From positions 1 to 64,000 of the forward strand of contig NZ_JAQZAJ010000010.1 of NCBI RefSeq assembly GCF_028737195.1: a stretch of 64,000 bases of DNA, given 5' to 3'. Positions within the stretch are counted from its first letter, which is position 1. Each line of letters begins with the position of its first letter. The position numbers and the translations under genes were made by a program. Source of the stretch: Pseudovibrio exalbescens (GTDB lineage: Bacteria; Pseudomonadota; Alphaproteobacteria; Rhizobiales; Stappiaceae). The notes beneath the pieces are model-generated. The model searched no databases, was not told where the DNA came from, and was given only the letters and a program-made list of their open reading frames with translations. Positions 1-64,000 of this stretch are shown here, piece by piece.

Positions 1-576
<576 letters not shown>

Positions 577-594
577 GGATCGTAGAACGGCTGC

Positions 595-1065
595 TCAGGC
601 GTGAGCAGCCGCGCTCGGTTGCAGCGCGATATCTTCCATTTGCAGAAGATAGCGAATGTTGGAGCGGTTTTCTGCCAGCTCAGCGATCGTGCATTTGTCC
701 AAAACAGCCAAAAAGGCTTGAAGGGCTTCGTGCAGAACACTGTTAAACCCGCAGTGATTGACCAAGGGGCAATCCTGCCGACCGCTGTCAAAACACTCTG
801 CCAATACAAAAGACTCTTCAGTTGCTCGTACGACCTGACCGACAGTGATTTCCTCGGCTGGGCGTGGCAAGACAATACCACCATTCCGGCCGCGAATGGT
901 CTTCATGAGGTCGGCATCCACCAGCACCTTCATGATTTTGAAGAGGTGTGTCTCCGACATGGAGTAGGCGGCTGCAATGTCAGCGACTTTGCTTGGCTTG
1001 TCCGGATTAGCCGCGCAGTACATAAGAGCGCGCACCGCGTAATTGGTCTGTTGCGTCAGTCTCAT
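595..1065 (-). CDS. rirA: Rrf2-family iron-responsive regulator RirA
   Basis: This 156-residue protein has an N-terminal winged helix of the Rrf2 family (MRLTQQTNYAVRALMYCAAN, then a recognition helix around residues 35-55 and the wing at RGRNGG, residues 58-63). Cys91, Cys99 and Cys105 in the segment AECFDSGRQDCPLVNHC match the positions of the three cysteines that hold the Fe-S cluster of rhizobial RirA. RirA is the global iron regulator of many Hyphomicrobiales, repressing iron uptake when iron is sufficient. Length and N-terminus agree with the family. It faces the TonB-like gene across an 18-bp gap; the zinc GTPase gene lies upstream on the same strand, 209 bp away. IscR is the other candidate among Rrf2 proteins, but its cysteine spacing differs. 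Confidence 0.9.
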   Translation of the reverse strand: MRLTQQTNYAVRALMYCAANPDKPSKVADIAAAYSMSETHLFKIMKVLVDADLMKTIRGRNGGIVLPRPAEEITVGQVVRATEESFVLAECFDSGRQDCPLVNHCGFNSVLHEALQAFLAVLDKCTIAELAENRSNIRYLLQMEDIALQPSAAAHA

Positions 1066-1274
1066 AGTTAAATCTATGTGCCCTCAATGAGGTATCGTCA
1101 ACATAAAAGTTGCAGGTGAAACTCAACAATAGACGATTGCTAGTTTAGAGTCATTAAAAAAATGGGCTAGAACGGCCCTGTGTGCAACTATTTAATTTCG
1201 AGGCAGAGCGTAAAGGCCAATCTCATTCGCCGTCAGGCCTTGCCACCAAGGCCTGAGGCTATCTCGAATGGATG

Positions 1275-2483
1275 CTAGGCAGCTTGTCGGTCCCAAGAAG
1301 GGAATGGGTCAGGCAGATCGGTCCAGAGATCGGGGGTGAATGCGGCTGATGACACAAGGCAGGCGTCGAGTGTGGCTCTGATGCGGGCCTCATCCATGGG
1401 GTCACATCCGATGAATACCAGTTCCTGTCGGCGGTCGCCCCACATCGGATCCCAGTTCGCTTCCATGGTCTTGCGGAATTCCGGGTTTTCTGGCCAGTAC
1501 TCTTTCGGAGCGGCTGCCCACCAGAGCCCGCATTTCTCAGTGCGCACCAACGCACCTGCTTGGCTCAGTTCGCCTACATACTGTGGCCGCGTTGCTAACC
1601 AGAAGAACCCTTTGGCCCGCACAACGCCGGGCCATGAAGTGTTGATGAAACGCTGCAGTTTGGCAGGTTCAAATGGTCTCCGCGCGCGATAAACAAAGGA
1701 GCGGATGCCGTACTCTTCTGTTTCCGGAACATGGTCCTTAAATCCATAGAGCTCCTTGTACCAAAGCGGATGCTCATGGGCTTTGTCAAAATTGAAACGG
1801 CTGGTTCCAAGGACCTCGGTTATCGGTACCTGCGCAAAGTCTGCTTCAATAATATGAGCTGAAGGGTTCAGGGATGCGATGATTTTGCGCGCCGCATCCA
1901 GATTACCCGGGCCAGCTGAAGAGACCTTGTTGAGTACGATCGTATCCGCGAATTCCATCTGATCAACCAGAAGGTCGACCAGTGTTCGCTCATCGTGATC
2001 TCCCAAGGATTCACCGCGGTCTTGCAGAAAGTCGGCAGAACTGAAGTCTTTGAGCAAACTGGCCGCATCCACAACTGTAACCATGCTATCCAAGACAGAG
2101 ACATCAGAAAGGCTCTGGCCATCTTCATCAACGAAGTCGAAGGTCGCAGCCACAGGCAGCGGCTCAGAAATGCCCGTGGATTCGATCAGCAAATGATCAA
2201 AGCGACCCGCTTCGGCCAGCATTCGAACTTCTTGCAACAGGTCATCGCGCAAGGTGCAGCAGATGCAACCGTTTGTCATCTCAACCAGTTTTTCGTCGGT
2301 TCGGGACAGATTGGCGCCGCCTTCCCGCACCAAGCTGGCATCAATGTTCACCTCGCTCATGTCGTTTACAATGACCGCAACGCGTATGCCCTCTCTATTG
2401 TTGAGGATATGATTGAGGAGGGTTGTCTTGCCTGCTCCAAGGAACCCGGAGAGAACGGTTACCGGTAATTTATCTGGCTTCAC
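1275..2483 (-). CDS. COG0523 (CobW-like) zinc metallochaperone GTPase, ZigA-like
   Basis: This is a G3E P-loop GTPase of about 402 residues. The Walker A loop GFLGAGKTT lies at residues 13-21, the metal-binding CxCC motif (NGCICC) at Cys73/75/76, and IESTG near residue 101; a CobW C-terminal domain follows. COG0523 proteins deliver zinc to client enzymes when zinc is scarce. I chose the GTG start at 2483 because GGAG lies seven bases upstream. The longer frame (ATG at 2522 or further) would place the Zur-like palindrome inside the coding sequence. The last residues SWDRQAA and the roughly 400-residue length are typical of the ZigA/YciC branch rather than cobalamin CobW. No cobalamin genes are nearby. 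Confidence 0.85.
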
Positions 2484-2511
2484 GTCTGCGCTCCACTTCG
2501 TAGGTGTGATA

Positions 2512-2526
2512 CGTAATAACATTACG
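2512..2526 (-). promoter_or_regulatory. Zur-like palindrome ahead of the COG0523 gene
   Basis: On the minus strand the sequence reads CGTAATGTTATTACG, an inverted repeat of six bases on each side of a 3-bp centre. It carries the ATGTTAT core typical of zinc-uptake-regulator sites. It lies 29 bases upstream of the proposed GTG start, a good place for repression. Assignment to Zur rests on motif resemblance and the zinc-linked gene; no zur gene is in the window. Confidence 0.5.
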
Positions 2527-2713
2527 ATATAAAGACCATGCCATTCACCCCTGTCAATCCAAACTGTGAAGAAGTGGGCCTGATTGCTCTGTGTAACGCC
2601 CGTCACATACCGGTGATCGGGCTTTTGTTATGAGCTAGCCTCCCTAAACTGAAGCCATGATCAATGGCGGATTGCCGCACATCTGTCTCACTCACCCGCA
2701 TAGGATGAAATGC

Positions 2714-3607
2714 ATGGAACGTATTGAGTTGAAGGAAGGCTTGGGTTTGAGCCGGCGTGTCTATGGCATGTGGCGACTGGGAGACGACGCGGACCGAAGT
2801 CCCGCACATGTGCAAAGGAAGATCGAGTTATGTCTCGAACAGGGCATCACCACATTCGATCAGGCCGATATCTATGGAGACTATGAAAGCGAGCAGGTTT
2901 TCGGTGAAGCGCTCAAAGCGTCCCCCTCTTTGCGCAAAGAGATGGAGATCGTCACAAAGTGCGATATCAAGCTGCTGAGCAGCAAATATCCTGAACGCCG
3001 TGTCAAATACTACGACACCTCAGCAGAGCACATCCGTGCTGCCGTCGACACCTCTTTAGAGCGCATGAAGACAGATTATGTGGATGTGCTGCTGATCCAC
3101 CGTCCTGACCCGCTCATGGACCACAGGGAGACGGGAGCCGTTCTTGACGAACTCATTGCATCCGGCAAGATCCGCGCTGCGGGTGTTTCGAACTTCAAGC
3201 TGCACGATTGGACGCTGCTCCAGTCTGCCATGTCCAACAAGCTGGTCACAAACCAGATCGAAGCCAGTCTTGTTTGCACCGAGCCGTTTGTGAATGGCGA
3301 TATCGCCTATCTCCAAGAGCGCGGCATTCCTCCAATGGCATGGTCACCTCTTGGTGGAGGGCGGTTGGTGCCAGGCCAAGCAACGCCGTTGGGCCGGGCC
3401 CTTGCTCGTGTGGGGGCGGAGTTTGGCGTTGATGCCAGCGCTGTTGCGGTTGCATGGCTTTTGAAACACCCAGCAAACATTTTGCCTGTGCTTGGCACCA
3501 ATGCGCTGGATCGCATTGCCAAGATCTCCGATGCCCTGAAAGTGGAGATGGACCGGGAAACGTGGTTCGAACTCTACACACTTGCGAACGGCTACGACGT
3601 TCCTTGA
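2714..3607 (+). CDS. Aldo/keto reductase, YdhF-like
   Basis: This 297-residue protein matches the E. coli YdhF branch of the aldo/keto reductases. It has ITTFDQADIYGDYES with the catalytic Asp and Tyr, IVTKCD with the catalytic Lys, LLIHRPDPLMD with the active-site His, GVSNF, and MAWSPLGGGRL near the cofactor site. Such enzymes reduce carbonyls with NADPH in a TIM barrel; the substrate is unknown. ATG 2714 is preferred over the earlier ATG codons at 2657 and 2705 because AGGA lies eight bases upstream and the protein then starts like YdhF. It diverges from the zinc GTPase gene and is not obviously part of an operon. Confidence 0.85.
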   Translation: MERIELKEGLGLSRRVYGMWRLGDDADRSPAHVQRKIELCLEQGITTFDQADIYGDYESEQVFGEALKASPSLRKEMEIVTKCDIKLLSSKYPERRVKYYDTSAEHIRAAVDTSLERMKTDYVDVLLIHRPDPLMDHRETGAVLDELIASGKIRAAGVSNFKLHDWTLLQSAMSNKLVTNQIEASLVCTEPFVNGDIAYLQERGIPPMAWSPLGGGRLVPGQATPLGRALARVGAEFGVDASAVAVAWLLKHPANILPVLGTNALDRIAKISDALKVEMDRETWFELYTLANGYDVP

Positions 3608-3982
3608 AACCGGCGCTCGCTAGGCAGGTTGGAGCAGGTCAGGGGTTGGCCTGCTTTGGCCCCGCGAACTGGAGTGCTCCTGATCAAAACTTGAAACTGG
3701 TTTAGCTAGATCAGACGAGCCAATTTATTGATATATTACATGGCCTTGGCAATGTGTGGGGCTTAACGATACCGGCCTGACCGCAAAGCCTCCGCCAAAG
3801 TGCCCTAGGGGATTCAAAGGTGAAGCAGAATGCTCTGCGGTGCCTTGTCGCAGAACTCTGTTTCGGTTCGGAATGCTACCTATAATCATTCTCAAAAGCA
3901 CATAACCCAAGACGGGAAACAATGGTAATGCCGACGCTAGAAATCGGCAGTTTCGCGTCACAACAGTGTTTGAGGAAGGTAC
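3608..3982. other. 375-bp intergenic region upstream of the cytochrome bd genes
   Basis: No gene is seen here. The cyd promoter must lie in this stretch, but I could not find a convincing FNR/FixK box (TTGAT-N4-ATCAA) or -35/-10 pair. A ribosome binding site GAGGAAGG sits immediately before the ATG at 3983. Confidence 0.5.
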
Positions 3983-5368
3983 ATGGACACCCTGATCCTC
4001 TCGCGTATTCAGTTTGGCGCGAACATCTCGTTTCACATCTTGTTCCCGACCATCACAATTGCGCTCGGCTGGCTGCTGCTGTTCTTCAAGCTGCGGTTCA
4101 ACTCGACGCAAGATGGCAAGTGGATGGAGGCCTATCAGTTTTGGGTCAAAATCTTCGCCTTGACCTTTGCGCTGGGCGTGGTGTCAGGCATTACGATGTC
4201 GTTTCAGTTCGGCACCAACTGGCCTGGCTTTATGGAGAAGGTCGGAAACATCGCGGGGCCATTGCTTGCCTACGAAATCCTGACGGCTTTCTTTCTGGAA
4301 GCTGTGTTTCTGGGCATAATGCTCTTCGGCTTTTCAAAGGTTCCGAATTGGCTGCATACCGGAGCAACCGTCTTGGTGGCTTTCGGAACGACCATGTCTG
4401 CATTCTGGATCTTGGTGCTGAACAGTTGGATGCACACACCCGCAGGCTTCGAGTTGCGCGACGGCGTTGTACACGCAACTGACTGGATGGCCATCATCTT
4501 CAACCCTTCCATGCCATACCGTCTAGGTCACAAACTTCTGGCCTCTGGTTTGACTGTTGCGTTCCTGGTCGCAGGTATCTCCGCATTCCGCATGCTCATA
4601 GGTGATCGCGGCGCGTCCGTACGGGCCACGTTCAAAACCGCTGTTGTTCTTGCTGCCGTTCTTATGCCGCTTCAGATTTTGATGGGCGATAAGCATGGCT
4701 TGAACACCCTTGAGTATCAGCCGCAGAAGGTCGCGGCCATGGAAGGCAATTGGGAAACGCAAGGAAACGTACCTCTGGTACTCTTCGCAATTCCGGATGA
4801 AGAGACCCGGGAGAACCATTTTGAGGTTGCAATTCCAAACGTTGCTTCGCTCATTCTCACGCACTCGTTTGACGGTGTCGTGCCGGGTCTTAATGACTTC
4901 GTGGCTGAGGACGGTACGAAGATGCATCCTCCGGTCGCTCCTGTGTTCTACAGCTTCCGCATCATGGTAGGCATCGGCTTCCTGATGTTGGCGGTCAGTT
5001 GGGCGGCGGTCTTCTTCATGCTGCGCAAGCGCCGCGGCGTTGAAGGTGTTCCCAAGCTCATGCTCTGGGGTTTCCTTGGCATGACCTTCTCAGGTTGGGT
5101 TGCAACACTGGCCGGTTGGTACACAACCGAGATTGGGCGCCAGCCTTGGCTCGTGGAAGGTGTGCTCACCACCGCAGCCGCAGTTGGGAACGTGCCGCCG
5201 TCAATGGTTCTTAGCTCGTTGATCGGTTACTTGGTCATCTATGCGGTGCTTCTGGTCGCCTACATCAGCGTGATCTTCTATCTGGCCCGCAAGGCGTCCA
5301 ATAAAACCGGCGAAACCCTCTGGGCGCAGCTGAAGCCAACCGCCCCAATCAACCAGCCTGCGGAGTAG
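3983..5368 (+). CDS. Cytochrome bd ubiquinol oxidase subunit I, CioA type
   Basis: This 461-residue integral membrane protein starts with DTLILSRIQFGANISFHILF, carrying the conserved haem-ligand His region of CydA. Further on it has SFQFGTNWPGF and GWYTTEIGRQPW, both CydA signatures. The protein is shorter than E. coli CydA (about 520 residues) because the Q-loop is short, which marks the cyanide-insensitive-oxidase subgroup. Subunit I holds haems b558, b595 and d and oxidises ubiquinol while reducing oxygen to water. It is transcribed with subunit II, whose start lies five bases after this stop codon. Such oxidases usually serve microaerobic growth or resistance to nitric oxide, cyanide and sulfide. 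Confidence 0.93.
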   Translation: MDTLILSRIQFGANISFHILFPTITIALGWLLLFFKLRFNSTQDGKWMEAYQFWVKIFALTFALGVVSGITMSFQFGTNWPGFMEKVGNIAGPLLAYEILTAFFLEAVFLGIMLFGFSKVPNWLHTGATVLVAFGTTMSAFWILVLNSWMHTPAGFELRDGVVHATDWMAIIFNPSMPYRLGHKLLASGLTVAFLVAGISAFRMLIGDRGASVRATFKTAVVLAAVLMPLQILMGDKHGLNTLEYQPQKVAAMEGNWETQGNVPLVLFAIPDEETRENHFEVAIPNVASLILTHSFDGVVPGLNDFVAEDGTKMHPPVAPVFYSFRIMVGIGFLMLAVSWAAVFFMLRKRRGVEGVPKLMLWGFLGMTFSGWVATLAGWYTTEIGRQPWLVEGVLTTAAAVGNVPPSMVLSSLIGYLVIYAVLLVAYISVIFYLARKASNKTGETLWAQLKPTAPINQPAE

Positions 5369-5373
5369 TGCCC

Positions 5374-6384
5374 ATGATGATCTTTGGCGACCCGACCATC
5401 TCATTGCCCATCATCTTTGCGGTGCTATTGGGTTTCTCCATCTTGGTCTACGTGGTCTTGGATGGCTTTGACCTCGGAGTGGGCTTGCTAAGCCCACTCA
5501 CTCAAGAAGTGCATCGGGACAAAATGATTGCATCCATTGGACCGTTCTGGGATGCAAACGAAACCTGGCTGGTTCTCGCTGTGGGTTTGTTGCTTGTCGC
5601 GTTCCCCGCCGCCCATGGCACTATTCTCACTGCACTCTATGCCCCGGTGTTCATCCTGTTGCTGGGGTTGACCTTGCGTGGCGTGGCCTTTGAGTTTCGG
5701 GCCAAGGCGCCTGCTCACAAGAAGAAGGCGTGGGACGCAGCCTTTTTTGCCGGCAGTTTGATGGCCTCTTTGTCCCAAGGCTTCATGTTGGGCCTTTACA
5801 TCATGGGCCTTCAATTCACTCAGGTGTCGCTGGCGTTCGCGTGCTTGACCGCGGTGTTTCTCACCGTTGGATACAGTTTCATCGGTGCGACTTGGCTCAT
5901 CATGAAAACAGCGGGGGAGCTGCAGCTGAAAGCAATCCGCTGGGCGCGTCAAGGTTTGTGGGGCGTTGGCTTGGGGCTGATTGCAATCTCGTTTGCAACT
6001 CCTTTCGCGAGCGAGCGTATCTTCTCAAAGTGGCTGGAGTTTCCGGAGGCAATCTTGCTAGCACCGCTTCCGCTCATGTCGCTGGCGCTTCTTGCCATGT
6101 TGTGGCTTGCCCTGCAGCGTCTGCCAACCAGTAATGACAGTTGGGCTTGGGCACCATTTGCGTTTGCCACCACGTTGTTTTTCTTGGCTTTCTGTGGGCT
6201 GGCATATTCCTTCTACCCTTATGTCGTCCCAGAGAAGCTGACCATCTATGAAGCTGCTGCTGCACCTGAAAGCCTCTTCATAATCTTGGTGGGTGCCTGC
6301 GTGGTGATGCCGATCATCTTTGCCTACTCGGCACTGTCCTTCTTCATTTTCCGGGGCAAGGCAACCGAGCTAAGATACGATTGA
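5374..6384 (+). CDS. Cytochrome bd ubiquinol oxidase subunit II, CioB type
   Basis: This 336-residue multi-pass membrane protein has the N-terminal VVLDGFDLGVGLLSP motif of CydB and the DANETWLV segment typical of subunit II. I chose ATG 5374 because GGAG precedes it by eight bases; the in-frame GTG at 5368 overlaps the subunit I stop and leaves almost no spacing. Subunit II is needed for haem d assembly and oxidase stability. No cydX/cydZ small-subunit reading frame was recognised before the terminator at 6393, and no cydCD genes are in the window. Confidence 0.93.
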   Translation: MMIFGDPTISLPIIFAVLLGFSILVYVVLDGFDLGVGLLSPLTQEVHRDKMIASIGPFWDANETWLVLAVGLLLVAFPAAHGTILTALYAPVFILLLGLTLRGVAFEFRAKAPAHKKKAWDAAFFAGSLMASLSQGFMLGLYIMGLQFTQVSLAFACLTAVFLTVGYSFIGATWLIMKTAGELQLKAIRWARQGLWGVGLGLIAISFATPFASERIFSKWLEFPEAILLAPLPLMSLALLAMLWLALQRLPTSNDSWAWAPFAFATTLFFLAFCGLAYSFYPYVVPEKLTIYEAAAAPESLFIILVGACVVMPIIFAYSALSFFIFRGKATELRYD

Positions 6385-6392
6385 TGCAATAA

Positions 6393-6423
6393 AAAAGCGC
6401 GGAGACAGGCTCTCCGCGCTTTT
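6393..6423. terminator. Bidirectional Rho-independent terminator between cydB and the GYD gene
   Basis: A 13-bp perfect stem (AAAAGCGCGGAGA with TCTCCGCGCTTTT) encloses a 5-base loop. A and T runs flank both sides, so it can stop the cyd transcript on the plus strand and the osmC-GYD transcript on the minus strand. Confidence 0.9.
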
Positions 6424-6445
6424 ACCGGGTGTTCGGTTTGCCGGT

Positions 6446-6778
6446 CTATTCCCCGTCACCAAATTTCTGATAGGCGTGCTTGCCCGCAAGGCGCATTGCT
6501 TCCACCCCATCTTCAAAACTCATAAGTGGTGTGCATTCGAATGCCCGAAGCCCGCCGCCCGCCATGCACATCATCTCAAAGGCCTTCATGGTCACATTAT
6601 CGGGCATCTCAATGATCGCTGTTGAGTTGAACTTCCCGAAACTCAACCATGACCCAACAAAACGGCCGCCCATTTGTTCAACCAGCGGAATCATTGTCGA
6701 AAGACGGTTCTCGGGTTTGTCGACCAACGCTTTCATGGAGTCTGCGGTAAAGGCAACTTGGATCAGATAGTGCGCCAT
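6446..6778 (-). CDS. GYD domain protein
   Basis: This is a 110-residue protein with start MAHYLIQVAFTADSMKALVD and a core of ferredoxin-like strands (GGRFVGSWLSFGKFN, then the GGGLRAFECTPLMS stretch) matching the GYD family. The family has no well-defined biochemical role. ATG 6778 overlaps the stop codon of the upstream osmC gene (TAATG), indicating translational coupling. The longer frame begins inside osmC and is rejected. Confidence 0.75.
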   Translation of the reverse strand: MAHYLIQVAFTADSMKALVDKPENRLSTMIPLVEQMGGRFVGSWLSFGKFNSTAIIEMPDNVTMKAFEMMCMAGGGLRAFECTPLMSFEDGVEAMRLAGKHAYQKFGDGE

Positions 6779-7212
6779 TATTCGCCTCCCTTGTCGGCAT
6801 CGCGGTGCAGAGAAAGTGTTATCTCCGCATTGAGTGTGTTGCTTACCGTACACATTTCCTTGGCGAGATTCAAAAGGCCAAGGGCGACCTCGTCATCCTC
6901 GATGCCGTCCAGTGCGACCGTCACGTCAAACCTGCCGAACCGGCTTGGCAGGTCTTCAGCCTTGGCCGCATTCACGGTGATGTCGATGTTCCCCGGTTCC
7001 AGCTTCTTTTGCTTTGCAGCCATTTCCAACGAAACACCAACACATGAGCCGAGCGCAGCCATGATCAGGTCGTAGGGCGCGCTTACCTCGGCCGTTGCTG
7101 GCGCGCCGCTCAGTGAGACATTGCCAGCATCCGTGGTTGTCGTATAAGAACCGTCGCCATTTGAACTGAGTGTCAGTGGGCCAAAGGACTTCGGTTTGAT
7201 TTTGATTGCCAT
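6778..7212 (-). CDS. OsmC family peroxiredoxin-like protein
   Basis: This 144-residue protein carries the two redox cysteines of the OsmC/Ohr fold, Cys57 in ALGSCVGVSLEMAA and Cys121 in AKEMCTVSNT. OsmC-type proteins reduce organic hydroperoxides with a dithiol cofactor. The sequence resembles the general YhfA/OsmC branch more than Ohr. It is followed at once by the GYD gene with overlapping stop/start codons, and it lies downstream of the TRAP permease gene, separated by 18 bp, so it could be read through from the TRAP operon. Confidence 0.85.
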   Translation of the reverse strand: MAIKIKPKSFGPLTLSSNGDGSYTTTTDAGNVSLSGAPATAEVSAPYDLIMAALGSCVGVSLEMAAKQKKLEPGNIDITVNAAKAEDLPSRFGRFDVTVALDGIEDDEVALGLLNLAKEMCTVSNTLNAEITLSLHRDADKGGE

Positions 7213-7230
7213 TTGGCTTCAAGCCTCCGG

Positions 7231-8520
7231 TTAGAAGAAGTGCGCCGGCAACACCAGCGCGATTTGTGGGAACAGGGTCAAGATTACCAGGGCCATCAGG
7301 AAGATCAGCCAATACGGTATGGCCGAGATCGCTGCGGAGCCCAGTGGAACTTCATTTTTCGTCAGAGAAGAAAGAACGGAGAGGTTCAGGCCTACCGGTG
7401 GAGTAATCTGCCCGATTTCGATCATGATCGTTATCATCACGCCAAGCCAGATCGGATGGAAGCCAAGGCCTGTCAGCAGTGGGAACACGATGGGTAGGGT
7501 CATGATCATCAAGGACAAGCCGTCGAAAATGCACCCAAGGAGGAGATAGACAAGGACCACCAGCAGTAGGATGCCGTACTTGTTGAGGCCACTGCTGGTC
7601 GCCAGCTCCAGAATGTCCTGAGGCACGCCCAGAAGAGCAACGGACTGCGCCAGAATGGTTGCGCCAATGAGCACCAAGCCGATTGCTGCATAAAGCTGAA
7701 CAGCTCGATAAAGCGCTTCCCATAGCTTGCCCAATGTGAAATCGCCCCAAATGAAGGCGATGAGGATTGCCGCACCTACACCCACAGCAGCAGCTTCAGT
7801 CGGAGTAGCCCAGCCGAATGTGATACTTCCCATGATTGCAAAGATCAGCAGCAGGATCGGCCAGATGCGCAATGTCCCGATGAGAATCTGCAATGGCGAT
7901 AGACGCAGCTCCTCGCGGGGATAAAGGGATGGATTGTGCAGGCAGCGCAGCAAGATGTATCCCATAAACATCAGGGAGACGAGCAGTCCGGGCAAAATGC
8001 CAGCGACAAACAGCTGTCCAATCGAGGTCTCTGTGAGGGCGCCAAAGATGAGGAAAGACAAGCTGGGCGGGATGAGGAGCCCCAGTGTGCCACCTCCGGC
8101 CAGACTGCCAACAACCATGTGCTTGTTGTAGCCGCGTCGCGTCATCTCGGGATAGGCAACAGAGCCAATCGCCGCTGCCGTTGACAGGCTTGATCCGCTG
8201 ACTGCGCCAAACAGAGTGCACACAGCAATATTGGTGTGCAGCAAGCCGCCCGGAACCTTTGTGAAGGCAGGGCTGAGTGCCGAATAGACCCGTTCGCTCA
8301 AGCCGCTGCGCAGCAGGATTTCCCCCAAAACGATGAACAGAGGAATTGCGCTCAGCGTGAAGGAGTTAAACACGTTCCATACAGCATCCAGAGCAAGAGA
8401 GGTGGCTCCACCCACGAAGAAGTGCAGAATGATCAGGCCGGTTAGACCCAGTGCCGCACCAAGAGCCGCCCCCGTAGCCGCGCTCAGGGTAAGGGCCGAA
8501 AACAGTGTTGTCCAAAACAT
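7231..8520 (-). CDS. TRAP transporter large permease (DctM family)
   Basis: This 429-residue protein with about twelve hydrophobic segments has the DctM signatures SLSFLIFGALTETSIGQLFVAGILPG and GLSLMIMTLPIVFPL. It forms the sodium-coupled transmembrane path of a tripartite ATP-independent periplasmic transporter. It lies directly downstream of the small permease and binding-protein genes on the same strand, completing a dctP-dctQ-dctM set. The substrate cannot be read from the sequence; an organic acid is most likely. Confidence 0.92.
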   Translation of the reverse strand: MFWTTLFSALTLSAATGAALGAALGLTGLIILHFFVGGATSLALDAVWNVFNSFTLSAIPLFIVLGEILLRSGLSERVYSALSPAFTKVPGGLLHTNIAVCTLFGAVSGSSLSTAAAIGSVAYPEMTRRGYNKHMVVGSLAGGGTLGLLIPPSLSFLIFGALTETSIGQLFVAGILPGLLVSLMFMGYILLRCLHNPSLYPREELRLSPLQILIGTLRIWPILLLIFAIMGSITFGWATPTEAAAVGVGAAILIAFIWGDFTLGKLWEALYRAVQLYAAIGLVLIGATILAQSVALLGVPQDILELATSSGLNKYGILLLVVLVYLLLGCIFDGLSLMIMTLPIVFPLLTGLGFHPIWLGVMITIMIEIGQITPPVGLNLSVLSSLTKNEVPLGSAAISAIPYWLIFLMALVILTLFPQIALVLPAHFF

Positions 8521-8551
8521 GCGGTTTGGTCTCGTCTCGGTTGAGACGCCT

Positions 8552-9067
8552 TTATTGTTGCTGCGAAGTCGAAGTGCTTTTCAAGAGCAGATTAAAAAAC
8601 TGAACCGTCAAAATCAGAGCGGTCAGACTGAACGAGACCGGTACCACCATCATCCATGGCACCATGGGAATGTGGGTGGCCTCGGTTTTCAGATCCAGAC
8701 GAATGGCAAACTCCATCCATGGAATGGCTTCCCAGATCAGCCAGCAGAAGAAGCTTAAGGCCACGATGGCAGACAGCGCACCCATGACTGCTCGTCCCCG
8801 CTCCGTCAAACGGTTCACCACGAGGGTCACCTGAATGTGGCTGTTGCGGGAGGTCACGAGAGGGAGCGCACACATCATGGTTACGCATAGCAGCAAACCC
8901 ACCAGTTCCTCGGCGAAGAACAAAGGCGAGTTTGCAACTCGGCGCATGATGACGCTGACGCAGATTATGATGGTGATCGCAGCTGCGGCAATGGCGGAAA
9001 TACAAGCAAGAAAGCGGGCCAGATAGTCCAGCCCGCATTCCAGCTTCTCAAGTGTTTTGATGATCAC
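8552..9067 (-). CDS. TRAP transporter small permease (DctQ family)
   Basis: This 171-residue protein has four predicted membrane segments and the DctQ-family stretch FFAEELVGLLLCVTMMCALP. It bridges the binding protein and DctM. The frame opens with GTG at 9067; no strong ribosome binding site is visible, so translation may depend on coupling to dctP, 25 bp upstream. The C-terminal SLTALILTVQFFNLLLKS is a typical last membrane helix. Confidence 0.85.
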   Translation of the reverse strand: MIIKTLEKLECGLDYLARFLACISAIAAAAITIIICVSVIMRRVANSPLFFAEELVGLLLCVTMMCALPLVTSRNSHIQVTLVVNRLTERGRAVMGALSAIVALSFFCWLIWEAIPWMEFAIRLDLKTEATHIPMVPWMMVVPVSFSLTALILTVQFFNLLLKSTSTSQQQ

Positions 9068-9092
9068 GAGGATCTAACCCCTTAGCCCAAAA

Positions 9093-10100
9093 TCAGTCGC
9101 GGCCCAAAGCTTCAAGAACACGGATGCGGTACTCAGGTGCCTTGCCTCCGGCTTCCTCAGTAATTTCCTTCCAGGTTTCGGAAACTGTTTCAAGAAACAG
9201 TGCCCGGTCTTCCTCTGGGAAATCCTCAAGGAAGGTCACACCCTGTTCCCCAAGCTTTTCGCGGGCCGCGAGTTCACGCTCATAGTCGCTGGAGTATTCG
9301 TTGGTCCGCTCCCAAAGGTCATCTGCGGCTTTTGTCAATGCAGCCTTTTCTTCGTCAGAAAGGGCATTCCATTTGCGCGTTGACATGCCCAGTGTGTAAG
9401 GACCTGCGGCGATTGGGTACAGATAAGCGGCATATCCCGCCGTCTCCTGCAACGAGGCTGTGTGGGCGTACAAAGCGGGGTAGAGAGCGCAGTCAACAAC
9501 GCCCGTTTTCATTGAGATGTACATCTCATTCTGATTGATGATCTGTGCAGAGACCCCAAGCTTTGTGAAGGTCATCACCTGATCGCGGGTCCAAACACGC
9601 AGCTTTTTGCTGCGAAGGTCCGCAAGGGTGCGTACAGGGTCATCGCGGCAGAACACGGAGGCATAGAGCATCGGGATGGCGAGGTTGCCGACCGTTTTAA
9701 CGCCCCACTCGTCGAACTCGCTTTCAAAAATGTCCTGCACAACTGGCAGCGACGCATTCAGTTCCTCAACATTGCCAATGGAGCCCTGCACGAGAACAGC
9801 ACTCAGCGCTGGCGCATCGCGGCCAAGGTAGTTCGCCCAAAGCAGGCTCATGTCAACCACACCCTTCGGCAGGGTGCGAAGCAAGTCAGCGTTTTCAAGT
9901 GTCATGGAGCCGCCGTTGAACAGGCGGATGGAGAGCTCGCCATTGGAGTACTCTTCCACGTCCTTGGCAAACTTGATGAGTTCCTGCGTTTCCGGACGGC
10001 TTTCCGGAAGCGGATTGTTAAAGCGAAGCTCTTTGGCGTTTGCCGAAAAAGCGATGAGACCTGCCGCTGCGGCGGCAAAAAGATACCCGCGTACACGCAT
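9093..10100 (-). CDS. TRAP transporter solute-binding protein (DctP family)
   Basis: This is a 335-residue periplasmic protein with an N-terminal Sec signal peptide ending at about FSANA (residues 18-22). It has the family features KFAKDVEEYSNGELSIRLFNGG and SKKLRVWTRDQVMTFTKLG, where an Arg normally binds the ligand carboxylate. GGAGAG lies nine bases before the ATG. It is the first gene of the dctPQM operon. The conserved Arg suggests a carboxylate ligand, but the specificity is unknown. Confidence 0.88.
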   Translation of the reverse strand: MRVRGYLFAAAAAGLIAFSANAKELRFNNPLPESRPETQELIKFAKDVEEYSNGELSIRLFNGGSMTLENADLLRTLPKGVVDMSLLWANYLGRDAPALSAVLVQGSIGNVEELNASLPVVQDIFESEFDEWGVKTVGNLAIPMLYASVFCRDDPVRTLADLRSKKLRVWTRDQVMTFTKLGVSAQIINQNEMYISMKTGVVDCALYPALYAHTASLQETAGYAAYLYPIAAGPYTLGMSTRKWNALSDEEKAALTKAADDLWERTNEYSSDYERELAAREKLGEQGVTFLEDFPEEDRALFLETVSETWKEITEEAGGKAPEYRIRVLEALGRD

Positions 10101-10380
10101 TTTAGTTTTCTCTCCAACCCCTTTAGAAACCTGACTCGCCTAACGTAAGTCTATGACAATAAATAAATTTTGCCCAAGAGCGGCTAGCACGATCGAGTAT
10201 TCTTAGTATAGTTTTTTTCAGCTATTGGGTACGCATGGCATTCTAAAAACTCAGGCGATTATAGTTTCCTTTTCTATTTGGTAACTTGCAAATAAAACTA
10301 GATGCTAAAATGGGAATTGAGCGGGTATGATATTCTAGATGGTGGCCTTTTGGTGTGCTGAGCTGAGAAAAGTTTTCTTC

Positions 10381-11559
10381 TCAGACGAACTGGCCTGCCG
10401 CATGTCCGGAGGACCATGCCCACTGGAAATTGAAGCCACCAAGGTGGCCGGTAATGTCCACCACTTCGCCGATGAAGAACAGGCCGGGCACGTCTTTAGC
10501 CTCCATGGTTTTGGAGGAAAGGGCCTTCGTGTTCACACCGCCCAGTGTCACTTCTGCAGTGCGATACCCTTCGGTGCCGATGGGCTTTACCCGCCAATTG
10601 TGAATGGCCTCCGCTACTTTATTGAACACCTTGTCAGACTGGTCGGCCAAGCGGCCTGTAAAGCCGTGATGATCGCCGATGAATGTTGCAAGGCGTTTGG
10701 GCAGCACATCGCCCAATAGGGTGCGGATGTCTTGTTTAGGGCTGTTCTGGCGACCGAGCTTGAGGGTTTCAAGCACATTGCCATCAGGCAGCATGTTGAC
10801 GCCAATTTCCTGCCCTTCTTGCCAGTATGAGGAGATTTGCAGGATGGATGGACCGGAAAGGCCGCGATGGGTAAAGAGCATTCCCTCCCGAAACCTTGTC
10901 TTGCCGAAAGAGACCACCGCATCAACTGCAATGCCAGCAAGCTCACTGGTACGCTGTTTGAGCGCTTCGTCAAAGGTGAGAGGCACCAAGGCGGCCCGAG
11001 GTGTCACAAGCGGCAGGTCGAAGCGTTTGGCAAGGTCATAGCCAAAGCTGGTTGCCCCGATCTTGGGGATTGACGGACCACCCGTTGCAACCACCAAGGA
11101 TTGGCAGCGTAACGCACCCTTGTCCGTGGCTACGCTGAAAAGTTCATCGGGTTTGTTGATTTCGCCGATCTTGGTGGAGAGTTGCACCTTCACACCCGCT
11201 CGTTCGCATTCTGACAGCAGCATGGAGATGATGTCTTTGGCGCTGGTATCGCAAAACAATTGACCCAGTGTCTTCTCGTGCCATGGGATGCGGTAGGAAT
11301 CGACCAGCGCAATAAAGTCTTGCTGGGTGTAACGCTTCAGTGCGGAAACGCAAAACCTCGGGTTCTCGCCCAAGAAGTTGGCTGGCGAGGTGTGCAGGTT
11401 GGTGAAGTTGCAACGCCCGCCGCCTGAAATGCGAATTTTCTCTGCTGGCTTGCTGGAATGGTCAAGCACCAGCGTCTTGCGGCCGCGTTTTCCGGCCTCA
11501 ATGGCACACATCAGGCCAGCAGCACCGGCACCCAGAACGATCACGTCAAAGTCTTGCAT
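10381..11559 (-). CDS. HI0933/BaiN-family FAD-dependent oxidoreductase
   Basis: This 392-residue flavoprotein begins with the dinucleotide-binding motif VIVLGAGAAGLMCAIEAGKRG and has RISGGGRCNFTN near residues 45-56, the family hallmark. It ends with LFFIGEVVDITGHLGGFNFQ, the second FAD-contacting segment. Members of this family (YhiN, BaiN) are soluble flavoproteins. BaiN reduces bile-acid intermediates in gut clostridia, but that function should not be assumed here. It is monocistronic, with a related TIGR03862-type paralogue at 14023-15231. Confidence 0.85.
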   Translation of the reverse strand: MQDFDVIVLGAGAAGLMCAIEAGKRGRKTLVLDHSSKPAEKIRISGGGRCNFTNLHTSPANFLGENPRFCVSALKRYTQQDFIALVDSYRIPWHEKTLGQLFCDTSAKDIISMLLSECERAGVKVQLSTKIGEINKPDELFSVATDKGALRCQSLVVATGGPSIPKIGATSFGYDLAKRFDLPLVTPRAALVPLTFDEALKQRTSELAGIAVDAVVSFGKTRFREGMLFTHRGLSGPSILQISSYWQEGQEIGVNMLPDGNVLETLKLGRQNSPKQDIRTLLGDVLPKRLATFIGDHHGFTGRLADQSDKVFNKVAEAIHNWRVKPIGTEGYRTAEVTLGGVNTKALSSKTMEAKDVPGLFFIGEVVDITGHLGGFNFQWAWSSGHAAGQFV

Positions 11560-11616
11560 CCGCGCGTTATGACAGGTTTTGCAAACAGGTCAAACGCAAA
11601 TACTGAGCTCTAAACA

Positions 11617-11649
11617 AGCTGGAGGAAGAAACCGCATCTCCCTCCAGCT
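11617..11649 (-). terminator. Weak hairpin downstream of the orphan TRAP binding-protein gene
   Basis: The stem AGCTGGAGG/CCTCCAGCT (9 bp) lies just after the stop of the minus-strand gene at 11669. No U-run follows on the minus strand, so termination is uncertain. Confidence 0.4.
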
Positions 11650-11668
11650 GTCCTGAGCAGGCGATGTT

Positions 11669-12757
11669 TTAGACACCCCATACCGTGGCGCGGTCAGTGT
11701 ACAGGCGGCCTTCCATGCCTTTGGTGTAAAGGGCGCAGGCTTTCATGTATTCCAGATAGGCCTCGTGGATCTTCAGGGACATGGCATCATTGCCAGGGTA
11801 GTCGGCAATCACCTCTTTTGCGGCTGCGCCAAGAGCGCTGACCACATCATCAGGGAACGCAGAAATGATGGCACCTTGTTCTATCAGGGCTGGCAGCAAC
11901 TTGGTGTTGTTGTACCGAAACTCTGAGGTGGTGGATTCTGCTTGTGCAGTTGCCGCATTGTCCAACACCGTTTTCAAATGCGGGCTCATGTTTTCATATA
12001 GATTCTGGTTCACGATCATCTCAAGGCCCGGCCCTGGCTCGTGAAAAGCTGGCAGATAGTAGTAGGGGGCAACCTTCGCAAAGCCCAGTGCCATGTCATT
12101 CCATGGTCCCACGAACTCTGCAGCATCAACCACACCAGACTGCAGTGCGGAGTAGATTTCCGGCGGTGGCGTCAGGACCGTGGTCACGCCCAGTTTTCGC
12201 ATGATGTCGCCGCCAAGGCCTGCAATGCGCATCTTCAGGCCCACCAGATCGTCTAGGGTGGTAATCTCCTTCTTGAACCAACCAGCTGCCTGCACGCCAG
12301 AGGACCCTGCATAGAACGGCTTTACGCCGTGCGGCGCGTATGCTTCGTCCCAGAGCGCTTGGCCCCCGCCGAAGCGAACCCATGCGGACAGCTCTTCCGC
12401 GTCGAGGCCGTAAGGCATGGAAGTGAAGTACATGGTGGAGCGCACCTGTCCCACCTGGTAGTAGGGCGCATTGTGGCCAATATCTGCAGCGCCACTGGCG
12501 ACGGCTGAGAAAACTTCGAATGGGGGCACAAGTTCCCCACCGCCGTAGTAGGTGATTTCAATCTTGCCGTCGGACAGTGCTTCAATGCGTTTGGCAAGTT
12601 GTTCGGCAGAGGTGCCTACACCCGGAAAGCCTTTTGGGAAGGCACCCACCAGCTTCAGTTTTAGCGTGGCATTGGCAAGTGCCGGTGCGGTGAGGCTCCC
12701 TGCACCCAACACAGCACCGGTTGCGCCTGCAGTTTTCAGAAAGTCGCGACGTTTCAT
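11669..12757 (-). CDS. TRAP solute-binding protein, TAT-exported, orphan
   Basis: This 362-residue DctP-fold protein has a twin-arginine signal (MKRRDFLKTAGATGAVLGAG) followed by an Ala-rich hydrophobic stretch ending near residue 28. It belongs to the TakP-like group by the segments GKIEITYYGGGELVPPFEVF, VGLKMRIAGLGGDIMRKLGV and VVDAAEFVGPWNDM. In TakP these bind alpha-keto acids with a metal ion. No DctQ/DctM gene accompanies it; the adjacent partner is a TetR regulator. It must use permeases encoded elsewhere or act as a sensor. The gene has a recognisable promoter and operator at 12834-12854. Confidence 0.87.
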   Translation of the reverse strand: MKRRDFLKTAGATGAVLGAGSLTAPALANATLKLKLVGAFPKGFPGVGTSAEQLAKRIEALSDGKIEITYYGGGELVPPFEVFSAVASGAADIGHNAPYYQVGQVRSTMYFTSMPYGLDAEELSAWVRFGGGQALWDEAYAPHGVKPFYAGSSGVQAAGWFKKEITTLDDLVGLKMRIAGLGGDIMRKLGVTTVLTPPPEIYSALQSGVVDAAEFVGPWNDMALGFAKVAPYYYLPAFHEPGPGLEMIVNQNLYENMSPHLKTVLDNAATAQAESTTSEFRYNNTKLLPALIEQGAIISAFPDDVVSALGAAAKEVIADYPGNDAMSLKIHEAYLEYMKACALYTKGMEGRLYTDRATVWGV

Positions 12758-12833
12758 GGTCTCCCCCCACGTTGATCTCTGACGGCCTTAATGGCCTTGA
12801 GGGGAGAGTAGCACAGCCTTCGAAAACTGCGAG

Positions 12834-12854
12834 ATTATACCTATAACCTATAGG
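12834..12854 (-). promoter_or_regulatory. Candidate TetR operator abutting a TATAAT -10 box
   Basis: On the minus strand CCTATAGGTTATAGG (12854 to 12840) is a perfect inverted repeat of 6 bp with a 3-bp centre. It is followed without a gap by the hexamer TATAAT (12839 to 12834), upstream of the orphan TRAP binding-protein start at 12757. No good -35 box is seen. The repressor encoded just upstream is the obvious candidate to bind here. The palindrome also overlaps the end of the TetR gene. Confidence 0.55.
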
Positions 12855-13426
12855 GGTTTTTCGGGAAGCTCGTTGACTTCCAAGATCGTCAAAAGCGTGT
12901 CCAGATGCTCCAGGATCTCCGCCGTGTCGAACTCGATGATGTTGAAAATCTGCATGCAACGTATGCCTTCCGTTGAGAAAAACACGAGTGCTGCAAGCTC
13001 GGGATTGTCAGAGTCTTTCAGAATTCGTTCGTAGAGATCCCGATTGTACTGTCGCACCGGGTCGAGCATCGATGGATCTTCACCAATCGCTGCAAGGATG
13101 CCAAAGTTGGGTTTGTGCCCCTTGGAGAGCTTTGCTTTCAGGCCCATCAAGTGGGCCCGGATCAGCTTGTTTGGCAGTTGGTCCTTGGCAACGACCTGTT
13201 CCGCCTCGCTGACGCGCTGTTTTAGTTCCTCTGTGAAATGAGAGACCATTGCAGCAATCAATGCATTTTTGGAGGGAAAGTTGTAAAGCAGGCCGCCTTT
13301 TGAAATCCCGGCGCGTTTTGCTACCTCTTCCAGAGAAAAGACCCCGTTTCCTTGTTCAGAAACCAGCTCGATGGCAGCATCCAGTATCATACGGCGGGTA
13401 TTTTGTGTTCTTGGTGGGCGCCCCAC
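12848..13426 (-). CDS. TetR/AcrR family transcriptional regulator
   Basis: This 192-residue protein has an N-terminal helix-turn-helix of the TetR type: TRRMILDAAIELVSEQG (helix 1), FSLEEVAKRAGISKGGLLYNFPSK (helices 2-3 and the Tyr-Asn-Phe cap). The C-terminal ligand domain (about residues 75-192) resembles the TetR_C family in which the ligand is often unknown. It lies upstream of, and in the same direction as, the orphan TRAP binding-protein gene, suggesting that it controls that gene. The stop codon overlaps the candidate operator. Confidence 0.88.
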   Translation of the reverse strand: MGRPPRTQNTRRMILDAAIELVSEQGNGVFSLEEVAKRAGISKGGLLYNFPSKNALIAAMVSHFTEELKQRVSEAEQVVAKDQLPNKLIRAHLMGLKAKLSKGHKPNFGILAAIGEDPSMLDPVRQYNRDLYERILKDSDNPELAALVFFSTEGIRCMQIFNIIEFDTAEILEHLDTLLTILEVNELPEKPL

Positions 13427-13870
13427 GTAAATCTCCGACAGCTATGGTGAATCGACTTCTTCACGATAACGAGGTCCATGAACCACTGTAAACACAACAG
13501 TTCGAAGCGAAGCTGGATAACAAAGCGCAGGGGGCAAAATGGTGTGCACACTAGTTTCCTAGAGGAAGTGGGATATCAGCCGTTCAGGCGCATAATATCA
13601 TCGGCGATCTGCCGCAAATTTCACTGGCTCTGATCATGGCCTACGAAAGTCGATGCGACACTTTGGAGGCTCTGGACACATTTTAGCCTCATTATTTGCA
13701 CGCAAAAGCCCAGATTTAAATTTAGCCATGTAACTGTCTTCGGGAAATTGCTTCGGCCTTACTTTAAGGACGGGGCCAGTCCCGTTGATAATAATTCAGC
13801 GCGGCAACGCGTCATCAATAACAGTCCCAAAAAAGGGGCGGGCCGGCTCGATCGGCGCAAAATGAGGCTT
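13427..13870. other. Intergenic region between the TetR gene and the candidate sRNA
   Basis: No supported gene is seen. A 12-bp palindrome TTCCTAGAGGAA lies near 13556-13567; its role is unknown. Promoters of the TetR gene (minus) and of the candidate sRNA (plus) are expected here, but I could not assign -35/-10 boxes. Confidence 0.4.
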
Positions 13871-14006
13871 GAAGGAAGTGGTTCTCCTTCGTTGTCTCGC
13901 TGCGGGCAAGAGTTGCCCTCCACACAGCAGATCACATGCCTCCCAAGTGATCTGCCTTGTTCGCAGACCATGGCACCGGAAACTCCCGTCCGGTGCTTTT
14001 TCTTTT
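13871..14006 (+). ncRNA. Candidate small RNA with four hairpins and an anti-Shine-Dalgarno loop
   Basis: Four stem-loops follow one another. They are GAAGGA/TCCTTC (13871-13890), GGGCAA/TTGCCC (13904-13918), GCAGATCAC/GTGATCTGC (13927-13955) with loop ATGCCTCCCAA, and GCACCGGA/TCCGGTGC (13973-13996) followed by TTTTTCTTTTT. The last is a plus-strand Rho-independent terminator, yet no plus-strand coding gene precedes it and the reverse strand lacks a T-run. The third loop contains GCCTCCC, complementary to ribosome binding sites. This resembles alphaproteobacterial trans-acting sRNAs that expose CCUCC loops, such as the alpha-r14 type. The 5' end is uncertain. Confidence 0.6.
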
Positions 14007-14022
14007 TCCGGATCGGCTTATC

Positions 14023-15231
14023 TCACTGTGTTCTCAAATAGGCTTCTATGCCAGACGCAGCAGCCGCTGCGGTGGCGAATACACCTTGCAGCAAGTAGCC
14101 ACCGGTCGGTGCTTCCCAGTTCAACATTTCTCCACATGCGAACACGCCAGGCTTCTTTTTCAGCATGAAGGCGGCGTTGATCTCATCAAAATGAAGACCT
14201 CCTCCGGATGAGATCGCGCGATCTATCGGGCGAGGGGCCGCGAGTGTCAGCGGTAACGCCTTTATGCGCTTGGCAAGCAGGTGTGGGTCTGATGGCACCT
14301 CTCCCGCTTCGCGCAGTAGCGCTACAGCCAAAGATGAAAGATTGACCGACTTTCGCAAATGGTTTGAAAAGCTGTTTTTCCCGCGCGGCTTTTGCAGTTT
14401 TGCGACTATAGCGCCTTCGGTCAGGTCTGGCTTCAGGTCCAGCAACAGCTCCGTTTTGCCGCTCAGCGAAATAGCTTCCCTGATCTCGGCGGAAAGCGCA
14501 TAGATACCGCCTCCTTCAACACCAGTAGCGTCAATCATGATCTCGCCGGTGATCCTCCGCCTCTGATGGGTCAGGCCGATCTTTTTCAAGGGATGACCAG
14601 AGAACTTTGCTTGAAAATACTCGGAGAATTGAACCTCAAAGCCGCAATTGGACGGAACGAGCGGCGCGCTCTGAATCCCTTCTCTGGCGAAAGGCTCCAG
14701 CCAGTCCCCTTTTGAGCCGAGGCGCGCCCAAGAGCCACCGCCCAATGCCAGTAGCGTCGCGTCGCTGGAAACAACATGTTCAGTGCCATCAGAGTCGGTC
14801 GCTAGAAATGAGCTACCTTCAGCAAAACTTTTCCAAGTCCAACCAAGTTTGAAGTTCACACCCTGCGCGTTGAGGCGTCTTAGCCACAAACGCAACAAGG
14901 GAGAGGCCTTGAAACTGACGGGAAATACCCGACCACTTGATCCAATAAACGTCTCCTCGCCAAGCTCAGTACACCACTGCTGTAGCGCAGCCGGAGGGAA
15001 AGCTTCAATCGAATGAAGCAGTTGAGGCTCCTGCGGCCGGTAGCGGGTGAGGAACTGCTCCAACGGTTCGCTGTGGGTAATGTTCAAGCCGCCGCGTCCG
15101 GCAAGCAAAAACTTACGAGCGACAGATGGCATGCGGTCATAGACCACGACGTTAAAGCCTTTGGCGCTCAGTTGCTCGGCAGCAAACAGGCCGCCGGGAC
15201 CCGCTCCGATGATGGATATGGTTTGTGGCAC
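14023..15231 (-). CDS. TIGR03862-type flavoprotein (HI0933 superfamily)
   Basis: This 402-residue protein begins SIIGAGPGGLFAAEQLSAKG (FAD-binding Rossmann motif) and has RKFLLAGRGGLNITHSEP, the variant family signature. It ends with GVFACGEMLNWEAPTGGYLLQG. Members belong to the same superfamily as the protein at 10381-11559 but form a separate group whose reaction is unknown. It stands alone, convergent with the candidate sRNA. Confidence 0.83.
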   Translation of the reverse strand: MPQTISIIGAGPGGLFAAEQLSAKGFNVVVYDRMPSVARKFLLAGRGGLNITHSEPLEQFLTRYRPQEPQLLHSIEAFPPAALQQWCTELGEETFIGSSGRVFPVSFKASPLLRLWLRRLNAQGVNFKLGWTWKSFAEGSSFLATDSDGTEHVVSSDATLLALGGGSWARLGSKGDWLEPFAREGIQSAPLVPSNCGFEVQFSEYFQAKFSGHPLKKIGLTHQRRRITGEIMIDATGVEGGGIYALSAEIREAISLSGKTELLLDLKPDLTEGAIVAKLQKPRGKNSFSNHLRKSVNLSSLAVALLREAGEVPSDPHLLAKRIKALPLTLAAPRPIDRAISSGGGLHFDEINAAFMLKKKPGVFACGEMLNWEAPTGGYLLQGVFATAAAAASGIEAYLRTQ

Positions 15232-15730
15232 AGGTCACTCATCTTCTCAGGAGGTTGTCTTGGCCTACTGCGCTAGTTTGTTTTGGATGGAAAATCAACA
15301 GCGTGTGAGGCGTATGAACTGGCAAAGCCTAAAGGCAAACGAAGAAGATCCTACCGTTTTTTACGAGGCAGCCAGTTTCTCCTGCAACTTACCCGAGATG
15401 TTTGTGATGAAGTTGTATGCATATTGCAAAAAATCTAGTCAGAAAAGTGTCCTATAATGAGAAAATTAGACCTTTGGTCAAATTCAACTCAAAAGTAAAG
15501 CTATATTTTTTGATGTTATGGTTAATGGATATTAATAGTATCACTCGACATGGTGAACAAATTCTTTATACTTACTGGAAAATTGGATGAGTTATTTAGT
15601 AGTGTGCTGCATCCAGATACATGAGCAACAGCGAAGGTGTTGAGCGGGGACCGTGACATGCGGATGTGTTCAGCAACATTTCGGGCATCAGAAGTTTAGT
15701 GGTGTTTGACGCGAAACAGTGAGGGCGTTG
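15232..15730. other. 499-bp AT-rich intergenic region upstream of the rpfF-like gene
   Basis: No gene is supported. The central part (about 15420-15600) is markedly A+T-rich compared with its neighbours. The promoter of the rpfF-like gene should lie here. A ribosome binding site GAGGG at 15721-15725 precedes ATG 15731 by five bases. Confidence 0.5.
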
Positions 15731-16735
15731 ATGTCTGATAAAGTTGAATGGAAAACAATAGAAACCGGTGCGAACTTTGCCAGTGCGTCTGGCCTGACCG
15801 CTTCGGGAAAAACGGAAACGGAGTTTTCCCGTCAGGAGAACGCTTCCGTGGCCGAAGTTTCACTCTCCAAGAAGTTCGCGTCGGTCCATCTCGAAAGCCT
15901 GGACCTTGAGTATGACGAGGATACCAAGGCGCTTTGGGTGTTTATGAAGGGCCGCGGTCGCCCTTGTTTCTCACCGGAGTTGCTCGGTGATCTGGCGGGC
16001 GCTCAAGTGGTCATCAAGCGATTGTATGAGACCTACAAGCGCGCAATGCCAGAGCCAATTCGCTACAACGTAATCGCATCCCGGAACCCTCACATTTACA
16101 ACCTGGGTGGCGATCTCGGTCTTTTCATTGATCTCATCAAGAGGGGAGATCGCTCTGCCCTTGAAAAGTATGCCGTTGACTGCATCGATGTGGTCTATGG
16201 CAATGCTGTATCGCTTGATCTGCCGTACATCACGATTGGTCTTGTACAGGGTGATGCACTTGGTGGCGGGTTTGAAACGGCTCTGTCCTGCGATGTTATC
16301 ATCGCAGAGCGACAGGCAAAGTTCGGCCTTCCGGAAGTACTGTTCAACCTGTTCCCGGGAATGGGGGCCTACAGCTTTTTGTGCCGAAAGGTTGATGGCC
16401 ATCGCGCAGAAGAGATGATGTTGAGTGGCCGTCTTTACAGCGCCGAAGAGCTACAGGAGCTGGGCCTCGTCGACCTCGTGGTAGACGAGGGGCAGGGCGT
16501 CGCCGCCACGCAGGATTACATCCAGAAAAACGGGCGCAAATACAATGCCCACTCCGCGATCTATCGCAGTGGCCGCGCCGTTCAAGCGATTACCTACAAA
16601 GAGCTGCGGCAAGTGGTCGACATCTGGGTTGAAGCCGCCATGCAGTTGTCGCCCTCAGACCTTCGCAAGATGGAGCGTCTCACCAAGGCGCAAAATCGTT
16701 TCGAAAGCGGTGGCCGTGGGACTCTGGCGCTTTAA
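15731..16735 (+). CDS. rpfF: DSF synthase, RpfF-like crotonase
   Basis: This 334-residue crotonase-fold enzyme resembles Xanthomonas RpfF along its whole core. Matching segments are GRPCFSPEL, NLGGDLGLFIDLIKRGDR, LVQGDALGGGFETALSCDVIIAE, GLPEVLFNLFPGMGAYSF and LYSAEEL, then GLVDLVV. The two catalytic glutamates of RpfF (Glu141 and Glu161) correspond to Glu182 and Glu202, with the same 20-residue spacing. RpfF makes cis-2-unsaturated fatty acids, the diffusible signal factors, from acyl-ACP by combined dehydratase and thioesterase action. An N-terminal extension of about 40 residues is Ser/Thr-rich and not in Xanthomonas RpfF. The gene converges on an RpfC-like kinase 9 bp away, as in Xanthomonas, which makes plain enoyl-CoA hydratase unlikely. 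ATG 15731 is chosen over the in-frame GTG at 15719 by its ribosome binding site. Confidence 0.85.
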   Translation: MSDKVEWKTIETGANFASASGLTASGKTETEFSRQENASVAEVSLSKKFASVHLESLDLEYDEDTKALWVFMKGRGRPCFSPELLGDLAGAQVVIKRLYETYKRAMPEPIRYNVIASRNPHIYNLGGDLGLFIDLIKRGDRSALEKYAVDCIDVVYGNAVSLDLPYITIGLVQGDALGGGFETALSCDVIIAERQAKFGLPEVLFNLFPGMGAYSFLCRKVDGHRAEEMMLSGRLYSAEELQELGLVDLVVDEGQGVAATQDYIQKNGRKYNAHSAIYRSGRAVQAITYKELRQVVDIWVEAAMQLSPSDLRKMERLTKAQNRFESGGRGTLAL

Positions 16736-16744
16736 AACGCCAGC

Positions 16745-19348
16745 TTAGCTGCCGAGCCGGATGGCTTCCAGATCTTCCGGCTGGGCAACGCTAACAACGT
16801 AAGCGCTCAGCCCGTCTCTTGCCTGGTCCAGCGCCTTGGTCAGTTTTGACAGGTTGCCCGCGCCGTTTTCCAGCAGGTCTTGAGCGCGCGCGGTTTCCCA
16901 GCTCTGGCACAGGCGTGAAACCTCAAGCGCGCCAATGTTGGCAGAGGCCGAGTTCATGGCGTGGGCCTTGTCACGTATCTTGGTGACATCGCCCGCCTCC
17001 ACGGCCTTGCAAATCTCGCTGTAGAGAACGCGTGCATCCTCCAGATAGTCACTGATAAGGCCGACAACGAACTCTTCGCCGCCCAGATTGGCGAGGTTGT
17101 CGAGGCAGGCGTAGTCTATCGTGGCGCCTTTAAGGGCCATTTTCTTGCCCAAGGGAGCCACGTTGACTGACTGCGCATCTTGGCGTTCCGGACCGGATGG
17201 CGCAACGGTTCTGCGACCAAACTCCGTTACTGTCCTGTCGATCATCTTGAGAAGGACATCCGGTTCGATAGGCTTGGTTGCGCAGGCGTTTGCTCCCGCC
17301 TCTATGGCGTTCCGTGCCGCCGCTGGTGTTGCGTCGGCTGTAAGGGCAATGATTGGAATGTGGTCCTCACCATGCTCCGTCAAGCGGTGCAGTTTGATGG
17401 CTTCAATCCCATTCACCACAGGCATGTTCAAATCCATGATCGCCAGATCATACAGACCTTCTTCCAGCGCATCCAACGCTTGCTCACCATCGCTGACGAT
17501 GTGGCATTTGTGACCGCCGCGTTCCAAGATCTTTTCGATCACACGCTGATTGGTCTTGTTGTCTTCAGCAATCAACAAAGACAACGCCTTGTGCTGTTGG
17601 TGGACCCGGTCTTCAAGCTTTGTTGGCGCTGCTTGTGAAGGCAACCGGGCACCTGCAATCTGCATCACTCTGAAGAGTTCATCATCCAGCTTGTCGTAGT
17701 GCAGGATTGTCCGGCAGCGGCTATAGACGCTTTCGGGATCTTCAAGCTCGCTGTCAGTTGTCTTGAGCAGCACCATGTGAGTGTCAATCAATCGATCCGG
17801 GGACTGGATCGCGTGCCCTAGAACTTCAATCGGGCCGTAGACACAGCGTTCGTCGACGATCAGAATAGCTTCGCGCACGCCGAGTGTCGTAAGCTCGCCC
17901 AGCATCGCCACGGCATTGCTTGGCGTGTCAACGGTGCGCACTTTCAAGCCAAGGCTTTCGAGGCGCTTGCCCATTACATCCAAGGTCTGCGGATCCTCGG
18001 AGACAACGAAGGTAACTGCCTCGGCAAAGTTGAGGCGTTCACTGCGGGTGTAAACAGCGCGTTGAACCGGCACTTCTAACCGGAAAGTGCTGCCCGAGCC
18101 GACCTCACTATGCACCGAAACCGAGCCGCCCATACCTTCGATAACTTGCTTGACGATGGTCAGCCCCAGCCCCGTCCCGCCAAATCGATCTACAATGGTT
18201 TCATCGGCTTGGGTAAAGCGCTCAAAAATCCGGTCTTGTGCTTCTTTGGAAATGCCAATGCCGGTGTCCGCTACCTCCAACACCAGCTTTGCGCTGCCGT
18301 CTTGGGCGGTCCTTTGGAATGCCCGCACCGCAATGTACCCGGAATGGGTGAATTTCACAGCATTGCCGGTCAGGTTGATCAGGACTTCCTGCAGATGACG
18401 GCTGTCGCCAATCAGTTCCGGTTCTACTTCCGGGCTGATGAACTGACAGAAGCGTAGTCGCTTTGAGTGTGCCTGACTGCCAACAATCTGCGCCGTGTCA
18501 CTGAACAGGGTATCAACGCTGAACAGGTTGGTCTTGATGTCCAGCGCCCCTGCTTCAATGCGGGAGAAGTCGAGAATGCCATCAATAAGCGATAGAAGGG
18601 AGCGGGCAGAGCTTTTGATGGTGGTCGTCATGTCCCGCTGCTCACCATCCAGCTTTGTATCTTTCAGCATGTCGCCCATGCCGATGATGGCGTTGAGCGG
18701 CGTGCGCAATTCATGGCTCACAGCGGTAAGGAACTGTGTCTTTGCCTGACTGGCCGCTTCCGCCGCGCGTTTCGCTTCTGACAGGTCGCGGATCAGCTTG
18801 GCCGAATAAATTGGAACAATGATGAGGCACGCCAGCAATCCCCAGCCGAGCTGCGCCTGCTCGCGCCAATAGGGCGTGGTCAGCACAAAAGAGAACCCGA
18901 TGACGGAGATCACACAGGAGATCACAAGGTACTTGATGCCAAACCGGAAACCATTGCCGAAGATCACCCAAAGATAGATGGGGAACGTGATCGCCACGAA
19001 CTGGCCGCCCGCATACATTGCGAAAGTCAGCATGCCCAAATCCATGAGCATGGCAAACAAACGGCGCATGAAGTTTGGCTTCTTTGCCCGCACAACGAAG
19101 AAGAACAGCACAGCGGTACCGATGGCAAATGCAGCGAGGATCTTAGTGATCAGCGCATGGCCATCTATGAGGTAGCGAGCATCGGAAAGCGCATAGGGAA
19201 GCAACACCATCGCTATGATCACGCGGTTGAGGCTCATCTCCGTCTCACCGCCGGTCATAGTGTTGGAGCGCTTGAAGGCAGCGCCAAGGTTCCGTAACCC
19301 TTCGCCCATAGCTGTAACTACGGTGTCCAGGGTTTTGTTCAGTCGCAT
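16745..19348 (-). CDS. rpfC: RpfC-like hybrid sensor histidine kinase (5TM-HisKA-HATPase-REC-HPt)
   Basis: This 867-residue kinase has a five-helix membrane sensor (about residues 40-187). That sensor resembles the DSF-binding input of Xanthomonas RpfC: RRLFAMLMDLG, WVIFGNGFRFGIKYL and TTPYWREQAQLGWGLL match RpfC segments. Then come HisKA with His212 (SHELRTPLN), HATPase (Asn329, DTGIGIS at 361, GGTGLGLTIVK), a degenerate receiver-like region (about 444-565), an intact receiver (about 590-710, Asp639), and an HPt domain with His796 (KAHAMNSASANIGA). In Xanthomonas, RpfC senses DSF and also binds RpfF. Gene order (rpfF convergent with rpfC) is the same here. The extra degenerate receiver makes it longer than RpfC (about 726 residues). 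The start at 19348 is tentative. Confidence 0.83.
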   Translation of the reverse strand: MRLNKTLDTVVTAMGEGLRNLGAAFKRSNTMTGGETEMSLNRVIIAMVLLPYALSDARYLIDGHALITKILAAFAIGTAVLFFFVVRAKKPNFMRRLFAMLMDLGMLTFAMYAGGQFVAITFPIYLWVIFGNGFRFGIKYLVISCVISVIGFSFVLTTPYWREQAQLGWGLLACLIIVPIYSAKLIRDLSEAKRAAEAASQAKTQFLTAVSHELRTPLNAIIGMGDMLKDTKLDGEQRDMTTTIKSSARSLLSLIDGILDFSRIEAGALDIKTNLFSVDTLFSDTAQIVGSQAHSKRLRFCQFISPEVEPELIGDSRHLQEVLINLTGNAVKFTHSGYIAVRAFQRTAQDGSAKLVLEVADTGIGISKEAQDRIFERFTQADETIVDRFGGTGLGLTIVKQVIEGMGGSVSVHSEVGSGSTFRLEVPVQRAVYTRSERLNFAEAVTFVVSEDPQTLDVMGKRLESLGLKVRTVDTPSNAVAMLGELTTLGVREAILIVDERCVYGPIEVLGHAIQSPDRLIDTHMVLLKTTDSELEDPESVYSRCRTILHYDKLDDELFRVMQIAGARLPSQAAPTKLEDRVHQQHKALSLLIAEDNKTNQRVIEKILERGGHKCHIVSDGEQALDALEEGLYDLAIMDLNMPVVNGIEAIKLHRLTEHGEDHIPIIALTADATPAAARNAIEAGANACATKPIEPDVLLKMIDRTVTEFGRRTVAPSGPERQDAQSVNVAPLGKKMALKGATIDYACLDNLANLGGEEFVVGLISDYLEDARVLYSEICKAVEAGDVTKIRDKAHAMNSASANIGALEVSRLCQSWETARAQDLLENGAGNLSKLTKALDQARDGLSAYVVSVAQPEDLEAIRLGS

Positions 19349-19371
19349 GGGCGAACGTCCGTCTGTGGTTG

Positions 19372-21522
19372 TCAGGTGCTTGCTACAAGCCAGCGGTGTT
19401 TTGTCTGGACCAGATCACGGAACTCATCAGCTGGCATCGGTCTGCCATAGTAATAGCCCTGGCCATACCGACATCCCGCCTCGCGCAGATATGCGGCCTG
19501 CTCTGGCGTCTCGATGCCTTCGGCAACCACGTCCAGTTCCAAACTCTTGCCCAGTCCGATAATCGCGTTTGCAATCGCCGCATCGTTCGGATCCGTTTCC
19601 AGATTCTGAATGAAACAGCGATCAATTTTCAAACCGTTAATGGAGAACCGGCTAAGGTATGAAAGTGATGAATACCCAGTGCCGAAGTCGTCAATAAACA
19701 CGCGGGTGCCCAGATCCTGTATCTGCTTCAGGTCCTTTGCGACTGCCTCCGAGCCGTGCATCACGATGTGTTCGGTAATCTCGATTTCCAACCCATCAGC
19801 TTTCAGCCCGGTGTCGTTCAGTGCATCGGTGACCAGTTGCGGCACGTCGCCTTTTCGAAACTGGGTCGGAGACAAGTTCACTGCAACGCGCAGGTCGTCG
19901 TACCCCATTTCATGCCAGCGCTGGGCTTCTTGGCACGCAGCGGTGATCACCCATTCGCTGATCGGAATGATCAGCCCGGTTTCTTCGGCAAGAGGCAAAA
20001 AGACAAGCGGCGAAACCACGCCATGTCCTGGACGATTCCAGCGCAACAGCGCTTCCGCCCCCACAATGCTGTTATCGTTCAGCCGAACCTGAGGCTGGTA
20101 GTAGAGTTCGAACTGGTTGCCAAGGATGGCTTGGCGGAGCTCGCCCTCCAGCGCCATACTCTCGCGTGCATCATGGTCCATTGTGGTTGAGAACAGGCGA
20201 TAAACGTTGCCGCCTTCGGCTTTGGCTTGATACATCGCCATGTCAGCGTGGCGCAAAAGTTCTTCGCTTCCAACGCCATCTTCCGGGTAGCGCGTAATGC
20301 CGATACTGGCCCCGGTTCGAAGCTCTTGCCCGTCGATGTAGAAGGGTTCTTCCAGCGTTTCAACAATGCGGCGCGCCAGTGCCAGAGTGTCATCCGAGCC
20401 GCGAATGTCAGTCTGCAGGATCGCAAACTCATCCCCGCCAAGGCGGGCGACGAGATCCGTTTGTTTCACGCAGCTTTGGAGGCGTTCACCCACCATCTCG
20501 AGCAACCGGTCGCCAGATCGGTGCCCCAGCGCATCGTTGATTGGCTTGAAGCGGTCCAGATCCAGAAAATGAAGCGCAAACGTCTTGCCGTTCTTCCGGC
20601 AGGCATTGATCTGCTCTTCAATTCTTAGGGTCAGCAACGTCCGATTTGGCAGGTCTGTAAGGCTGTCGTGGTGTGCAATATGCAGCAAATGCGCTTCTGC
20701 GCGCTTGCGATCTGTGATCTCCGTCGATGTGGTGACAACGTGCGTGGTGTTGCCATAGGGGTCCAAGAGCGGGCTTTTGGTCACCAGAAAGTAACGGATG
20801 TGGCCCTGAGGATCTGTAATCTCAACCTCATATGGGGGTAGGGCGCGCCCGGTAGAAAAAATCTTGGCGTCGAGTCGCTTGTTGCGCTCATGGGCTGTTT
20901 CTTGCAGTTCATTGTAAAAGTCCAAGCCGACCCACTCGTGGGAAGGCTTGTTCATGAACGCGCCCCAAGCGGCATTGGCAAAAGCGCAGCGGCCGGAGGT
21001 ATCTACGGCGGTGACCATGGACGGCAAGCTGTCAATCACCTGGCCCAGCCGCTCGATTGAGCTACGCAGCTCTTCCTCATGCTGACGCTCGACGTTGATC
21101 AGCTCGCGCTCCAGCGTGGAAGCACGAGATTTCGCAGCGATCTGCTCTTTTCGCAGTGCCAACAGGTTGCGTGCGCGGCTCAGAAACTCGTTGTGGTCAA
21201 CTGGACTCTGCAGAAAATCCGTGGCTCCCGCTTCAAGTGCCTTGATGCGAAAGGTGCGGTCAGAAAACGCCGTGATAACCATGATTGGGACATCCTGACA
21301 GTCCTCAATCGCTCTGATGTGAGTGGTCAGGTCTGCCCCGTCCATCTCCGGCATGCTGTAATCTGTGACAACCAGATCCGGGACCTGCTGCTCCATAAAC
21401 CCAAGTGCTTCGGATGGCGATGCAAAGCAATGGGTTTTTACATCTCCCGCGACCGCTAATGCCAGCCGGTTCAAGATGTTACGGTTAATAGCACGGTCAT
21501 CGATGATAACGATGATCGACAT
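19372..21522 (-). CDS. Response regulator REC-PAS-GGDEF-EAL, cyclic-di-GMP turnover
   Basis: This 716-residue protein carries a receiver (Asp8, Asp9, phospho-acceptor Asp54), a PAS domain (about 158-272), a GGDEF domain with intact GGDEF at 362-366, and an EAL domain with EAL at 490-492 and DDFGTG at 611-616. Both catalytic domains look active, so the protein could make and break cyclic-di-GMP. The usual receiver Lys is replaced by Ser107 in FLQSPVDHNEF. The gene is 23 bp upstream of the rpfC-like gene on the same strand, the position of rpfG in Xanthomonas, whose product is REC-HD-GYP instead. The PAS-GGDEF-EAL part recalls Burkholderia RpfR, which is also encoded next to rpfF. ATG 21522 is preferred over GTG 21534. 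Confidence 0.88.
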   Translation of the reverse strand: MSIIVIIDDRAINRNILNRLALAVAGDVKTHCFASPSEALGFMEQQVPDLVVTDYSMPEMDGADLTTHIRAIEDCQDVPIMVITAFSDRTFRIKALEAGATDFLQSPVDHNEFLSRARNLLALRKEQIAAKSRASTLERELINVERQHEEELRSSIERLGQVIDSLPSMVTAVDTSGRCAFANAAWGAFMNKPSHEWVGLDFYNELQETAHERNKRLDAKIFSTGRALPPYEVEITDPQGHIRYFLVTKSPLLDPYGNTTHVVTTSTEITDRKRAEAHLLHIAHHDSLTDLPNRTLLTLRIEEQINACRKNGKTFALHFLDLDRFKPINDALGHRSGDRLLEMVGERLQSCVKQTDLVARLGGDEFAILQTDIRGSDDTLALARRIVETLEEPFYIDGQELRTGASIGITRYPEDGVGSEELLRHADMAMYQAKAEGGNVYRLFSTTMDHDARESMALEGELRQAILGNQFELYYQPQVRLNDNSIVGAEALLRWNRPGHGVVSPLVFLPLAEETGLIIPISEWVITAACQEAQRWHEMGYDDLRVAVNLSPTQFRKGDVPQLVTDALNDTGLKADGLEIEITEHIVMHGSEAVAKDLKQIQDLGTRVFIDDFGTGYSSLSYLSRFSINGLKIDRCFIQNLETDPNDAAIANAIIGLGKSLELDVVAEGIETPEQAAYLREAGCRYGQGYYYGRPMPADEFRDLVQTKHRWLVAST

Positions 21523-21938
21523 ACACCTCACCAAATTTTTTTGTTGGGAAGACGCTACGGCAGCATTTTAATCTGCTTCTAACTGCGCCCTCCTTGGAAA
21601 CTCAAGTACGGCTTTTGAAGCTAGATGAAAACTCTTAATGAATATAAAAGTGATATATAAAAGTTTATCTAGTGCTATCCAGAGTATGTCTCCGGCGTTC
21701 ATCCATAATACTCAACGCTACCCACAAAGTATTGGGTCTATGAAATTACTTTATCGATTTGTATGGATTTGTACCCCGAGATTAAATGGATATAAAATAT
21801 TGAAATAATTAAGTAAAATATTTATCTGGCAAGTAATTGCTATATGTTCATGCTGCACATTTAGAGGGCATTGCGGGGCTTTCACTTGAAACAAAAAATG
21901 CAGGCGAAAGTGCCCTTTACGTAATTGGGAGGTTGCTG
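21523..21938. other. 416-bp AT-rich intergenic region
   Basis: The region between the divergent response-regulator and glycosyltransferase genes is strongly A+T-rich from about 21600 to 21850. I see no gene, terminator or clear operator. It should hold both promoters. Confidence 0.45.
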
Positions 21939-23021
21939 TTGAGAGTTGCGGTGGTGCTGCCACGTCATATGAACTTTAGTTCAACGGGTGCCACCTCGAT
22001 TGATTTGTGCGCCCATGATCTGGGGGTCTTCAGTCGCTTCAGGCAATCCATCTGCTTTTTCGGCTGCGAGGTAACCAGTCCTTTCTCGGGGGTTGAGTTC
22101 CGTGCTGTTGGGGCTGGTCACCAGGTTGATCGTTTTCATTTGAACACAGCGCTGCGCGAGTTTCGGCCGAACATCATCGTCGTTCATCAGCATTTGAGAA
22201 CTGCAGCAAAGACTGCGCGGGACCTGCGAGATACCAAACTACTACTTTTCCGTCATGGCCGAACACGTGAAGACAGCTCACTGCGACGCTTCTTGAACCA
22301 GCGGGACTATAATGTTCTGGCTGGCACCGTTTGGGTGAGCCAAACTGCGCGCGCTCACTTTCTGAAACAGTATCCGCAATGCAAGGCTTCAAGCTGGGTC
22401 ATCCATAATGGCATCGACTGTGATCTCTGGAGACCGGCCAGAAAACAGCACCGTGTGCTGTTTGTCGGGCGGGCACGACAAGACAAGGGCGTGTTCGATG
22501 CCCTACGCGCTTTTGAAAGGGCAAACCTCCAAGATTGGGAAATGGAGTTCGTACTGGCCGTAACCAACTACGAGGAGCGGCAAACCTTCAATCGTTTGAA
22601 GGAGCTTGCTGCTGAAATGGAAGCGGCTACACCAACCTTCCACGTAAACCTGAGTGCAGAGCAAGTCCGCGCCAAAACAGCTTCAGCAACCATTTCACTT
22701 GTGCCCTCGATTGTGCAGGAAGGTTTTGGCCGTACCGCCATTGAAGCGCTGGCCTGCGGAAACGCGTTGGTTGCCACGCGTTCTGGCGGATTGGTCGAGG
22801 CGGCTGGGGACGCGGCGCTGTTCGTCCCCCCTGAAGCACCGGAGGATTTGGCTCGGGCATTGAATGAGCTGGTGGCTGATCCGGAGCGCATGAGGAGGCT
22901 TGGTGAGGACGGCCGACGGCATGTCATGCAAAATTTTGATATTCGCGCTGTGGCGCAAAAGTTTGATGGCCTCTTAGAGCAAGTGGTGGCCGGGGAGACT
23001 GCTACAGAGCCAGCGCTTTGA
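21939..23021 (+). CDS. Glycosyltransferase family 4 (GT-B fold)
   Basis: With a TTG start at 21939, preceded by GGGAGG six bases upstream, the protein has 360 residues and opens with RVAVVLPRHMNFSSTGATS, a normal N-terminal strand of a GT-B enzyme. The C-terminal half has VLFVGRARQDKGVFDALRAF and SIVQEGFGRTAIEALACGNALVAT, where the Glu residues of the EX7E-like motif contact the sugar nucleotide. Such enzymes add hexoses to lipopolysaccharide or capsule. The preceding in-frame sequence from 21837 is low-complexity and lacks a ribosome binding site, so it is excluded. It converges with and overlaps the end of the glycosyltransferase gene at 23002 by 20 bp. Confidence 0.82.
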   Translation: MRVAVVLPRHMNFSSTGATSIDLCAHDLGVFSRFRQSICFFGCEVTSPFSGVEFRAVGAGHQVDRFHLNTALREFRPNIIVVHQHLRTAAKTARDLRDTKLLLFRHGRTREDSSLRRFLNQRDYNVLAGTVWVSQTARAHFLKQYPQCKASSWVIHNGIDCDLWRPARKQHRVLFVGRARQDKGVFDALRAFERANLQDWEMEFVLAVTNYEERQTFNRLKELAAEMEAATPTFHVNLSAEQVRAKTASATISLVPSIVQEGFGRTAIEALACGNALVATRSGGLVEAAGDAALFVPPEAPEDLARALNELVADPERMRRLGEDGRRHVMQNFDIRAVAQKFDGLLEQVVAGETATEPAL

Positions 23022-23946
23022 GCGTTTCTTGAAAGTTTCGGTGTGACAAGGCAGATCGCACAAGAGATTGTTTGGCAAGGCCTATTTCCGCGCCCGCTTT
23101 CTTGCAGCGCGCAAGCATGTGGCGGGCAACACGCGGAGACAGCTGCGTTTCCGGTCGGCTTAGTGCCGCCATCACTTCCGAGGCCAGAAATAGACCCAGC
23201 TCCTTTGGAAGTTCACTGAATTCGGCAATCCCGGCGCGCTTTCGCAGGGCGTTCAGAAGCACCGCATCTGCGATCTGGCGGTACTTCCTGTTGGGATCTT
23301 GTGTCACTTGACCAGAATGGATGCGGTAAGCGGTCAACATCTCTGGTAACGACGCCAGTTCGCCAATCTCACGGAGGCGCAAGTAAAGGTCATAGTCTTC
23401 CGCGCCATCATAAAGGCTGCGATAACCGCCAACCCTCATCACAGCCTCGCGGCGGAACATGATTGAGGGATGATAGAGGCAGTTTTTCTCCCATAGCCGG
23501 TGCGCAATGGCCTCGGGTGTCGTGGGTGAAGTCATGCCGCCGAGCGGTGCGCCAGCTTCGTCGATGCGGCTCACATCACTCCCGCACAACACCCAGCTTG
23601 GATTGCCTTCCAAAGCGGCAAGTTGCTTGCCAAGCCGTGTGGGGTCGGCCAAGTCATCCGCATCAAGACGCGCTACAAAAGGGCTGCTGATTTGCTGCAA
23701 ACCTTTGTTTAATGCAGCAGAAATTCCTTTGGCTGGCCCGTCAATCATCTGTAGGCGGCGCATCTTGCGTTGAAACGCGGTTACAACTTGCGCTGTCCGG
23801 TCGCTCGATCCGTCATTGACAACAAGAACCTCAAATCTCCGAAATGTCTGCGTTTTCAAGCTTTCTAGCGTTTGCGCCAGAGTGGCTTCGGCGTTTCGGG
23901 CCGGAATGAGGACGGTTACCGGATGAGCGGAGTTGGATGTTGTCAT
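23002..23946 (-). CDS. Glycosyltransferase family 2
   Basis: This 314-residue GT-A enzyme has VTVLIPARNAEATLAQTLESL at the N-terminus, VVNDGSSDRTAQV (nucleotide-binding), FVARLDADDLADPTRL with the DxD metal motif, and GAEDYDLYLRLRE, the catalytic-base ED region. ATG 23946 is chosen because GGGAG lies six bases upstream; the frame upstream overlaps the preceding gene. The gene overlaps the previous glycosyltransferase by 116 bases in a different frame. It is probably involved in lipopolysaccharide or exopolysaccharide assembly; acceptor and donor are unknown. Confidence 0.82.
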   Translation of the reverse strand: MTTSNSAHPVTVLIPARNAEATLAQTLESLKTQTFRRFEVLVVNDGSSDRTAQVVTAFQRKMRRLQMIDGPAKGISAALNKGLQQISSPFVARLDADDLADPTRLGKQLAALEGNPSWVLCGSDVSRIDEAGAPLGGMTSPTTPEAIAHRLWEKNCLYHPSIMFRREAVMRVGGYRSLYDGAEDYDLYLRLREIGELASLPEMLTAYRIHSGQVTQDPNRKYRQIADAVLLNALRKRAGIAEFSELPKELGLFLASEVMAALSRPETQLSPRVARHMLARCKKAGAEIGLAKQSLVRSALSHRNFQETLKALAL

Positions 23947-24733
23947 GGTGGGCTCCCGTTTCAGCCAGAAGCTCGGCTTCATAAGCTTTTGCTATGCGCA
24001 GGAAGCGGGAGAACGCATAGGTCATCGAGCTGACAATGCCCCACCATCCGTAGCGCCAATACCCGCGAAGGAAATAGGCTTTGAAAAACGCCATCGGCAT
24101 CTCGGTAAAAAGGCGGAGTTTTTGGAGGCGTCTACCGCTGCTGCGCAGATCCTTGACCTGCGCATTGGAGTACCGGTTCATTTTCTCAACCTGAAACGCG
24201 ATTGAGCGGATGCTTCGGTGCTCAACACAGTGCTTCAAAAGGCCCAGAGAAACACCCTCTGGTGGACGCACCGTGTCATGCACAGATGATGCTGAGAACC
24301 GGCCTGCATCCACACGGTAAAGGCGGATCTGTCGATGGCTGTAGGCATGCGCTGCGGGCCTCTGCTCGTGGGCCCAAACGTCCTTGATGTCGACGCGCCA
24401 AAAGTCAAAGCGCGCAATGTTTCCGCTCGCGAATAGCCCTTTGATCTCATCGCGAAGAGCAGGCGAAATGGCCTCGTCTGCATCAAGGTTCAAGATCCAG
24501 CTGTTGCGGCATTTGTCTTCGCCAAAGCGCTTCTGCAGGCCATAACCCGGCCACGGGTTGTAAATGACCTGTGCGCCATGTTGCTCTGCCACCGTCACGG
24601 TTTCATCATCTGACCCGCTGTCGATGACGATAACCTCATCCACCCAGTCAGCAACGCTCTGAATGCAAGTACCGATGCGATCAGCTTCATTGCAGGCGAT
24701 GATGAACACGGAAACTGGCAGCTTGTTCGACAT
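23831..24733 (-). CDS. Glycosyltransferase family 2, WaaE/LgtF-like
   Basis: This 300-residue protein has VSVFIIACNEADRIGTCIQSV, VIDSGSDDETV and ILNLDADEAISPALRDEI, matching the WaaE/KdtX branch of family 2, which adds glucose to the inner core of lipopolysaccharide. It continues with FRVDIKDVWAHEQRP-like positions and a basic C-terminal half with an amphipathic FFKAYFLRGYWRYGWWG segment, probably membrane-associated. The last 38 residues are read from sequence that also encodes the start of the next glycosyltransferase in another frame, and look unlike family members. The natural end may have been lost by a small frameshift. GGAGGGGGG precedes the ATG at 24733. Confidence 0.8.
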   Translation of the reverse strand: MSNKLPVSVFIIACNEADRIGTCIQSVADWVDEVIVIDSGSDDETVTVAEQHGAQVIYNPWPGYGLQKRFGEDKCRNSWILNLDADEAISPALRDEIKGLFASGNIARFDFWRVDIKDVWAHEQRPAAHAYSHRQIRLYRVDAGRFSASSVHDTVRPPEGVSLGLLKHCVEHRSIRSIAFQVEKMNRYSNAQVKDLRSSGRRLQKLRLFTEMPMAFFKAYFLRGYWRYGWWGIVSSMTYAFSRFLRIAKAYEAELLAETGAHHDNIQLRSSGNRPHSGPKRRSHSGANARKLENADISEI

Positions 24734-24840
24734 CCCCCCTCCACAGCACAGGTTCCCCTCTGTTCAGTGGTAGCGGGTTTCGGGAACCGGGCCTATTTCC
24801 GGATTGTTGCCCCCGAATTTCAAGTGTCAGCTGATGCTCA

Positions 24841-24866
24841 AGAAAAAGGGGCCCGTGTGGGGCCCC
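24841..24866 (-). terminator. Rho-independent terminator of the agl operon
   Basis: On the minus strand GGGGCCC-CACAC-GGGCCCC forms a 7-bp GC-only stem followed by TTTTTCTT. It lies 25 bases beyond the stop of aglK. Confidence 0.9.
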
Positions 24867-24890
24867 ATCAACGTTCTGCTTTTTGTGCCT

Positions 24891-26027
24891 TCAGGCCAGT
24901 TCAGATGTCACCATTGTCGCGGTACTGTTGCCCATGTCCGCATTGTGACCTCGCATGAGTGCTTTGCCATCTTTCCGGAAGACATGACACAAGGTGCCGG
25001 GCACATTAAGCCTCACGCTTTGACCGTTCTTGATCTGGGTATCGCCTTTGCCTTGTACGGTGACAAGATTGCGATTGGCATCGCGCACGTAGAGGAAATG
25101 GCTCTCCCCAAGGGACTCGATTACCTCCACGTTGCCTGCCAGAACGCCCTCGCTGCCAACGGTGATGTGTTCTGGACGAATGCCAATTTGAACCTGATCT
25201 CCCACGCTCACGCCATCGGTATGGACGCTGGCCAGAACAGATGTCCCGCCGGGAAGAGCCACCTCAAGTCCCTGATCTTGAATGCTGACCACTCGAGAGT
25301 CGATGAAGTTCATTTTCGGCGAGCCGATAAAGCCGCCCACAAACGCGTTCTGCGGTCGGTGATAGAGCTCCAGCGGCGTCCCAACCTGTTCAACCCGGCC
25401 AGCATTCAGCACCACGATCCGGTCCGCGAGGGTCATCGCCTCGGTCTGGTCGTGGGTCACGTAGACCATGGTGGCGTTCATCTCGCGGTGCAGCTTGGCA
25501 ATCTCGATACGCATCTGCACGCGGAGCGCGGCATCAAGATTGGACAGGGGTTCATCAAACAAGAACACCTTCGGGTTGCGCACAATCGCCCGGCCGATGG
25601 CAACACGCTGGCGCTGGCCGCCAGAAAGTTGTTTCGGCTTGCGTTCAAGCAGGGGCGTCAGTTCCAGAATTTCAGCAGTATCACGAACCTTCTTTTCAAT
25701 TTCAGCGCGGGAAACTTTCGAAAGCTCAAGTCCAAAAGCCATGTTCTCAAACACGCTCATATGCGGGTAAAGCGCATAGGACTGGAACACCATGGCAATC
25801 TTGCGCTCTTTGGGAGAACGCTGATTGACCAGCTGCTCGTCGATGAAAAGTTCACCGTCGCTGATGTCTTCGAGACCGGCAATCAGCCGCAAGAGAGTGG
25901 ATTTGCCGCAACCCGAAGGTCCAACGAACACAATGAACTCGCCTTGCTTGATATCCAGATCCACGCCGTGAATGACGCGTGTGGGACCGAAGTCCTTATA
26001 GACCCCTTTAAGGGTTACATCTGCCAT
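24891..26027 (-). CDS. aglK: Alpha-glucoside ABC transporter ATP-binding protein AglK
   Basis: This 378-residue ATPase of the MalK/UgpC type has Walker [11 protein letters not shown]-loop [14 protein letters not shown], signature [14 protein letters not shown], Walker [14 protein letters not shown] and H-loop VYVTHDQ. A C-terminal regulatory OB domain covers about residues 235-378. It powers import of alpha-glucosides through AglFG. ATG 26027 with GAGG eight bases upstream is the likely start. It is the last gene of the aglEFGAK unit, 18 bp after aglA, and is followed by a strong terminator. MalK-type ATPases sometimes serve several transporters. Confidence 0.9.
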
Positions 26028-26045
26028 CGTCGGTTCCTCCCCCAA

Positions 26046-27710
26046 TCAGGCGTCGAGTTTCAGGAAGCCAGCTTGCCATGCTGGAAGGGTAATGACTTTG
26101 CCGTCCATGGCAAACTCAAAACCATGCCCCTCGAGCGCTTCCGTCACGCCTTGCCCGGTCAGACTTATTGTTTTTTCCTGGTCGCTCAGATTGAACACAC
26201 AAAGCACGCTGTCCTCGCCAAGTGTCCGGGTAAAACCAAGCACATCTGACTCCAATTGCAGGAACTTCATGTCGCCTTTGATCAAGGCAGGGTGTTGGCG
26301 GCGCCATTTCAAGAAAGTACGTGCCCTGTTCAAAGCAGAGGCAGGGTCGTTCTCCTGAACGCTCACGGCGTTCGCCAAGTGGCGCGCATCAACTGGCAAC
26401 CAGGGCTTGCCAGTGGAGAAGCCACCATTGGGAGCGGTTGTCTCCCACGCCATCGGCGTGCGGCACCCATCGCGGCCCTTGAAATTCGGCCAGAACTCAA
26501 TGCCATAAGGGTCCTGCAGGTCTTCAAAGGCCACGTTCGCCTCCTCAAAGCCCAGCTCCTCGCCTTGATAGAGGCAAGGGCTGCCACGAAGGGAGGCCAC
26601 CACAGCCAGCAAAACCGAGCTGGCTTCACGCTTTTCGAAACCAGCACCCAAACGGGAGACCACGCGGATCACGTCGTGGTTGGACATGGCCCAACTCGCC
26701 CATCCATCGTTGATGGTCGCTTCCAGGTTGCTCACCTTTTCGCGAATGTGTGCAGCGGTCTGGTCTCCTGCAAGAAGGTCAAAGCTGTAGGCCATGTGCA
26801 GGCGGTCATGCCCGGCTGTGTAGTCGGCGATGATCTGGTGAGGGTCTTCATCCGCGCCAATCTCACCCACCATTGTCGTGTCTTGATATTCGTCCATCAC
26901 CGCACGCAGTTTCGTCAAGAACGCTATGTTCTCTGGGCGGGTCTTGTCATAGACGTGAACCTGATAGCCATAAGGGTTGGTTTTGGGCGTAGAAACAGAT
27001 TCTTCTTCTGGCTTGCGCCCCGGATTGCTGCGCAGTTCCTTGTCGTGGAAGTAGAAGTTTGCAGTATCTAGGCGGAAGCCATCCACGCCAATGTCCAGCC
27101 AGAAGCGGGCGGCATTCAGCACGGCCTCCTGAACTTCTTCATTGTGGAAGTTCAGGTCTGGCTGAGAGCGCAGGAAATTGTGCAGGTAGTATTGGTTGCG
27201 GCGCGTATCCCACTGCCAGGAAGAACCGCCAAACACGGAGAGCCAGTTGTTGGGTGGATTGCCGTCATCTTTCGCATCGGCCCACACGTACCAGTCTGCT
27301 TTCGGGTTGGTGCGGTCCTGCCGGCTCTCCTTGAACCATGCATGCTGGTCAGATGTGTGCGAAATCACCAGGTCGATCAGCACACGCAGCCCCTGTGAGT
27401 GCGCCTTCTCAACCAGTTCCTTGAAGTCGTCCAATGTACCAAACATTGGATCGACGTCCTCGTAATCGGAAACGTCATAACCAAAGTCATCCATGGGCGA
27501 CTTCATGAAAGGCGAGATCCAGATTGCATCTGCACCAAGCTCAGCGATGTACGGAAGCTTTGTGGTTATGCCCGGAAGGTCGCCAATGCCGTCACCATTG
27601 CTGTCGAGGTAGGAGCGTGGGTAGATCTGGTAGATCACGGCACCACGCCACCAGTCAGGATCAGCTGCGAGGACTGCGGGATTTTTGTTGCTAGAGGTTG
27701 AAGCAGTCAT
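26046..27710 (-). CDS. aglA: Alpha-glucosidase AglA (GH13)
   Basis: This 554-residue GH13 enzyme starts with DWWRGAVIYQIYPRSYLDSN, the oligo-1,6-glucosidase/alpha-glucosidase fingerprint. The conserved regions are VLIDLVISHTSDQHAWF, DGFRLDTANF with the nucleophile Asp215, the acid/base MVGEIGA, and SNHD. No signal peptide is seen, so it acts in the cytosol on imported sucrose, maltose or trehalose. Start ATG 27710 was chosen because the upstream in-frame extension lies inside aglG coding sequence; aglG stops five bases before. Position between permease and ATPase genes matches aglA of Sinorhizobium. Confidence 0.92.
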   Translation of the reverse strand: MTASTSSNKNPAVLAADPDWWRGAVIYQIYPRSYLDSNGDGIGDLPGITTKLPYIAELGADAIWISPFMKSPMDDFGYDVSDYEDVDPMFGTLDDFKELVEKAHSQGLRVLIDLVISHTSDQHAWFKESRQDRTNPKADWYVWADAKDDGNPPNNWLSVFGGSSWQWDTRRNQYYLHNFLRSQPDLNFHNEEVQEAVLNAARFWLDIGVDGFRLDTANFYFHDKELRSNPGRKPEEESVSTPKTNPYGYQVHVYDKTRPENIAFLTKLRAVMDEYQDTTMVGEIGADEDPHQIIADYTAGHDRLHMAYSFDLLAGDQTAAHIREKVSNLEATINDGWASWAMSNHDVIRVVSRLGAGFEKREASSVLLAVVASLRGSPCLYQGEELGFEEANVAFEDLQDPYGIEFWPNFKGRDGCRTPMAWETTAPNGGFSTGKPWLPVDARHLANAVSVQENDPASALNRARTFLKWRRQHPALIKGDMKFLQLESDVLGFTRTLGEDSVLCVFNLSDQEKTISLTGQGVTEALEGHGFEFAMDGKVITLPAWQAGFLKLDA

Positions 27711-27715
27711 TTTTT

Positions 27716-28558
27716 TTACCCTTTGACAGCACCAGCGGTCAGGCCGGCGACGATTTTTCTTTGGAACACGAGAACAAGCACAACGATCGGCACAGTCACG
27801 ATCACGGAGGCAGCCATGATGTTGCCCCAAGGCAGTTCAAACTCACTGGCCCCAGACATCAGCGCGATGGCCACTGGCACCGTGCGAACTTCATTGGAGA
27901 GCGTAAAGGTCAGCGCGAACAGGAACTCATTCCATGCCGCGATAAAAGCGAGAAGCCCTGTGGTTACCAATGCAGGCCACATCAGGGGCAGGAACACCCG
28001 CCGCACGATGACCCATGATGATGCGCCATCGACAAGAGCGGCTTCTTCCAGCTCCTTGGGCAGCTCACGCATGAACGTGGTCAGCACCCACACGGTGAAC
28101 GGCAACGTCAGCACCGTGTTCGGAATGATCAGGCCGAGCAGGGAGTTATAAACGCCAAGCGCGCGGATCAATTCGAACATCCCGGAGAGAATGGCAACCT
28201 GCGGGAACATGGAGACCGACAGGATGGTCATCAGCAACAGGCCGCGCCCACGGAAAGAGATGCGGGCCAGCGCGTAGGAGGCGGTTACTGCGATAAACAG
28301 CGACAGGCACACCACGGCGGTGGCGACAAGCACAGAGTTCAAGATATTGGTGCCGAACGGTCCTTCCGTGAACACGGAAACGTAGTTCCCCAATGTACCA
28401 ATCTCGGGAAGGATGGAAGAGCTGAACAGCGCCGTTCCTTCTCGGAAAGACGACAGTATCGCGTAGTAGAACGGAAAGACCGAGAGGATCACGACACAGG
28501 CGATCAGGGCATACAGAACAGTCTGCTGGATGATGCGTTTGGTGCGCTGGTTCATCAC
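27716..28558 (-). CDS. aglG: Alpha-glucoside ABC transporter permease AglG
   Basis: This 280-residue inner-membrane permease of the MalG type has six predicted helices. The EAA loop LPKELEEAALVDGASSWVIV near residues 155-175 contacts AglK. The start overlaps the last four bases of aglF (ATGA-type overlap), giving translational coupling. It forms a heterodimer with AglF. Confidence 0.9.
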   Translation of the reverse strand: MMNQRTKRIIQQTVLYALIACVVILSVFPFYYAILSSFREGTALFSSSILPEIGTLGNYVSVFTEGPFGTNILNSVLVATAVVCLSLFIAVTASYALARISFRGRGLLLMTILSVSMFPQVAILSGMFELIRALGVYNSLLGLIIPNTVLTLPFTVWVLTTFMRELPKELEEAALVDGASSWVIVRRVFLPLMWPALVTTGLLAFIAAWNEFLFALTFTLSNEVRTVPVAIALMSGASEFELPWGNIMAASVIVTVPIVVLVLVFQRKIVAGLTAGAVKG

Positions 28559-29517
28559 CGTGGATCCTCCGAGAGTTTCACGTTGCCAGCCATGAGCGTA
28601 AGCGTGGTCATGACGGCGACGATCAGGAACAAGAGGGTTGCGGCAGCCGACCCGTATCCAACTTCCTGGAAATCCACCAGCTGTTGCCGGGCATAAACCG
28701 ACATGGACATGGTGTCTGAGGAATTGGAAGTCAGCACGTAGATCAGATCGAAGATGCGAAGCGCATCAAGGGCGCGGAACACGATGGCCACCATCAGGGC
28801 TGGCTTGATCAGCGGCAGTGTGACCTTGAAGAAAACACGCACCGGATGGACGCCATCCACCCGCGCCGCCTCGTAGATGTCGCCCGGCAGCATCTGCAGG
28901 CCAGCAAGGATCAACAGCGCCATGAAAGGTGTGGTCTTCCAGACGTCCACCATGATCACCGCCCACATTGCCGTATCCGGGTCAGCGGTCCAGGCGATGG
29001 GCTGAGAGATCAAGCCAATGGTCAGGAGAATTTCATTGAGCACGCCAAACTGGTCGTGCAGCATCCAGCCCCACATTTGCGCGGAAACAACCGTTGGGAT
29101 TGCCCATGGGATCAGCACGGCAGCGCGCACAAATCCACGGCCTTTGAACTCGGCATTCAGCACCAGTGCGATGAACAGGCCGAATATGGTTTCAAGACTT
29201 ACGGACACCACGGTGAACCAAAGCGTGTTCCAGACGGCGTTCCACCAATCTGGGTCAACGAGCACGCCATAGGCCTCGCCATCAAACGTCACATAGTAGT
29301 TCTCAAGGCCGATAAAGGTCGTTTGGGAAAGGTCGGTTAGGTTGGCGTCGGTAAAGCCGAGCCAGATCGTACGCAACAGCGGCCAGCCAGCAACCACAGC
29401 CAGTACGATCAGCATGGGAGATAGAAACAGCCAGGCCGAGCGGATGCGGGCGGACGTAAGATCGGATTTTTGCATCCTCTTATTGCCAGCGCCATTTGCG
29501 GACAGAGCAAGAGTCAT
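28555..29517 (-). CDS. aglF: Alpha-glucoside ABC transporter permease AglF
   Basis: This 320-residue permease of the MalF type has about six membrane helices and the cytoplasmic coupling loop LPGDIYEAARVDGVHPVRVF. GAGGG lies eight bases upstream of ATG 29517. It follows aglE by 114 bp. That gap contains an inverted repeat around 29570-29605 (CACCGGAGGCGGATCCCGCC with GCGGCGGGTG) that may be an attenuating hairpin after the binding-protein gene, a common arrangement that raises binding-protein levels. Confidence 0.9.
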   Translation of the reverse strand: MTLALSANGAGNKRMQKSDLTSARIRSAWLFLSPMLIVLAVVAGWPLLRTIWLGFTDANLTDLSQTTFIGLENYYVTFDGEAYGVLVDPDWWNAVWNTLWFTVVSVSLETIFGLFIALVLNAEFKGRGFVRAAVLIPWAIPTVVSAQMWGWMLHDQFGVLNEILLTIGLISQPIAWTADPDTAMWAVIMVDVWKTTPFMALLILAGLQMLPGDIYEAARVDGVHPVRVFFKVTLPLIKPALMVAIVFRALDALRIFDLIYVLTSNSSDTMSMSVYARQQLVDFQEVGYGSAAATLLFLIVAVMTTLTLMAGNVKLSEDPR

Positions 29518-29631
29518 CTGTCAAACCCTCAAGAGAGAATTGGGTGCTCTGATGCCGGTCACTTGCAGCACCGGAGGCGGATCCCGCCGCAACACGTTGG
29601 TTGCGGCGGGTGCTCAGTCACTGAGATGAGC

Positions 29632-30897
29632 CTACCAGCTTCTGCGCTTGATGCGCTTCAGGTCGCGCTCAAGGTCTTCGAGGGAGGTCGCAGCGTCCTT
29701 CTTGCCACTCAGTACTTCATGAACGGCGTTGTAGAAGGCGTTGGAAACCTTGTTGTAGTTGGCACCGGTGGCGCGGGATGGACGGGCCACTGCATTGGTG
29801 AAGGTATCCTGCAGCTGACCGATAAATGGTGTCGCCGCCAGAATTTCCTCATCCGTGTAAAGAGAAGAGATTGTTGGGTTGTAGGACCCTTCAATTGCGC
29901 GACGTTTTTGCTCTTCCTTGCGGGTCAGCCACATGACGAGGTCAGCCGCTGCATCCGGGCTTTCGGTATACTTGGAGACAGCCAGCTGCCAGCCACCCAA
30001 TGCGCCGGTTTGCTTTCCTTCTTCACCGCCCTTAGGCAGAGCCATCACGCCGACCTTGCCCTTGATCGGGGAGTCGTCGCTTTGGGACAGTGCCCAAGCA
30101 TAAGGCCAGTTGCGCATGAAGACAGCGTTGCCAGACTGGAACACGCCGCGGGAATCCTCTTCCTGATAGTTCAACACACCTTCAGGTGCGATGGTTCCAA
30201 CCCAGCTCGCCGCCATTGTCAGTGCTTCTGCGGCCTGGGGGTTGTTGATGGTGATGTCCCCTTCGGCAGATACGATAGAGCCACCGTTGAAGCTGTCGAC
30301 CCATTCGATTGCGTCACAGGTCAGGCCTTCATATGCCTTCGCCTGAAAAACGAAGCCCCACATTTTCTCGTTGCCAGCTTCGCGCTCGGCATCTTGGATT
30401 TTTTGTGCTGTCGAGGTCAGCTCCTGCCAGGTGGCTGGCTTGTCCTCGCCATACTTTTCAAGCAAGTCTTTTCGGTAGTAAAGCAGGCCCGCGTCGGTGT
30501 AGGACGGCATGGCCACCAGCTTGCCCTTGTAGGTGTTGTTTTCGATGATCGCCGGGAAGTGATCTGTTTCCGCGCCATTCGTGTATGGCGAAAGATCGAG
30601 CAGATGGCTGCCAAGAATACCCGGCCAGATCACGTCAACCTCGAACACGTCGATGTCGCTGGAGCCTGAGCCCAGGATCTGTTGATACAGAGCCAGCTGA
30701 TCGTTGGTGGAAGTTGGAACGGAAATTACATTCACGGTGTGGCCGGTTTTTTCTTCCCACTCAGCAACAGCTTCCTTGCAGAGCTGCTGGCCTTTGCCAA
30801 CCGTGCCGCACGCGATGTTGAGTTCGGCAGCAGAAACAGAGCCTGCGGCCGCAAAAGTAAGAACAGCGCCTGCGAGAAGTGTTTGACGTAATGTCAT
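29632..30897 (-). CDS. aglE: Alpha-glucoside ABC transporter substrate-binding protein AglE
   Basis: This is a 421-residue periplasmic binding protein of the MalE/family-1 type. ATG 30897 has GGAGG eight bases upstream and yields a clean signal peptide MTLRQTLLAGAVLTFAAA ending at SVSAAE. Other family features are DVFEVDVIWPGILGSHLLDL, LLYYRKDLLEKYG and MRNWPYAWALSQS. It recognises alpha-glucosides such as sucrose, maltose or trehalose, by analogy with Sinorhizobium AglE. First gene of the aglEFGAK operon, transcribed away from the LacI-type regulator; operator sites lie upstream. Confidence 0.9.
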   Translation of the reverse strand: MTLRQTLLAGAVLTFAAAGSVSAAELNIACGTVGKGQQLCKEAVAEWEEKTGHTVNVISVPTSTNDQLALYQQILGSGSSDIDVFEVDVIWPGILGSHLLDLSPYTNGAETDHFPAIIENNTYKGKLVAMPSYTDAGLLYYRKDLLEKYGEDKPATWQELTSTAQKIQDAEREAGNEKMWGFVFQAKAYEGLTCDAIEWVDSFNGGSIVSAEGDITINNPQAAEALTMAASWVGTIAPEGVLNYQEEDSRGVFQSGNAVFMRNWPYAWALSQSDDSPIKGKVGVMALPKGGEEGKQTGALGGWQLAVSKYTESPDAAADLVMWLTRKEEQKRRAIEGSYNPTISSLYTDEEILAATPFIGQLQDTFTNAVARPSRATGANYNKVSNAFYNAVHEVLSGKKDAATSLEDLERDLKRIKRRSW

Positions 30898-31019
30898 TGG
30901 GACGTCCTCCATTTCGTCCTTGGCGCAGAGCAATCGGAAAATCCCCCATCCGAACTCTGCTGTACCCATCTCCCCGAAATTTGAGGAGAGCGAAAAGCGC
31001 TGATTTAATCTGGTCATAT

Positions 31020-31033
31020 CCAAAGCGCTTTGG
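31020..31033. promoter_or_regulatory. LacI-family operator O1 near aglE
   Basis: Perfect 14-bp palindrome CCAAAGCGCTTTGG, 123 bp upstream of the aglE start. A TTGACA hexamer on the minus strand (31068 to 31063) could be the -35 of the aglE promoter, placing O1 at or just after the transcription start, so binding would block initiation. A degenerate half-site AAAGCGCT follows at 30994-31001. Confidence 0.75.
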
Positions 31034-31230
31034 GTGCTTAGCGTGGCTCAGAGATTTCACAGTGTCAACCGTCAAAAAATGAAAAAATATCACTGATTGG
31101 CATGTTGCATGGCAGAAATGCAGAGTTTTCGCGCTCTACCTGTCTTTGGTAGGCTCTACTACCTATGGCGTGATCAGGTAGGGGTGAGGCGTATTGGCTC
31201 GCCTTGTGCATCAGGTTCAAGGTTGCATAT

Positions 31231-31244
31231 CCAAAGCGCTTTGG
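31231..31244. promoter_or_regulatory. LacI-family operator O2 between aglE and aglR
   Basis: A second copy of CCAAAGCGCTTTGG, identical to O1 and sharing five more upstream bases (CATAT). Centre-to-centre distance to O1 is 211 bp, close to an integral number of helical turns, which allows looping by a tetramer or two dimers. It lies 151 bp upstream of the regulator start and may also mediate autoregulation. Confidence 0.75.
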
Positions 31245-31394
31245 TAAACTCGTTTGCCTTGATATGCCCATTCGGCTATTCAGCAAATAACCTTTGCCGG
31301 GTCATGAGGTGGTTCGCTGAACCCAACTATTTGAAAGAAATGAAAAAGTGCAGCTTGGGATCTCGGATACACCGCAGCATTTCTGGAGGGAAAG

Positions 31395-32414
31395 ATGAAT
31401 CTTAAAGCGCTCTCCGAGCATTTGGGCCTTTCCCAAACAACGGTAAGCAGAGCCTTGAATGGTTATTCGGACGTAGCCCAGGAAACCCGTGAGCGCGTTG
31501 CAAGAGCAGCGCAGGAGCTGGGTTATCGTCCCAATGCCAATGCAAAGCGTCTGGCGACCGGTCGTTCTTCCATCATCGGTGTCTCGTTTCCAACCGGGCG
31601 CAATATGCTGGTTGACCCACACTTTATCGACTTTCTCGCGGGGCTGTCTCATCAGGCGTCTGAGCTGGACCATGACATTCTCATTTCCGCAATCAAGAAC
31701 GACCCCGGTGAAGCCTACAAACGTATGGCAAACAAAGGCACTGTCGACGCCATGGTGCTGCTGGGCCTCTATCTCAACAACGAGATTCTGGAGTTGATGC
31801 ATAGCCTGAAGCTGCCCTTCATTGTGCACGGCCGCATCCCCTCAGACGCCAGTTATGCCTACATGGATATCGACAATCATGGCGCGTTGTATCAGGCTAC
31901 CAAGCTCATGCTGCAGCTGGGGCACAAGCGCATTGCAAATCTTGATGGGCCTGTAAACCAGTCGTTCTCCAGAGACCGGGCAAAAGGGTGGAGTGATGCA
32001 CTGGGTGAGGCGGGCATAAAGCCTTGCGTGGAATACTTGTGCCACGGCAACATGACAGACGAGAACGGTTATCTGTTTGCAAAACAGGTTCTTGCCTTGG
32101 AGGAGCCGCCCACCGCGCTCATTTGTTCTAGTGTCATCATGGCCGCTGGCGCCTATCGCGCTTGCGCAGAGTTGGGCTTGAAGGTTGGTGAGGACGTGTC
32201 GATCATGGCTCATGACGATGATCTACCGATGTATTTCCCGGAGAAAATGGATCCGCCGCTCACTGTAACACGCTCGCCCATTCGTGCCGCGGGGGTTGAG
32301 ATTGCCAAAATGGCCGTAGACCTGATCAACGGAGCCCCCATCGAGAGCTGTCAGAAGGTTTGGCCAGTGGATCTTATTTTCCGAAGCTCAACAGCCCCGC
32401 CCAAGAGCGCCTGA
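31395..32414 (+). CDS. aglR: LacI-family regulator of the agl operon, AglR-like
   Basis: This 339-residue protein has the LacI helix-turn-helix and hinge at the N-terminus (LKALSEHLGLSQTTVSRALNGYSDVAQETRERV; hinge helix YRPNANAKRLATGRS). A periplasmic-binding-protein-like effector domain follows from about residue 60. GGAGGG precedes ATG 31395. It diverges from aglEFGAK as in Sinorhizobium meliloti, and two identical palindromes of LacI-operator type occupy the shared promoter region. Repression relieved by an alpha-glucoside is the expected mode. Confidence 0.9.
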   Translation: MNLKALSEHLGLSQTTVSRALNGYSDVAQETRERVARAAQELGYRPNANAKRLATGRSSIIGVSFPTGRNMLVDPHFIDFLAGLSHQASELDHDILISAIKNDPGEAYKRMANKGTVDAMVLLGLYLNNEILELMHSLKLPFIVHGRIPSDASYAYMDIDNHGALYQATKLMLQLGHKRIANLDGPVNQSFSRDRAKGWSDALGEAGIKPCVEYLCHGNMTDENGYLFAKQVLALEEPPTALICSSVIMAAGAYRACAELGLKVGEDVSIMAHDDDLPMYFPEKMDPPLTVTRSPIRAAGVEIAKMAVDLINGAPIESCQKVWPVDLIFRSSTAPPKSA

Positions 32415-32696
32415 GACCGGTTTGATCTTGGACGCAAAGATATTTCACAGGCAGGCGATTAGGAAAACAATCTCCCGGCACTCCTAGCTTTGCGTCTTGG
32501 TTAAGAACAGGCTTTTCTCCCAAAGCGCCGTTAGAGTCTCTCTGCATTGAATGGGAGGGACGTTCGGCACCGCACACCTGAGCAGTTTTAAACCTACGTA
32601 TTATTGCGCCTGCGAGGAAGGGGTGAAACCATCCCGCCATACCGCAGCGGTCCATGGGAGTTCAGGGGTGCTGCCGACAATTTCAGGGAGAACATG

Positions 32697-33860
32697 ATGG
32701 CCGCTATCATTGGCTGGTCCCACTCGCCGTTTGGCAAGTTGGCTGACGAAACCGTCGAAACGCTCATTACCAAGGTTGCAACCGAGGCAATTGCAGATGC
32801 GGGTCTGCAGCCAGAGGACATCGATGAGATTGTTCTCGGTCACTTCAATGCCGGTTTTTCCGCGCAGGATTTTACAGCAAGTCTGGTTCTGCAGGCCAGC
32901 GACAAGCTGCGCTTCAAGCCAACCACCCGAGTTGAGAACGCCTGTGCCACCGGTTCTGCTGCCGTGCATCAAGGTGTGAGAGCCATTGCTGCCAAACAGG
33001 CGAAGTTCGTTCTCGTGGTTGGGGTGGAGCAGATGACCACCACACCAGGGCCTGAAATCGGTAAAAATCTTCTCAAAGCCTCCTATTTGCCAGAGGATGG
33101 CGATACGCCAGCGGGCTTTGCAGGCGTCTTTGGCAAGATTGCTGGAATGTATTTCCAAAAGTACGGCGATCAAAGCGAGGCGCTCGCCCATATTGCAGCT
33201 AAGAACCACAAGAACGGCGTTGAGAACCCCTATGCGCAGATGCGCAAGGATTTGGGCGTGGAGTTCTGCCTCAACGAATCTGAGAAGAACCCATTCGTGG
33301 CCGGTCCTTTGAAACGTACCGACTGCTCCCTTGTGTCTGATGGTGCAGCGGCCCTCGTCCTCACCGACACCACGACAGCGCTTGCTGCTAAAAAAGCTGT
33401 CGCCTTCCGCGGAATGGCTCATGTTCAGGACTTTCTGCCCATGTCCAAGCGCGACATCCTGAAGTTTGAAGGATGCTCAGAGGGCTGGCGCAAGGCGCTT
33501 GGTTCCGCTGGCCTTTCCTTGGAAGACCTTGATTTTGTTGAGACCCACGATTGTTTCACAATCGCCGAGCTTATTGAGTATGAGGCCATGGGATTGGTGC
33601 CAGAAGGACAAGGCGCAACGGCCATACTTGAAGGTTGGACCCAGAAGGACGGCAAGCTTCCAGTCAACCCGTCAGGTGGGTTGAAGGCCAAAGGTCATCC
33701 AATTGGCGCAACGGGCGTGTCCATGCATGCACTCACTGCCATGCAGCTCACCGGTACTGCGGGCGGCATCCAGGTGGAAGGTGCGGAGATCGGCGGCATC
33801 TTCAACATGGGCGGTGCAGCAGTTGCAAACTACGTCTCGATTATGCAGCGTATGAAATAA
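32697..33860 (+). CDS. Thiolase / acetyl-CoA acyltransferase family protein
   Basis: This 387-residue enzyme of the thiolase superfamily has VENACATGSAAVHQGVRAI with the acylated Cys near residue 83, and VETHDCFTIAEL with a His-containing motif. The C-terminal SGGLKAKGHPIGATG carries the catalytic His. The N-terminus AAIIGWSHSPFGKL and the ETHD motif place it near the SCP-x/'acetyl-CoA acetyltransferase' branch rather than PhaA. It may cleave or condense a branched or unusual acyl-CoA. AGGGAG lies six bases upstream of ATG 32697; ATG 32694 directly before is possible. It appears monocistronic, with a terminator 70 bp after its stop. Confidence 0.85.
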   Translation: MAAIIGWSHSPFGKLADETVETLITKVATEAIADAGLQPEDIDEIVLGHFNAGFSAQDFTASLVLQASDKLRFKPTTRVENACATGSAAVHQGVRAIAAKQAKFVLVVGVEQMTTTPGPEIGKNLLKASYLPEDGDTPAGFAGVFGKIAGMYFQKYGDQSEALAHIAAKNHKNGVENPYAQMRKDLGVEFCLNESEKNPFVAGPLKRTDCSLVSDGAAALVLTDTTTALAAKKAVAFRGMAHVQDFLPMSKRDILKFEGCSEGWRKALGSAGLSLEDLDFVETHDCFTIAELIEYEAMGLVPEGQGATAILEGWTQKDGKLPVNPSGGLKAKGHPIGATGVSMHALTAMQLTGTAGGIQVEGAEIGGIFNMGGAAVANYVSIMQRMK

Positions 33861-33930
33861 CCTTCTCTTTTGGGCCTGCATGGTAGGCGCAAACCACTGC
33901 AATTCCGGCACTCAAAAGAATGAGAGCACT

Positions 33931-33962
33931 AAACGGGCCCGCAATCGCGCTGGGCCCGTTTT
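33931..33962 (+). terminator. Rho-independent terminator after the thiolase gene
   Basis: An inverted repeat AAACGGGCCC / GGGCCCGTTT with an 11-base loop is followed by TTCCTTTA. The GC-rich stem with flanking A and T tracts is typical. Confidence 0.85.
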
Positions 33963-34158
33963 CCTTTATGTCCGATTGAGGGCAGTGCGTTTTCCTCAAA
34001 GCCAGCTTGTTGGATTCATTTCGCCGTGCTGTGCCATGCGGCGCAATGAAAATCCTTTTCTAACATCGTTCGCGCCTTTGAAACGACATGCCCCGCCAAA
34101 AATCGCGGAAACCCGTAGTCTCCCAGCAAATGGAAATCATGCACCCTAGGAGAGCGGG

Positions 34159-35622
34159 ATGCGGGCTGACACAAACAAAACAGTTGCCAATGAGCGCAAG
34201 CTTGCGGTCTTCCCAACCTTTCAAAAGGTGGCGGGCCGGACCGTCGTTATCGTCGGTTCAGGGGGCGAAGCGGCACCAAAGGTAAGACTGCTGGCCCAAA
34301 CTCAGGCCAACATCCTCATCATTGCCGAGGAGGAGCCAGAGGAAGAACTCTTGGCTGCCGCAGCCGGTGCTGGTGCAGAAGTACGCCGGGAACGGTTCCG
34401 TCCAGAACATGTGAGGGGCGCTGCGCTCGTCTTTGGGGCCTCTGGTGACGAGGACAAGGACCGTGCCGTGGTTGAAGCCGGTCGTGCTGCGGGCATTCCT
34501 TCCAACGCTGTTGACCGGCCAGAGCTTTGCGACTTTTACGTTGGCGCTCTGGTGAACCGGGCACCCGTAGCTGTCGCGATCACCTCAACCGGCGTTGGGC
34601 CGGTCTATGCCCGCCACATCCGCGCAGCCATCGAAGCCATGCTGCCCATGGAAGCGGGCCGTCTTGCAAGGCTGGCCGAGAACCTTCGTGACGTGGTCTC
34701 CACAGTCATCAAGTCTGGGCGTTTGCGCCGTCGCTTCTGGGCGCAGTTCTTCTCTGGCAGTATTGCAGCCAACGTCTTCAAGGGCGATGAGCAAAAAGCA
34801 CGACTGCAGATCCAGCGTCTCCTGAGCGATGTTCAGGACGAAGCTGGCTATGTATGGCTCGTGGGCGCAGGGCCGGGTGCTGAAGACCTTCTCACCCTGC
34901 GCGCCCAGCGGGTGCTTCAGGAAGCGGATGTGATTTTCTACGACGCTTTGGTGCCAGAAGCCGTGGTGTCCATGGGCCGCAGAGATGCAGAGCGCATCAG
35001 CGTTGGCAAGCGCAAGGGGCAGCACTCGGTTTCACAAAAAGAGATCAATGCACATCTTGTGGAAGCTGCCAGGCAGGGCAAGCGCGTTGTGCGTCTCAAG
35101 GCTGGCGATCCGCTCATCTTCGGCCGGGCAGGGGAAGAAATGGAAGCGCTCCGCGAAGCCCAGATCGACTTTGAGGTGGTGCCCGGTGTCACCGCCGCGT
35201 TCGCAGCCGCTGCTTCCACCCAATTGCCGCTCACGCTTCGTGGTGTTGCGTCTTCTCTGGTCTTTGCGACTGGGCACGATCAGGACGGCAAGACCTTGCC
35301 GAGGTGGGCGCAGTTGGCGCTGTCCGGCAGCACCACGGCCGTTTACATGGGCCGAACTGTTGCGGGCAAGATTGCAGCCCGCCTTCTGGCTGCTGGCCTG
35401 AAATCAAGCACACCGGTCATGGCCGTGGAAAATGCCGCCCATCCGGACGAGCGCGTTTTTGCAGGCACCCTTCGCGAGATGACCGACCTCGCAGCACGGG
35501 ATGATATCGCAGGCCCTGTTCTCATCGTGATTGGCGATGTGGTGGCCCATGCTGATTTGTCTTCCGCGCTGCCGCTTGGTCAGACCGAAAATCAGGAATT
35601 GCTGGCCTCTGCGGCCGCTTGA
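34159..35622 (+). CDS. cysG: Sirohaem synthase CysG (trifunctional)
   Basis: This 487-residue fusion protein has an N-terminal precorrin-2 dehydrogenase/ferrochelatase domain (about 15-220; VVIVGSGGEAAPKVRLLAQT is the NAD site, ITSTGVGPVYARHIR the active region). A C-terminal SUMT uroporphyrinogen-III methyltransferase domain follows (about 230-475; VWLVGAGPGAEDLLTLRA, LKAGDPLIFGRAGEE). It converts uroporphyrinogen III to sirohaem, the cofactor of the sulfite reductase encoded 330 bp downstream. First gene of a five-gene sulfate-assimilation operon. Confidence 0.93.
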   Translation: MRADTNKTVANERKLAVFPTFQKVAGRTVVIVGSGGEAAPKVRLLAQTQANILIIAEEEPEEELLAAAAGAGAEVRRERFRPEHVRGAALVFGASGDEDKDRAVVEAGRAAGIPSNAVDRPELCDFYVGALVNRAPVAVAITSTGVGPVYARHIRAAIEAMLPMEAGRLARLAENLRDVVSTVIKSGRLRRRFWAQFFSGSIAANVFKGDEQKARLQIQRLLSDVQDEAGYVWLVGAGPGAEDLLTLRAQRVLQEADVIFYDALVPEAVVSMGRRDAERISVGKRKGQHSVSQKEINAHLVEAARQGKRVVRLKAGDPLIFGRAGEEMEALREAQIDFEVVPGVTAAFAAAASTQLPLTLRGVASSLVFATGHDQDGKTLPRWAQLALSGSTTAVYMGRTVAGKIAARLLAAGLKSSTPVMAVENAAHPDERVFAGTLREMTDLAARDDIAGPVLIVIGDVVAHADLSSALPLGQTENQELLASAAA

Positions 35623-35633
35623 GGAGACCCCCT

Positions 35634-35939
35634 ATGAAAATCATAACCGCAAATCGCCTTTTAGACGGTGAAGTGGTCTGGCTTGGTCCGCAGGACACAT
35701 GGGTGGAGGCGGTGGGCGAGGCCCGCGTTTTTGAGGACACCGAAGAGCTGAAAGCCGTACTCGGTTCCGAAGTGGTTTCTGAAGAACGTCAGGAAGTCGT
35801 GGGCGTTTACGAGATCGACGTGGAGCCAAAGGACGGCAGCATTGTCCCAACCAAACTAAGAGAAGCCATTCGCGCGTTAGGCCCCACAACGCACCCTGCA
35901 TTTGGCAAACAGGCAAGGGCAGGCGGCCGAGCCGCGTAA
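35634..35939 (+). CDS. DUF2849 domain protein
   Basis: This 101-residue protein (KIITANRLLDGEVVWLGPQ, then WVEAVGEARVFEDTEEL) of the DUF2849 family is found almost only between cysG and cysI in alphaproteobacteria. GAGGAG lies eight bases before ATG 35634. Its function is unknown; the constant position suggests a role in sirohaem insertion or electron supply to the sulfite reductase. It has no membrane segments or cysteines, and the C-terminus is basic. Confidence 0.8.
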   Translation: MKIITANRLLDGEVVWLGPQDTWVEAVGEARVFEDTEELKAVLGSEVVSEERQEVVGVYEIDVEPKDGSIVPTKLREAIRALGPTTHPAFGKQARAGGRAA

Positions 35940-35951
35940 GGAGCACCAAGA

Positions 35952-37610
35952 ATGTACCGTTACGACGAGTTTGATCAGGAATTTGTGAATGAGCGTGTGG
36001 CCCAGTTCAAGGATCAGGTGCGCCGCCGTCTTTCCGGCGACCTGACCGAGGAACAGTTCAAGCCGCTGCGTCTCATGAACGGCCTCTATCTGCAGCTCCA
36101 CGCTTACATGCTCAGGGTGGCCATTCCTTATGGCACTTTGAACTCAAAGCAGATGCGCAAGCTGGCCCATGTGGCGCGCACCTACGACCGTGGCTATGGT
36201 CACTTCACGACGCGTCAAAACATCCAGTTCAACTGGCCCACTCTGTCTGACACGCCAAAAATCCTGGAGGAACTGGCCGAGGTGCAAATGCACGCCATCC
36301 AGACCTCCGGCAACTGCATCAGAAACGTGACCTCTGATCAATTCGCAGGTGCGGCGGATGATGAGTTCGCTGACCCGCGCGTTTATGCAGAAATCCTGCG
36401 CCAGTGGTCTTCGTTGCACCCGGAGTTCCTGTTCCTGCCGCGCAAGTTCAAGATCGCGATCACCGGTGCACCACAGGACCGCGCCGCCGTTCAGGTTCAC
36501 GACATTGGCCTTCAGCTGACACAAAATGAGCAGGGCGAAGTCGGCTTCGTTGTGTTTGTGGGTGGCGGTCTTGGGCGCACGCCGATGGTAGGCCGCAAGG
36601 TGCGTGACTTTGTGCCGGAGAAGGACCTTCTGTCTTACTGCGAGGCAATCCTGCGCGTTTACAACCGCTATGGTCGGCGCGACAACAAGTACAAAGCGCG
36701 CATCAAGATCCTGATGCATGAAACCGGTCTGGACGACTTGAAGCAGGAAATCGAAACCGAGTTCGAAGCCGTGAAGCACACCTTCCTCGATCTGCCGAGG
36801 GAAGAGGTTGACCGCATCAACGCATATTTTGCCCCGCCTGAGTTTGCGGCTCTGCCTGCGGTCAGCGACGTGTTTGAGGCTGAAAAGGCGACAAACCCCG
36901 CCTTCGCGAACTTCGCCAAGCGAAATTTGAACGGGCACCGGGCACCGGGCTATACCAGCGTGACGATTTCGCTGAAGCCAATCGGTGGCGCCCCAGGTGA
37001 CGCAACCGACGAGCAGATGGAAGTGGTGGCGGATCTGGCCGAGCGCTTCGGTTCAGATGAAATCCGCGTCTCTCACGAGCAAAACCTTGTGCTGCCGCAT
37101 GTAAAGCTGGACGATCTGCCCACAGTCTTCAAGATTCTGCAGGCCAACGGGTTGGGCACGGCAAACGCTGGGCTTGTTACCGATATGATTGCCTGCCCGG
37201 GCATGGATTATTGTGCGCTGGCCAATGCCCGTTCCATTCCGATCGCTCAGGAGATTTCAGAGCGGTTCGAAGACATCAAGCGCCAGCAAGACATTGGTGA
37301 TTTGAAGATCAAAATCTCGGGCTGCATCAATGCCTGTGGCCACCACCACGTTGGGCACATCGGGATTTTGGGGGTGGACCGGAAGGGTGAAGAACTCTAC
37401 CAGATCACACTGGGCGGCTCAGCAGATGAAAACACATCCATCGGCAAGATCATTGGTCGCGGTTTCCCCGCTGACGAGATCGCAGATGCCGTGGAGAAGG
37501 TCGTGGAAGCTTACCTTCAGCACCGGGAAAGTGCTGAAGAGCCGTTCATCGAAACCTATCGCAGACTGGGGGACGCTCCCTTCAAGGAGGCACTTTATGG
37601 CACAGCCTAA
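35952..37610 (+). CDS. cysI: Sirohaem-dependent sulfite reductase, haemoprotein CysI
   Basis: This 552-residue enzyme has two ferredoxin-like halves. Cys415, Cys421, Cys458 and Cys462 (ACPGMDYC and GCINAC) form the CX5C-X36-CX3C pattern binding the 4Fe-4S/sirohaem centre. Early regions include TTRQNIQFNWP, also seen in nitrite reductases. The genomic setting (cysG, cysH) favours sulfite to sulfide reduction over nitrite. No CysJ flavoprotein is adjacent, so electrons probably come from ferredoxin or another reductase. The 3' end overlaps cysH by 14 bp. Confidence 0.9.
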   Translation: MYRYDEFDQEFVNERVAQFKDQVRRRLSGDLTEEQFKPLRLMNGLYLQLHAYMLRVAIPYGTLNSKQMRKLAHVARTYDRGYGHFTTRQNIQFNWPTLSDTPKILEELAEVQMHAIQTSGNCIRNVTSDQFAGAADDEFADPRVYAEILRQWSSLHPEFLFLPRKFKIAITGAPQDRAAVQVHDIGLQLTQNEQGEVGFVVFVGGGLGRTPMVGRKVRDFVPEKDLLSYCEAILRVYNRYGRRDNKYKARIKILMHETGLDDLKQEIETEFEAVKHTFLDLPREEVDRINAYFAPPEFAALPAVSDVFEAEKATNPAFANFAKRNLNGHRAPGYTSVTISLKPIGGAPGDATDEQMEVVADLAERFGSDEIRVSHEQNLVLPHVKLDDLPTVFKILQANGLGTANAGLVTDMIACPGMDYCALANARSIPIAQEISERFEDIKRQQDIGDLKIKISGCINACGHHHVGHIGILGVDRKGEELYQITLGGSADENTSIGKIIGRGFPADEIADAVEKVVEAYLQHRESAEEPFIETYRRLGDAPFKEALYGTA

Positions 37611-38355
37611 TGTTGCCGAGGCTCACAGCAAGGAAGAAGTGCTCGCTGTTGAGGCCGCAAGCTACGATCGTCGGTTCGGGGGGCGTGGGGCCAAGGAGAT
37701 ATTGCGTATCGCGATCAACGACCTGTTCAAGGGACAGATTACGTTGGTGTCCAGCTTCGGCGCGGATTCCTCTGTGCTCTTGCACCTCGTCTCTGAGATT
37801 GATCGCGATATCCCGGTCGTATTTGTCGACACAGGCAAGCTGTTTGGCGAAACGAAGCGCTACCGCGACGAGCTGATCGAGAAGCTCGGCCTGCGCAACG
37901 TGGTTTCTGTCAAACCGGCCCCGGAAGATCTGGCGGTCTATGATCCCAAGGGCAACCTCTGGCTCAGTGACAACGATCAGTGCTGCCACATCCGCAAGGT
38001 TCTGCCGCTGAAGCGTGCGTTGAGTGACTTTGATGCCTGGATATCCGGGCGCAAGCGTCACCAGTCGGCAACCCGCTCCAGCCTGCCCTTTTTTGAGGTG
38101 GATGAAGGACGCATCAAGGTCAATCCACTGGCGGATTGGACCGCGACCGAGATCCTGCAATATGCCAAGGACCACGACTTGCCACCGCATCCACTGGTTG
38201 CAGAAGGGTATCCATCCATCGGCTGCATGCCGTGCACCGATAAGGTCGCGCCGGGTGAAGATCCGCGCTCTGGCCGTTGGCGTGGCATGAACAAGATCGA
38301 GTGTGGCATCCACTTGCCATCACATGGCCAACAGGTTGATGGCAGCGGAATTTGA
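37597..38355 (+). CDS. cysH: Phosphoadenylyl/adenylyl-sulfate reductase CysH (APS type)
   Basis: This 252-residue enzyme has the PP-loop SSFGADSSVLLHLV and four extra cysteines that bind a 4Fe-4S cluster: Cys129-Cys130 (DQCCHIRK) and Cys210/Cys213 (GCMPC). The catalytic Cys236 lies in ECGIH. The two pairs mark the bacterial assimilatory APS reductase rather than enterobacterial PAPS reductase. It reduces adenylylsulfate to sulfite with thioredoxin, feeding CysI. ATG 37597 overlaps cysI and has AAGGAGG upstream. Confidence 0.92.
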   Translation: MAQPNVAEAHSKEEVLAVEAASYDRRFGGRGAKEILRIAINDLFKGQITLVSSFGADSSVLLHLVSEIDRDIPVVFVDTGKLFGETKRYRDELIEKLGLRNVVSVKPAPEDLAVYDPKGNLWLSDNDQCCHIRKVLPLKRALSDFDAWISGRKRHQSATRSSLPFFEVDEGRIKVNPLADWTATEILQYAKDHDLPPHPLVAEGYPSIGCMPCTDKVAPGEDPRSGRWRGMNKIECGIHLPSHGQQVDGSGI

Positions 38356-38362
38356 GGGTGAC

Positions 38363-38878
38363 ATGGCTGTAGACGTCTATAAGAACGGAACGATCCAAGA
38401 AGATCACTGGGAATATCTGCTGGACGAAGATCCTGTGCCAGAACACGGTCAGTGGATCGTGCCACTGGAGCGTTTCCTTGAAGATGCTGATGCCTTTAAG
38501 TCGGATGGCCTGCGCCTCGGCGTCGTGATCCGTGCAGGAGAGGATGTCAATCGCCTGGCGGGCCTGCTTGACAGGCTTGAGTTGGTGGCAGTTGAGTTTC
38601 CCTCTTTTGCAGATGGACGTGGCTTTTCAGCTGCACGCCTTCTGGCTGAACGCTATGAGTTCTCAGGTGAAATTCGCGCCGTCGGTCCGTTCATTCTGGA
38701 CCAGATCGGTTTCATGCAGCGTTGTGGCATCAACGCCTTCGCGCTGGATAATCCGAAGCTGCGAAAGGACTTGGAGGCAGGCAACCTGAACACCGTGGAC
38801 GTGTTTACACAACCTGTTGGGACCCGGCAGGAAGCCCCGGCAGGCACCCGTCCATGGATCCGCCGCATCGCGACCTAG
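38363..38878 (+). CDS. DUF934 protein of the sulfite reduction operon
   Basis: This 171-residue DUF934 family protein has VPLERFLEDADAFKSDGLRLGVVI, DRLELVAVEFPSFADGRGFSAARLL and GFMQRCGINAFALDN. It always accompanies cysI/cysH in alpha- and betaproteobacteria and has been regarded as a possible electron-transfer or assembly factor; its mechanism is unknown. ATG 38363 is preceded by GAGGG and starts seven bases after the cysH stop. Last gene of the operon; a terminator follows. Confidence 0.85.
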   Translation: MAVDVYKNGTIQEDHWEYLLDEDPVPEHGQWIVPLERFLEDADAFKSDGLRLGVVIRAGEDVNRLAGLLDRLELVAVEFPSFADGRGFSAARLLAERYEFSGEIRAVGPFILDQIGFMQRCGINAFALDNPKLRKDLEAGNLNTVDVFTQPVGTRQEAPAGTRPWIRRIAT

Positions 38879-38899
38879 CTAAAACACCCCTCGATTTTA

Positions 38900-38933
38900 A
38901 AAGCCCTTGCCCGCAAACCGCGGCAAGGGCTTT
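38900..38933. terminator. Terminator of the cys operon
   Basis: Inverted repeat AAAGCCCTTGCC / GGCAAGGGCTTT (12 bp), loop of about ten bases, with a short T-run. The flanking A/T symmetry suggests it works in both directions. Confidence 0.85.
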
Positions 38934-39017
38934 GCTGTTCGTTGCCCTTCTTGAAAGCTTCCTCTAAGGTTAATCACATATCTTTGAGTTTTCGCGGCAA
39001 TTGGGGAGGGTGCTGTG

Positions 39018-40493
39018 ATGGCCTTCAAGACACTCGACACCAACGAGCAATTGGCAGCCTGCAAGGCACTGATCAATGGGGCAGCCTGTGATGGCTCATC
39101 CGGCGAGATGTTGGAGGTTGTCTGTCCGTCCGATGGCAAGCCCTTTGCAACCATTCCGCGTTGCACCGGGGCTGATGTGGGCCGCGCCGTAACGGCTGCC
39201 CGGCAGGCCTATGAGGTGGAGATTTGGGCCAAGCTTACTGCCGCAGAACGCGGTCGCATGTTGCTTGGCCTGTCCAAGCTGATTGCCGAAAACCAAGACA
39301 ACCTTGCTGCAATTGAATCCCGCGACACCGGAAAGCCGCTCACGCAAGGGCGGGCTGATGTGGCTGCCGCCATTCGCTATTTCGAGTTTTACGGCGGGGC
39401 AGCTGACAAGATCAGCGGCGAAACCTTGCCGGTGGCGGATGGGTTCCTCGCCATGACGCTGCGAGAGCCCCACGGTGTGGTCGGTGCCGTCATTCCATGG
39501 AACTACCCCATCCAAATTTTTTCCCGTGTGGCCGGGGCCGCCTTGGCCATGGGAAACGCACTGGTCATCAAACCTGCTGAGCATGCGTGCCTTTCAGTGC
39601 TTAGGGTGGCTGAGTTGGCCCATGAAGCTGGGCTACCGAAAGGCATTTTAAACGTTGTTACCGGGTTTGGAGACGAAGTCGGCGCGGCTCTTGCGCACCA
39701 TCCGGGCATCGATTTCATCACCTTCACAGGCTCACCGCAGGTCGGTACCACCATTCAGGCTGCTGCCGCACGCAATCATATTGGCTGCACGCTGGAGCTG
39801 GGCGGCAAGTCACCGCAGATCCTGTTTGAAGATGCTGATCTGGACAAGGCGTTGCCAACGGTGCGCAACGCCATCATTCAGAACGGTGGGCAGACCTGCT
39901 CCGCTGGCAGCCGGGTTCTGGTGCAAGAGACCATCTACGAAGAAGTCGTGGAGCGTTTGCGCAACAAGTTCCGCGCATTGGTGGCAGGGCCCCATGATCA
40001 GGATCTGGACATCGGTCCTTTGATCAACGCGGCGCAAGCCCGCCGGGTCGCAGCGTTCTGCGAGCGCGCCAAGAATGAGCGCATCCCTCTGATTGCCGAG
40101 GGGACGATTGCGCCGGATACGCCGGAGGCCGGGTTCTACACCACGCCCAAGCTGTTTGGTCCCGTGCCCACGACCAGCGCACTGGCGCAGGAAGAAATCT
40201 TTGGGCCCGTTCTGGCCGTGATCCCATTCAAGGACGATGAAGAGGCCATTCGTATCGCCAATGACACGCCCTATGGTCTTGTGGCTGGCGTTTGGACACG
40301 AGATGGTGCTCGGGCCATCAGGGTCGCCCGCCGCGTGCGCTCTGGTCAGGTCTTCATCAATGCCTATGGCGCAGGTGGCGGGGTGGAGCTGCCGTTCGGG
40401 GGCGTCAAGAAATCGGGTCATGGCCGCGAGAAGGGTTTTGAGGCGCTGCGGGAGTTTTCAGTGCTCAAAACCGTGATCATCAATCACGGCTGA
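39018..40493 (+). CDS. NAD(P)-dependent aldehyde dehydrogenase (betaine-aldehyde type)
   Basis: This 491-residue ALDH-fold enzyme has LELGGKSP with general base Glu260 and GGQTCSAGSR with nucleophile Cys294, 34 residues apart as usual, plus EEIFGPVLAVIPF. The sequence resembles betaine-aldehyde and gamma-aminobutyraldehyde dehydrogenases. AGGG seven bases upstream supports ATG 39018 over GTG 39015. It is followed 19 bp later by a short-chain dehydrogenase, so both probably oxidise successive intermediates of an alcohol or amine catabolic pathway. The real substrate is open. Confidence 0.87.
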   Translation: MAFKTLDTNEQLAACKALINGAACDGSSGEMLEVVCPSDGKPFATIPRCTGADVGRAVTAARQAYEVEIWAKLTAAERGRMLLGLSKLIAENQDNLAAIESRDTGKPLTQGRADVAAAIRYFEFYGGAADKISGETLPVADGFLAMTLREPHGVVGAVIPWNYPIQIFSRVAGAALAMGNALVIKPAEHACLSVLRVAELAHEAGLPKGILNVVTGFGDEVGAALAHHPGIDFITFTGSPQVGTTIQAAAARNHIGCTLELGGKSPQILFEDADLDKALPTVRNAIIQNGGQTCSAGSRVLVQETIYEEVVERLRNKFRALVAGPHDQDLDIGPLINAAQARRVAAFCERAKNERIPLIAEGTIAPDTPEAGFYTTPKLFGPVPTTSALAQEEIFGPVLAVIPFKDDEEAIRIANDTPYGLVAGVWTRDGARAIRVARRVRSGQVFINAYGAGGGVELPFGGVKKSGHGREKGFEALREFSVLKTVIINHG

Positions 40494-40512
40494 TTATAAA
40501 ACGGGAGGAAGC

Positions 40513-41265
40513 ATGTCAGGCAGACTGGCGGGAAAGTGCGCGGTCGTCACCGGCGCTGGATCCGGTTTTGGTGAGGGCATAGCAAAGCGATTTGCCGAAG
40601 AGGGCGCAACCGTCATCATCGCGGATTTAAACACAGAAGCCGCGCAACGTGTGGCCGGAGAGATTGGCAAGGACGCTGTTGCGGTAACCGCAGACGTCAC
40701 CTTGGCAACCGATGTTGAGGCCATGCTCAATGCTGCTGTCTCCGCGGCAGGCAAGCTGGACATCCTTGTAAACAACGCAGGCTATACTCATCGCAATGGA
40801 TCACTTCTGGATGTGGATGAGGAGACTTTTGACCGCATCTTTGCGGTCAACGCCAAGGCCATCTATCTGGCGGCACTCAAGGCGGTGCCGCTGATGGAAA
40901 AAAATGGTGGCGGCAGCATCATCACCACAGCCTCCACTGCAGGCCTGCGCCCGCGTCCCGGCCTCACCTGGTACAACGCTTCCAAAGGATGGGCCATCAC
41001 CGCCACGAAGTCCATGGCGGTAGAGCTTGCGCCAAAGAACATCCGCGTCAATGCGCTGTGTCCGGTAGCCGGTCAAACCGGCATGCTTGGCCTGTTCATG
41101 GGAGAGGACACGCCGGAGAAGCGGGAGCAGTTCAAGGCCTCGATACCGCTTGGTCGCTTGTCTACGCCCCTCGACATCGCCAATGCGGCATTGTGGCTGG
41201 CCTCTGATGAAGCCGAGTTCATTACTGGGGTGGCGCTGGAAGTCGACGGAGGTCGCTGCGTCTAG
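40513..41265 (+). CDS. Short-chain dehydrogenase/reductase
   Basis: This 250-residue classical SDR has the cofactor motif VTGAGSGFGEGIAKRF, NNAGYTHRNGSL, the catalytic Ser in ITTASTAGL, and Tyr154-x3-Lys158 (YNASK). Asp at IIADLNTEAA (after strand 2) points to NAD(H). Co-directional with the aldehyde dehydrogenase at 39018 and close behind it, likely in one transcript. Confidence 0.87.
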   Translation: MSGRLAGKCAVVTGAGSGFGEGIAKRFAEEGATVIIADLNTEAAQRVAGEIGKDAVAVTADVTLATDVEAMLNAAVSAAGKLDILVNNAGYTHRNGSLLDVDEETFDRIFAVNAKAIYLAALKAVPLMEKNGGGSIITTASTAGLRPRPGLTWYNASKGWAITATKSMAVELAPKNIRVNALCPVAGQTGMLGLFMGEDTPEKREQFKASIPLGRLSTPLDIANAALWLASDEAEFITGVALEVDGGRCV

Positions 41266-41272
41266 AACAGCA

Positions 41273-42535
41273 TTAGGCCGCGATAATGCGATTGCGGCCT
41301 GACTCTTTGGCCTCATAAAGACACCGATCCGCCGACCGCAATGCCTCAGATAAGGTCGCATCATTGCCCGAAGACAATCCAACGCTGATGGTGGAATTGA
41401 ACAGCTGGTCATCATGCCCCGGCAGCGTGATCGGCATGGACGTTCTCAGCTCTGACAAAAACGCCCGGCAACTCGTTTCATCAAGTTCCGGAAAGGCCAC
41501 GCAAAACTCATCCCCGCCAATGCGCACAGCAACAGCGCCTTTAGGCAGGAAGTCGCGAATACGGTCGGCAATGGCAATGATCAGCTGGTCGCCGGTTTCG
41601 TGGCCAAAGCGGTCGTTGATCTGCTTGAACTTGTCGATGTCAATCATCGCATAGCGAATGCTCTTGTTGGACTGCGCCAATACTCTGTGTTTTTGCTCAA
41701 TCTGATCATGCAGATACCTGCGGTTGAACAGCCCTGTCATCGGGTCCTTGTTGGCCAGCTCGGTCAGCTCCTTGATGCGTTCAAGGCTTTCAAGGTTCTG
41801 TGAGATCCGCAGGATCAGCTCTTCCGGCGTGCAGCTTTTTGCGACGAAGTCGCTGGCACCGCTTTTCAGGAACTTCGCCGTCAGTTCGGCACTCGGGGTT
41901 GCCGAAATGCCCACAATGGCAAGATCGTGGAAATGGCGGAACTGGCGCACCTTTTTCAGCGTTTCAAACCCACTGATGTCGGGCAGGCCATGGTCCAGAA
42001 TGAGCAACTGGATCTGCGGATTCTGACGGAGAACCTCAATCCCCTCCAGCCCGCAACAGGCGGTATGTACCTGAAGGCAATAGCGTTCCAAGCGCTCTTT
42101 GAGTATTGCCCGCTGGGTATGAGCGTCTTCAACAATAAGCACATGGGTGCGTTGGTTTTTTTCGATGCGCCGCACCAGATCCGCAAGATAGCTCAAGCTC
42201 GCTGGCGAGTCCTTTACCACGTAGTCGACAATGCCTTTGCTCAAGATGGAGCTTCGGGTCTTTTCGTCAAAACGAGCTGAAAACACAATCGTTGGAAGGC
42301 CTGCGCCAACAGCCAGATCAACAACTTCGCCATCCTGAGCATCTGGCAATGTCAAATCAACCAGAGCAAGAAAAGGATGGTAGTTTGGATCTTCGATTTT
42401 TTCTCTGGCCTCTGCATATGTGCGGGCAATCGTCACTTCAAATGAACCGGCTTTGCTTAGTTCACTTTGAATGATACGCGCAAAGAAGTTGGCATCTTCA
42501 ACTAGCAATACCTGCTTCATCTGCGTCGTCTTCAT
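41273..42535 (-). CDS. PleD-like response regulator diguanylate cyclase (REC-REC-GGDEF)
   Basis: This protein of about 420 residues has two receivers (first VLLVEDANFFARII with LVDLTLPDAQDGE; second VLIVEDAHTQRAIL with LILDHGLPDISGFE) and a GGDEF domain with KDPMTGLFNRRYL and intact RIGGDEF. The domain order is that of Caulobacter PleD, which makes cyclic-di-GMP at the cell pole when phosphorylated. ATG 42535 has AGG upstream. It converges on the SDR gene (7 bp apart) and sits 20 kb from the DSF locus; a direct link is not implied. Confidence 0.85.
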   Translation of the reverse strand: MKTTQMKQVLLVEDANFFARIIQSELSKAGSFEVTIARTYAEAREKIEDPNYHPFLALVDLTLPDAQDGEVVDLAVGAGLPTIVFSARFDEKTRSSILSKGIVDYVVKDSPASLSYLADLVRRIEKNQRTHVLIVEDAHTQRAILKERLERYCLQVHTACCGLEGIEVLRQNPQIQLLILDHGLPDISGFETLKKVRQFRHFHDLAIVGISATPSAELTAKFLKSGASDFVAKSCTPEELILRISQNLESLERIKELTELANKDPMTGLFNRRYLHDQIEQKHRVLAQSNKSIRYAMIDIDKFKQINDRFGHETGDQLIIAIADRIRDFLPKGAVAVRIGGDEFCVAFPELDETSCRAFLSELRTSMPITLPGHDDQLFNSTISVGLSSGNDATLSEALRSADRCLYEAKESGRNRIIAA

Positions 42536-42732
42536 AGCGACTACCTGACTTTGCATTTCAAGATCAAAGATTTAGAGGAGTTCAAGTGCGCGGCACCACA
42601 ACTTAAGGTAATACAAGTTTTATTAAATAATCCATAAAATTCTTTTCAAATTGCGCAAAAAATTGTCGACGCTATCGGGCTATAGATGAAAAAAAGTAAT
42701 CCTTTTTGATTGGTGGTAGGCTCTAAAAAGAA

Positions 42733-42768
42733 AACCCCTGTGAGTATAATTAAATACTCACAGGGGTT
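42733..42768 (-). terminator. Terminator of the glutamine-synthetase-like gene
   Basis: A perfect 15-bp stem AACCCCTGTGAGTAT / ATACTCACAGGGGTT encloses a 6-base AT loop and is followed on the minus strand by TTTTCTTTTT. It ends the transcript from 44200. Confidence 0.93.
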
Positions 42769-42799
42769 GTATAAAACTAAAGTTCAACGTTTAGAAATA

Positions 42800-44200
42800 T
42801 TAAACGTTCAAAAGCAGGTATTCCCTTTCCCAAGGGCTAATTACTGACATGAAGATCTCATGTTCTTCCAGTTTTATTGCCCTGTAGGTAGAAACGAACT
42901 TTTCGCCGAAGATTTCAATGATGTCTTCGTTGTTCTCAAATGCCGCTACGGCGTCGAGAAGGGATCGCGGCAAGCTGCTAATCTGATTTGAGCTGTCGTC
43001 TGTTTTGGGGTCGCTCGGGTTGATTTGCTTCTTGATGCCCAGATAGCCTGCGGCCATTGTGGCTGCAATGGCGAGATAAGGGTTCGCATCCGATCCCGGC
43101 AACCTGTTCTCAATACGGCGTGCCGCCGGGTTGGAGTTCGGCATGCGCAGACCAACTGTCCGGTTGTCCTGACCCCAGTAAACGTTTGTAGGCGCGGTGC
43201 TGTTGCGCATGAAACGCCGATAGGAGTTCACGTAGGGGGCCATGATGGGCATCAAGGCGGGCAAGAAGGTTTGCAGCCCGCCCACAAAGTGGCGGAAGGT
43301 ATCGGTCATCTCGCCATCAGCGTTGGAGAAGATGTTCTGCCCCGTTTCCTTGTCCTGTATGGACTGGTGAATGTGCATCGCAGAACCTGGCTGAGATGAC
43401 ATCGGCTTTGCCATGAAGGTGGCATACATTTCATGGCGCAGAGCGGCTTCGCGGATTGTGCGTTTGAAGAGAAAAACCTGGTCTGATAGCTCCAGCGGGT
43501 CGCCATGACGCAGATTGATCTCCATCTGCGCCGCCCCTTCCTCGTGGATCAGCGTGTCGATCTCAAGGCCCTGAGCCTCAGAGAGGTCGTAGATGTCGTC
43601 GATGAGCTCGTCAAACTCGTTGAGTGCCGAGATGGAATAGCTTTGTCGCCCAACTTCCGGCCGGCCAGAGCGGCCGATTGGCGGTTCCAAAGGGTAGTCT
43701 GGATCGGTGTTCGGCTTGATCAGATAGAACTCGACCTCCGGCGCAACGACAGCGTCCCAGCCCTCTCTCTCATACATAGAAATTATGTTTTTCAAGAGGT
43801 TGCGGGGGGCAACCACATAGGGGTCGCCATCCTTTGTGGTTGTGTCGTGGATGATCTGCGCTGTTGGGTCAGATTCCCATGGCACCACGGTCAGCGTGCG
43901 ATAGTCCGGGTAGAACGCCAGATCCCCATCCGTTGGATGGTGTTGAAAGCGGTGGTCGTCCTCAGGGTAATCGCCAGAAATGGTCTGCGCGAAAATGGAG
44001 GAAGGCATGGTCAGTGTCGACCCTGCGAAGAACTTTTCAGTGGGCATCATCTTTCCACGGGCAACGCCAGCGATATCGGGCACAATGCACTCGATATCTT
44101 GCACATTACGTTCCCGGAGCCATGCGCGTGCTTCATGCACGTCACAGACGCCACGTTTGAGGGGATCTTCGGAGTCTGGGGTATGAGCCTTCTGGTCCAT
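42800..44200 (-). CDS. Glutamine synthetase family protein, gamma-glutamylputrescine synthetase (PuuA)-like
   Basis: This 466-residue protein of the glutamine-synthetase fold has VVAPEVEFYL and EEGAAQMEINLRHGDPL (metal ligands), GSAMHIHQSI, and NRTVGLRMPNSNPAARRIENRLPGSDANPYLAIAA. The N-terminal segment (IECIVPDIAGVARGKMMPTEKF) and length match the PuuA/GlnT group rather than GlnA; the GlnA adenylylation loop is not evident. It lies beside a polyamine ABC transporter transcribed divergently, which supports gamma-glutamylation of putrescine. Other amines remain possible. Confidence 0.87.
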   Translation of the reverse strand: MDQKAHTPDSEDPLKRGVCDVHEARAWLRERNVQDIECIVPDIAGVARGKMMPTEKFFAGSTLTMPSSIFAQTISGDYPEDDHRFQHHPTDGDLAFYPDYRTLTVVPWESDPTAQIIHDTTTKDGDPYVVAPRNLLKNIISMYEREGWDAVVAPEVEFYLIKPNTDPDYPLEPPIGRSGRPEVGRQSYSISALNEFDELIDDIYDLSEAQGLEIDTLIHEEGAAQMEINLRHGDPLELSDQVFLFKRTIREAALRHEMYATFMAKPMSSQPGSAMHIHQSIQDKETGQNIFSNADGEMTDTFRHFVGGLQTFLPALMPIMAPYVNSYRRFMRNSTAPTNVYWGQDNRTVGLRMPNSNPAARRIENRLPGSDANPYLAIAATMAAGYLGIKKQINPSDPKTDDSSNQISSLPRSLLDAVAAFENNEDIIEIFGEKFVSTYRAIKLEEHEIFMSVISPWEREYLLLNV

Positions 44201-44654
44201 CTTGCTCTCATATGGCTGAGTGTGAGCCTAAGTTAATACTGCAAAGTTTGCGCCGCGCAAACAAAACCCGATGCCCAACGTTGGTAGTCATTGGCGCAGG
44301 GCGCGGAAAACTGCTGTCATTGCCGGGCGGACACTCTCATAAGTAACCGAGCCATGCAATATAATAAATTGAACGCAACCAAGTCCCTATAAATTTGCAT
44401 TGATTGCGTTGATTCTCTGTAAATCCAATGATGTCTGCCGAGCACAATTGAATATAGAAAACTGTCTAACCTTTCACGTCAGTGCTTTCCATCATGGTTG
44501 GCACTCTAACTTGACGGCAAATTGCATTGGCTTTGACGAGAAATTGGTTGCAACTTCAAGATTTTTCATTTTTTACGCAAGTAAAGGTTGACGTCGGCGG
44601 TAATACCTAGAACTCTTGAGCCTCCCTAAAACCAGAAACTGGAGGAAGAACCCA
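44201..44654. other. 454-bp intergenic region between the divergent puuA-like and potF-like genes
   Basis: The stretch is A+T-rich in its middle and holds no supported gene. Both promoters should lie here, but I found no clear palindrome. GGAGG at 44641-44645 is the ribosome binding site for the TTG start at 44655. Confidence 0.45.
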
Positions 44655-45743
44655 TTGAAAAACATAATCGCGATGGCTGCCACGAGTGTACTGATGACGG
44701 CCTCCCTGGTGCATGCACAAGAGCGCACTGTCTATGTTTACAATTGGTCAGACTACATCGACGAACAGATCCTTGAAGATTTTACCAAGGAAACAGGCAT
44801 TGAAGTCGTTTATGACGTGTTCGACTCCAATGAGCTGCTAGAGACGAAGCTCCTCACCGGGGGAAGCGGTTATGACGTGGTGTCGCCGACAGCTTCTTTC
44901 CTCGCCCGCCAGATCGAAGCCGGCGTGTTCCAGAAACTTGATATGGCGCAGCTGCCCAACGCAAAGCACCTGTGGGATGTGGTTCTTGAGCGCACTGAAA
45001 AGTATGATCCGGGCAATGCCTATTCCATCAACTACATGTGGGGCACGACAGGTTTTGGCCTGAACAAGGCGAAAATCGCCGAGGTCTTCCCGGACGCGCC
45101 AACAGACAGCTGGTCCTTGCTGTTTGAACCGGAAAACATCGAGAAGGTGTCCGCCTGCGGTGTGTACATCCTCAATGCACCTGCAGAAATGTTCCCTGCA
45201 GCGCTGAACTATCTGGGGTATGACGCCAACTCCAAGGATACGGATGAGCTGCGTGAGGCCGGAGCGCTGCTTGAAAAGATGCGTCCGCATGTGCGCAAGT
45301 TCCATTCCTCCGAATACATCAATGCGCTTGCAAACGGTGACATCTGCGTAGCGGTAGGGTGGTCCGGTGACATTCTGCAAGCACGGGATCGAGCCGCAGA
45401 AGCTGGCAATGATGTGGCGGTCGATTATGTGGTGCCCAAGGAAGGGTCCATGATGTGGTTCGACCAGATGGCGATCCCGGCAGATGCACCCAACAAGGAA
45501 GAGGCTCACGCCTTCCTGAACTACCTGATGCGCCCGGATGTGATGGCCAAGGCTTCCAACTACATCTACTACGCAAACGGTGTTGAGGGATCTAAGGAAT
45601 TTCTGCTCGATGAGATCAGGAATGACCCCGCAATCTACCCGGATGATGCGACCATCGAAAAGCTGTATACAACTACCGCCTATCCGGCAAATGTGCAGCG
45701 ATTGGTCACTCGCCTATGGACACAAGTCACAACTGGGCAGTAA
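44655..45743 (+). CDS. Polyamine-binding periplasmic protein, PotF-like (copy 1)
   Basis: This 362-residue binding protein has a signal peptide KNIIAMAATSVLMTASLVHAQ. The mature part begins ERTVYVYNWSDYIDEQILEDF, the PotF/PotD fingerprint in which Trp and Asp contact putrescine. Further conserved segments are YDVVSPTASFLARQI, NYMWGTTGFGLN and GWSGDILQARDRA. TTG 44655 is taken as start because of GGAGG nine bases upstream; the upstream frame shows no signal peptide. It is followed 232 bp later by a second copy. Confidence 0.88.
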   Translation: MKNIIAMAATSVLMTASLVHAQERTVYVYNWSDYIDEQILEDFTKETGIEVVYDVFDSNELLETKLLTGGSGYDVVSPTASFLARQIEAGVFQKLDMAQLPNAKHLWDVVLERTEKYDPGNAYSINYMWGTTGFGLNKAKIAEVFPDAPTDSWSLLFEPENIEKVSACGVYILNAPAEMFPAALNYLGYDANSKDTDELREAGALLEKMRPHVRKFHSSEYINALANGDICVAVGWSGDILQARDRAAEAGNDVAVDYVVPKEGSMMWFDQMAIPADAPNKEEAHAFLNYLMRPDVMAKASNYIYYANGVEGSKEFLLDEIRNDPAIYPDDATIEKLYTTTAYPANVQRLVTRLWTQVTTGQ

Positions 45744-45975
45744 GGGAGGCCATCGGCTCGCACCGGATTCGGGAGCGGGCCGATTTTCGTATAATCCTGA
45801 ATGAATAACCGGGTCTGTAACACATTGATTTATCAGATCGGGGGACTGGCGGCGCTGGTTAAAATGTTTCCGTCACAAGAAGGATACCGCATGGTTGTAT
45901 TGCGTTGGTAGGCGTTGCCCGAGCTTTGGAAGCCTCGCCGCCTCACCACGTTTGTTCTCTATGGAGTGCTTGACA

Positions 45976-47067
45976 ATGATAAAGAAGATCTTGCTCACGG
46001 GTGTTGCTGTGTTCGCCGTTGGCCTTGGTGCTGCCGCCGCTCAGGACCGTGTAGTCAACGTCTACAACTGGTCAGACTATGTGGACGATGAAGTCCTCAA
46101 GCAGTTTGAAGAAGAGACCGGTATCTCTGTCAATTACGATGTTTTTGACTCCAACGAAGTTCTGGAAACCAAACTTCTGACCGGCAGCACCGGTTATGAC
46201 GTCGTTGCGCCAACCGCACAGTTCCTGAACCGCCAGGTCCAGGCAGGCGTGTTCCAGAAGCTGGATCGCGACAAGCTGCCAAACCTGAAGCACATGGACA
46301 AAACGCTGATGGAGCGCCTGTCCAAGCTGGATCCGGAAAACGCGTACTCCATTAACTACATGTGGGGCACCTCCGGTATGGGCATCAACCGTGAGAAAAT
46401 CCTCGCGCTTGCGCCAGAGGCTCCGCTCAACAGCTGGGAGCTGCTCTTCAATCCGGAAATCCTGAAGCAGTTCTCCGAGTGCGGCGTGCACGTGATGGAC
46501 GAGCCGGATGAAATGTTCCCGGCCGCGCTTCACTACCTCGGTATGGGCCCGGACTCCAACAATCCGGATGACATCCGTAAGGCGGGCGAGCTTCTCAAGT
46601 CTATCCGTCCATACGTGCTCAAGTTCCACAATTCGGAATTTGTGAACGCGTTGGCCAATGGCGACATCTGCCTGGCTTACGGCTGGTCCGGTGATGTGCT
46701 GCAAGCGTCCGACCGCGCCGCAGAAGCGGGCAATGGTGTGGAGCTGGAATACATCCTGCCTGTAGAAGGCGGTCAGATGTGGTTCGATCAGTTTGCGATC
46801 CCGGCTGATGCGCCTAATGCGGATGAAGCTCATGAGTTCCTCAACTTCATCATGCGTCCTGAGATTGCTGGCAAGCTGTCCAACTACGTCTACTACGCAA
46901 ACGGTAATGCGGATTCTGTGCCTTTCATCGACGAAGAGGTCACCTCTAATCCGGGCATCTACCCGCCGCAGGAAGTAAAAGAGAAGCTTTACACTGTCAC
47001 GGCAAAGCCGCTGAAGACACAGCGTGTCATGACCCGTGAATGGACCGCGATCAAGTCCGGTCAGTAA
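45976..47067 (+). CDS. potF: Polyamine-binding periplasmic protein, PotF-like (copy 2)
   Basis: This 363-residue paralogue of the protein upstream has a signal peptide IKKILLTGVAVFAVGLGAAAA and the same binding-site segments (VYNWSDYVDDEV, NYMWGTSGMGIN, GWSGDVLQASDRA). ATG 45976 has GGAG upstream at a 9-base spacing; earlier in-frame codons lack signal-peptide character. It is directly upstream of potGHI, so it is the dedicated partner of that transporter. Its sequence differs at many positions from copy 1, so the ligand range may differ. Confidence 0.9.
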   Translation: MIKKILLTGVAVFAVGLGAAAAQDRVVNVYNWSDYVDDEVLKQFEEETGISVNYDVFDSNEVLETKLLTGSTGYDVVAPTAQFLNRQVQAGVFQKLDRDKLPNLKHMDKTLMERLSKLDPENAYSINYMWGTSGMGINREKILALAPEAPLNSWELLFNPEILKQFSECGVHVMDEPDEMFPAALHYLGMGPDSNNPDDIRKAGELLKSIRPYVLKFHNSEFVNALANGDICLAYGWSGDVLQASDRAAEAGNGVELEYILPVEGGQMWFDQFAIPADAPNADEAHEFLNFIMRPEIAGKLSNYVYYANGNADSVPFIDEEVTSNPGIYPPQEVKEKLYTVTAKPLKTQRVMTREWTAIKSGQ

Positions 47068-47176
47068 GCAGGTCTGAAGGCATTTTGGTCCCAGCAGGAG
47101 GCGGCGTGTCTGCCTCCTGCTGATTGCTCTGAACACTACCCTCCTCAGAGGGACTGGCAGGAAAAGGATTTCGGTC

Positions 47177-48328
47177 TTGGCTAAGAAACCGATTGGTCCA
47201 GTTCGCCGTGCTTTCGCGCCATGGGAAGACCCCAGCGCGATACCGTTTATCGAATTCAGGAATGTTACCAAGCGCTTTGGTGATTTTGTTGCGGTCGACA
47301 ATCTGTCGCTGAGCATCTACGAGCGCGAGTTCCACGCGCTGCTCGGTGGGTCCGGCTGCGGCAAGACCACCATGATGCGCATGTTGGCGGGGTTTGAAAC
47401 GCCAACCGAGGGGCAGATCTTTCTGGATGGTCAGGATCTGGCTGGCATTCCGCCCTATCGCCGTCCGGTAAACATGATGTTCCAGTCCTATGCACTGTTC
47501 CCGCATATGACGGTGGAAGCCAACATCGCGTTCGGCCTGAAGCAGGATGGCATGCCTGCGGCAGAGATCAGCTCCCGCGTTCAGGAAATGTTGCGTCTGG
47601 TAAAGCTTGAGCAGTTTGCAAAGCGCAAGCCTCATCAGCTCTCAGGCGGTCAGCGTCAGCGCGTGGCTTTGGCCCGCTCTCTTGCCAAACGGCCCAAGGT
47701 GCTGTTGCTGGATGAGCCGATGGCAGCGCTCGACAAGAAACTGCGCGAGGAAACCCAGCTCGAGCTGATGACCTTGCAGGAAGACCTGCGCATGACCTTC
47801 CTCATTGTGACCCACGATCAGGAAGAGGCCATGACTGTTGCCGACCGCATCTCCGTCATGGACCGTGGGCACATCCGTCAGGTGGCAACACCGGGTGAAA
47901 TCTACGAGATGCCGAACTCCCGTTTCGTGGCTGAGTTCATTGGCGACATCAACCTGTTCCATGGCAAGGTCACGCAGAAGCAAAGCGAAGACGCCCAGCT
48001 GTACTGCGACCTCACCGATAGCACCATCAACATTCAAGGCGCAGGAGATGTGCGTGTTGGCGACGAGGTTACGTTTGCCATCCGTCCTGAAAAGGTCCGC
48101 ATCTCGCTGGACAAGCCAGCAGAAAGCAATGCCAACGTCATTCAGGCCGAGGTGTGGGACATCGCCTACATGGGGGACGTCTCCATCTACCATATCAAAC
48201 TGGCCGAGGATGAGTTCATTCGCTCCGTGGTCGCCAACACCACGCGTCTGGTGGAGCGGCCAATCACGTGGGACGACAAGATCTGGTTGTCCTGGGACCG
48301 AGATGCAGGCGTGATCCTGACCAACTGA
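47177..48328 (+). CDS. potG: Putrescine ABC transporter ATP-binding protein PotG
   Basis: This 383-residue ATPase has Walker A GGSGCGKTT, signature [14 protein letters not shown], Walker B LLLDEPMAALDK and a C-terminal TOBE domain of the PotA/PotG class. Translation probably starts with TTG at 47177, AGGA being placed upstream. Its stop overlaps the possible upstream start of PotH (TGATG). It energises PotHI. Confidence 0.9.
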   Translation: MAKKPIGPVRRAFAPWEDPSAIPFIEFRNVTKRFGDFVAVDNLSLSIYEREFHALLGGSGCGKTTMMRMLAGFETPTEGQIFLDGQDLAGIPPYRRPVNMMFQSYALFPHMTVEANIAFGLKQDGMPAAEISSRVQEMLRLVKLEQFAKRKPHQLSGGQRQRVALARSLAKRPKVLLLDEPMAALDKKLREETQLELMTLQEDLRMTFLIVTHDQEEAMTVADRISVMDRGHIRQVATPGEIYEMPNSRFVAEFIGDINLFHGKVTQKQSEDAQLYCDLTDSTINIQGAGDVRVGDEVTFAIRPEKVRISLDKPAESNANVIQAEVWDIAYMGDVSIYHIKLAEDEFIRSVVANTTRLVERPITWDDKIWLSWDRDAGVILTN

Positions 48329-48342
48329 TGGGGGAATGCGTG

Positions 48343-49272
48343 ATGGACCGCGAGGTATCCTCACAATCCTACAGCAAGAACAGGTTGGGGCGCTGGGCAC
48401 TCATCATGGTGCCGTATGCATGGCTGCTCCTGTTCTTCCTTGCACCGTTTGTCATCGTCTTCAAGATATCGCTCTCTGAAGTCGTTGTGGCGATCCCGCC
48501 TTACAAGCCGGTTATTGACTGGGCGCAAGGTCTGGCCGGTTTCGTGGAAGCCGCTCAGCAATGGTCGCTGGACAATTACATCTGGCTCACCGAAGACGCC
48601 ATTTATCTCAATGCGTATCTGTCGAGCCTCCAGATTGCTTTCATCGCAACGGTTATAACGCTGCTGGTGGGGTATCCCATTGCCTATGGCATGGCGCGCG
48701 CCCCAAAGGCATGGCAGCCAACCTTGCTGATGCTGATCATCCTGCCGTTTTGGACCAGCTTCCTGATCCGTGTGTATGCTTGGATCGGCATTTTGAAAAA
48801 CGAAGGCTTGTTGAACCAGTTCCTCATGATGCTGGGAATCATTGATGATCCGCTGGTCATTTTGAACACCAACGCCGCCGTCTACATCGGTATCGTTTAT
48901 TCGTACCTGCCGTTCATGGTGCTTCCGCTTTACTCCTCCCTTGAGAAGATGGATTCATCACTCATCGAGGCGGCGGAAGATTTGGGCTGTCCGCCCATGC
49001 AGGCCTTTTGGAAGGTGACCATACCGCTATCACTTCCCGGCATCATTGCGGGCTGCTTCCTCGTGTTCATTCCGGCGGTGGGCGAGTTCGTGATTCCGGA
49101 CCTTCTTGGCGGATCGGAAACCCTGATGATTGGCAAAACCTTGTGGGTGGAGTTCTTCTCCAACCGTGATTGGCCTGTCGCTTCAGCGGTCGCTGTGGTG
49201 CTGTTGCTCATTCTGGTCATCCCGATTGTGCTGTTCCAGCGCCAGCAGGAAAAGCAGAAGGAGGCGCAATAA
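48343..49272 (+). CDS. potH: Putrescine ABC transporter permease PotH
   Basis: This 309-residue permease has an N-terminal membrane anchor, a further five helices and the coupling loop LIEAAEDLGCPPMQAFWKV (EAA motif). ATG 48343 is preceded by a G-rich site; ATG 48328 overlapping the potG stop is an alternative. It pairs with PotI, whose start overlaps its stop codon. Confidence 0.88.
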   Translation: MDREVSSQSYSKNRLGRWALIMVPYAWLLLFFLAPFVIVFKISLSEVVVAIPPYKPVIDWAQGLAGFVEAAQQWSLDNYIWLTEDAIYLNAYLSSLQIAFIATVITLLVGYPIAYGMARAPKAWQPTLLMLIILPFWTSFLIRVYAWIGILKNEGLLNQFLMMLGIIDDPLVILNTNAAVYIGIVYSYLPFMVLPLYSSLEKMDSSLIEAAEDLGCPPMQAFWKVTIPLSLPGIIAGCFLVFIPAVGEFVIPDLLGGSETLMIGKTLWVEFFSNRDWPVASAVAVVLLLILVIPIVLFQRQQEKQKEAQ

Positions 49273-50099
49273 TGGAACACCGCAAGCCTTCTTGGTTCAA
49301 TATCACCTCGCTGGTTTTGGGCTTTTCGTTCCTCTACCTGCCAATCGTGATCCTGGTGATCTACTCGTTCAATGCCTCACGTCTGGTGACGGTGTGGGGT
49401 GGCTTCTCAACCAAATGGTATGTGAGCCTTCTCAGTAACGAGCAGATGCTGGACGCGGCATGGGTCACCCTGCGCATTGGGGTGACCTCGGCAACGCTGG
49501 CGACGGTGCTCGGCACAATCGCGGCAATGGTGCTGGCTCGTCAGGGCCGCTTCTTCGGACGCACCCTGTTTTCCGGCATGATTTACGCGCCGCTGGTAAT
49601 GCCAGAAGTCATCCTTGGCCTCTCACTTTTGCTGCTGTTTGTGTCACTGGATCAGGCCCGAGGGTTCTGGACCATCATGATCGCACACACCACCTTCGCC
49701 ATGTGTTACGTGGCTGTGGTCGTGCAGTCGCGCCTTGCTGGCTTTGACCGTTCATTGGAAGAGGCAGCCATGGACTTGGGGTGCCCACCGGTGAAGACCT
49801 TTTTCACCATCACCTTGCCGCAGATCCTGCCCGGTGTCGCTGCGGGCTGGATGCTGGCCTTTACCCTGTCACTGGACGATCTGGTGATTGCAAGCTTCAC
49901 AACGGGGCCGGGGGCAACAACCCTGCCAATGAAGATTTACAGTCAGGTCCGATTGGGTGTGACGCCAGAAATCAACGCGATCTGTACAATCCTTGTTGCG
50001 ATTGTCACCGTTGGCGTGATCACAGCGTCGTTGATCAGCAAACGTCAGCAAGTGCAACGGGAGCGGGATGAACGCATGGCCATTGCCAATCAGTACTGA
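49272..50099 (+). CDS. potI: Putrescine ABC transporter permease PotI
   Basis: This 275-residue permease has six helices and the EAA loop SLEEAAMDLGCPPVKTFFTI; TLSLDDLVIASFTTGPGATTLPM is typical of PotC/PotI. ATG 49272 shares one base with the potH stop (TAATG) and has GGAGG upstream. It ends the transporter operon and is followed by a terminator 28 bp downstream. Confidence 0.9.
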   Translation: MEHRKPSWFNITSLVLGFSFLYLPIVILVIYSFNASRLVTVWGGFSTKWYVSLLSNEQMLDAAWVTLRIGVTSATLATVLGTIAAMVLARQGRFFGRTLFSGMIYAPLVMPEVILGLSLLLLFVSLDQARGFWTIMIAHTTFAMCYVAVVVQSRLAGFDRSLEEAAMDLGCPPVKTFFTITLPQILPGVAAGWMLAFTLSLDDLVIASFTTGPGATTLPMKIYSQVRLGVTPEINAICTILVAIVTVGVITASLISKRQQVQRERDERMAIANQY

Positions 50100-50127
50100 C
50101 TGAGCCAAGCTAAACCAGTGATCTCAT

Positions 50128-50158
50128 AAAAAAGCCGGGGGCTACCTCCGGCTTTTTT
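50128..50158 (+). terminator. Rho-independent terminator after potI
   Basis: Stem AAAAAAGCCGG / CCGGCTTTTTT with a 9-base loop and a T-run. The A-run on the opposite side allows two-way use. Confidence 0.92.
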
Positions 50159-50450
50159 GTTGGCCAGAGCGTGCTCTCGGTTTGCAGACTTTAGTCGTGA
50201 GTGTGCGCCGCAAAAATCCTGCGTATAGTATTTTTATCTAGATTCATCGGTTCGAGGCTTGGCACCTGCGTAAAACATAGGTATCAAGACTTACTCTGGT
50301 CAGCGCACCTATGGCTTTGCATAGGACGGGAGGCGTGCCAGCGAGCGCCGTTGAATCCGGCGCAAAAGGTTTTTGGTTGCGGCAATGAATTTGCTTGCGC
50401 GTTGATGCGCAAAAGGAAACTTCAGAACCGCACAATCCTGGGAGATCATA
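50159..50450. other. Intergenic region between potI terminator and scoA
   Basis: No gene supported. It should hold the promoter of the CoA-transferase operon; GGGAG occurs about six bases before ATG 50451. Confidence 0.4.
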
Positions 50451-51146
50451 ATGAACAAAGTTTTCCCAACAGCAACTGCTGCTTTGGAAGGACTTACCTT
50501 CGACGGCATGACCGTTATGGCCGGTGGCTTTGGCCTCTGCGGTATTCCTGAAAACTTGATTATTGCACTGCGAGATACCGGCGTAAAAGACGTAACGGCA
50601 ATCTCCAACAATGCTGGTGTGGACGATTTCGGCCTTGGCCTGTTGCTGCAAACCCGCCAGATCAAGAAGATGGTTTCATCCTACGTGGGTGAAAACGAAA
50701 CCTTCGCCAAACAGTATTTGAGCGGTGAACTGGAACTGGAGTTCAACCCGCAAGGCACGCTGGCTGAGCGCATCCGTGCTGGCGGTGCTGGCATTCCTGG
50801 CTTCTACACCAAGACGGGTGTCGGCACCCTGATCGCAGAAGGCAAGGAGCACAAGGACTTCAACGGCGAGACCTACATCCTTGAAACCGGACTGACTGCA
50901 GATCTGTCCATCGTAAAGGCCTGGAAGGGCGACACGGAAGGAAACCTGATCTTCCGCAAGACCGCTCGCAACTTCAACCCGATGATCGCCACAGCAGGCA
51001 AGGTCACGGTGGTTGAAGTGGAAGAACTGGTTGAGACCGGCGAGCTGGATCCAGATCAGATCCACACTCCTGGCATCTTTGTCGATCGCATCGTCAAGGG
51101 TACCTTTGAGAAGCGCATCGAACAGCGCACCATTCGTGAAGCGTAA
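50451..51146 (+). CDS. scoA: 3-oxoacid CoA-transferase subunit A
   Basis: This 231-residue alpha subunit has [19 protein letters not shown], the CoA-binding glycine loop, and [23 protein letters not shown] plus [13 protein letters not shown]. With the beta subunit it transfers CoA from succinyl-CoA to acetoacetate, allowing ketone-body or polyhydroxybutyrate breakdown products to enter metabolism. It is cotranscribed with subunit B 11 bp later. The phasin genes further downstream are consistent with a polyhydroxybutyrate cycle. Confidence 0.93.
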
Positions 51147-51157
51147 GGGAGGCGCAC

Positions 51158-51787
51158 ATGGCTTGGACACGTGATGAAATGGCCGCCCGCGCGGCAAAAG
51201 AGCTGGAAGACGGCTTCTACGTCAACCTCGGCATCGGCATCCCAACTCTGGTTTCCAACTACATTCCAGAGGGAATTGATGTGGCTCTTCAGTCTGAAAA
51301 CGGCATGCTCGGCATGGGCCCGTTCCCAACTGAGGATGAGATCGACGCCGATCTGATCAACGCTGGCAAGCAAACCATTACCGAGCTTGACCGCACCAGC
51401 TACTTCTCTTCGGCAGACAGCTTCGCCATGATCCGTGGGGGGCACATCGATCTATCCATCCTCGGAGCGATGGAAGTTTCCGAAAACGGCGATCTTGCCA
51501 ACTGGATGATCCCCGGCAAACTCGTCAAGGGCATGGGCGGAGCCATGGATCTTGTGGCAGGCGTCAAGCGCGTTGTGGTCATCATGGACCATGCCAGCAA
51601 GAAGGGTGATCCAAAGCTGCTTAAAGCCTGCACACTGCCGCTTACCGGCGTGAAATGCGTTGACCGCATCATCACAAACCTTGGTGTTTTTGACGTGGTT
51701 GAGGGCGGCCTCATGGTGGTTGAAATGGCGCCAGATGTGACCTTGGATGACATCAAGGCGCAAACCGAGGCCACTTTGGTCGATTGA
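51158..51787 (+). CDS. scoB: 3-oxoacid CoA-transferase subunit B
   Basis: This 209-residue beta subunit has [30 protein letters not shown] with catalytic Glu47 that forms the acyl-CoA thioester, and [14 protein letters not shown]. Length agrees with the family. GGGAGG precedes ATG 51158. Confidence 0.93.
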
Positions 51788-51873
51788 TCGCACCTGAAAT
51801 GAATGGAGGGCGGCACCTGTGCCGCCTTCTTCAAAAGCGACAGCCAAAACCCAGACCGACCCAACTCTCCCCC

Positions 51874-51925
51874 GTCATCCCGGACAAGTTGAGCGGCAAG
51901 CGCAGCGCAGATCCGGGATCCAGCA
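51874..51925 (+). repeat. Solo REP-like palindromic unit
   Basis: The unit begins GTCATCCCGGACAAGTTGAG and ends GATCCGGGATCCA. It matches the right-hand end of the MITE-like repeats at 52242-52292 and 53631-53666, and its outer arms (CATCCCGG/CCGGGAT) pair with each other. Intergenic REP-type repeat. Confidence 0.8.
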
Positions 51926-52046
51926 CCACGGTAGCTGAGTTATCGCGAACAGCTATAGAATTGCCGTTCCGTGTTCAGCGACATTGCAGTTTCCGACGAA
52001 GGCTTCATTTACATGACCAGTGCTGAAGATGGGCAGTGTCCTTACT

Positions 52047-52292
52047 GGATCCCGGCTCGGGGGCCGGGATGACGCGCAGAGCGGAGGCCCCAATTGGGAC
52101 TTTTCCCTCCGCTGAGTTGTATCAGCAGGTGAGGAGCCGCGCTGCCACAAAGAAAGTTGGTGGAGGTTTGTGCTCGGTAACGCAAGCTGTTTTGGGGCGC
52201 CAACGTTAGTGAGAGCTCCAGACCCATCTAACTCTCCTATGTCATCCCGGACAAGTTGAGCGGCAAGCGAAACGCCGATCCGGGATCCAGCA
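52047..52292 (+). repeat. MITE-like intergenic repeat, copy 1
   Basis: Begins TGGATCCCGGCTCGGGGGCC (ending CCGGGATGAC) and ends with the solo-REP sequence GTCATCCCGG...GATCCGGGATCCA, so the two ends are inverted copies. The inner part (GAGCGGAGGCCCCAA, CTCCGCTGAGTTG, GGTGAGGAGCCGCGCTGC, GAAAGTTGGTGG) is shared with copy 2 at 53434. No transposase is encoded. Confidence 0.85.
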
Positions 52293-52470
52293 CCACGCTG
52301 AGTGACCCTTCGTGCGCTGCAGCACGCTGCTGTGATTACGCTTGAGGCGATGGCTTTGCCGTGGTGTTTTGGATCCCACATCGAGTGCGGGATCACGCCA
52401 GAGGGATAAGAGCAAATGGAGCTTTATTTGCTTTGGGAATGGGGACGCCAGAAGATCCCCGTTTGCTCAA

Positions 52471-53031
52471 TCAAGCAGGTAACGAATTATGCTCTTGGAA
52501 CAGCGTTTTGGTTGGATCTGAGCCAAATTGATTTTCACCCTTTTCACCTGCAACAAACCCGAGGCCCATCGTGAACAGGAGGCCAATAATAGGTATCAGG
52601 GCGATGAGTGAAAGCCAGCCTGTTGCCCCGATATCCCGCAGTCTTTGTGATACGATCGCCAAGTAACTCACTAGAGCAGCTGAGGCGGTCGCAGTGAAGG
52701 TCATTACCATTAAGGCTTGTTGTTCCTCTGTCTCGATAAAGTCCAGCAAACCCAGTGGAAACACAAATAGAACAAGCCAAAAAAGTAGTGCAAGCCAGTA
52801 GGGTTGGCGGGCCCTTCTTCCCTTAAAAGAAAACAACTGCTCCAATGGGGCATTGTGTTGTGTTAGCCGTATTTTGGGGTCGGGACCGTATTTGTTTGGT
52901 CCTCGCTCGCCGGGAGCCAGTCCGATCACCAAGGCAAAGACAACGTTTACTAGTGGTATCAAAGACACGACCGCAATCCAGCCTGATAGCTTTATGTCAT
53001 GTAATCGCTGCACAGACACAGCCAAGTTCAT
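52471..53031 (-). CDS. DUF805 membrane protein, 3' part of a frameshifted gene
   Basis: This 186-residue open part contains the second half of one DUF805 domain (VQRLHDIKLSGWIAVVSLIPLVN, LAPGERGPNKYGPDP) and a complete second DUF805 domain (FSFKGRRARQPYWLALLFW, QRLRDIGATGWLSLIALIP, VAGEKGENQFGSDP). DUF805 proteins are small inner-membrane proteins of unknown role. The missing first half is encoded directly upstream in another frame (53037-53228). The frames would join if a TTTT run near 53045-53050 had one more T. Confidence 0.75.
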   Translation of the reverse strand: MNLAVSVQRLHDIKLSGWIAVVSLIPLVNVVFALVIGLAPGERGPNKYGPDPKIRLTQHNAPLEQLFSFKGRRARQPYWLALLFWLVLFVFPLGLLDFIETEEQQALMVMTFTATASAALVSYLAIVSQRLRDIGATGWLSLIALIPIIGLLFTMGLGFVAGEKGENQFGSDPTKTLFQEHNSLPA

Positions 53032-53036
53032 GATCG

Positions 53037-53228
53037 TTATGACAAAAGTGTTAGTAGGACGAAGGGAAGGATCACAGACGGAGCTTCATCACCATACTGC
53101 GCAAGGATCTCTTCGGCTGTAGCCAAAAATGATATGCCAATAAACATGAACAGCACAACCTGCCAATAGCTTTTTCGGTCACGGCGGTGTTGAAAGGTGA
53201 AAAGGTCTTGGAAGACAGGTTTCGACAT
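53037..53228 (-). pseudogene. DUF805 protein, 5' part before the frameshift
   Basis: SKPVFQDLFTFQHRRDRKSYWQ followed by a hydrophobic helix is a normal start of a DUF805 domain. The frame stops at TAA about ten codons before the continuation in the next frame begins with MNLAVSVQRLHD. Either a recent inactivating deletion of one base, a sequencing error in a homopolymer, or a -1 frameshift would explain it. Confidence 0.7.
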
Positions 53229-53842
53229 GACTAATGATCTCATTGCAATTTACGGTAGCAAAATTGAACACTAGGTTGCCCACGTGAGCCATGCAAGCGC
53301 CTAGACGGTGATCCCCAATTGAAACATTGAGTGCCGTTAGTTGTAACATTTCCCAAGTGCCATGCTCCCGGTACCCGACACCTGTGCCGTGGACATTAGG
53401 CATCCAGCATTGGTGATAGGTTAGATGCCTCACTGGATCCCGGCTCGGGGGCCGGGAGGGGCTCAGAGCGGAGGCCCCAAGTGGGACTTTAACCTCCGCT
53501 GAGTTGCACAGGCAGGTGAGGAGCCGCGCTGCAACAACGAAAGTTGGTGGCGGTTTGTGCTCTGTAGCGCAAGCCGGCTTGAGGTCGCCAACGCTAGTGA
53601 GACCTCCAGACTCACCTAACTCTCCCACGTCATCCCGGACCAGCGCAGCGCAGATCCGGGATCCAGCATAAAATGGTCGCGCGTCAGTGCGTGCCACTCA
53701 ACCCCCCCCCCAGTCGAGCTCCCAGCCGGCACCAGTAGGTGCTTCTCGCATTGCGTCACAGGCAGGTCGTGAAGTAAGCTGGTTTCACGGCCTAACTGCC
53801 GGACTTTTCATGTGATTCCGACGAGCTGGGGGGGCTCTCGCC
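53229..53842. other. 614-bp repeat-containing intergenic region upstream of the RidA gene
   Basis: Contains repeat copy 2 (53434-53666), a run of about ten C residues at 53702-53711 and a run of seven G residues near 53828-53834 shortly before the RidA start. No gene is supported. Confidence 0.6.
53434..53666 (+). repeat. MITE-like intergenic repeat, copy 2
   Basis: Same orientation and layout as copy 1 at 52047-52292, with a shorter right-hand REP unit (about 13 bases missing after GTCATCCCGGAC). Together the two copies flank the frameshifted DUF805 gene. Confidence 0.85.
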
Positions 53843-54217
53843 ATGACGCTACAACGAAAGACCTATCCATTTCTGCCCGATGCGGTGGGCCCCTACGCCC
53901 ATGCCGTCAAGCATGGCACCGCGCTGTATCTCTCCGGTCTTACGGCCTATGGGACAAAGGCGCAATCAGGGACCACTCAGGAGCAGGCAGAGGAAATCCT
54001 TCATCAGATCGCGTCAATCGCTGTGGCAGAGGGTACGGACCTTCGAAACCTGATCAAGGTCACCATTTTCGTCACCGACATGTCCACGCTTGGCAACCTG
54101 CGACAGCTCTTGTCACAGGCCTATGGGTGTCACTTGCCCGCAAGCTCGCTGGTGGAGGTCAAAGGCTTGGTACATCCGGACCTGAAGATTGAGATGGAAG
54201 CAATTCTGGCGACGTGA
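53843..54217 (+). CDS. RidA family protein (reactive intermediate deaminase)
   Basis: This 124-residue protein with the YjgF/RidA trimer fold has AVGPYAHAVKHGTALYLSGLTAYG, NLIKVTIFVTDMSTLGNL and the C-terminal SSLVEVKGLVHPDLKIEMEAI, where RidA has an Arg and Glu at the active site. The usual R-V-E-V motif Arg is replaced here (SLVEV), so imine deaminase activity is uncertain and it may belong to an Rid subfamily without it. It lies 77 bp upstream of the LysE-family gene on the same strand. Confidence 0.8.
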   Translation: MTLQRKTYPFLPDAVGPYAHAVKHGTALYLSGLTAYGTKAQSGTTQEQAEEILHQIASIAVAEGTDLRNLIKVTIFVTDMSTLGNLRQLLSQAYGCHLPASSLVEVKGLVHPDLKIEMEAILAT

Positions 54218-54294
54218 AAACAAAAACGGACGCGCTCTTGTTTCTTTCCAAGTCATAAACCAAGATCAGCCAACCAAGAAAACCGGAGCGGCCT

Positions 54295-54921
54295 GTGATC
54301 CCGATTGAAACTCTCTCGGCCTTTGTAGCTGTTGTTATAGTGCTCGCGTTGACACCGGGGCCGGATAATCTCTTCGTGCTCACCCAGTCTGCCGTTTCCG
54401 GCCGTCTGTCGGGCATTGCCGTTACCTTCGGCTTGAGCACGGGCGTCATCTTTCACACCATCGCTGTGGCGCTTGGTGTCGCGGCCATCTTCCAGACGTC
54501 AGCTCTGGCGTTTTCCTTGCTGAAATACGCTGGGGCCGCCTACCTGCTTTATCTCGCATGGGGCGCCTTTCGCGCCAAGGCCGCGCCCATTGGCGTAGGC
54601 GGCGGGCCAAAGCTCAGCTACTGGGCGCTTTATCGTCGCGGCGTGATCATGAACATCACGAATCCCAAGGTCTCAATCTTCTTTCTGTCGTTCCTGCCCC
54701 AGTTCGTGAACCCACAAGCGGGCCCGCTGTTTCCGCAGTTCATTCAACTGGGTTTCGTGTTCATCCTCTGCACCATTCTGGTGTTCGGCGGCATTGCCGT
54801 GCTGGCGGGGACGATCGGTGAGAAGCTGGGCAAATCCGCAAGTGCTCAGTCCATCATGAACAAGATTGCAGGCACCGTGTTTGTCGGCCTTGCGCTGAAG
54901 CTCGCCACAACCACCCGTTAG
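54295..54921 (+). CDS. LysE/RhtB family amino-acid exporter
   Basis: This 208-residue protein has six helices and TPGPDNLFVLTQSAVSGRLSGIAVTFGLSTG, the LysE/RhtB signature, plus NITNPKVSIFFLSFLPQFV. GTG 54295 has GGAG six bases upstream. Members export amino acids such as threonine, homoserine or lysine; the substrate is not evident. It is probably cotranscribed with the RidA gene. Confidence 0.87.
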   Translation: MIPIETLSAFVAVVIVLALTPGPDNLFVLTQSAVSGRLSGIAVTFGLSTGVIFHTIAVALGVAAIFQTSALAFSLLKYAGAAYLLYLAWGAFRAKAAPIGVGGGPKLSYWALYRRGVIMNITNPKVSIFFLSFLPQFVNPQAGPLFPQFIQLGFVFILCTILVFGGIAVLAGTIGEKLGKSASAQSIMNKIAGTVFVGLALKLATTTR

Positions 54922-55050
54922 GCGTGAAGGCAACCATCAGCGTTCCGCGCGGCGTGGACCAGTGGTCCTGCACTGCCACGGCAGTCGCGCTGACCATCTG
55001 ACGGGTGGAAGGCCTTGCAAGTGAACCAGCCAGCCCATCGGCCGGGAGAA

Positions 55051-55071
55051 AGCGCCTGAAGGTCAGGCGCT
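55051..55071 (-). terminator. Hairpin at the end of the iron transporter permease gene
   Basis: Stem AGCGCCTGA / TCAGGCGCT (9 bp) overlaps the final codons of the minus-strand permease gene. It is followed by TTTCTCC, a modest T-run, so termination is plausible but weak. Confidence 0.45.
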
Positions 55072-56817
55072 CTCTGGTGCAACAACCGCTGGTGCCAACG
55101 CCGCGGAACGCGTGTTTTGTTTCTGGCGGAAGGTCTTCACCGTGGTGCGGGCAAGCAGCACAACAGGCACCACACCCACCAGAACGATGAGGAGGGCAGG
55201 CAAGGCAGCATCCTCGAACGCTTCGCGGGAAGCGGCGGTAAACACGGTTGTAGCCAACGTGTCGAAGTTGAAGGGCCGCAGCAACAAGGTCGCGGGCAAC
55301 TCCTTCATGCATTCCACAAAGGCCAGCAGCATGGCGGAGGAAAGAACTGGCTTCATCAGCGGCATATGCACTTTGGCCAGTGTCCCGAGAGCGCTCTGCC
55401 CCAACGTGCGCGAGGCCATATCCAGATGCGGGGAGATCTTGCCGAAACCGCTGTCGATCTGGCCATAAGACACCGCAAGAAACCGCACCACATAAGCGTA
55501 GATCAACGCAGTGCCGGACCCAAGCAGGATCAGGCCGGTGGAAATGCCAAACAGATCACGCAGGCTGTTTGCCACAGCGTTGTCGAGCGCGGCCACCGGA
55601 AACAGAATACCAACGGCCAGAATGGTGCCTGGAACGGCATAGCCGATGGAGGCCAAGCGTCCCATGTTGGTTGTCAAGGGCGATGGGTTCAGGCGGCGTG
55701 TGTAGGCCAGGGCAAGGCTCACAGCGATGGAGACGACAGCCGCAATGGCCGAGAGCCAGAGTGTATTGTTTGCCGCCTGCCAAAGGTCCGGGTTGAAGAA
55801 CTCTTCACGCCGGCGCAGCGCTTTGCTGAGCAGCAGCAGGGCAGGGAAAACAAAGCCAAACAGGATCGGCAGCGCGCAGGCCAGCACCGCCATCCAGCCG
55901 CGAAGGCCTTTCAAGGCATAGCTCGGCAGGGCTCGTGTTTCACTTCCGTTAGATTGGTAAAACCGCTGTCGGCGGCGCGCATAGTGTTCCAGCCAGATCA
56001 GGCCGAAAACAATCAGCAGCATCACGCTCGCCAGCTGAGCTGCGCCGGTCAGGCTGGACCGGTTCAGCCACGTTTCATAAACCGAGAAGGTGAGGGTCTT
56101 CACGCCAAAGAACGTCACCGTGCCGATGTCATTCAGGCACTCCATCAGCGCCAGCGTCACCCCCACGGCAATGGCCGGGCGCGCAAGCGGCAGGGCGACT
56201 TTGAGGAAAAGGCGCAGCGGACCCGCGCCAAGTGTCCGGGAGACGTCGAGTGTGCCAGCAGACTGAATCAGAAAGCTCGCGCGTGAAGTGAGGTAAACAT
56301 AAGGGTAGAGCACGAAGCCCATCACGAAGATGGCACCACCCAGCGAGCGCACCTCTGGAAACCAGTAGTCTCGTGAGGTCTGGAAGCCAAAGAGCGACCG
56401 GAGGGTGGATTGAACAACGCCCGTATAATCGAGAATTTCAACGTATGAAAAGGCAATGATGTAAGTCGGCACAGCCAACGGCAAAAGCAGCGCCAGATCA
56501 AAGAAGCGCCGCCCCGGAAACCGGCACATGGTCACCAGCCACGCTGTCCCAACACCCACCACAAGGGTCAGCGCCCCTACGCCCACAAGCAGGAGGATGG
56601 TGGTCCACACAGCGCCGGGCAGGACCGTTTCAATCAAGTGTCGCCAGTTGTCTCCGGCGGATCCCAGCGCAAGGTAAAGCACAGTCAGAACAGGAAGAAC
56701 TGACAGCACAGTGAGGGCGATGGTTCCAAACGCGAGAACCCGCTCCCCTCGCGAAAGGGGGGCGGGCGCCGCGAACACATGCTGTTTATGTTGTGTTGTT
56801 TCAGCGTGTACCGTCAT
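55063..56817 (-). CDS. Iron(III) ABC transporter permease (FbpB type, fused two-domain)
   Basis: This 584-residue permease holds two homologous halves of six helices each. The coupling loops are SRTLGAGPLRLFLKVALPLA (first half, around residue 180) and ASRTLGQSALGTLAKVHMPL (second half, around residue 465). This length and duplication are typical of FbpB/SfuB permeases. It lies 7 bp downstream of the iron-binding protein gene. No ATPase gene follows within the window, so the partner must be encoded elsewhere. Confidence 0.88.
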   Translation of the reverse strand: MTVHAETTQHKQHVFAAPAPLSRGERVLAFGTIALTVLSVLPVLTVLYLALGSAGDNWRHLIETVLPGAVWTTILLLVGVGALTLVVGVGTAWLVTMCRFPGRRFFDLALLLPLAVPTYIIAFSYVEILDYTGVVQSTLRSLFGFQTSRDYWFPEVRSLGGAIFVMGFVLYPYVYLTSRASFLIQSAGTLDVSRTLGAGPLRLFLKVALPLARPAIAVGVTLALMECLNDIGTVTFFGVKTLTFSVYETWLNRSSLTGAAQLASVMLLIVFGLIWLEHYARRRQRFYQSNGSETRALPSYALKGLRGWMAVLACALPILFGFVFPALLLLSKALRRREEFFNPDLWQAANNTLWLSAIAAVVSIAVSLALAYTRRLNPSPLTTNMGRLASIGYAVPGTILAVGILFPVAALDNAVANSLRDLFGISTGLILLGSGTALIYAYVVRFLAVSYGQIDSGFGKISPHLDMASRTLGQSALGTLAKVHMPLMKPVLSSAMLLAFVECMKELPATLLLRPFNFDTLATTVFTAASREAFEDAALPALLIVLVGVVPVVLLARTTVKTFRQKQNTRSAALAPAVVAPESA

Positions 56818-56824
56818 TCAGGCC

Positions 56825-57883
56825 TCAGCTGGCAGGTCCTTCGTCAAAGCCGACGCGGTCAACCAGCTCACTGGCAGTCTTGCGGTTCTTGGCAATAACA
56901 TCGAGAGAAATCGGGTCAGCCTTGAAGTCACCCCAAGCCTTCACGCGGTCAGAAGCCTCTGCGCCTTTAATAACCGGGTACTCGAAGTTCTCTGCAGCGT
57001 AGATCTGCTGTGCTTCAGCGGAGGAAAGGAACTCCATCAGCTTCAGAGCGTTTTCGGCATTTGGTGCGTGCTTGGCCATCACCACACCGGAGATGTTCAC
57101 GTGGGTGCCGCGCTCTTCAGTGTTCGGGAACAGAATGCGGACAGACTTTGCCCATTCCTTCTGCTCTGGGTCCTTCTCGTTGGTTTCCATCTTGCCCATG
57201 TAGTAGGTGTTGCCAAGAGCGATGTCACACTCACCAGCATAGATGGACTTTACCTGTGCGCGGTCGTTGCCGGTTGGCTTGCGTGCAAGGTTGTCGCGCA
57301 CGGCTTCCAGCCACTTTTCGGTTTCTTCAGCGCCGTGGTGTGCAACCATGGAAGCGAACAGACCGATGGAGTAAACGTGCTGACCGGAACGGGTGCAGAT
57401 GCGGCCCTTCCACTTCTCATCAGCCAGATCTTCATAGGTGATGTTCTCATCTTCTACACGGTCTTTGGAAGCGTAGATGATGCGGGCACGGGTGGTCAGA
57501 CCAAACCAGTGGCCTTCCGGGTCGCGCAGGTTTTCAGGAATGTTGGCATTGATGATGTCATTGGAAACAGGCTGGGTCACACCCAGATCCTTTGCGCCCT
57601 GAAGGCGGCCAATGTCCACGGTCATCAGTACGTCCGCAGGGGAGTTCTCGCCCTCAGCCTGCATACGTTCAGCCAAACCCTTGGAAGCGAACACAACGTT
57701 GGTCTTGATGCCGGTTTCGTTGGTGAATGCATCCAGAAGTGGCTTGATGAGTTCTGGCTGGCGATAGGAGTAGATGTTTACTTCGTCAGCAGCGCTGACA
57801 GCTGGTGAAAAGCCGACAACGCCTGCAACGGACAGGGTGACCGCTGCTGCACTCATTTTTACCGAACGCTTGGTAAATACCAT
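56825..57883 (-). CDS. Iron(III)-binding periplasmic protein (FbpA/FutA-like)
   Basis: This 352-residue binding protein has a signal peptide ending near FSPAVSAAD. The mature part begins EVNIYSYRQPELIKPLLDAF, with the first iron-ligand Tyr region, and has CDIALGNTYYMGKM with the paired tyrosines that bind ferric ion, and SGVVMAKHAPNAENALKLMEF. It delivers iron to the adjacent permease. An Irr-type box lies 114 bp upstream of the start, making iron control likely. Confidence 0.88.
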   Translation of the reverse strand: MVFTKRSVKMSAAAVTLSVAGVVGFSPAVSAADEVNIYSYRQPELIKPLLDAFTNETGIKTNVVFASKGLAERMQAEGENSPADVLMTVDIGRLQGAKDLGVTQPVSNDIINANIPENLRDPEGHWFGLTTRARIIYASKDRVEDENITYEDLADEKWKGRICTRSGQHVYSIGLFASMVAHHGAEETEKWLEAVRDNLARKPTGNDRAQVKSIYAGECDIALGNTYYMGKMETNEKDPEQKEWAKSVRILFPNTEERGTHVNISGVVMAKHAPNAENALKLMEFLSSAEAQQIYAAENFEYPVIKGAEASDRVKAWGDFKADPISLDVIAKNRKTASELVDRVGFDEGPAS

Positions 57884-58200
57884 AGAACCCTTTGCCTTTC
57901 GTTTAAGAGCTTTTCTCTAGGTTTAAACTCGTAAGTCGGCGGCAATATCAAAAAGTGGACTTTAATTGTCAACTATTATCGCAAGCAAAAACAATAGGTT
58001 AGAACCCTTCTAAACTGCCTGTGACGCTGGATTTTGGCTATCTAGCTGCATTTGCGAATGATTTTCATTTGCGCGACAAGCCGCCGCACCTGAATTTTTC
58101 TAAGAATACTAACAGGTTGGAATTGGAAAAAGTCAGCCAGCGCCGAGAGGTGGGTTATCAGTTGATTCTACTAGTGAGTTTGGAGAGGGCGGCCACGTGG
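57884..58200. other. 317-bp intergenic region holding the iron-transporter promoter
   Basis: The iron-binding-protein promoter and Irr box (57998-58015) lie here. The segment 58021-58200 after the threonine dehydratase stop holds no supported gene; the long plus-strand frame there is a shadow of that gene. Confidence 0.5.
57998..58015 (-). promoter_or_regulatory. Irr-type iron control element (ICE box)
   Basis: The minus strand reads GTTTAGAAGGGTTCTAAC, close to the published ICE consensus TTTAGAA-N3-TTCTAAA, with a single mismatch at the last position. It lies upstream of the iron(III)-binding-protein gene. Irr is a haem-sensitive Fur-family regulator of Hyphomicrobiales that binds this element. 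Confidence 0.75.
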
Positions 58201-59169
58201 TCAGGCGCTTGGTGTTCGCCCGGCAAGGATGTCGTGCATCCAATGGCGGTCGATGTTCTGCCCACACAGAACAACCGCAACCCGTTTGCCTGCCCATTTA
58301 GCCCTTTCCTGCATCAGGCCAGCCAGCGACGCGGCACCTGCGCCTTCAGAAAGGTTGTGCGTTGCGCGGTAGAGAATGCGAATGGCCTCGGCAATTTCGT
58401 CGTCACTCACCTGCACCATATGGTCCACCCCTGCGCGTATGATGGCAGCCGCTTCCGGGTCGGGATCAGCGACGGCAAGGCCGTCTGCAAAAGTGGGCTT
58501 GCTGGGCGCGCCCTGCATGTCGCCGCTCTCGACAGCCCTCACATACGCAGGTGCATTCTCGGAAACGACGCCAATCACACGGGTCTCTGCGCGGAATATG
58601 GCTTTGGCTGCCAGCACACCGCAAATGCCGTTTCCAAGGCCCATGGGTACAAAGACCGCATCCAGACGTGGCGCTTTGCGAAACAGCTCCATGGCGTAAG
58701 TCGCGCTGCCTTTCACAAGGTCCATGTGAAATGAGGGGATGGAGTTGTAGCGTGCTTCCTCGGAAATCGTGAATGCGCGCTCCTGCGCTTCTTCAAAGGA
58801 TGAGCCATGTTCAATGAGAAACGCCCCCATGGCTTGAACCGCCGCGTTCTGCTCTGGGGAGTTTCCTTGTGGCACAACGGAAGCGACGTTGAAGCCGTAA
58901 ATCTTGGCGGCCCATGCCATGCTGAGGCCATGGTTGCCTCGCGTTGCGGTGATAAAGCTTGTGCCGGAGGGGTGTTGCCGCGCCATTGCTTCCATGTAAA
59001 CCAGACTGCCTCTGGCCTTGAAAGAGCCTGTCGGGGCGTGGTTCTCATGCTTTACGAGCACCTGGCATCCTGCATGCTGATCCAGAAGTGGCCAGCCATA
59101 AAGGGGCGTAGGGGCCATGTGCCGATAAACGGTAGTGGCAGCCTCTTCCAGAGCGGCGAGTGTCAGCAT
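58201..59169 (-). CDS. Threonine/serine dehydratase family PLP enzyme
   Basis: This 322-residue fold-type II PLP enzyme has Lys51 in PTGSFKARGS as the Schiff-base residue, TATRGNHGLSMAWAAK, and GLGNGICGVLAAK (phosphate-binding glycine loop). A regulatory ACT domain is absent, as in the catabolic or biodegradative type. It deaminates threonine or serine; it could also be a racemase or hydroxyaspartate dehydratase. It sits 54 bp downstream of the sensor-kinase gene on the same strand. Confidence 0.85.
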   Translation of the reverse strand: MLTLAALEEAATTVYRHMAPTPLYGWPLLDQHAGCQVLVKHENHAPTGSFKARGSLVYMEAMARQHPSGTSFITATRGNHGLSMAWAAKIYGFNVASVVPQGNSPEQNAAVQAMGAFLIEHGSSFEEAQERAFTISEEARYNSIPSFHMDLVKGSATYAMELFRKAPRLDAVFVPMGLGNGICGVLAAKAIFRAETRVIGVVSENAPAYVRAVESGDMQGAPSKPTFADGLAVADPDPEAAAIIRAGVDHMVQVSDDEIAEAIRILYRATHNLSEGAGAASLAGLMQERAKWAGKRVAVVLCGQNIDRHWMHDILAGRTPSA

Positions 59170-59223
59170 GGTCTTTCATCCCCGGTTATGGGTAAAGGAG
59201 ACCGCGCCGCTCCGGTGTTTGTC

Positions 59224-62070
59224 TTATTCGGTTAGTACCCGTTGCGGCGGGAATGTGATCTCGGCAAGTGTACCCACGCCTTCTTCAGATTCTATTGCAA
59301 ACATTGCTCTATTTGCTTCGGCAAGAGCCTTTGTCAGCGGCAGTCCCAGCCCGCTGCCGCGCACTTCCGGCGACGGGTTGATCTGGCGGAACGGCTGCAT
59401 GGCGGCATCAAGGTCCGACGGGCTCATGCCTCGGCCAGTGTCGCGCACGCGCAGCATCACTTCACCAGTAGGCTCCAGAGCAAGCGACACAATCACTTGC
59501 CCACCCGCCTTGTTGAACTTGATGGCATTGGAAAGCAGGTTCAGCGTGATTTGCCTCAGCGCGCGCGGGTCCGCCACGATCCGCGGTACAGAACTTGGTA
59601 GGCTGGCGCGAATGATCACTTTTTCCCGGTTCGCCTGCGGTTGCAACAGTGCCACGCATTCGCGAATGGTTTCGGCGGCAGACACAGCCTCAAAGGACAG
59701 CTCCATATGGCCCGCTTCAATCTTGGCAAGATCGAGAAGGTCGTTGAGCAGGCTCATGATGTGAGTGCCGGACCGGTGAATGTCGGCGAGGTATTCCTTG
59801 TAGCGGTCGCTGCCCAGCTCGCCAAACCGTTCTTCCTGCATCACCTCGGCAAAGCCGATGATGGCATTCAGCGGTGTCCGGATCTCATGGCTGATCTTGG
59901 CAAGGAAGTCCGACTTCTGCGCATTGGAGCTTTCCGCTTCTTTGCGCGCCGAAATCAGTTCTTCTTCCGCAGTCTTCCACTGTGTGATGTCGCGGATCAC
60001 GGCGCAATACTTGGAGCTTTCATCGGTGCTCACATGACCCATTGTCATGAACAACGGAATGAGGCCGCCATTGCTGGCCTTGCCGATCACTTCCCGGCCA
60101 TCGTTCAAAAGGCTTGCAACACCGTTGGAGGCGAGGCCTTCAAGATAATCAAGAGCATCCCGGTGGCTTTCAGGAGCCAGATAGTCCGTCAGTGGCGCGC
60201 CGACAATTTCATCGGGTTCGGCGGAAAACAGCGCCTGCGCTGAGTAGTTCGCCGTCAAGATGCGCCCGTCGCGGGAAAGGACCAGCACGCCATCGGTCGC
60301 TGTCTCCAGTACGGACTCCAGCTCCATCACACGGTTCTTGAGGTCGGCAGCTTCCGCGCTCGGTGCAGAAGTTTCGACCTCTCCGGGCGTTGGTGCGGCA
60401 GGGCTTGCGACTTCCGGCTTCAAGCTCAGAGAAATCATGAGGGCTTGGCCCCCGTTCCACGGCACCGAATGCATACGGGCGTCAACCGGACGAACGCCGC
60501 CTGTTCCAAGGCGAACATGCATGATCCGGTCCAGCGTTTCCGCTGGCGGGGCAGGGCACTCCTCTGGTTCGGCAAAAATCGCTTCCAGTCCACCCGCTTT
60601 TTGCAGGGCTTCAAACCGGTCGTAGCCCAGCAGCTCCAGCAGTGTGTCGTTGGCGTAGACCACATCGCGGTCGCGCACAATGGCAACGCCAATAGGCAAC
60701 CGGTCCAGAAGCCGCGGATCGATCGGACTTGCCTGCGGTTTGTCCGGAATCCGTCCCGGTGCCTGCTGCCGCGCTGCCGCTTCGCCTTCCAGCTCATGGC
60801 GTGGCCGCTGGGTAACAACGCGTGTCACATTATCTGCCGGGGCAGGAGCAGGGGCCGGAACCTCCGCAACCGGGCGCTTCACCTCCGGCTGTGTCTGTGG
60901 AGCGGCGGCAGGCGCATGCGCTTCGGCAGCAGGTCGTTTGTTATCCTGCGGCGCGGGGCGCTTGTTCACCTCACTTGGCTTAGGGGCACCTGTTGTTGCA
61001 CCCAAAGCATCGGCAATTTTATTGAAAGCGTCTTGCTCAGGTTTGGAAAGCCCAGCCATTGCATTGCTTTCAATGCTGCTGTTGGTGCGCTCTACAAACT
61101 TGACGATGTTGCTTGTCAGATCGAACAGGCTCTTGGGGCCGCGGCTCTGATACTTTTTTGGCGCGTCCGGCAGGTCGGCTATCGCTTTAGCAAAAGCGTC
61201 CATCCCTGCATCAGGTGAGGGCTGGTCGTCATCATCACGCTTGAACGGCACAATCTCGTCTTCCGCCGCCCGTTCCAAAGCCTCATGAATTTGCGGGTCT
61301 TCCTCGTGAGGTGCATGGTCTGTCGAGGCTTGCTCGTGTGCTTCGGTTGCTTCTGGTGTCGCCTCTGCGCAGACTTCTGTGTCCGCTTCAGGTTCCGCAC
61401 TGTCAGCTTCCGGAGCGCTATCCGCAATCGTGAAGGCGTCAGGCTCAAAGCCGTCATCGCCGATAACATCGGCCAGCTCGCTCAGCTTGGCGTCTTCCAG
61501 CTCGTGCTCGGCAGCAGGTGCTTGTTCGCTCACCGGGGTTTCAGCCGAAGAAACCTGCTCAGTTTGCGGGGGCAGGGCTTCAGTCGGTGTTGCTTTCTCC
61601 GCGACCGCCTCAACTTCGGGCGCTTCCTCAACGAGTGCTTCAGCTGCAACGGGCGCGGCAACGGGTGAAGCCGCCAACGCGGTCAGCGGATCAACATAGC
61701 GCGCGCTCTCGCGGGCCTGCACGCTTCGGATCATGCCAAAGCCGTTGTAGCCCGTCAGCTTGCCATCCTCGTCAAACACGGGCTGCGCTGCCAGATCAAT
61801 CGGAACACACAGGGTGGAGTTGCACACCGGCCAAAGAACGGTTTTCCCGCTGAAGGCACGCTGCTTGTTCAGAGCCTTGTGCAGGTCATGAGGCAAGTCG
61901 ACATTCAGGGCCTCCGCAACCTCAGGGAACTTGCGTCCCACAAGAACTGCGTCCTGCGGTCCAACATTGTCCATGAAAGGTGCAGAAAACTCCTTGAATT
62001 GAAGTTCTCCATCCATTTGCCAGGCGAAATGTACAGGCCGCTGACGGCGTTTGAATACAAAGTCAGCCAC
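59224..62070 (-). CDS. PAS-containing sensor histidine kinase, PdhS/PleC-like
   Basis: This 948-residue kinase has an N-terminal region of about 130 residues that resembles a PAS-like sensor (FVFKRRQRPVHFAWQ). A long acidic/Ala-Pro-rich, probably disordered linker follows (about 130-430), then two PAS domains (about 460-550 and 580-690), HisKA with His728 (AKISHEIRTPLNAIIGFAEVM) and HATPase (LLSNAIKFNK, DTGRGMSP, GSGLGLPLTKAL). No membrane segment is evident, so it is cytoplasmic. The HisKA sequence and length match the PdhS/PleC/DivJ group, which controls DivK and polarity. Phosphatase-specific features cannot be judged from sequence alone. Confidence 0.8.
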   Translation of the reverse strand: MADFVFKRRQRPVHFAWQMDGELQFKEFSAPFMDNVGPQDAVLVGRKFPEVAEALNVDLPHDLHKALNKQRAFSGKTVLWPVCNSTLCVPIDLAAQPVFDEDGKLTGYNGFGMIRSVQARESARYVDPLTALAASPVAAPVAAEALVEEAPEVEAVAEKATPTEALPPQTEQVSSAETPVSEQAPAAEHELEDAKLSELADVIGDDGFEPDAFTIADSAPEADSAEPEADTEVCAEATPEATEAHEQASTDHAPHEEDPQIHEALERAAEDEIVPFKRDDDDQPSPDAGMDAFAKAIADLPDAPKKYQSRGPKSLFDLTSNIVKFVERTNSSIESNAMAGLSKPEQDAFNKIADALGATTGAPKPSEVNKRPAPQDNKRPAAEAHAPAAAPQTQPEVKRPVAEVPAPAPAPADNVTRVVTQRPRHELEGEAAARQQAPGRIPDKPQASPIDPRLLDRLPIGVAIVRDRDVVYANDTLLELLGYDRFEALQKAGGLEAIFAEPEECPAPPAETLDRIMHVRLGTGGVRPVDARMHSVPWNGGQALMISLSLKPEVASPAAPTPGEVETSAPSAEAADLKNRVMELESVLETATDGVLVLSRDGRILTANYSAQALFSAEPDEIVGAPLTDYLAPESHRDALDYLEGLASNGVASLLNDGREVIGKASNGGLIPLFMTMGHVSTDESSKYCAVIRDITQWKTAEEELISARKEAESSNAQKSDFLAKISHEIRTPLNAIIGFAEVMQEERFGELGSDRYKEYLADIHRSGTHIMSLLNDLLDLAKIEAGHMELSFEAVSAAETIRECVALLQPQANREKVIIRASLPSSVPRIVADPRALRQITLNLLSNAIKFNKAGGQVIVSLALEPTGEVMLRVRDTGRGMSPSDLDAAMQPFRQINPSPEVRGSGLGLPLTKALAEANRAMFAIESEEGVGTLAEITFPPQRVLTE

Positions 62071-62418
62071 TTTTACTTCCCCTTGTCTGGCAGTGATCCG
62101 GAATACCCATTGTTTATAATGATCTACCGTAAATTTAGTCCCGTGTCAGCGGGGAGCGTCACAACATACTACTGAGTTTCGGGCAACTCGATAAGCGAAG
62201 AATTCGACCATTCCATGCTCTGTTTAATGAACACCTATAGAAATTGATGAATGGGGTGCAAACAAGCGGTTTTCCAGCGTTTTTTCAAATGGCGTCATGC
62301 TTGCCCCGGTGTCCCCCTTGGTCTTATTGTTTCCCAGGTGATCTAGAGTAAGGTGTAATAACTGAGCCATATTTCACTGGCAAAGTACTCAGGGTTGTAA
62401 AAGTGGAGGAGGGAGAGC
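62071..62418. other. 348-bp intergenic region between the divergent PdhS-like and phasin genes
   Basis: No gene supported. The promoters of both genes should lie here. GGAGGGAG occurs just before ATG 62419. Confidence 0.45.
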
Positions 62419-62805
62419 ATGTCTCAGGATAAGATGTCCTTTGAAATTCCAGAGCAGATGCGTGACATGGCCGACAAAAGTCTCGAGCAGGCAAAGAAAG
62501 CCTTCGAGGATTACGTCTCAATGACCCATGGAACGTTGGGCAACATTGAAGCGGCGGCGACTACCGCACAGTCAGAAGGCGCGGAGCTGAACAAGCAGGC
62601 CGTTGCGTTCGCGGAAGAAAACATTTCTTCGGCATTCGACTACGCGCAAAAGCTGTGCGCTGCAACATCCTACAATGAACTCATGGAGCTGAACAAAGCT
62701 TTCATGGAAAAGCAGATGCAGATTGCAGGTGAGCAGGCCCGAGTCATGAGCGACAAGACGGCTCATGCAGCCAGTGAAACAGCAAAGAAATTCACTGAAA
62801 AATAA
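62419..62805 (+). CDS. Phasin family protein (copy 1)
   Basis: This 128-residue protein, almost all helix, has FEIPEQMRDMADKSLEQAKKAFEDYV and FAQKLCAATSYNEL-type repeats typical of the phasin_2 family. Phasins coat polyhydroxyalkanoate granules and control granule size. GGAGGGAG precedes the ATG. It is followed by a second phasin gene; a strong terminator lies between. Confidence 0.87.
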   Translation: MSQDKMSFEIPEQMRDMADKSLEQAKKAFEDYVSMTHGTLGNIEAAATTAQSEGAELNKQAVAFAEENISSAFDYAQKLCAATSYNELMELNKAFMEKQMQIAGEQARVMSDKTAHAASETAKKFTEK

Positions 62806-62847
62806 TCGACAATGCGGCCTCGTGGGCGCTGTCCTGGATCTGGTTTG

Positions 62848-62887
62848 TTGTGCGGTGCAAAAATATGTTGCGCCGCACAATTTTTTT
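62848..62887 (+). terminator. Rho-independent terminator after the first phasin gene
   Basis: A 13-bp stem with one G-T pair (TTGTGCGGTGCAA / TTGCGCCGCACAA), a 7-base AT loop and seven T residues. Classic intrinsic terminator. Confidence 0.93.
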
Positions 62888-62983
62888 GAGTAGGTTACTC
62901 GAAAGTGACGTTACAGGAACATGAGTTCATTTGCACGCGTCACTCAGAATTTGTCGAAATCAAATGAAGTCTAGGAGTTGAAG

Positions 62984-63487
62984 ATGTCCGAAACTGCAAC
63001 TGCAACGTCAAAGCCCGCTGCAAAAGCTCGGACCGCGAAAGCGTCTACCTCCAAAACCGCTGAGAAAGAGGTTTTCTCCATGCCTACAGTAGAAATGCCA
63101 GCAGTATTCCGCGAAATGACCGAGAAGGGCGTTGATTCCGCTCGCGAAGCCTATGCCAAGATGAAGACCGCTTCTGAAGAGGCAACAGGCCGCATGGAAG
63201 AGACCATCGAGGTCACCCGTGAAGGTCTTTACGACATGAACATCAAGGCAGTCGACGCTGCTCAGGAAAACGCCAACGCCATGTTCTCTCACATGAAGGA
63301 CATGTTCGGCGCAAAGACAGTGTCTGAAGCAATTGAGCTGCAGTCCACATTCATGCGCAAGCAGTATGACGCGCTGACCAATCAGGCGAAGGACATGCAG
63401 GAATCTGCTGCCAAGCTTGCGAACTCCGTCAGCGAGCCTGCAAAGACTGCTTTCGAAAAAGCAATGAAGGAAAGCAAGGTTCTCTAA
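62984..63487 (+). CDS. Phasin family protein (copy 2)
   Basis: This 167-residue phasin has an N-terminal Ala/Lys/Thr-rich tail (TATATSKPAAKARTAKASTSK) and a coiled helical core (PAVFREMTEKGVDSAREAYAKMK and later FSHMKDMFGAKTVSEAIELQ). The Lys-rich tail resembles those of DNA-binding phasins such as PhaM or PhaF, which help divide granules between daughter cells; this is only suggestive. ATG 62984 has AGGAG six bases upstream. It is separated from copy 1 by a terminator, so the two genes are probably transcribed independently. Confidence 0.87.
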   Translation: MSETATATSKPAAKARTAKASTSKTAEKEVFSMPTVEMPAVFREMTEKGVDSAREAYAKMKTASEEATGRMEETIEVTREGLYDMNIKAVDAAQENANAMFSHMKDMFGAKTVSEAIELQSTFMRKQYDALTNQAKDMQESAAKLANSVSEPAKTAFEKAMKESKVL

Positions 63488-63671
63488 GCCGTCTAGGCTT
63501 CCCCTTGTGAACTGATGCTTGGTTGAAATCCACAGAGCGTCGCCGTTGAGACTCGTTGTTAGTACGTGTGTTTCTCAAAAAAAGCGGCGTTCTGTGGACT
63601 TTCTGAAAATTTAATTTCTGCCCCTCTTGCCAAGCCAAAAATCTGCGCCTATGTTCCGCCCCACTTGCCAA

Positions 63672-63748
63672 GCAGACGTAGCTCAGTTGGTTAGAGCGTC
63701 GGATTGTGGCTCCGAAGGTCGGTGGTTCGAATCCACTCGTCTGTACCA
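63672..63748 (+). tRNA. tRNA-His (anticodon GTG)
   Basis: A 77-base cloverleaf with acceptor GCAGACG / CGTCTGT, D-arm GCTC/GAGC, anticodon stem TCGGA/TCCGA and loop TTGTGGC with anticodon GTG at 63706-63708, T-arm GGTGG/CCACT with TTCGAAT, and encoded CCA (63746-63748). Position -1 is A and the discriminator base is A, so the G-1:C73 identity pair of most bacterial tRNA-His is absent, as known for many alphaproteobacteria. The first acceptor pair is G-U. Confidence 0.95.
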
Positions 63749-63884
63749 TTCTTCCGCTTGGCAAGTAATCTCTCCCAAATCAAATAGAATGCATTAAGCC
63801 CTTCAGGCCGCTTGCGTCTTTCGCTTTGCCGATCGGCATTTCTGCGCTTACTCTCAAGCCGAAGTTTTGCTTTCTGAGGCGCTG

Positions 63885-64000
63885 ATGAAACGCATTGCCG
63901 CGCAGGATTGGTACCGCACAGAACGCTTGGCAGATGGTGTTACGCTCATCTCGGAGCCCTTCATCAAAGCGTTTTACCGCTGCAACATATGGCACATCCG
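63885..64000 (+). CDS. MBL-fold metallo-hydrolase, N-terminal fragment
   Basis: The frame opens at ATG 63885 (GAGG five bases upstream) and runs off the window: KRIAAQDWYRTERLADGVTL then ISEPFIKAFYRCNIWHIR. This is the first strand region of alphaproteobacterial MBL-fold hydrolases, where an Arg-Gly-rich turn and the HxHxDH motif would follow outside the window. The substrate is unknown. Confidence 0.65.
   Translation, partial: MKRIAAQDWYRTERLADGVTLISEPFIKAFYRCNIWHI

Follow-up and report, generated by a model that had tools for sequence, protein, structure and literature searches.

Organization of the locus

The window (the whole stretch of 64,000 nucleotides of DNA from the marine bacterium Pseudovibrio exalbescens that was analysed) contains three adjacent genes arranged as rpfF> <kinase <regulator. 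The first, on the forward strand (15731–16735, with its ATG at 15731 and its stop codon ending at 16735), encodes an RpfF-like crotonase of the DSF-synthase type with 334 amino acids. It converges, with 9 bp in between, on a reverse-strand gene (16745–19348) encoding an RpfC-type hybrid sensor kinase of 867 amino acids. The third gene (19372–21522, also on the reverse strand), which precedes the kinase gene by 23 bp, encodes a REC-PAS-GGDEF-EAL response regulator of 716 amino acids counted from its ATG, and both reverse-strand genes probably constitute one operon. The preliminary description of this DNA had proposed an rpfF-like gene convergent with an RpfC-like hybrid kinase and a regulator gene upstream of the latter, and the order was seen as stated. 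In the part of PMC4504480 available, the same order is described for the Xanthomonas rpf locus, in which rpfF and the kinase gene converge and the gene for the regulator comes upstream of the latter. The further proposal that the locus copies Xanthomonas stands for the convergent order and for the homology of RpfF and RpfC in an alphaproteobacterium, but not for the system as a whole, since the regulator is a REC-PAS-GGDEF-EAL protein and not RpfG.

Conservation of the module in Alphaproteobacteria

The three-gene set was found again in 16 of the 19 neighbourhoods of relatives and in 54 of the 80 loci obtained from genome contigs, two collections that overlap in several species. This recurrence indicates that the arrangement is more than chance. 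Convergent rpfF and kinase genes were present at 92 of the 97 loci, a count that includes duplicates. Among 289 genomes of the class, RpfF was present in 19, the sensor in 18 and both in 17 (hypergeometric P 3e-24, uncorrected for phylogeny). RpfF without the sensor appeared in genomes G049, G088 and G146, as well as in 10 of the 80 genome contig stretches, some of them incomplete. Within the genus Pseudovibrio, 12 of the 16 genomes carry a gene of the DSF-synthase type. The linkage of the module holds across many alphaproteobacterial lineages.

The RpfF-like synthase

Translation of the window rpfF gave glutamate at residues 182 and 202 (codons at 16274–16276 and 16334–16336, forward strand), which correspond to Glu141 and Glu161 of Xcc RpfF. 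According to the available part of PMC9040811, these two residues are catalytic and Gly86 and Gly138 serve the thioesterase activity; in the alignment, E182, E202, G127 and G179 of the window protein are the catalytic glutamates and oxyanion glycines of RpfF. The protein matched NCBIfam NF006452 at 361 bits (cut-off 177), and the RpfF equivalog NF053515 at 245 bits, under a cut-off of 550 that is passed in only 3 of 398 genomes of the phylum. It also matched 172 PDB sequences, the best four with E values of 2e-64 to 2e-51 and the next with 5e-16. Two of these four (3m6m and 6dgn) are named RpfF and the other two (7zq7 and 5fus), named crotonase/enoyl-CoA hydratase, were matched across the same long stretch.

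An RpfF tree was built with 69 rows, comprising 66 RpfF proteins and, as outgroup, three ordinary hydratases encoded in the window genome; the long-branch RpfF rows L179 and L184 were left out, plus others for thinning. The three hydratases branched outside all 66 RpfF rows (99/97). That the crotonase could be an ordinary enoyl-CoA hydratase placed next to an unrelated two-component pair agrees with its crotonase fold membership, but the tree and the PDB matches place it with RpfF and its linkage to an RpfC-type kinase is conserved, so that we regard this explanation as extremely unlikely. The RpfF-like gene with both glutamates was confirmed, and its product separates in the tree from the ordinary hydratases.

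The window RpfF was placed in one clade with proteins from its own genus and family, and the RpfF proteins from outside the Alphaproteobacteria made up a separate clade (100/99). Consequently, a recent transfer from Xanthomonas is not favoured. Regarding the earlier suggestion of a horizontally acquired or ancient system, this disfavours recent import, but an older spread may have run in either direction, since on rooting with hydratases the non-alphaproteobacterial clade nests among alphaproteobacterial rows with a poorly resolved deep order. Judging from homology and the conserved catalytic residues, the synthase would dehydrate a 3-hydroxyacyl-ACP and release the product as a cis-2 fatty acid.

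The RpfC-type sensor kinase

The kinase contains HisKA and HATPase domains (18062–18745, with H212), its own REC domain (17240–17575) and an HPt domain (16814–17059, with H796), all of them over the Pfam cut-offs and, as the features that follow, on the reverse strand. Its membrane sensor region (residues 33–190, 18779–19252) is homologous to that of Xanthomonadaceae-type RpfC, with domain E values of 5e-29 to 3e-32 in a small ORF set, and a sensor profile made from 12 alphaproteobacterial rows detects Xanthomonadaceae-type RpfC at 100–111 bits per domain. Both the RpfC-like hybrid kinase with REC and HPt domains and the match of its sensor to RpfC were in this way corroborated. Five transmembrane helices had been given for the kinase in the preliminary description; in its AlphaFold model six long helices follow an N-terminal one, and the hydropathy profile of the sensor is compatible with five as well as with six.

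Residues 33–38 (GGETEM, 19235–19252) align with positions 17–22 of RpfC, in the DSF-binding segment. RpfC residues R15, D17, S18, E19 and Q22 have been reported as essential for DSF binding. In the window sensor, R15, D17, S18 and Q22 are replaced by M, G, G and M, respectively, and only Glu19 is kept (E35; one of five). Among 98 sensors the essential residues are present in 54 (R), 64 (D), 39 (S), 96 (E) and 24 (Q). As four of the five DSF-binding residues are replaced, the ligand of the window sensor may differ from DSF. It could even be that the sensor reads a different fatty acid or another membrane cue, the cis-2 acid of RpfF being made for another purpose, e.g., inter-species signalling. 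The change of the DSF-binding segment in the genus and the genomes having RpfF without the sensor would agree with this, but the tight linkage of both genes over much of the class and the retention of Glu19 in 96 of the 98 sensors make it doubtful. On the reading of a linked RpfF/RpfC pair, the kinase would detect a fatty acid with its N-terminal end next to the membrane and relay phosphate via its REC and HPt domains to the receiver of the adjacent regulator, as the domains, the conserved residues (His and Asp for the phosphate), the adjacency and the co-occurrence suggest.

The response regulator and its output domains

Pfam identified in the regulator, on the reverse strand, a REC domain (21175–21513), a PAS_4 domain (20701–21033), a GGDEF domain with an intact GGDEF motif (20206–20676) and an EAL domain with intact EALLR and DDFGTG motifs (19438–20142). 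These output domains were not mentioned in the preliminary description. In the family of this regulator, a pattern search found no GGDEF/SGDEF in 12 of 63 distinct members and no DDFGTG in 10 of 63. With its motifs intact in the window, the PAS-GGDEF-EAL part of the regulator would change the level of c-di-GMP, most likely by EAL phosphodiesterase activity.

The receiver is of RpfG type, with Asp54 kept and Ser106 (FLQSP) at the position of the conserved lysine. In a first tree, whose decoys came from the same genome only (28 other receivers, 26 of them distinct), 38 receivers of RpfG-type proteins and module regulators formed one side of a branch against those decoys and five RpfC receivers (100/100). 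Because of this choice of decoys the tree was repeated with harder ones, adding 29 receivers that ranked among the best scorers in 80 genomes (one of them, L216, being a module RpfG already in the set) and reducing the own-genome decoys to eight. The clade kept its 100/100 and excluded three REC-GGDEF-EAL receivers (L226, L238 and L241) and the sampled PleD-like receivers. HD-GYP receivers overall were not one clade, as L228, L231 and L236 stood with a REC-GGDEF-EAL protein. Since the receiver of the regulator groups with RpfG receivers and apart from the sampled REC-GGDEF-EAL and PleD-like ones, the regulator is an RpfG-type receiver with an exchanged output. RpfF, the RpfC-type sensor and this receiver share ancestry with RpfF, RpfC and RpfG.

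The position preceding the conserved proline of the receiver was Lys (seven) or Arg (two) in all nine distinct HD-GYP versions and neither of them in any of the 74 other distinct receivers, i.e., those without HD-GYP; the HD-GYP tags were checked with Pfam on three proteins. The loss of the receiver lysine is thus coupled to the exchange of the output, and the module can serve as a natural experiment on the changes that a receiver undergoes once its output is swapped. As the conserved lysine is missing, phospho-activation may be altered or absent. A canonical RpfF/RpfC/RpfG system whose location in an alphaproteobacterium is fortuitous would share the convergent order and the homologous RpfF, RpfC and receiver. 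However, PAS-GGDEF-EAL replaces HD-GYP in the regulator, HD-GYP (PF13487) was detected neither in the window genome nor in a further 11 Pseudovibrio genomes that carry the module, and the receiver lysine is gone, all of which renders that possibility very unlikely.

Comparison with the RpfR proteins

The PAS-GGDEF-EAL domain order is that of RpfR, and the regulator itself might be the DSF receptor, the kinase being incidental. By hhalign, its PAS matched the RpfR PAS with a probability of 95.5% and 23% identity, although PAS domains generally may score alike. The RpfR ligand residues are S169, N172, Y183, R187 and N202; only Tyr183 is kept in the regulator (read by eye on this 23%-identity alignment), and the place of Asn202 in RpfR is taken approximately by K249, which is invariant across 12 aligned regulators. 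When the regulator model was searched by structure against the PDB, the 50 matches listed included generic GGDEF-EAL and PAS-GGDEF-EAL entries, which are uninformative on the PAS ligand. In the GGDEF-EAL tree, three RpfR-type proteins formed their own clade (100/100) and 21 of 23 module regulators lay apart from it (95/92). The remaining two, L124 and L182, were not part of the main module clade, so the GGDEF-EAL outputs may have arisen more than once. Accordingly, neither an origin of the GGDEF-EAL part from the RpfR clade nor, on the by-eye reading, an RpfR-type binding of DSF by the PAS was retained. Taking also into account that a receiver occupies the place of the RpfR FI domain and that the sensor of the kinase co-occurs with RpfF, a regulator acting as the receptor by itself is unlikely.

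Relationship to known DSF systems

Two core designs of DSF perception, RpfC/RpfG and RpfR, are described in the part of PMC4504480 available. The window module combines the RpfC/RpfG type of sensor and receiver with output domains as in RpfR, yet outside the RpfR clade. It resembles the Xanthomonas system, as far as that source covers it, in its synthase, its membrane hybrid kinase with REC and HPt, its RpfG-type receiver and its gene order, and differs from it in the output, the receiver lysine and four of the five sensor residues for DSF. With the RpfF/RpfR (BDSF) pair of Burkholderia and Cronobacter it shares a DSF-type synthase paired with a PAS-GGDEF-EAL protein; unlike that pair, it includes a membrane kinase, and the GGDEF-EAL clade, the receiver and the PAS ligand residues of its regulator are different. 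No description of a module with a swapped output was found in the open literature searched.

Hence we consider it likely that the locus is a DSF-type (cis-2-unsaturated fatty acid) RpfF/RpfC module in which the RpfG output was exchanged; the identity of the signal, its sensing, the phosphotransfer, the direction of the c-di-GMP change and the phenotype are inferred. Much more speculatively, the module could be a two-input, third DSF architecture of Alphaproteobacteria. Here the kinase would read extracellular fatty acid, the regulator PAS would read the intracellular one through K249, and the lysine-less receiver would be an altered switch joining both to c-di-GMP; the chassis of RpfF, RpfC and RpfG-type receiver would then be a socket for HD-GYP, PAS-GGDEF-EAL or PAS-HK outputs.

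The rpfFCG cluster of Leptospirillum also combines RpfF and RpfC with a response regulator outside Xanthomonadaceae but, in the portion of PMC8357829 available, its regulator is an RpfG with HD-GYP output and all the genes are said to form a uni-directional cluster, unlike those of the window. Finally, a REC-(PAS)-HK variant of the module was found at nine loci (Pfam checked on L094 and L100). It shares with the window module RpfF, RpfC, the receiver clade and the missing receiver lysine, whereas a histidine kinase takes the place of GGDEF-EAL as its output.

Module genes and synthase

The module consists of the rpfF-like gene (15731–16735, + strand), the hybrid kinase gene (16745–19348, − strand) and the response regulator gene (19372–21522, − strand). 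The ends of the first two are 9 bp apart, and kinase and regulator, on a common strand, are spaced by 23 bp. The window belongs to contig 2 of a 4.39 Mb genome of the family Stappiaceae, order Hyphomicrobiales. Among the matches listed for the RpfF-like protein (P0001), the closest named relatives of this genome were Pseudovibrio species, with P. exalbescens first (78% RpfF identity) and other Pseudovibrio following.

P0001 matched the NCBIfam model NF006452 at 361 bits (cut-off 177) and the RpfF model NF053515 at 245 bits; as the latter has a cut-off of 550, the protein is not an equivalog by NCBI's rule. Among 172 matched PDB sequences, the top four (2e-64 to 2e-51) comprised two entries bearing the name RpfF (3m6m, 6dgn) and two bearing that of crotonase/enoyl-CoA hydratase (7zq7, 5fus); the fifth match was at 5e-16. 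E182 and E202 are present, and G127 and G179 correspond to the thioesterase glycines listed in PMC9040811, once a one-residue offset of the reference row is taken into account.

In a tree of 69 rows, 66 were RpfFs and three were ordinary hydratases taken from the window's genome; the hydratases branched outside all the RpfFs (99/97), which bears out the proposed grouping of the synthase with RpfF and not with ordinary enoyl-CoA hydratases. The window RpfF grouped with its own genus (8 rows, 100/99) and then with one more row of the family (9 rows, 99/96). A separate clade of 12 rows (100/99) contained the RpfFs of ten non-alphaproteobacterial genomes of the phylum together with L106 (titled Gammaproteobacteria) and L122 (Krumholzibacteriia). 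The preliminary description had considered the system horizontally acquired or ancient. The tree speaks against a recent import from Xanthomonas; it is silent on the first origin, because rooting on the hydratases places the non-alphaproteobacterial clade within the alphaproteobacterial RpfFs, and the order of the deep branches has poor resolution.

Sensor

The kinase (P0002) carries HisKA, HATPase, REC and HPt domains. A sensor-region profile built from 12 alphaproteobacterial rows matched L165–L170 at 100–111 bits per domain, so that the claimed match to RpfC holds and, at the level of sequence, the membrane region of P0002 is homologous to that of RpfC. These six loci are called Xanthomonadaceae-type because three of them (L165–L167) come from the only genomes above the NCBI RpfF cut-off. 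For X. campestris RpfC, PMC5391125 reports that DSF sensing requires the membrane-adjacent residues R15, D17, S18, E19 and Q22. Over 98 sensors, near-duplicates counted, R was found in 54, D in 64, S in 39, E in 96 and Q in 24; the window sensor keeps only E19, and RPDSEH is retained in a number of other alphaproteobacterial sensors. The AlphaFold model of the membrane region (18719–19318; mean pLDDT 92.9) predicts six long helices behind an N-terminal one and so does not confirm the five described for RpfC; six would place the N-terminal segment on the other side of the membrane.

In L165–L167 an RpfC-input-like region precedes RpfC within one 910-aa ORF. Inquilinus-type loci (L069:11749–13741, L084:4142–5053 and L089:11755–13472) contain, between kinase and regulator, one or two extra short ORFs that are mainly RpfC input region, reminiscent of Xanthomonas rpfH.

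Regulator output and receiver ancestry

The response regulator noted upstream of the kinase is indeed present, and its output is PAS_4-GGDEF-EAL behind the receiver (AlphaFold mean pLDDT 84.6), with intact GGDEF, EALLR and DDFGTG motifs. A pattern search of 63 distinct family regulators found GGDEF in 49, SGDEF in two and neither in 12; DDFGTG in 53; and EAL in all 63, a pattern that may match elsewhere in the protein. The own genome gave 48 receiver and 10 EAL matches, and none to HD-GYP (PF13487). HD-GYP was detected in 22 of 46 genomes tested: 0/12 of the window's genus, 8/8 RpfG-type genomes outside the class and 14/26 other alphaproteobacteria. Elsewhere in the class, therefore, the module may be accompanied by an independent HD-GYP protein working alongside it; none was detected in the genus.

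A first receiver tree of 71 rows included 38 module and RpfG-type receivers, 28 other own-genome receivers (26 distinct) and five RpfC receivers, and the 38 formed one side of a branch (100/100). To the second were added 29 receivers from among the best-scoring ones in 80 genomes, one being a module RpfG already in the set, and own-genome decoys were cut to 8. It yielded a clade of 49 rows (100/100), in which the 30 module receivers without HD-GYP had their own support (99/98); the rest were RpfG-type receivers, L240 as a further protein with HD-GYP, and nine other rows, of which five carried the HD-GYP tag and four had an output without a tag. The neighbour group of eight rows (99/89) had seven tagged HD-GYP. 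Outside the clade were the three REC-GGDEF-EAL proteins sampled (L226, L238, L241), the PleD-like L242, L243 and L188, and likewise three more HD-GYP proteins (L228, L231, L236). These groupings indicate a common RpfG-type receiver with a new output in the module regulators, HD-GYP being likely the older output in this short (125 columns), unrooted tree. D8, D9, D54 and T84 were invariant over 12 aligned regulators. The residue preceding the conserved proline was Lys in seven of nine distinct HD-GYP module receivers and Arg in two (L106, L109); in the other 74 distinct receivers it was Ser, Thr or Ala.

The module regulator was also considered as an RpfR and rejected. In the GGDEF-EAL tree three RpfR-type neighbours (L176–L178) formed a separate clade (100/100) from the 21 module regulators (95/92), with L124 and L182 outside both. 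L176 has the complete set of five RpfR ligand residues, each at its published position; the module PAS keeps one of five (hhalign output, read by eye).

A second alphaproteobacterial arrangement was observed at L046:8467–11820 (G049), L119:7863–11472 and L181:6018–9410, where RpfF is convergent with a PAS-GGDEF-EAL-type protein of 776–790 aa (PAS_7-GGDEF-EAL by Pfam in L046) and no RpfC lies in the stretch. Their RpfFs group together with L183 (100/99), and so do their GGDEF-EAL parts, along with a second protein of L074 (97/96). At L094, L095, L096, L100, L101, L110, L114, L128 and L133, in records titled Rhodospirillales, Kiloniellales, Rhodospirillaceae or Alphaproteobacteria MAGs, the module regulator is a REC-(PAS)-histidine kinase in place of a c-di-GMP enzyme.

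Proposed mechanism and previous descriptions

By analogy to Xanthomonas, RpfF would produce a cis-2 acid, the kinase would sense it, phosphate from the kinase would reach the regulator, and the regulator would alter c-di-GMP. The analogy is weakest at two places, namely the changed DSF-binding segment of the sensor and the receiver without lysine. RpfC/RpfG and RpfR are presented as the two core designs in a review (PMC4504480). RpfC in Alphaproteobacteria is already in print, since a KEGG-based survey (PMC8895600) states the RpfC-RpfG pair in alpha- and betaproteobacteria; EAL and HD-GYP are absent as terms from its text. No description of the REC-PAS-GGDEF-EAL version, or of DSF in Pseudovibrio, was recognised among the papers listed by searches of open-access literature.

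Distribution and gene neighbourhoods

Among 61 relatives, RpfF was found in 20 genomes and the sensor in 19, all of them with RpfF; within the genus RpfF occurred in 12 of 16. A class sample of 289 genomes gave RpfF in 19, the sensor in 18 and both in 17, the exceptions being G088 and G146 (RpfF alone) and G491 (sensor alone). Of 19 neighbourhoods of RpfF in relatives, 16 contained both the sensor and a REC-PAS-GGDEF-EAL regulator; in the remaining three the sensor lay beyond the stretch taken (L042), the frames had stops (L044) or there was no sensor (L046).

The named loci were the best 80 of at least 509 confirmed, picked by similarity to the query and thus biased to alphaproteobacteria, with some stretches ending early; they overlap the relatives' neighbourhoods in several species. 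They comprised 54 full modules, eight REC-PAS-HK, one REC-HK, three REC and two REC-PAS, two with sensor and no regulator in the stretch and ten with no sensor in the stretch. The three REC loci were L106 and L109, with HD-GYP, and L125, with PAS and HisKA_2. A phylum search matched 62 genomes, and 20 regions picked among them gave eight RpfG-type, two REC-PAS-GGDEF-EAL (the first from the order of the window, the second from its class), one sensor without regulator and nine without sensor.

Synthase and sensor genes were both present at 97 loci; they were convergent at 92, divergent at four and on the same strand at one. Flanking genes were mostly unshared with the window's ORFs, even in the genus, except in L028, L037 and L039. 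Two flavoprotein-like genes upstream of rpfF (10381–11559 and 14023–15231) both have relatives in these same three of the 19 neighbourhoods.

In L025/L044 (G030, same family) a stop codon falls within both the rpfF and sensor frames, perhaps reflecting a decaying module or sequencing errors. A set of 72,556 plasmid records contained 14 with RpfF relatives (E ≤ 1e-30), among them large replicons from Methylobacterium, Bosea and Sphingomonas. RpfF was also found in records titled Terriglobia (L080), Mycobacterium sp. (L089) and Krumholzibacteriia (L122); L089 may be mislabelled, its arrangement being that of the Inquilinus loci.
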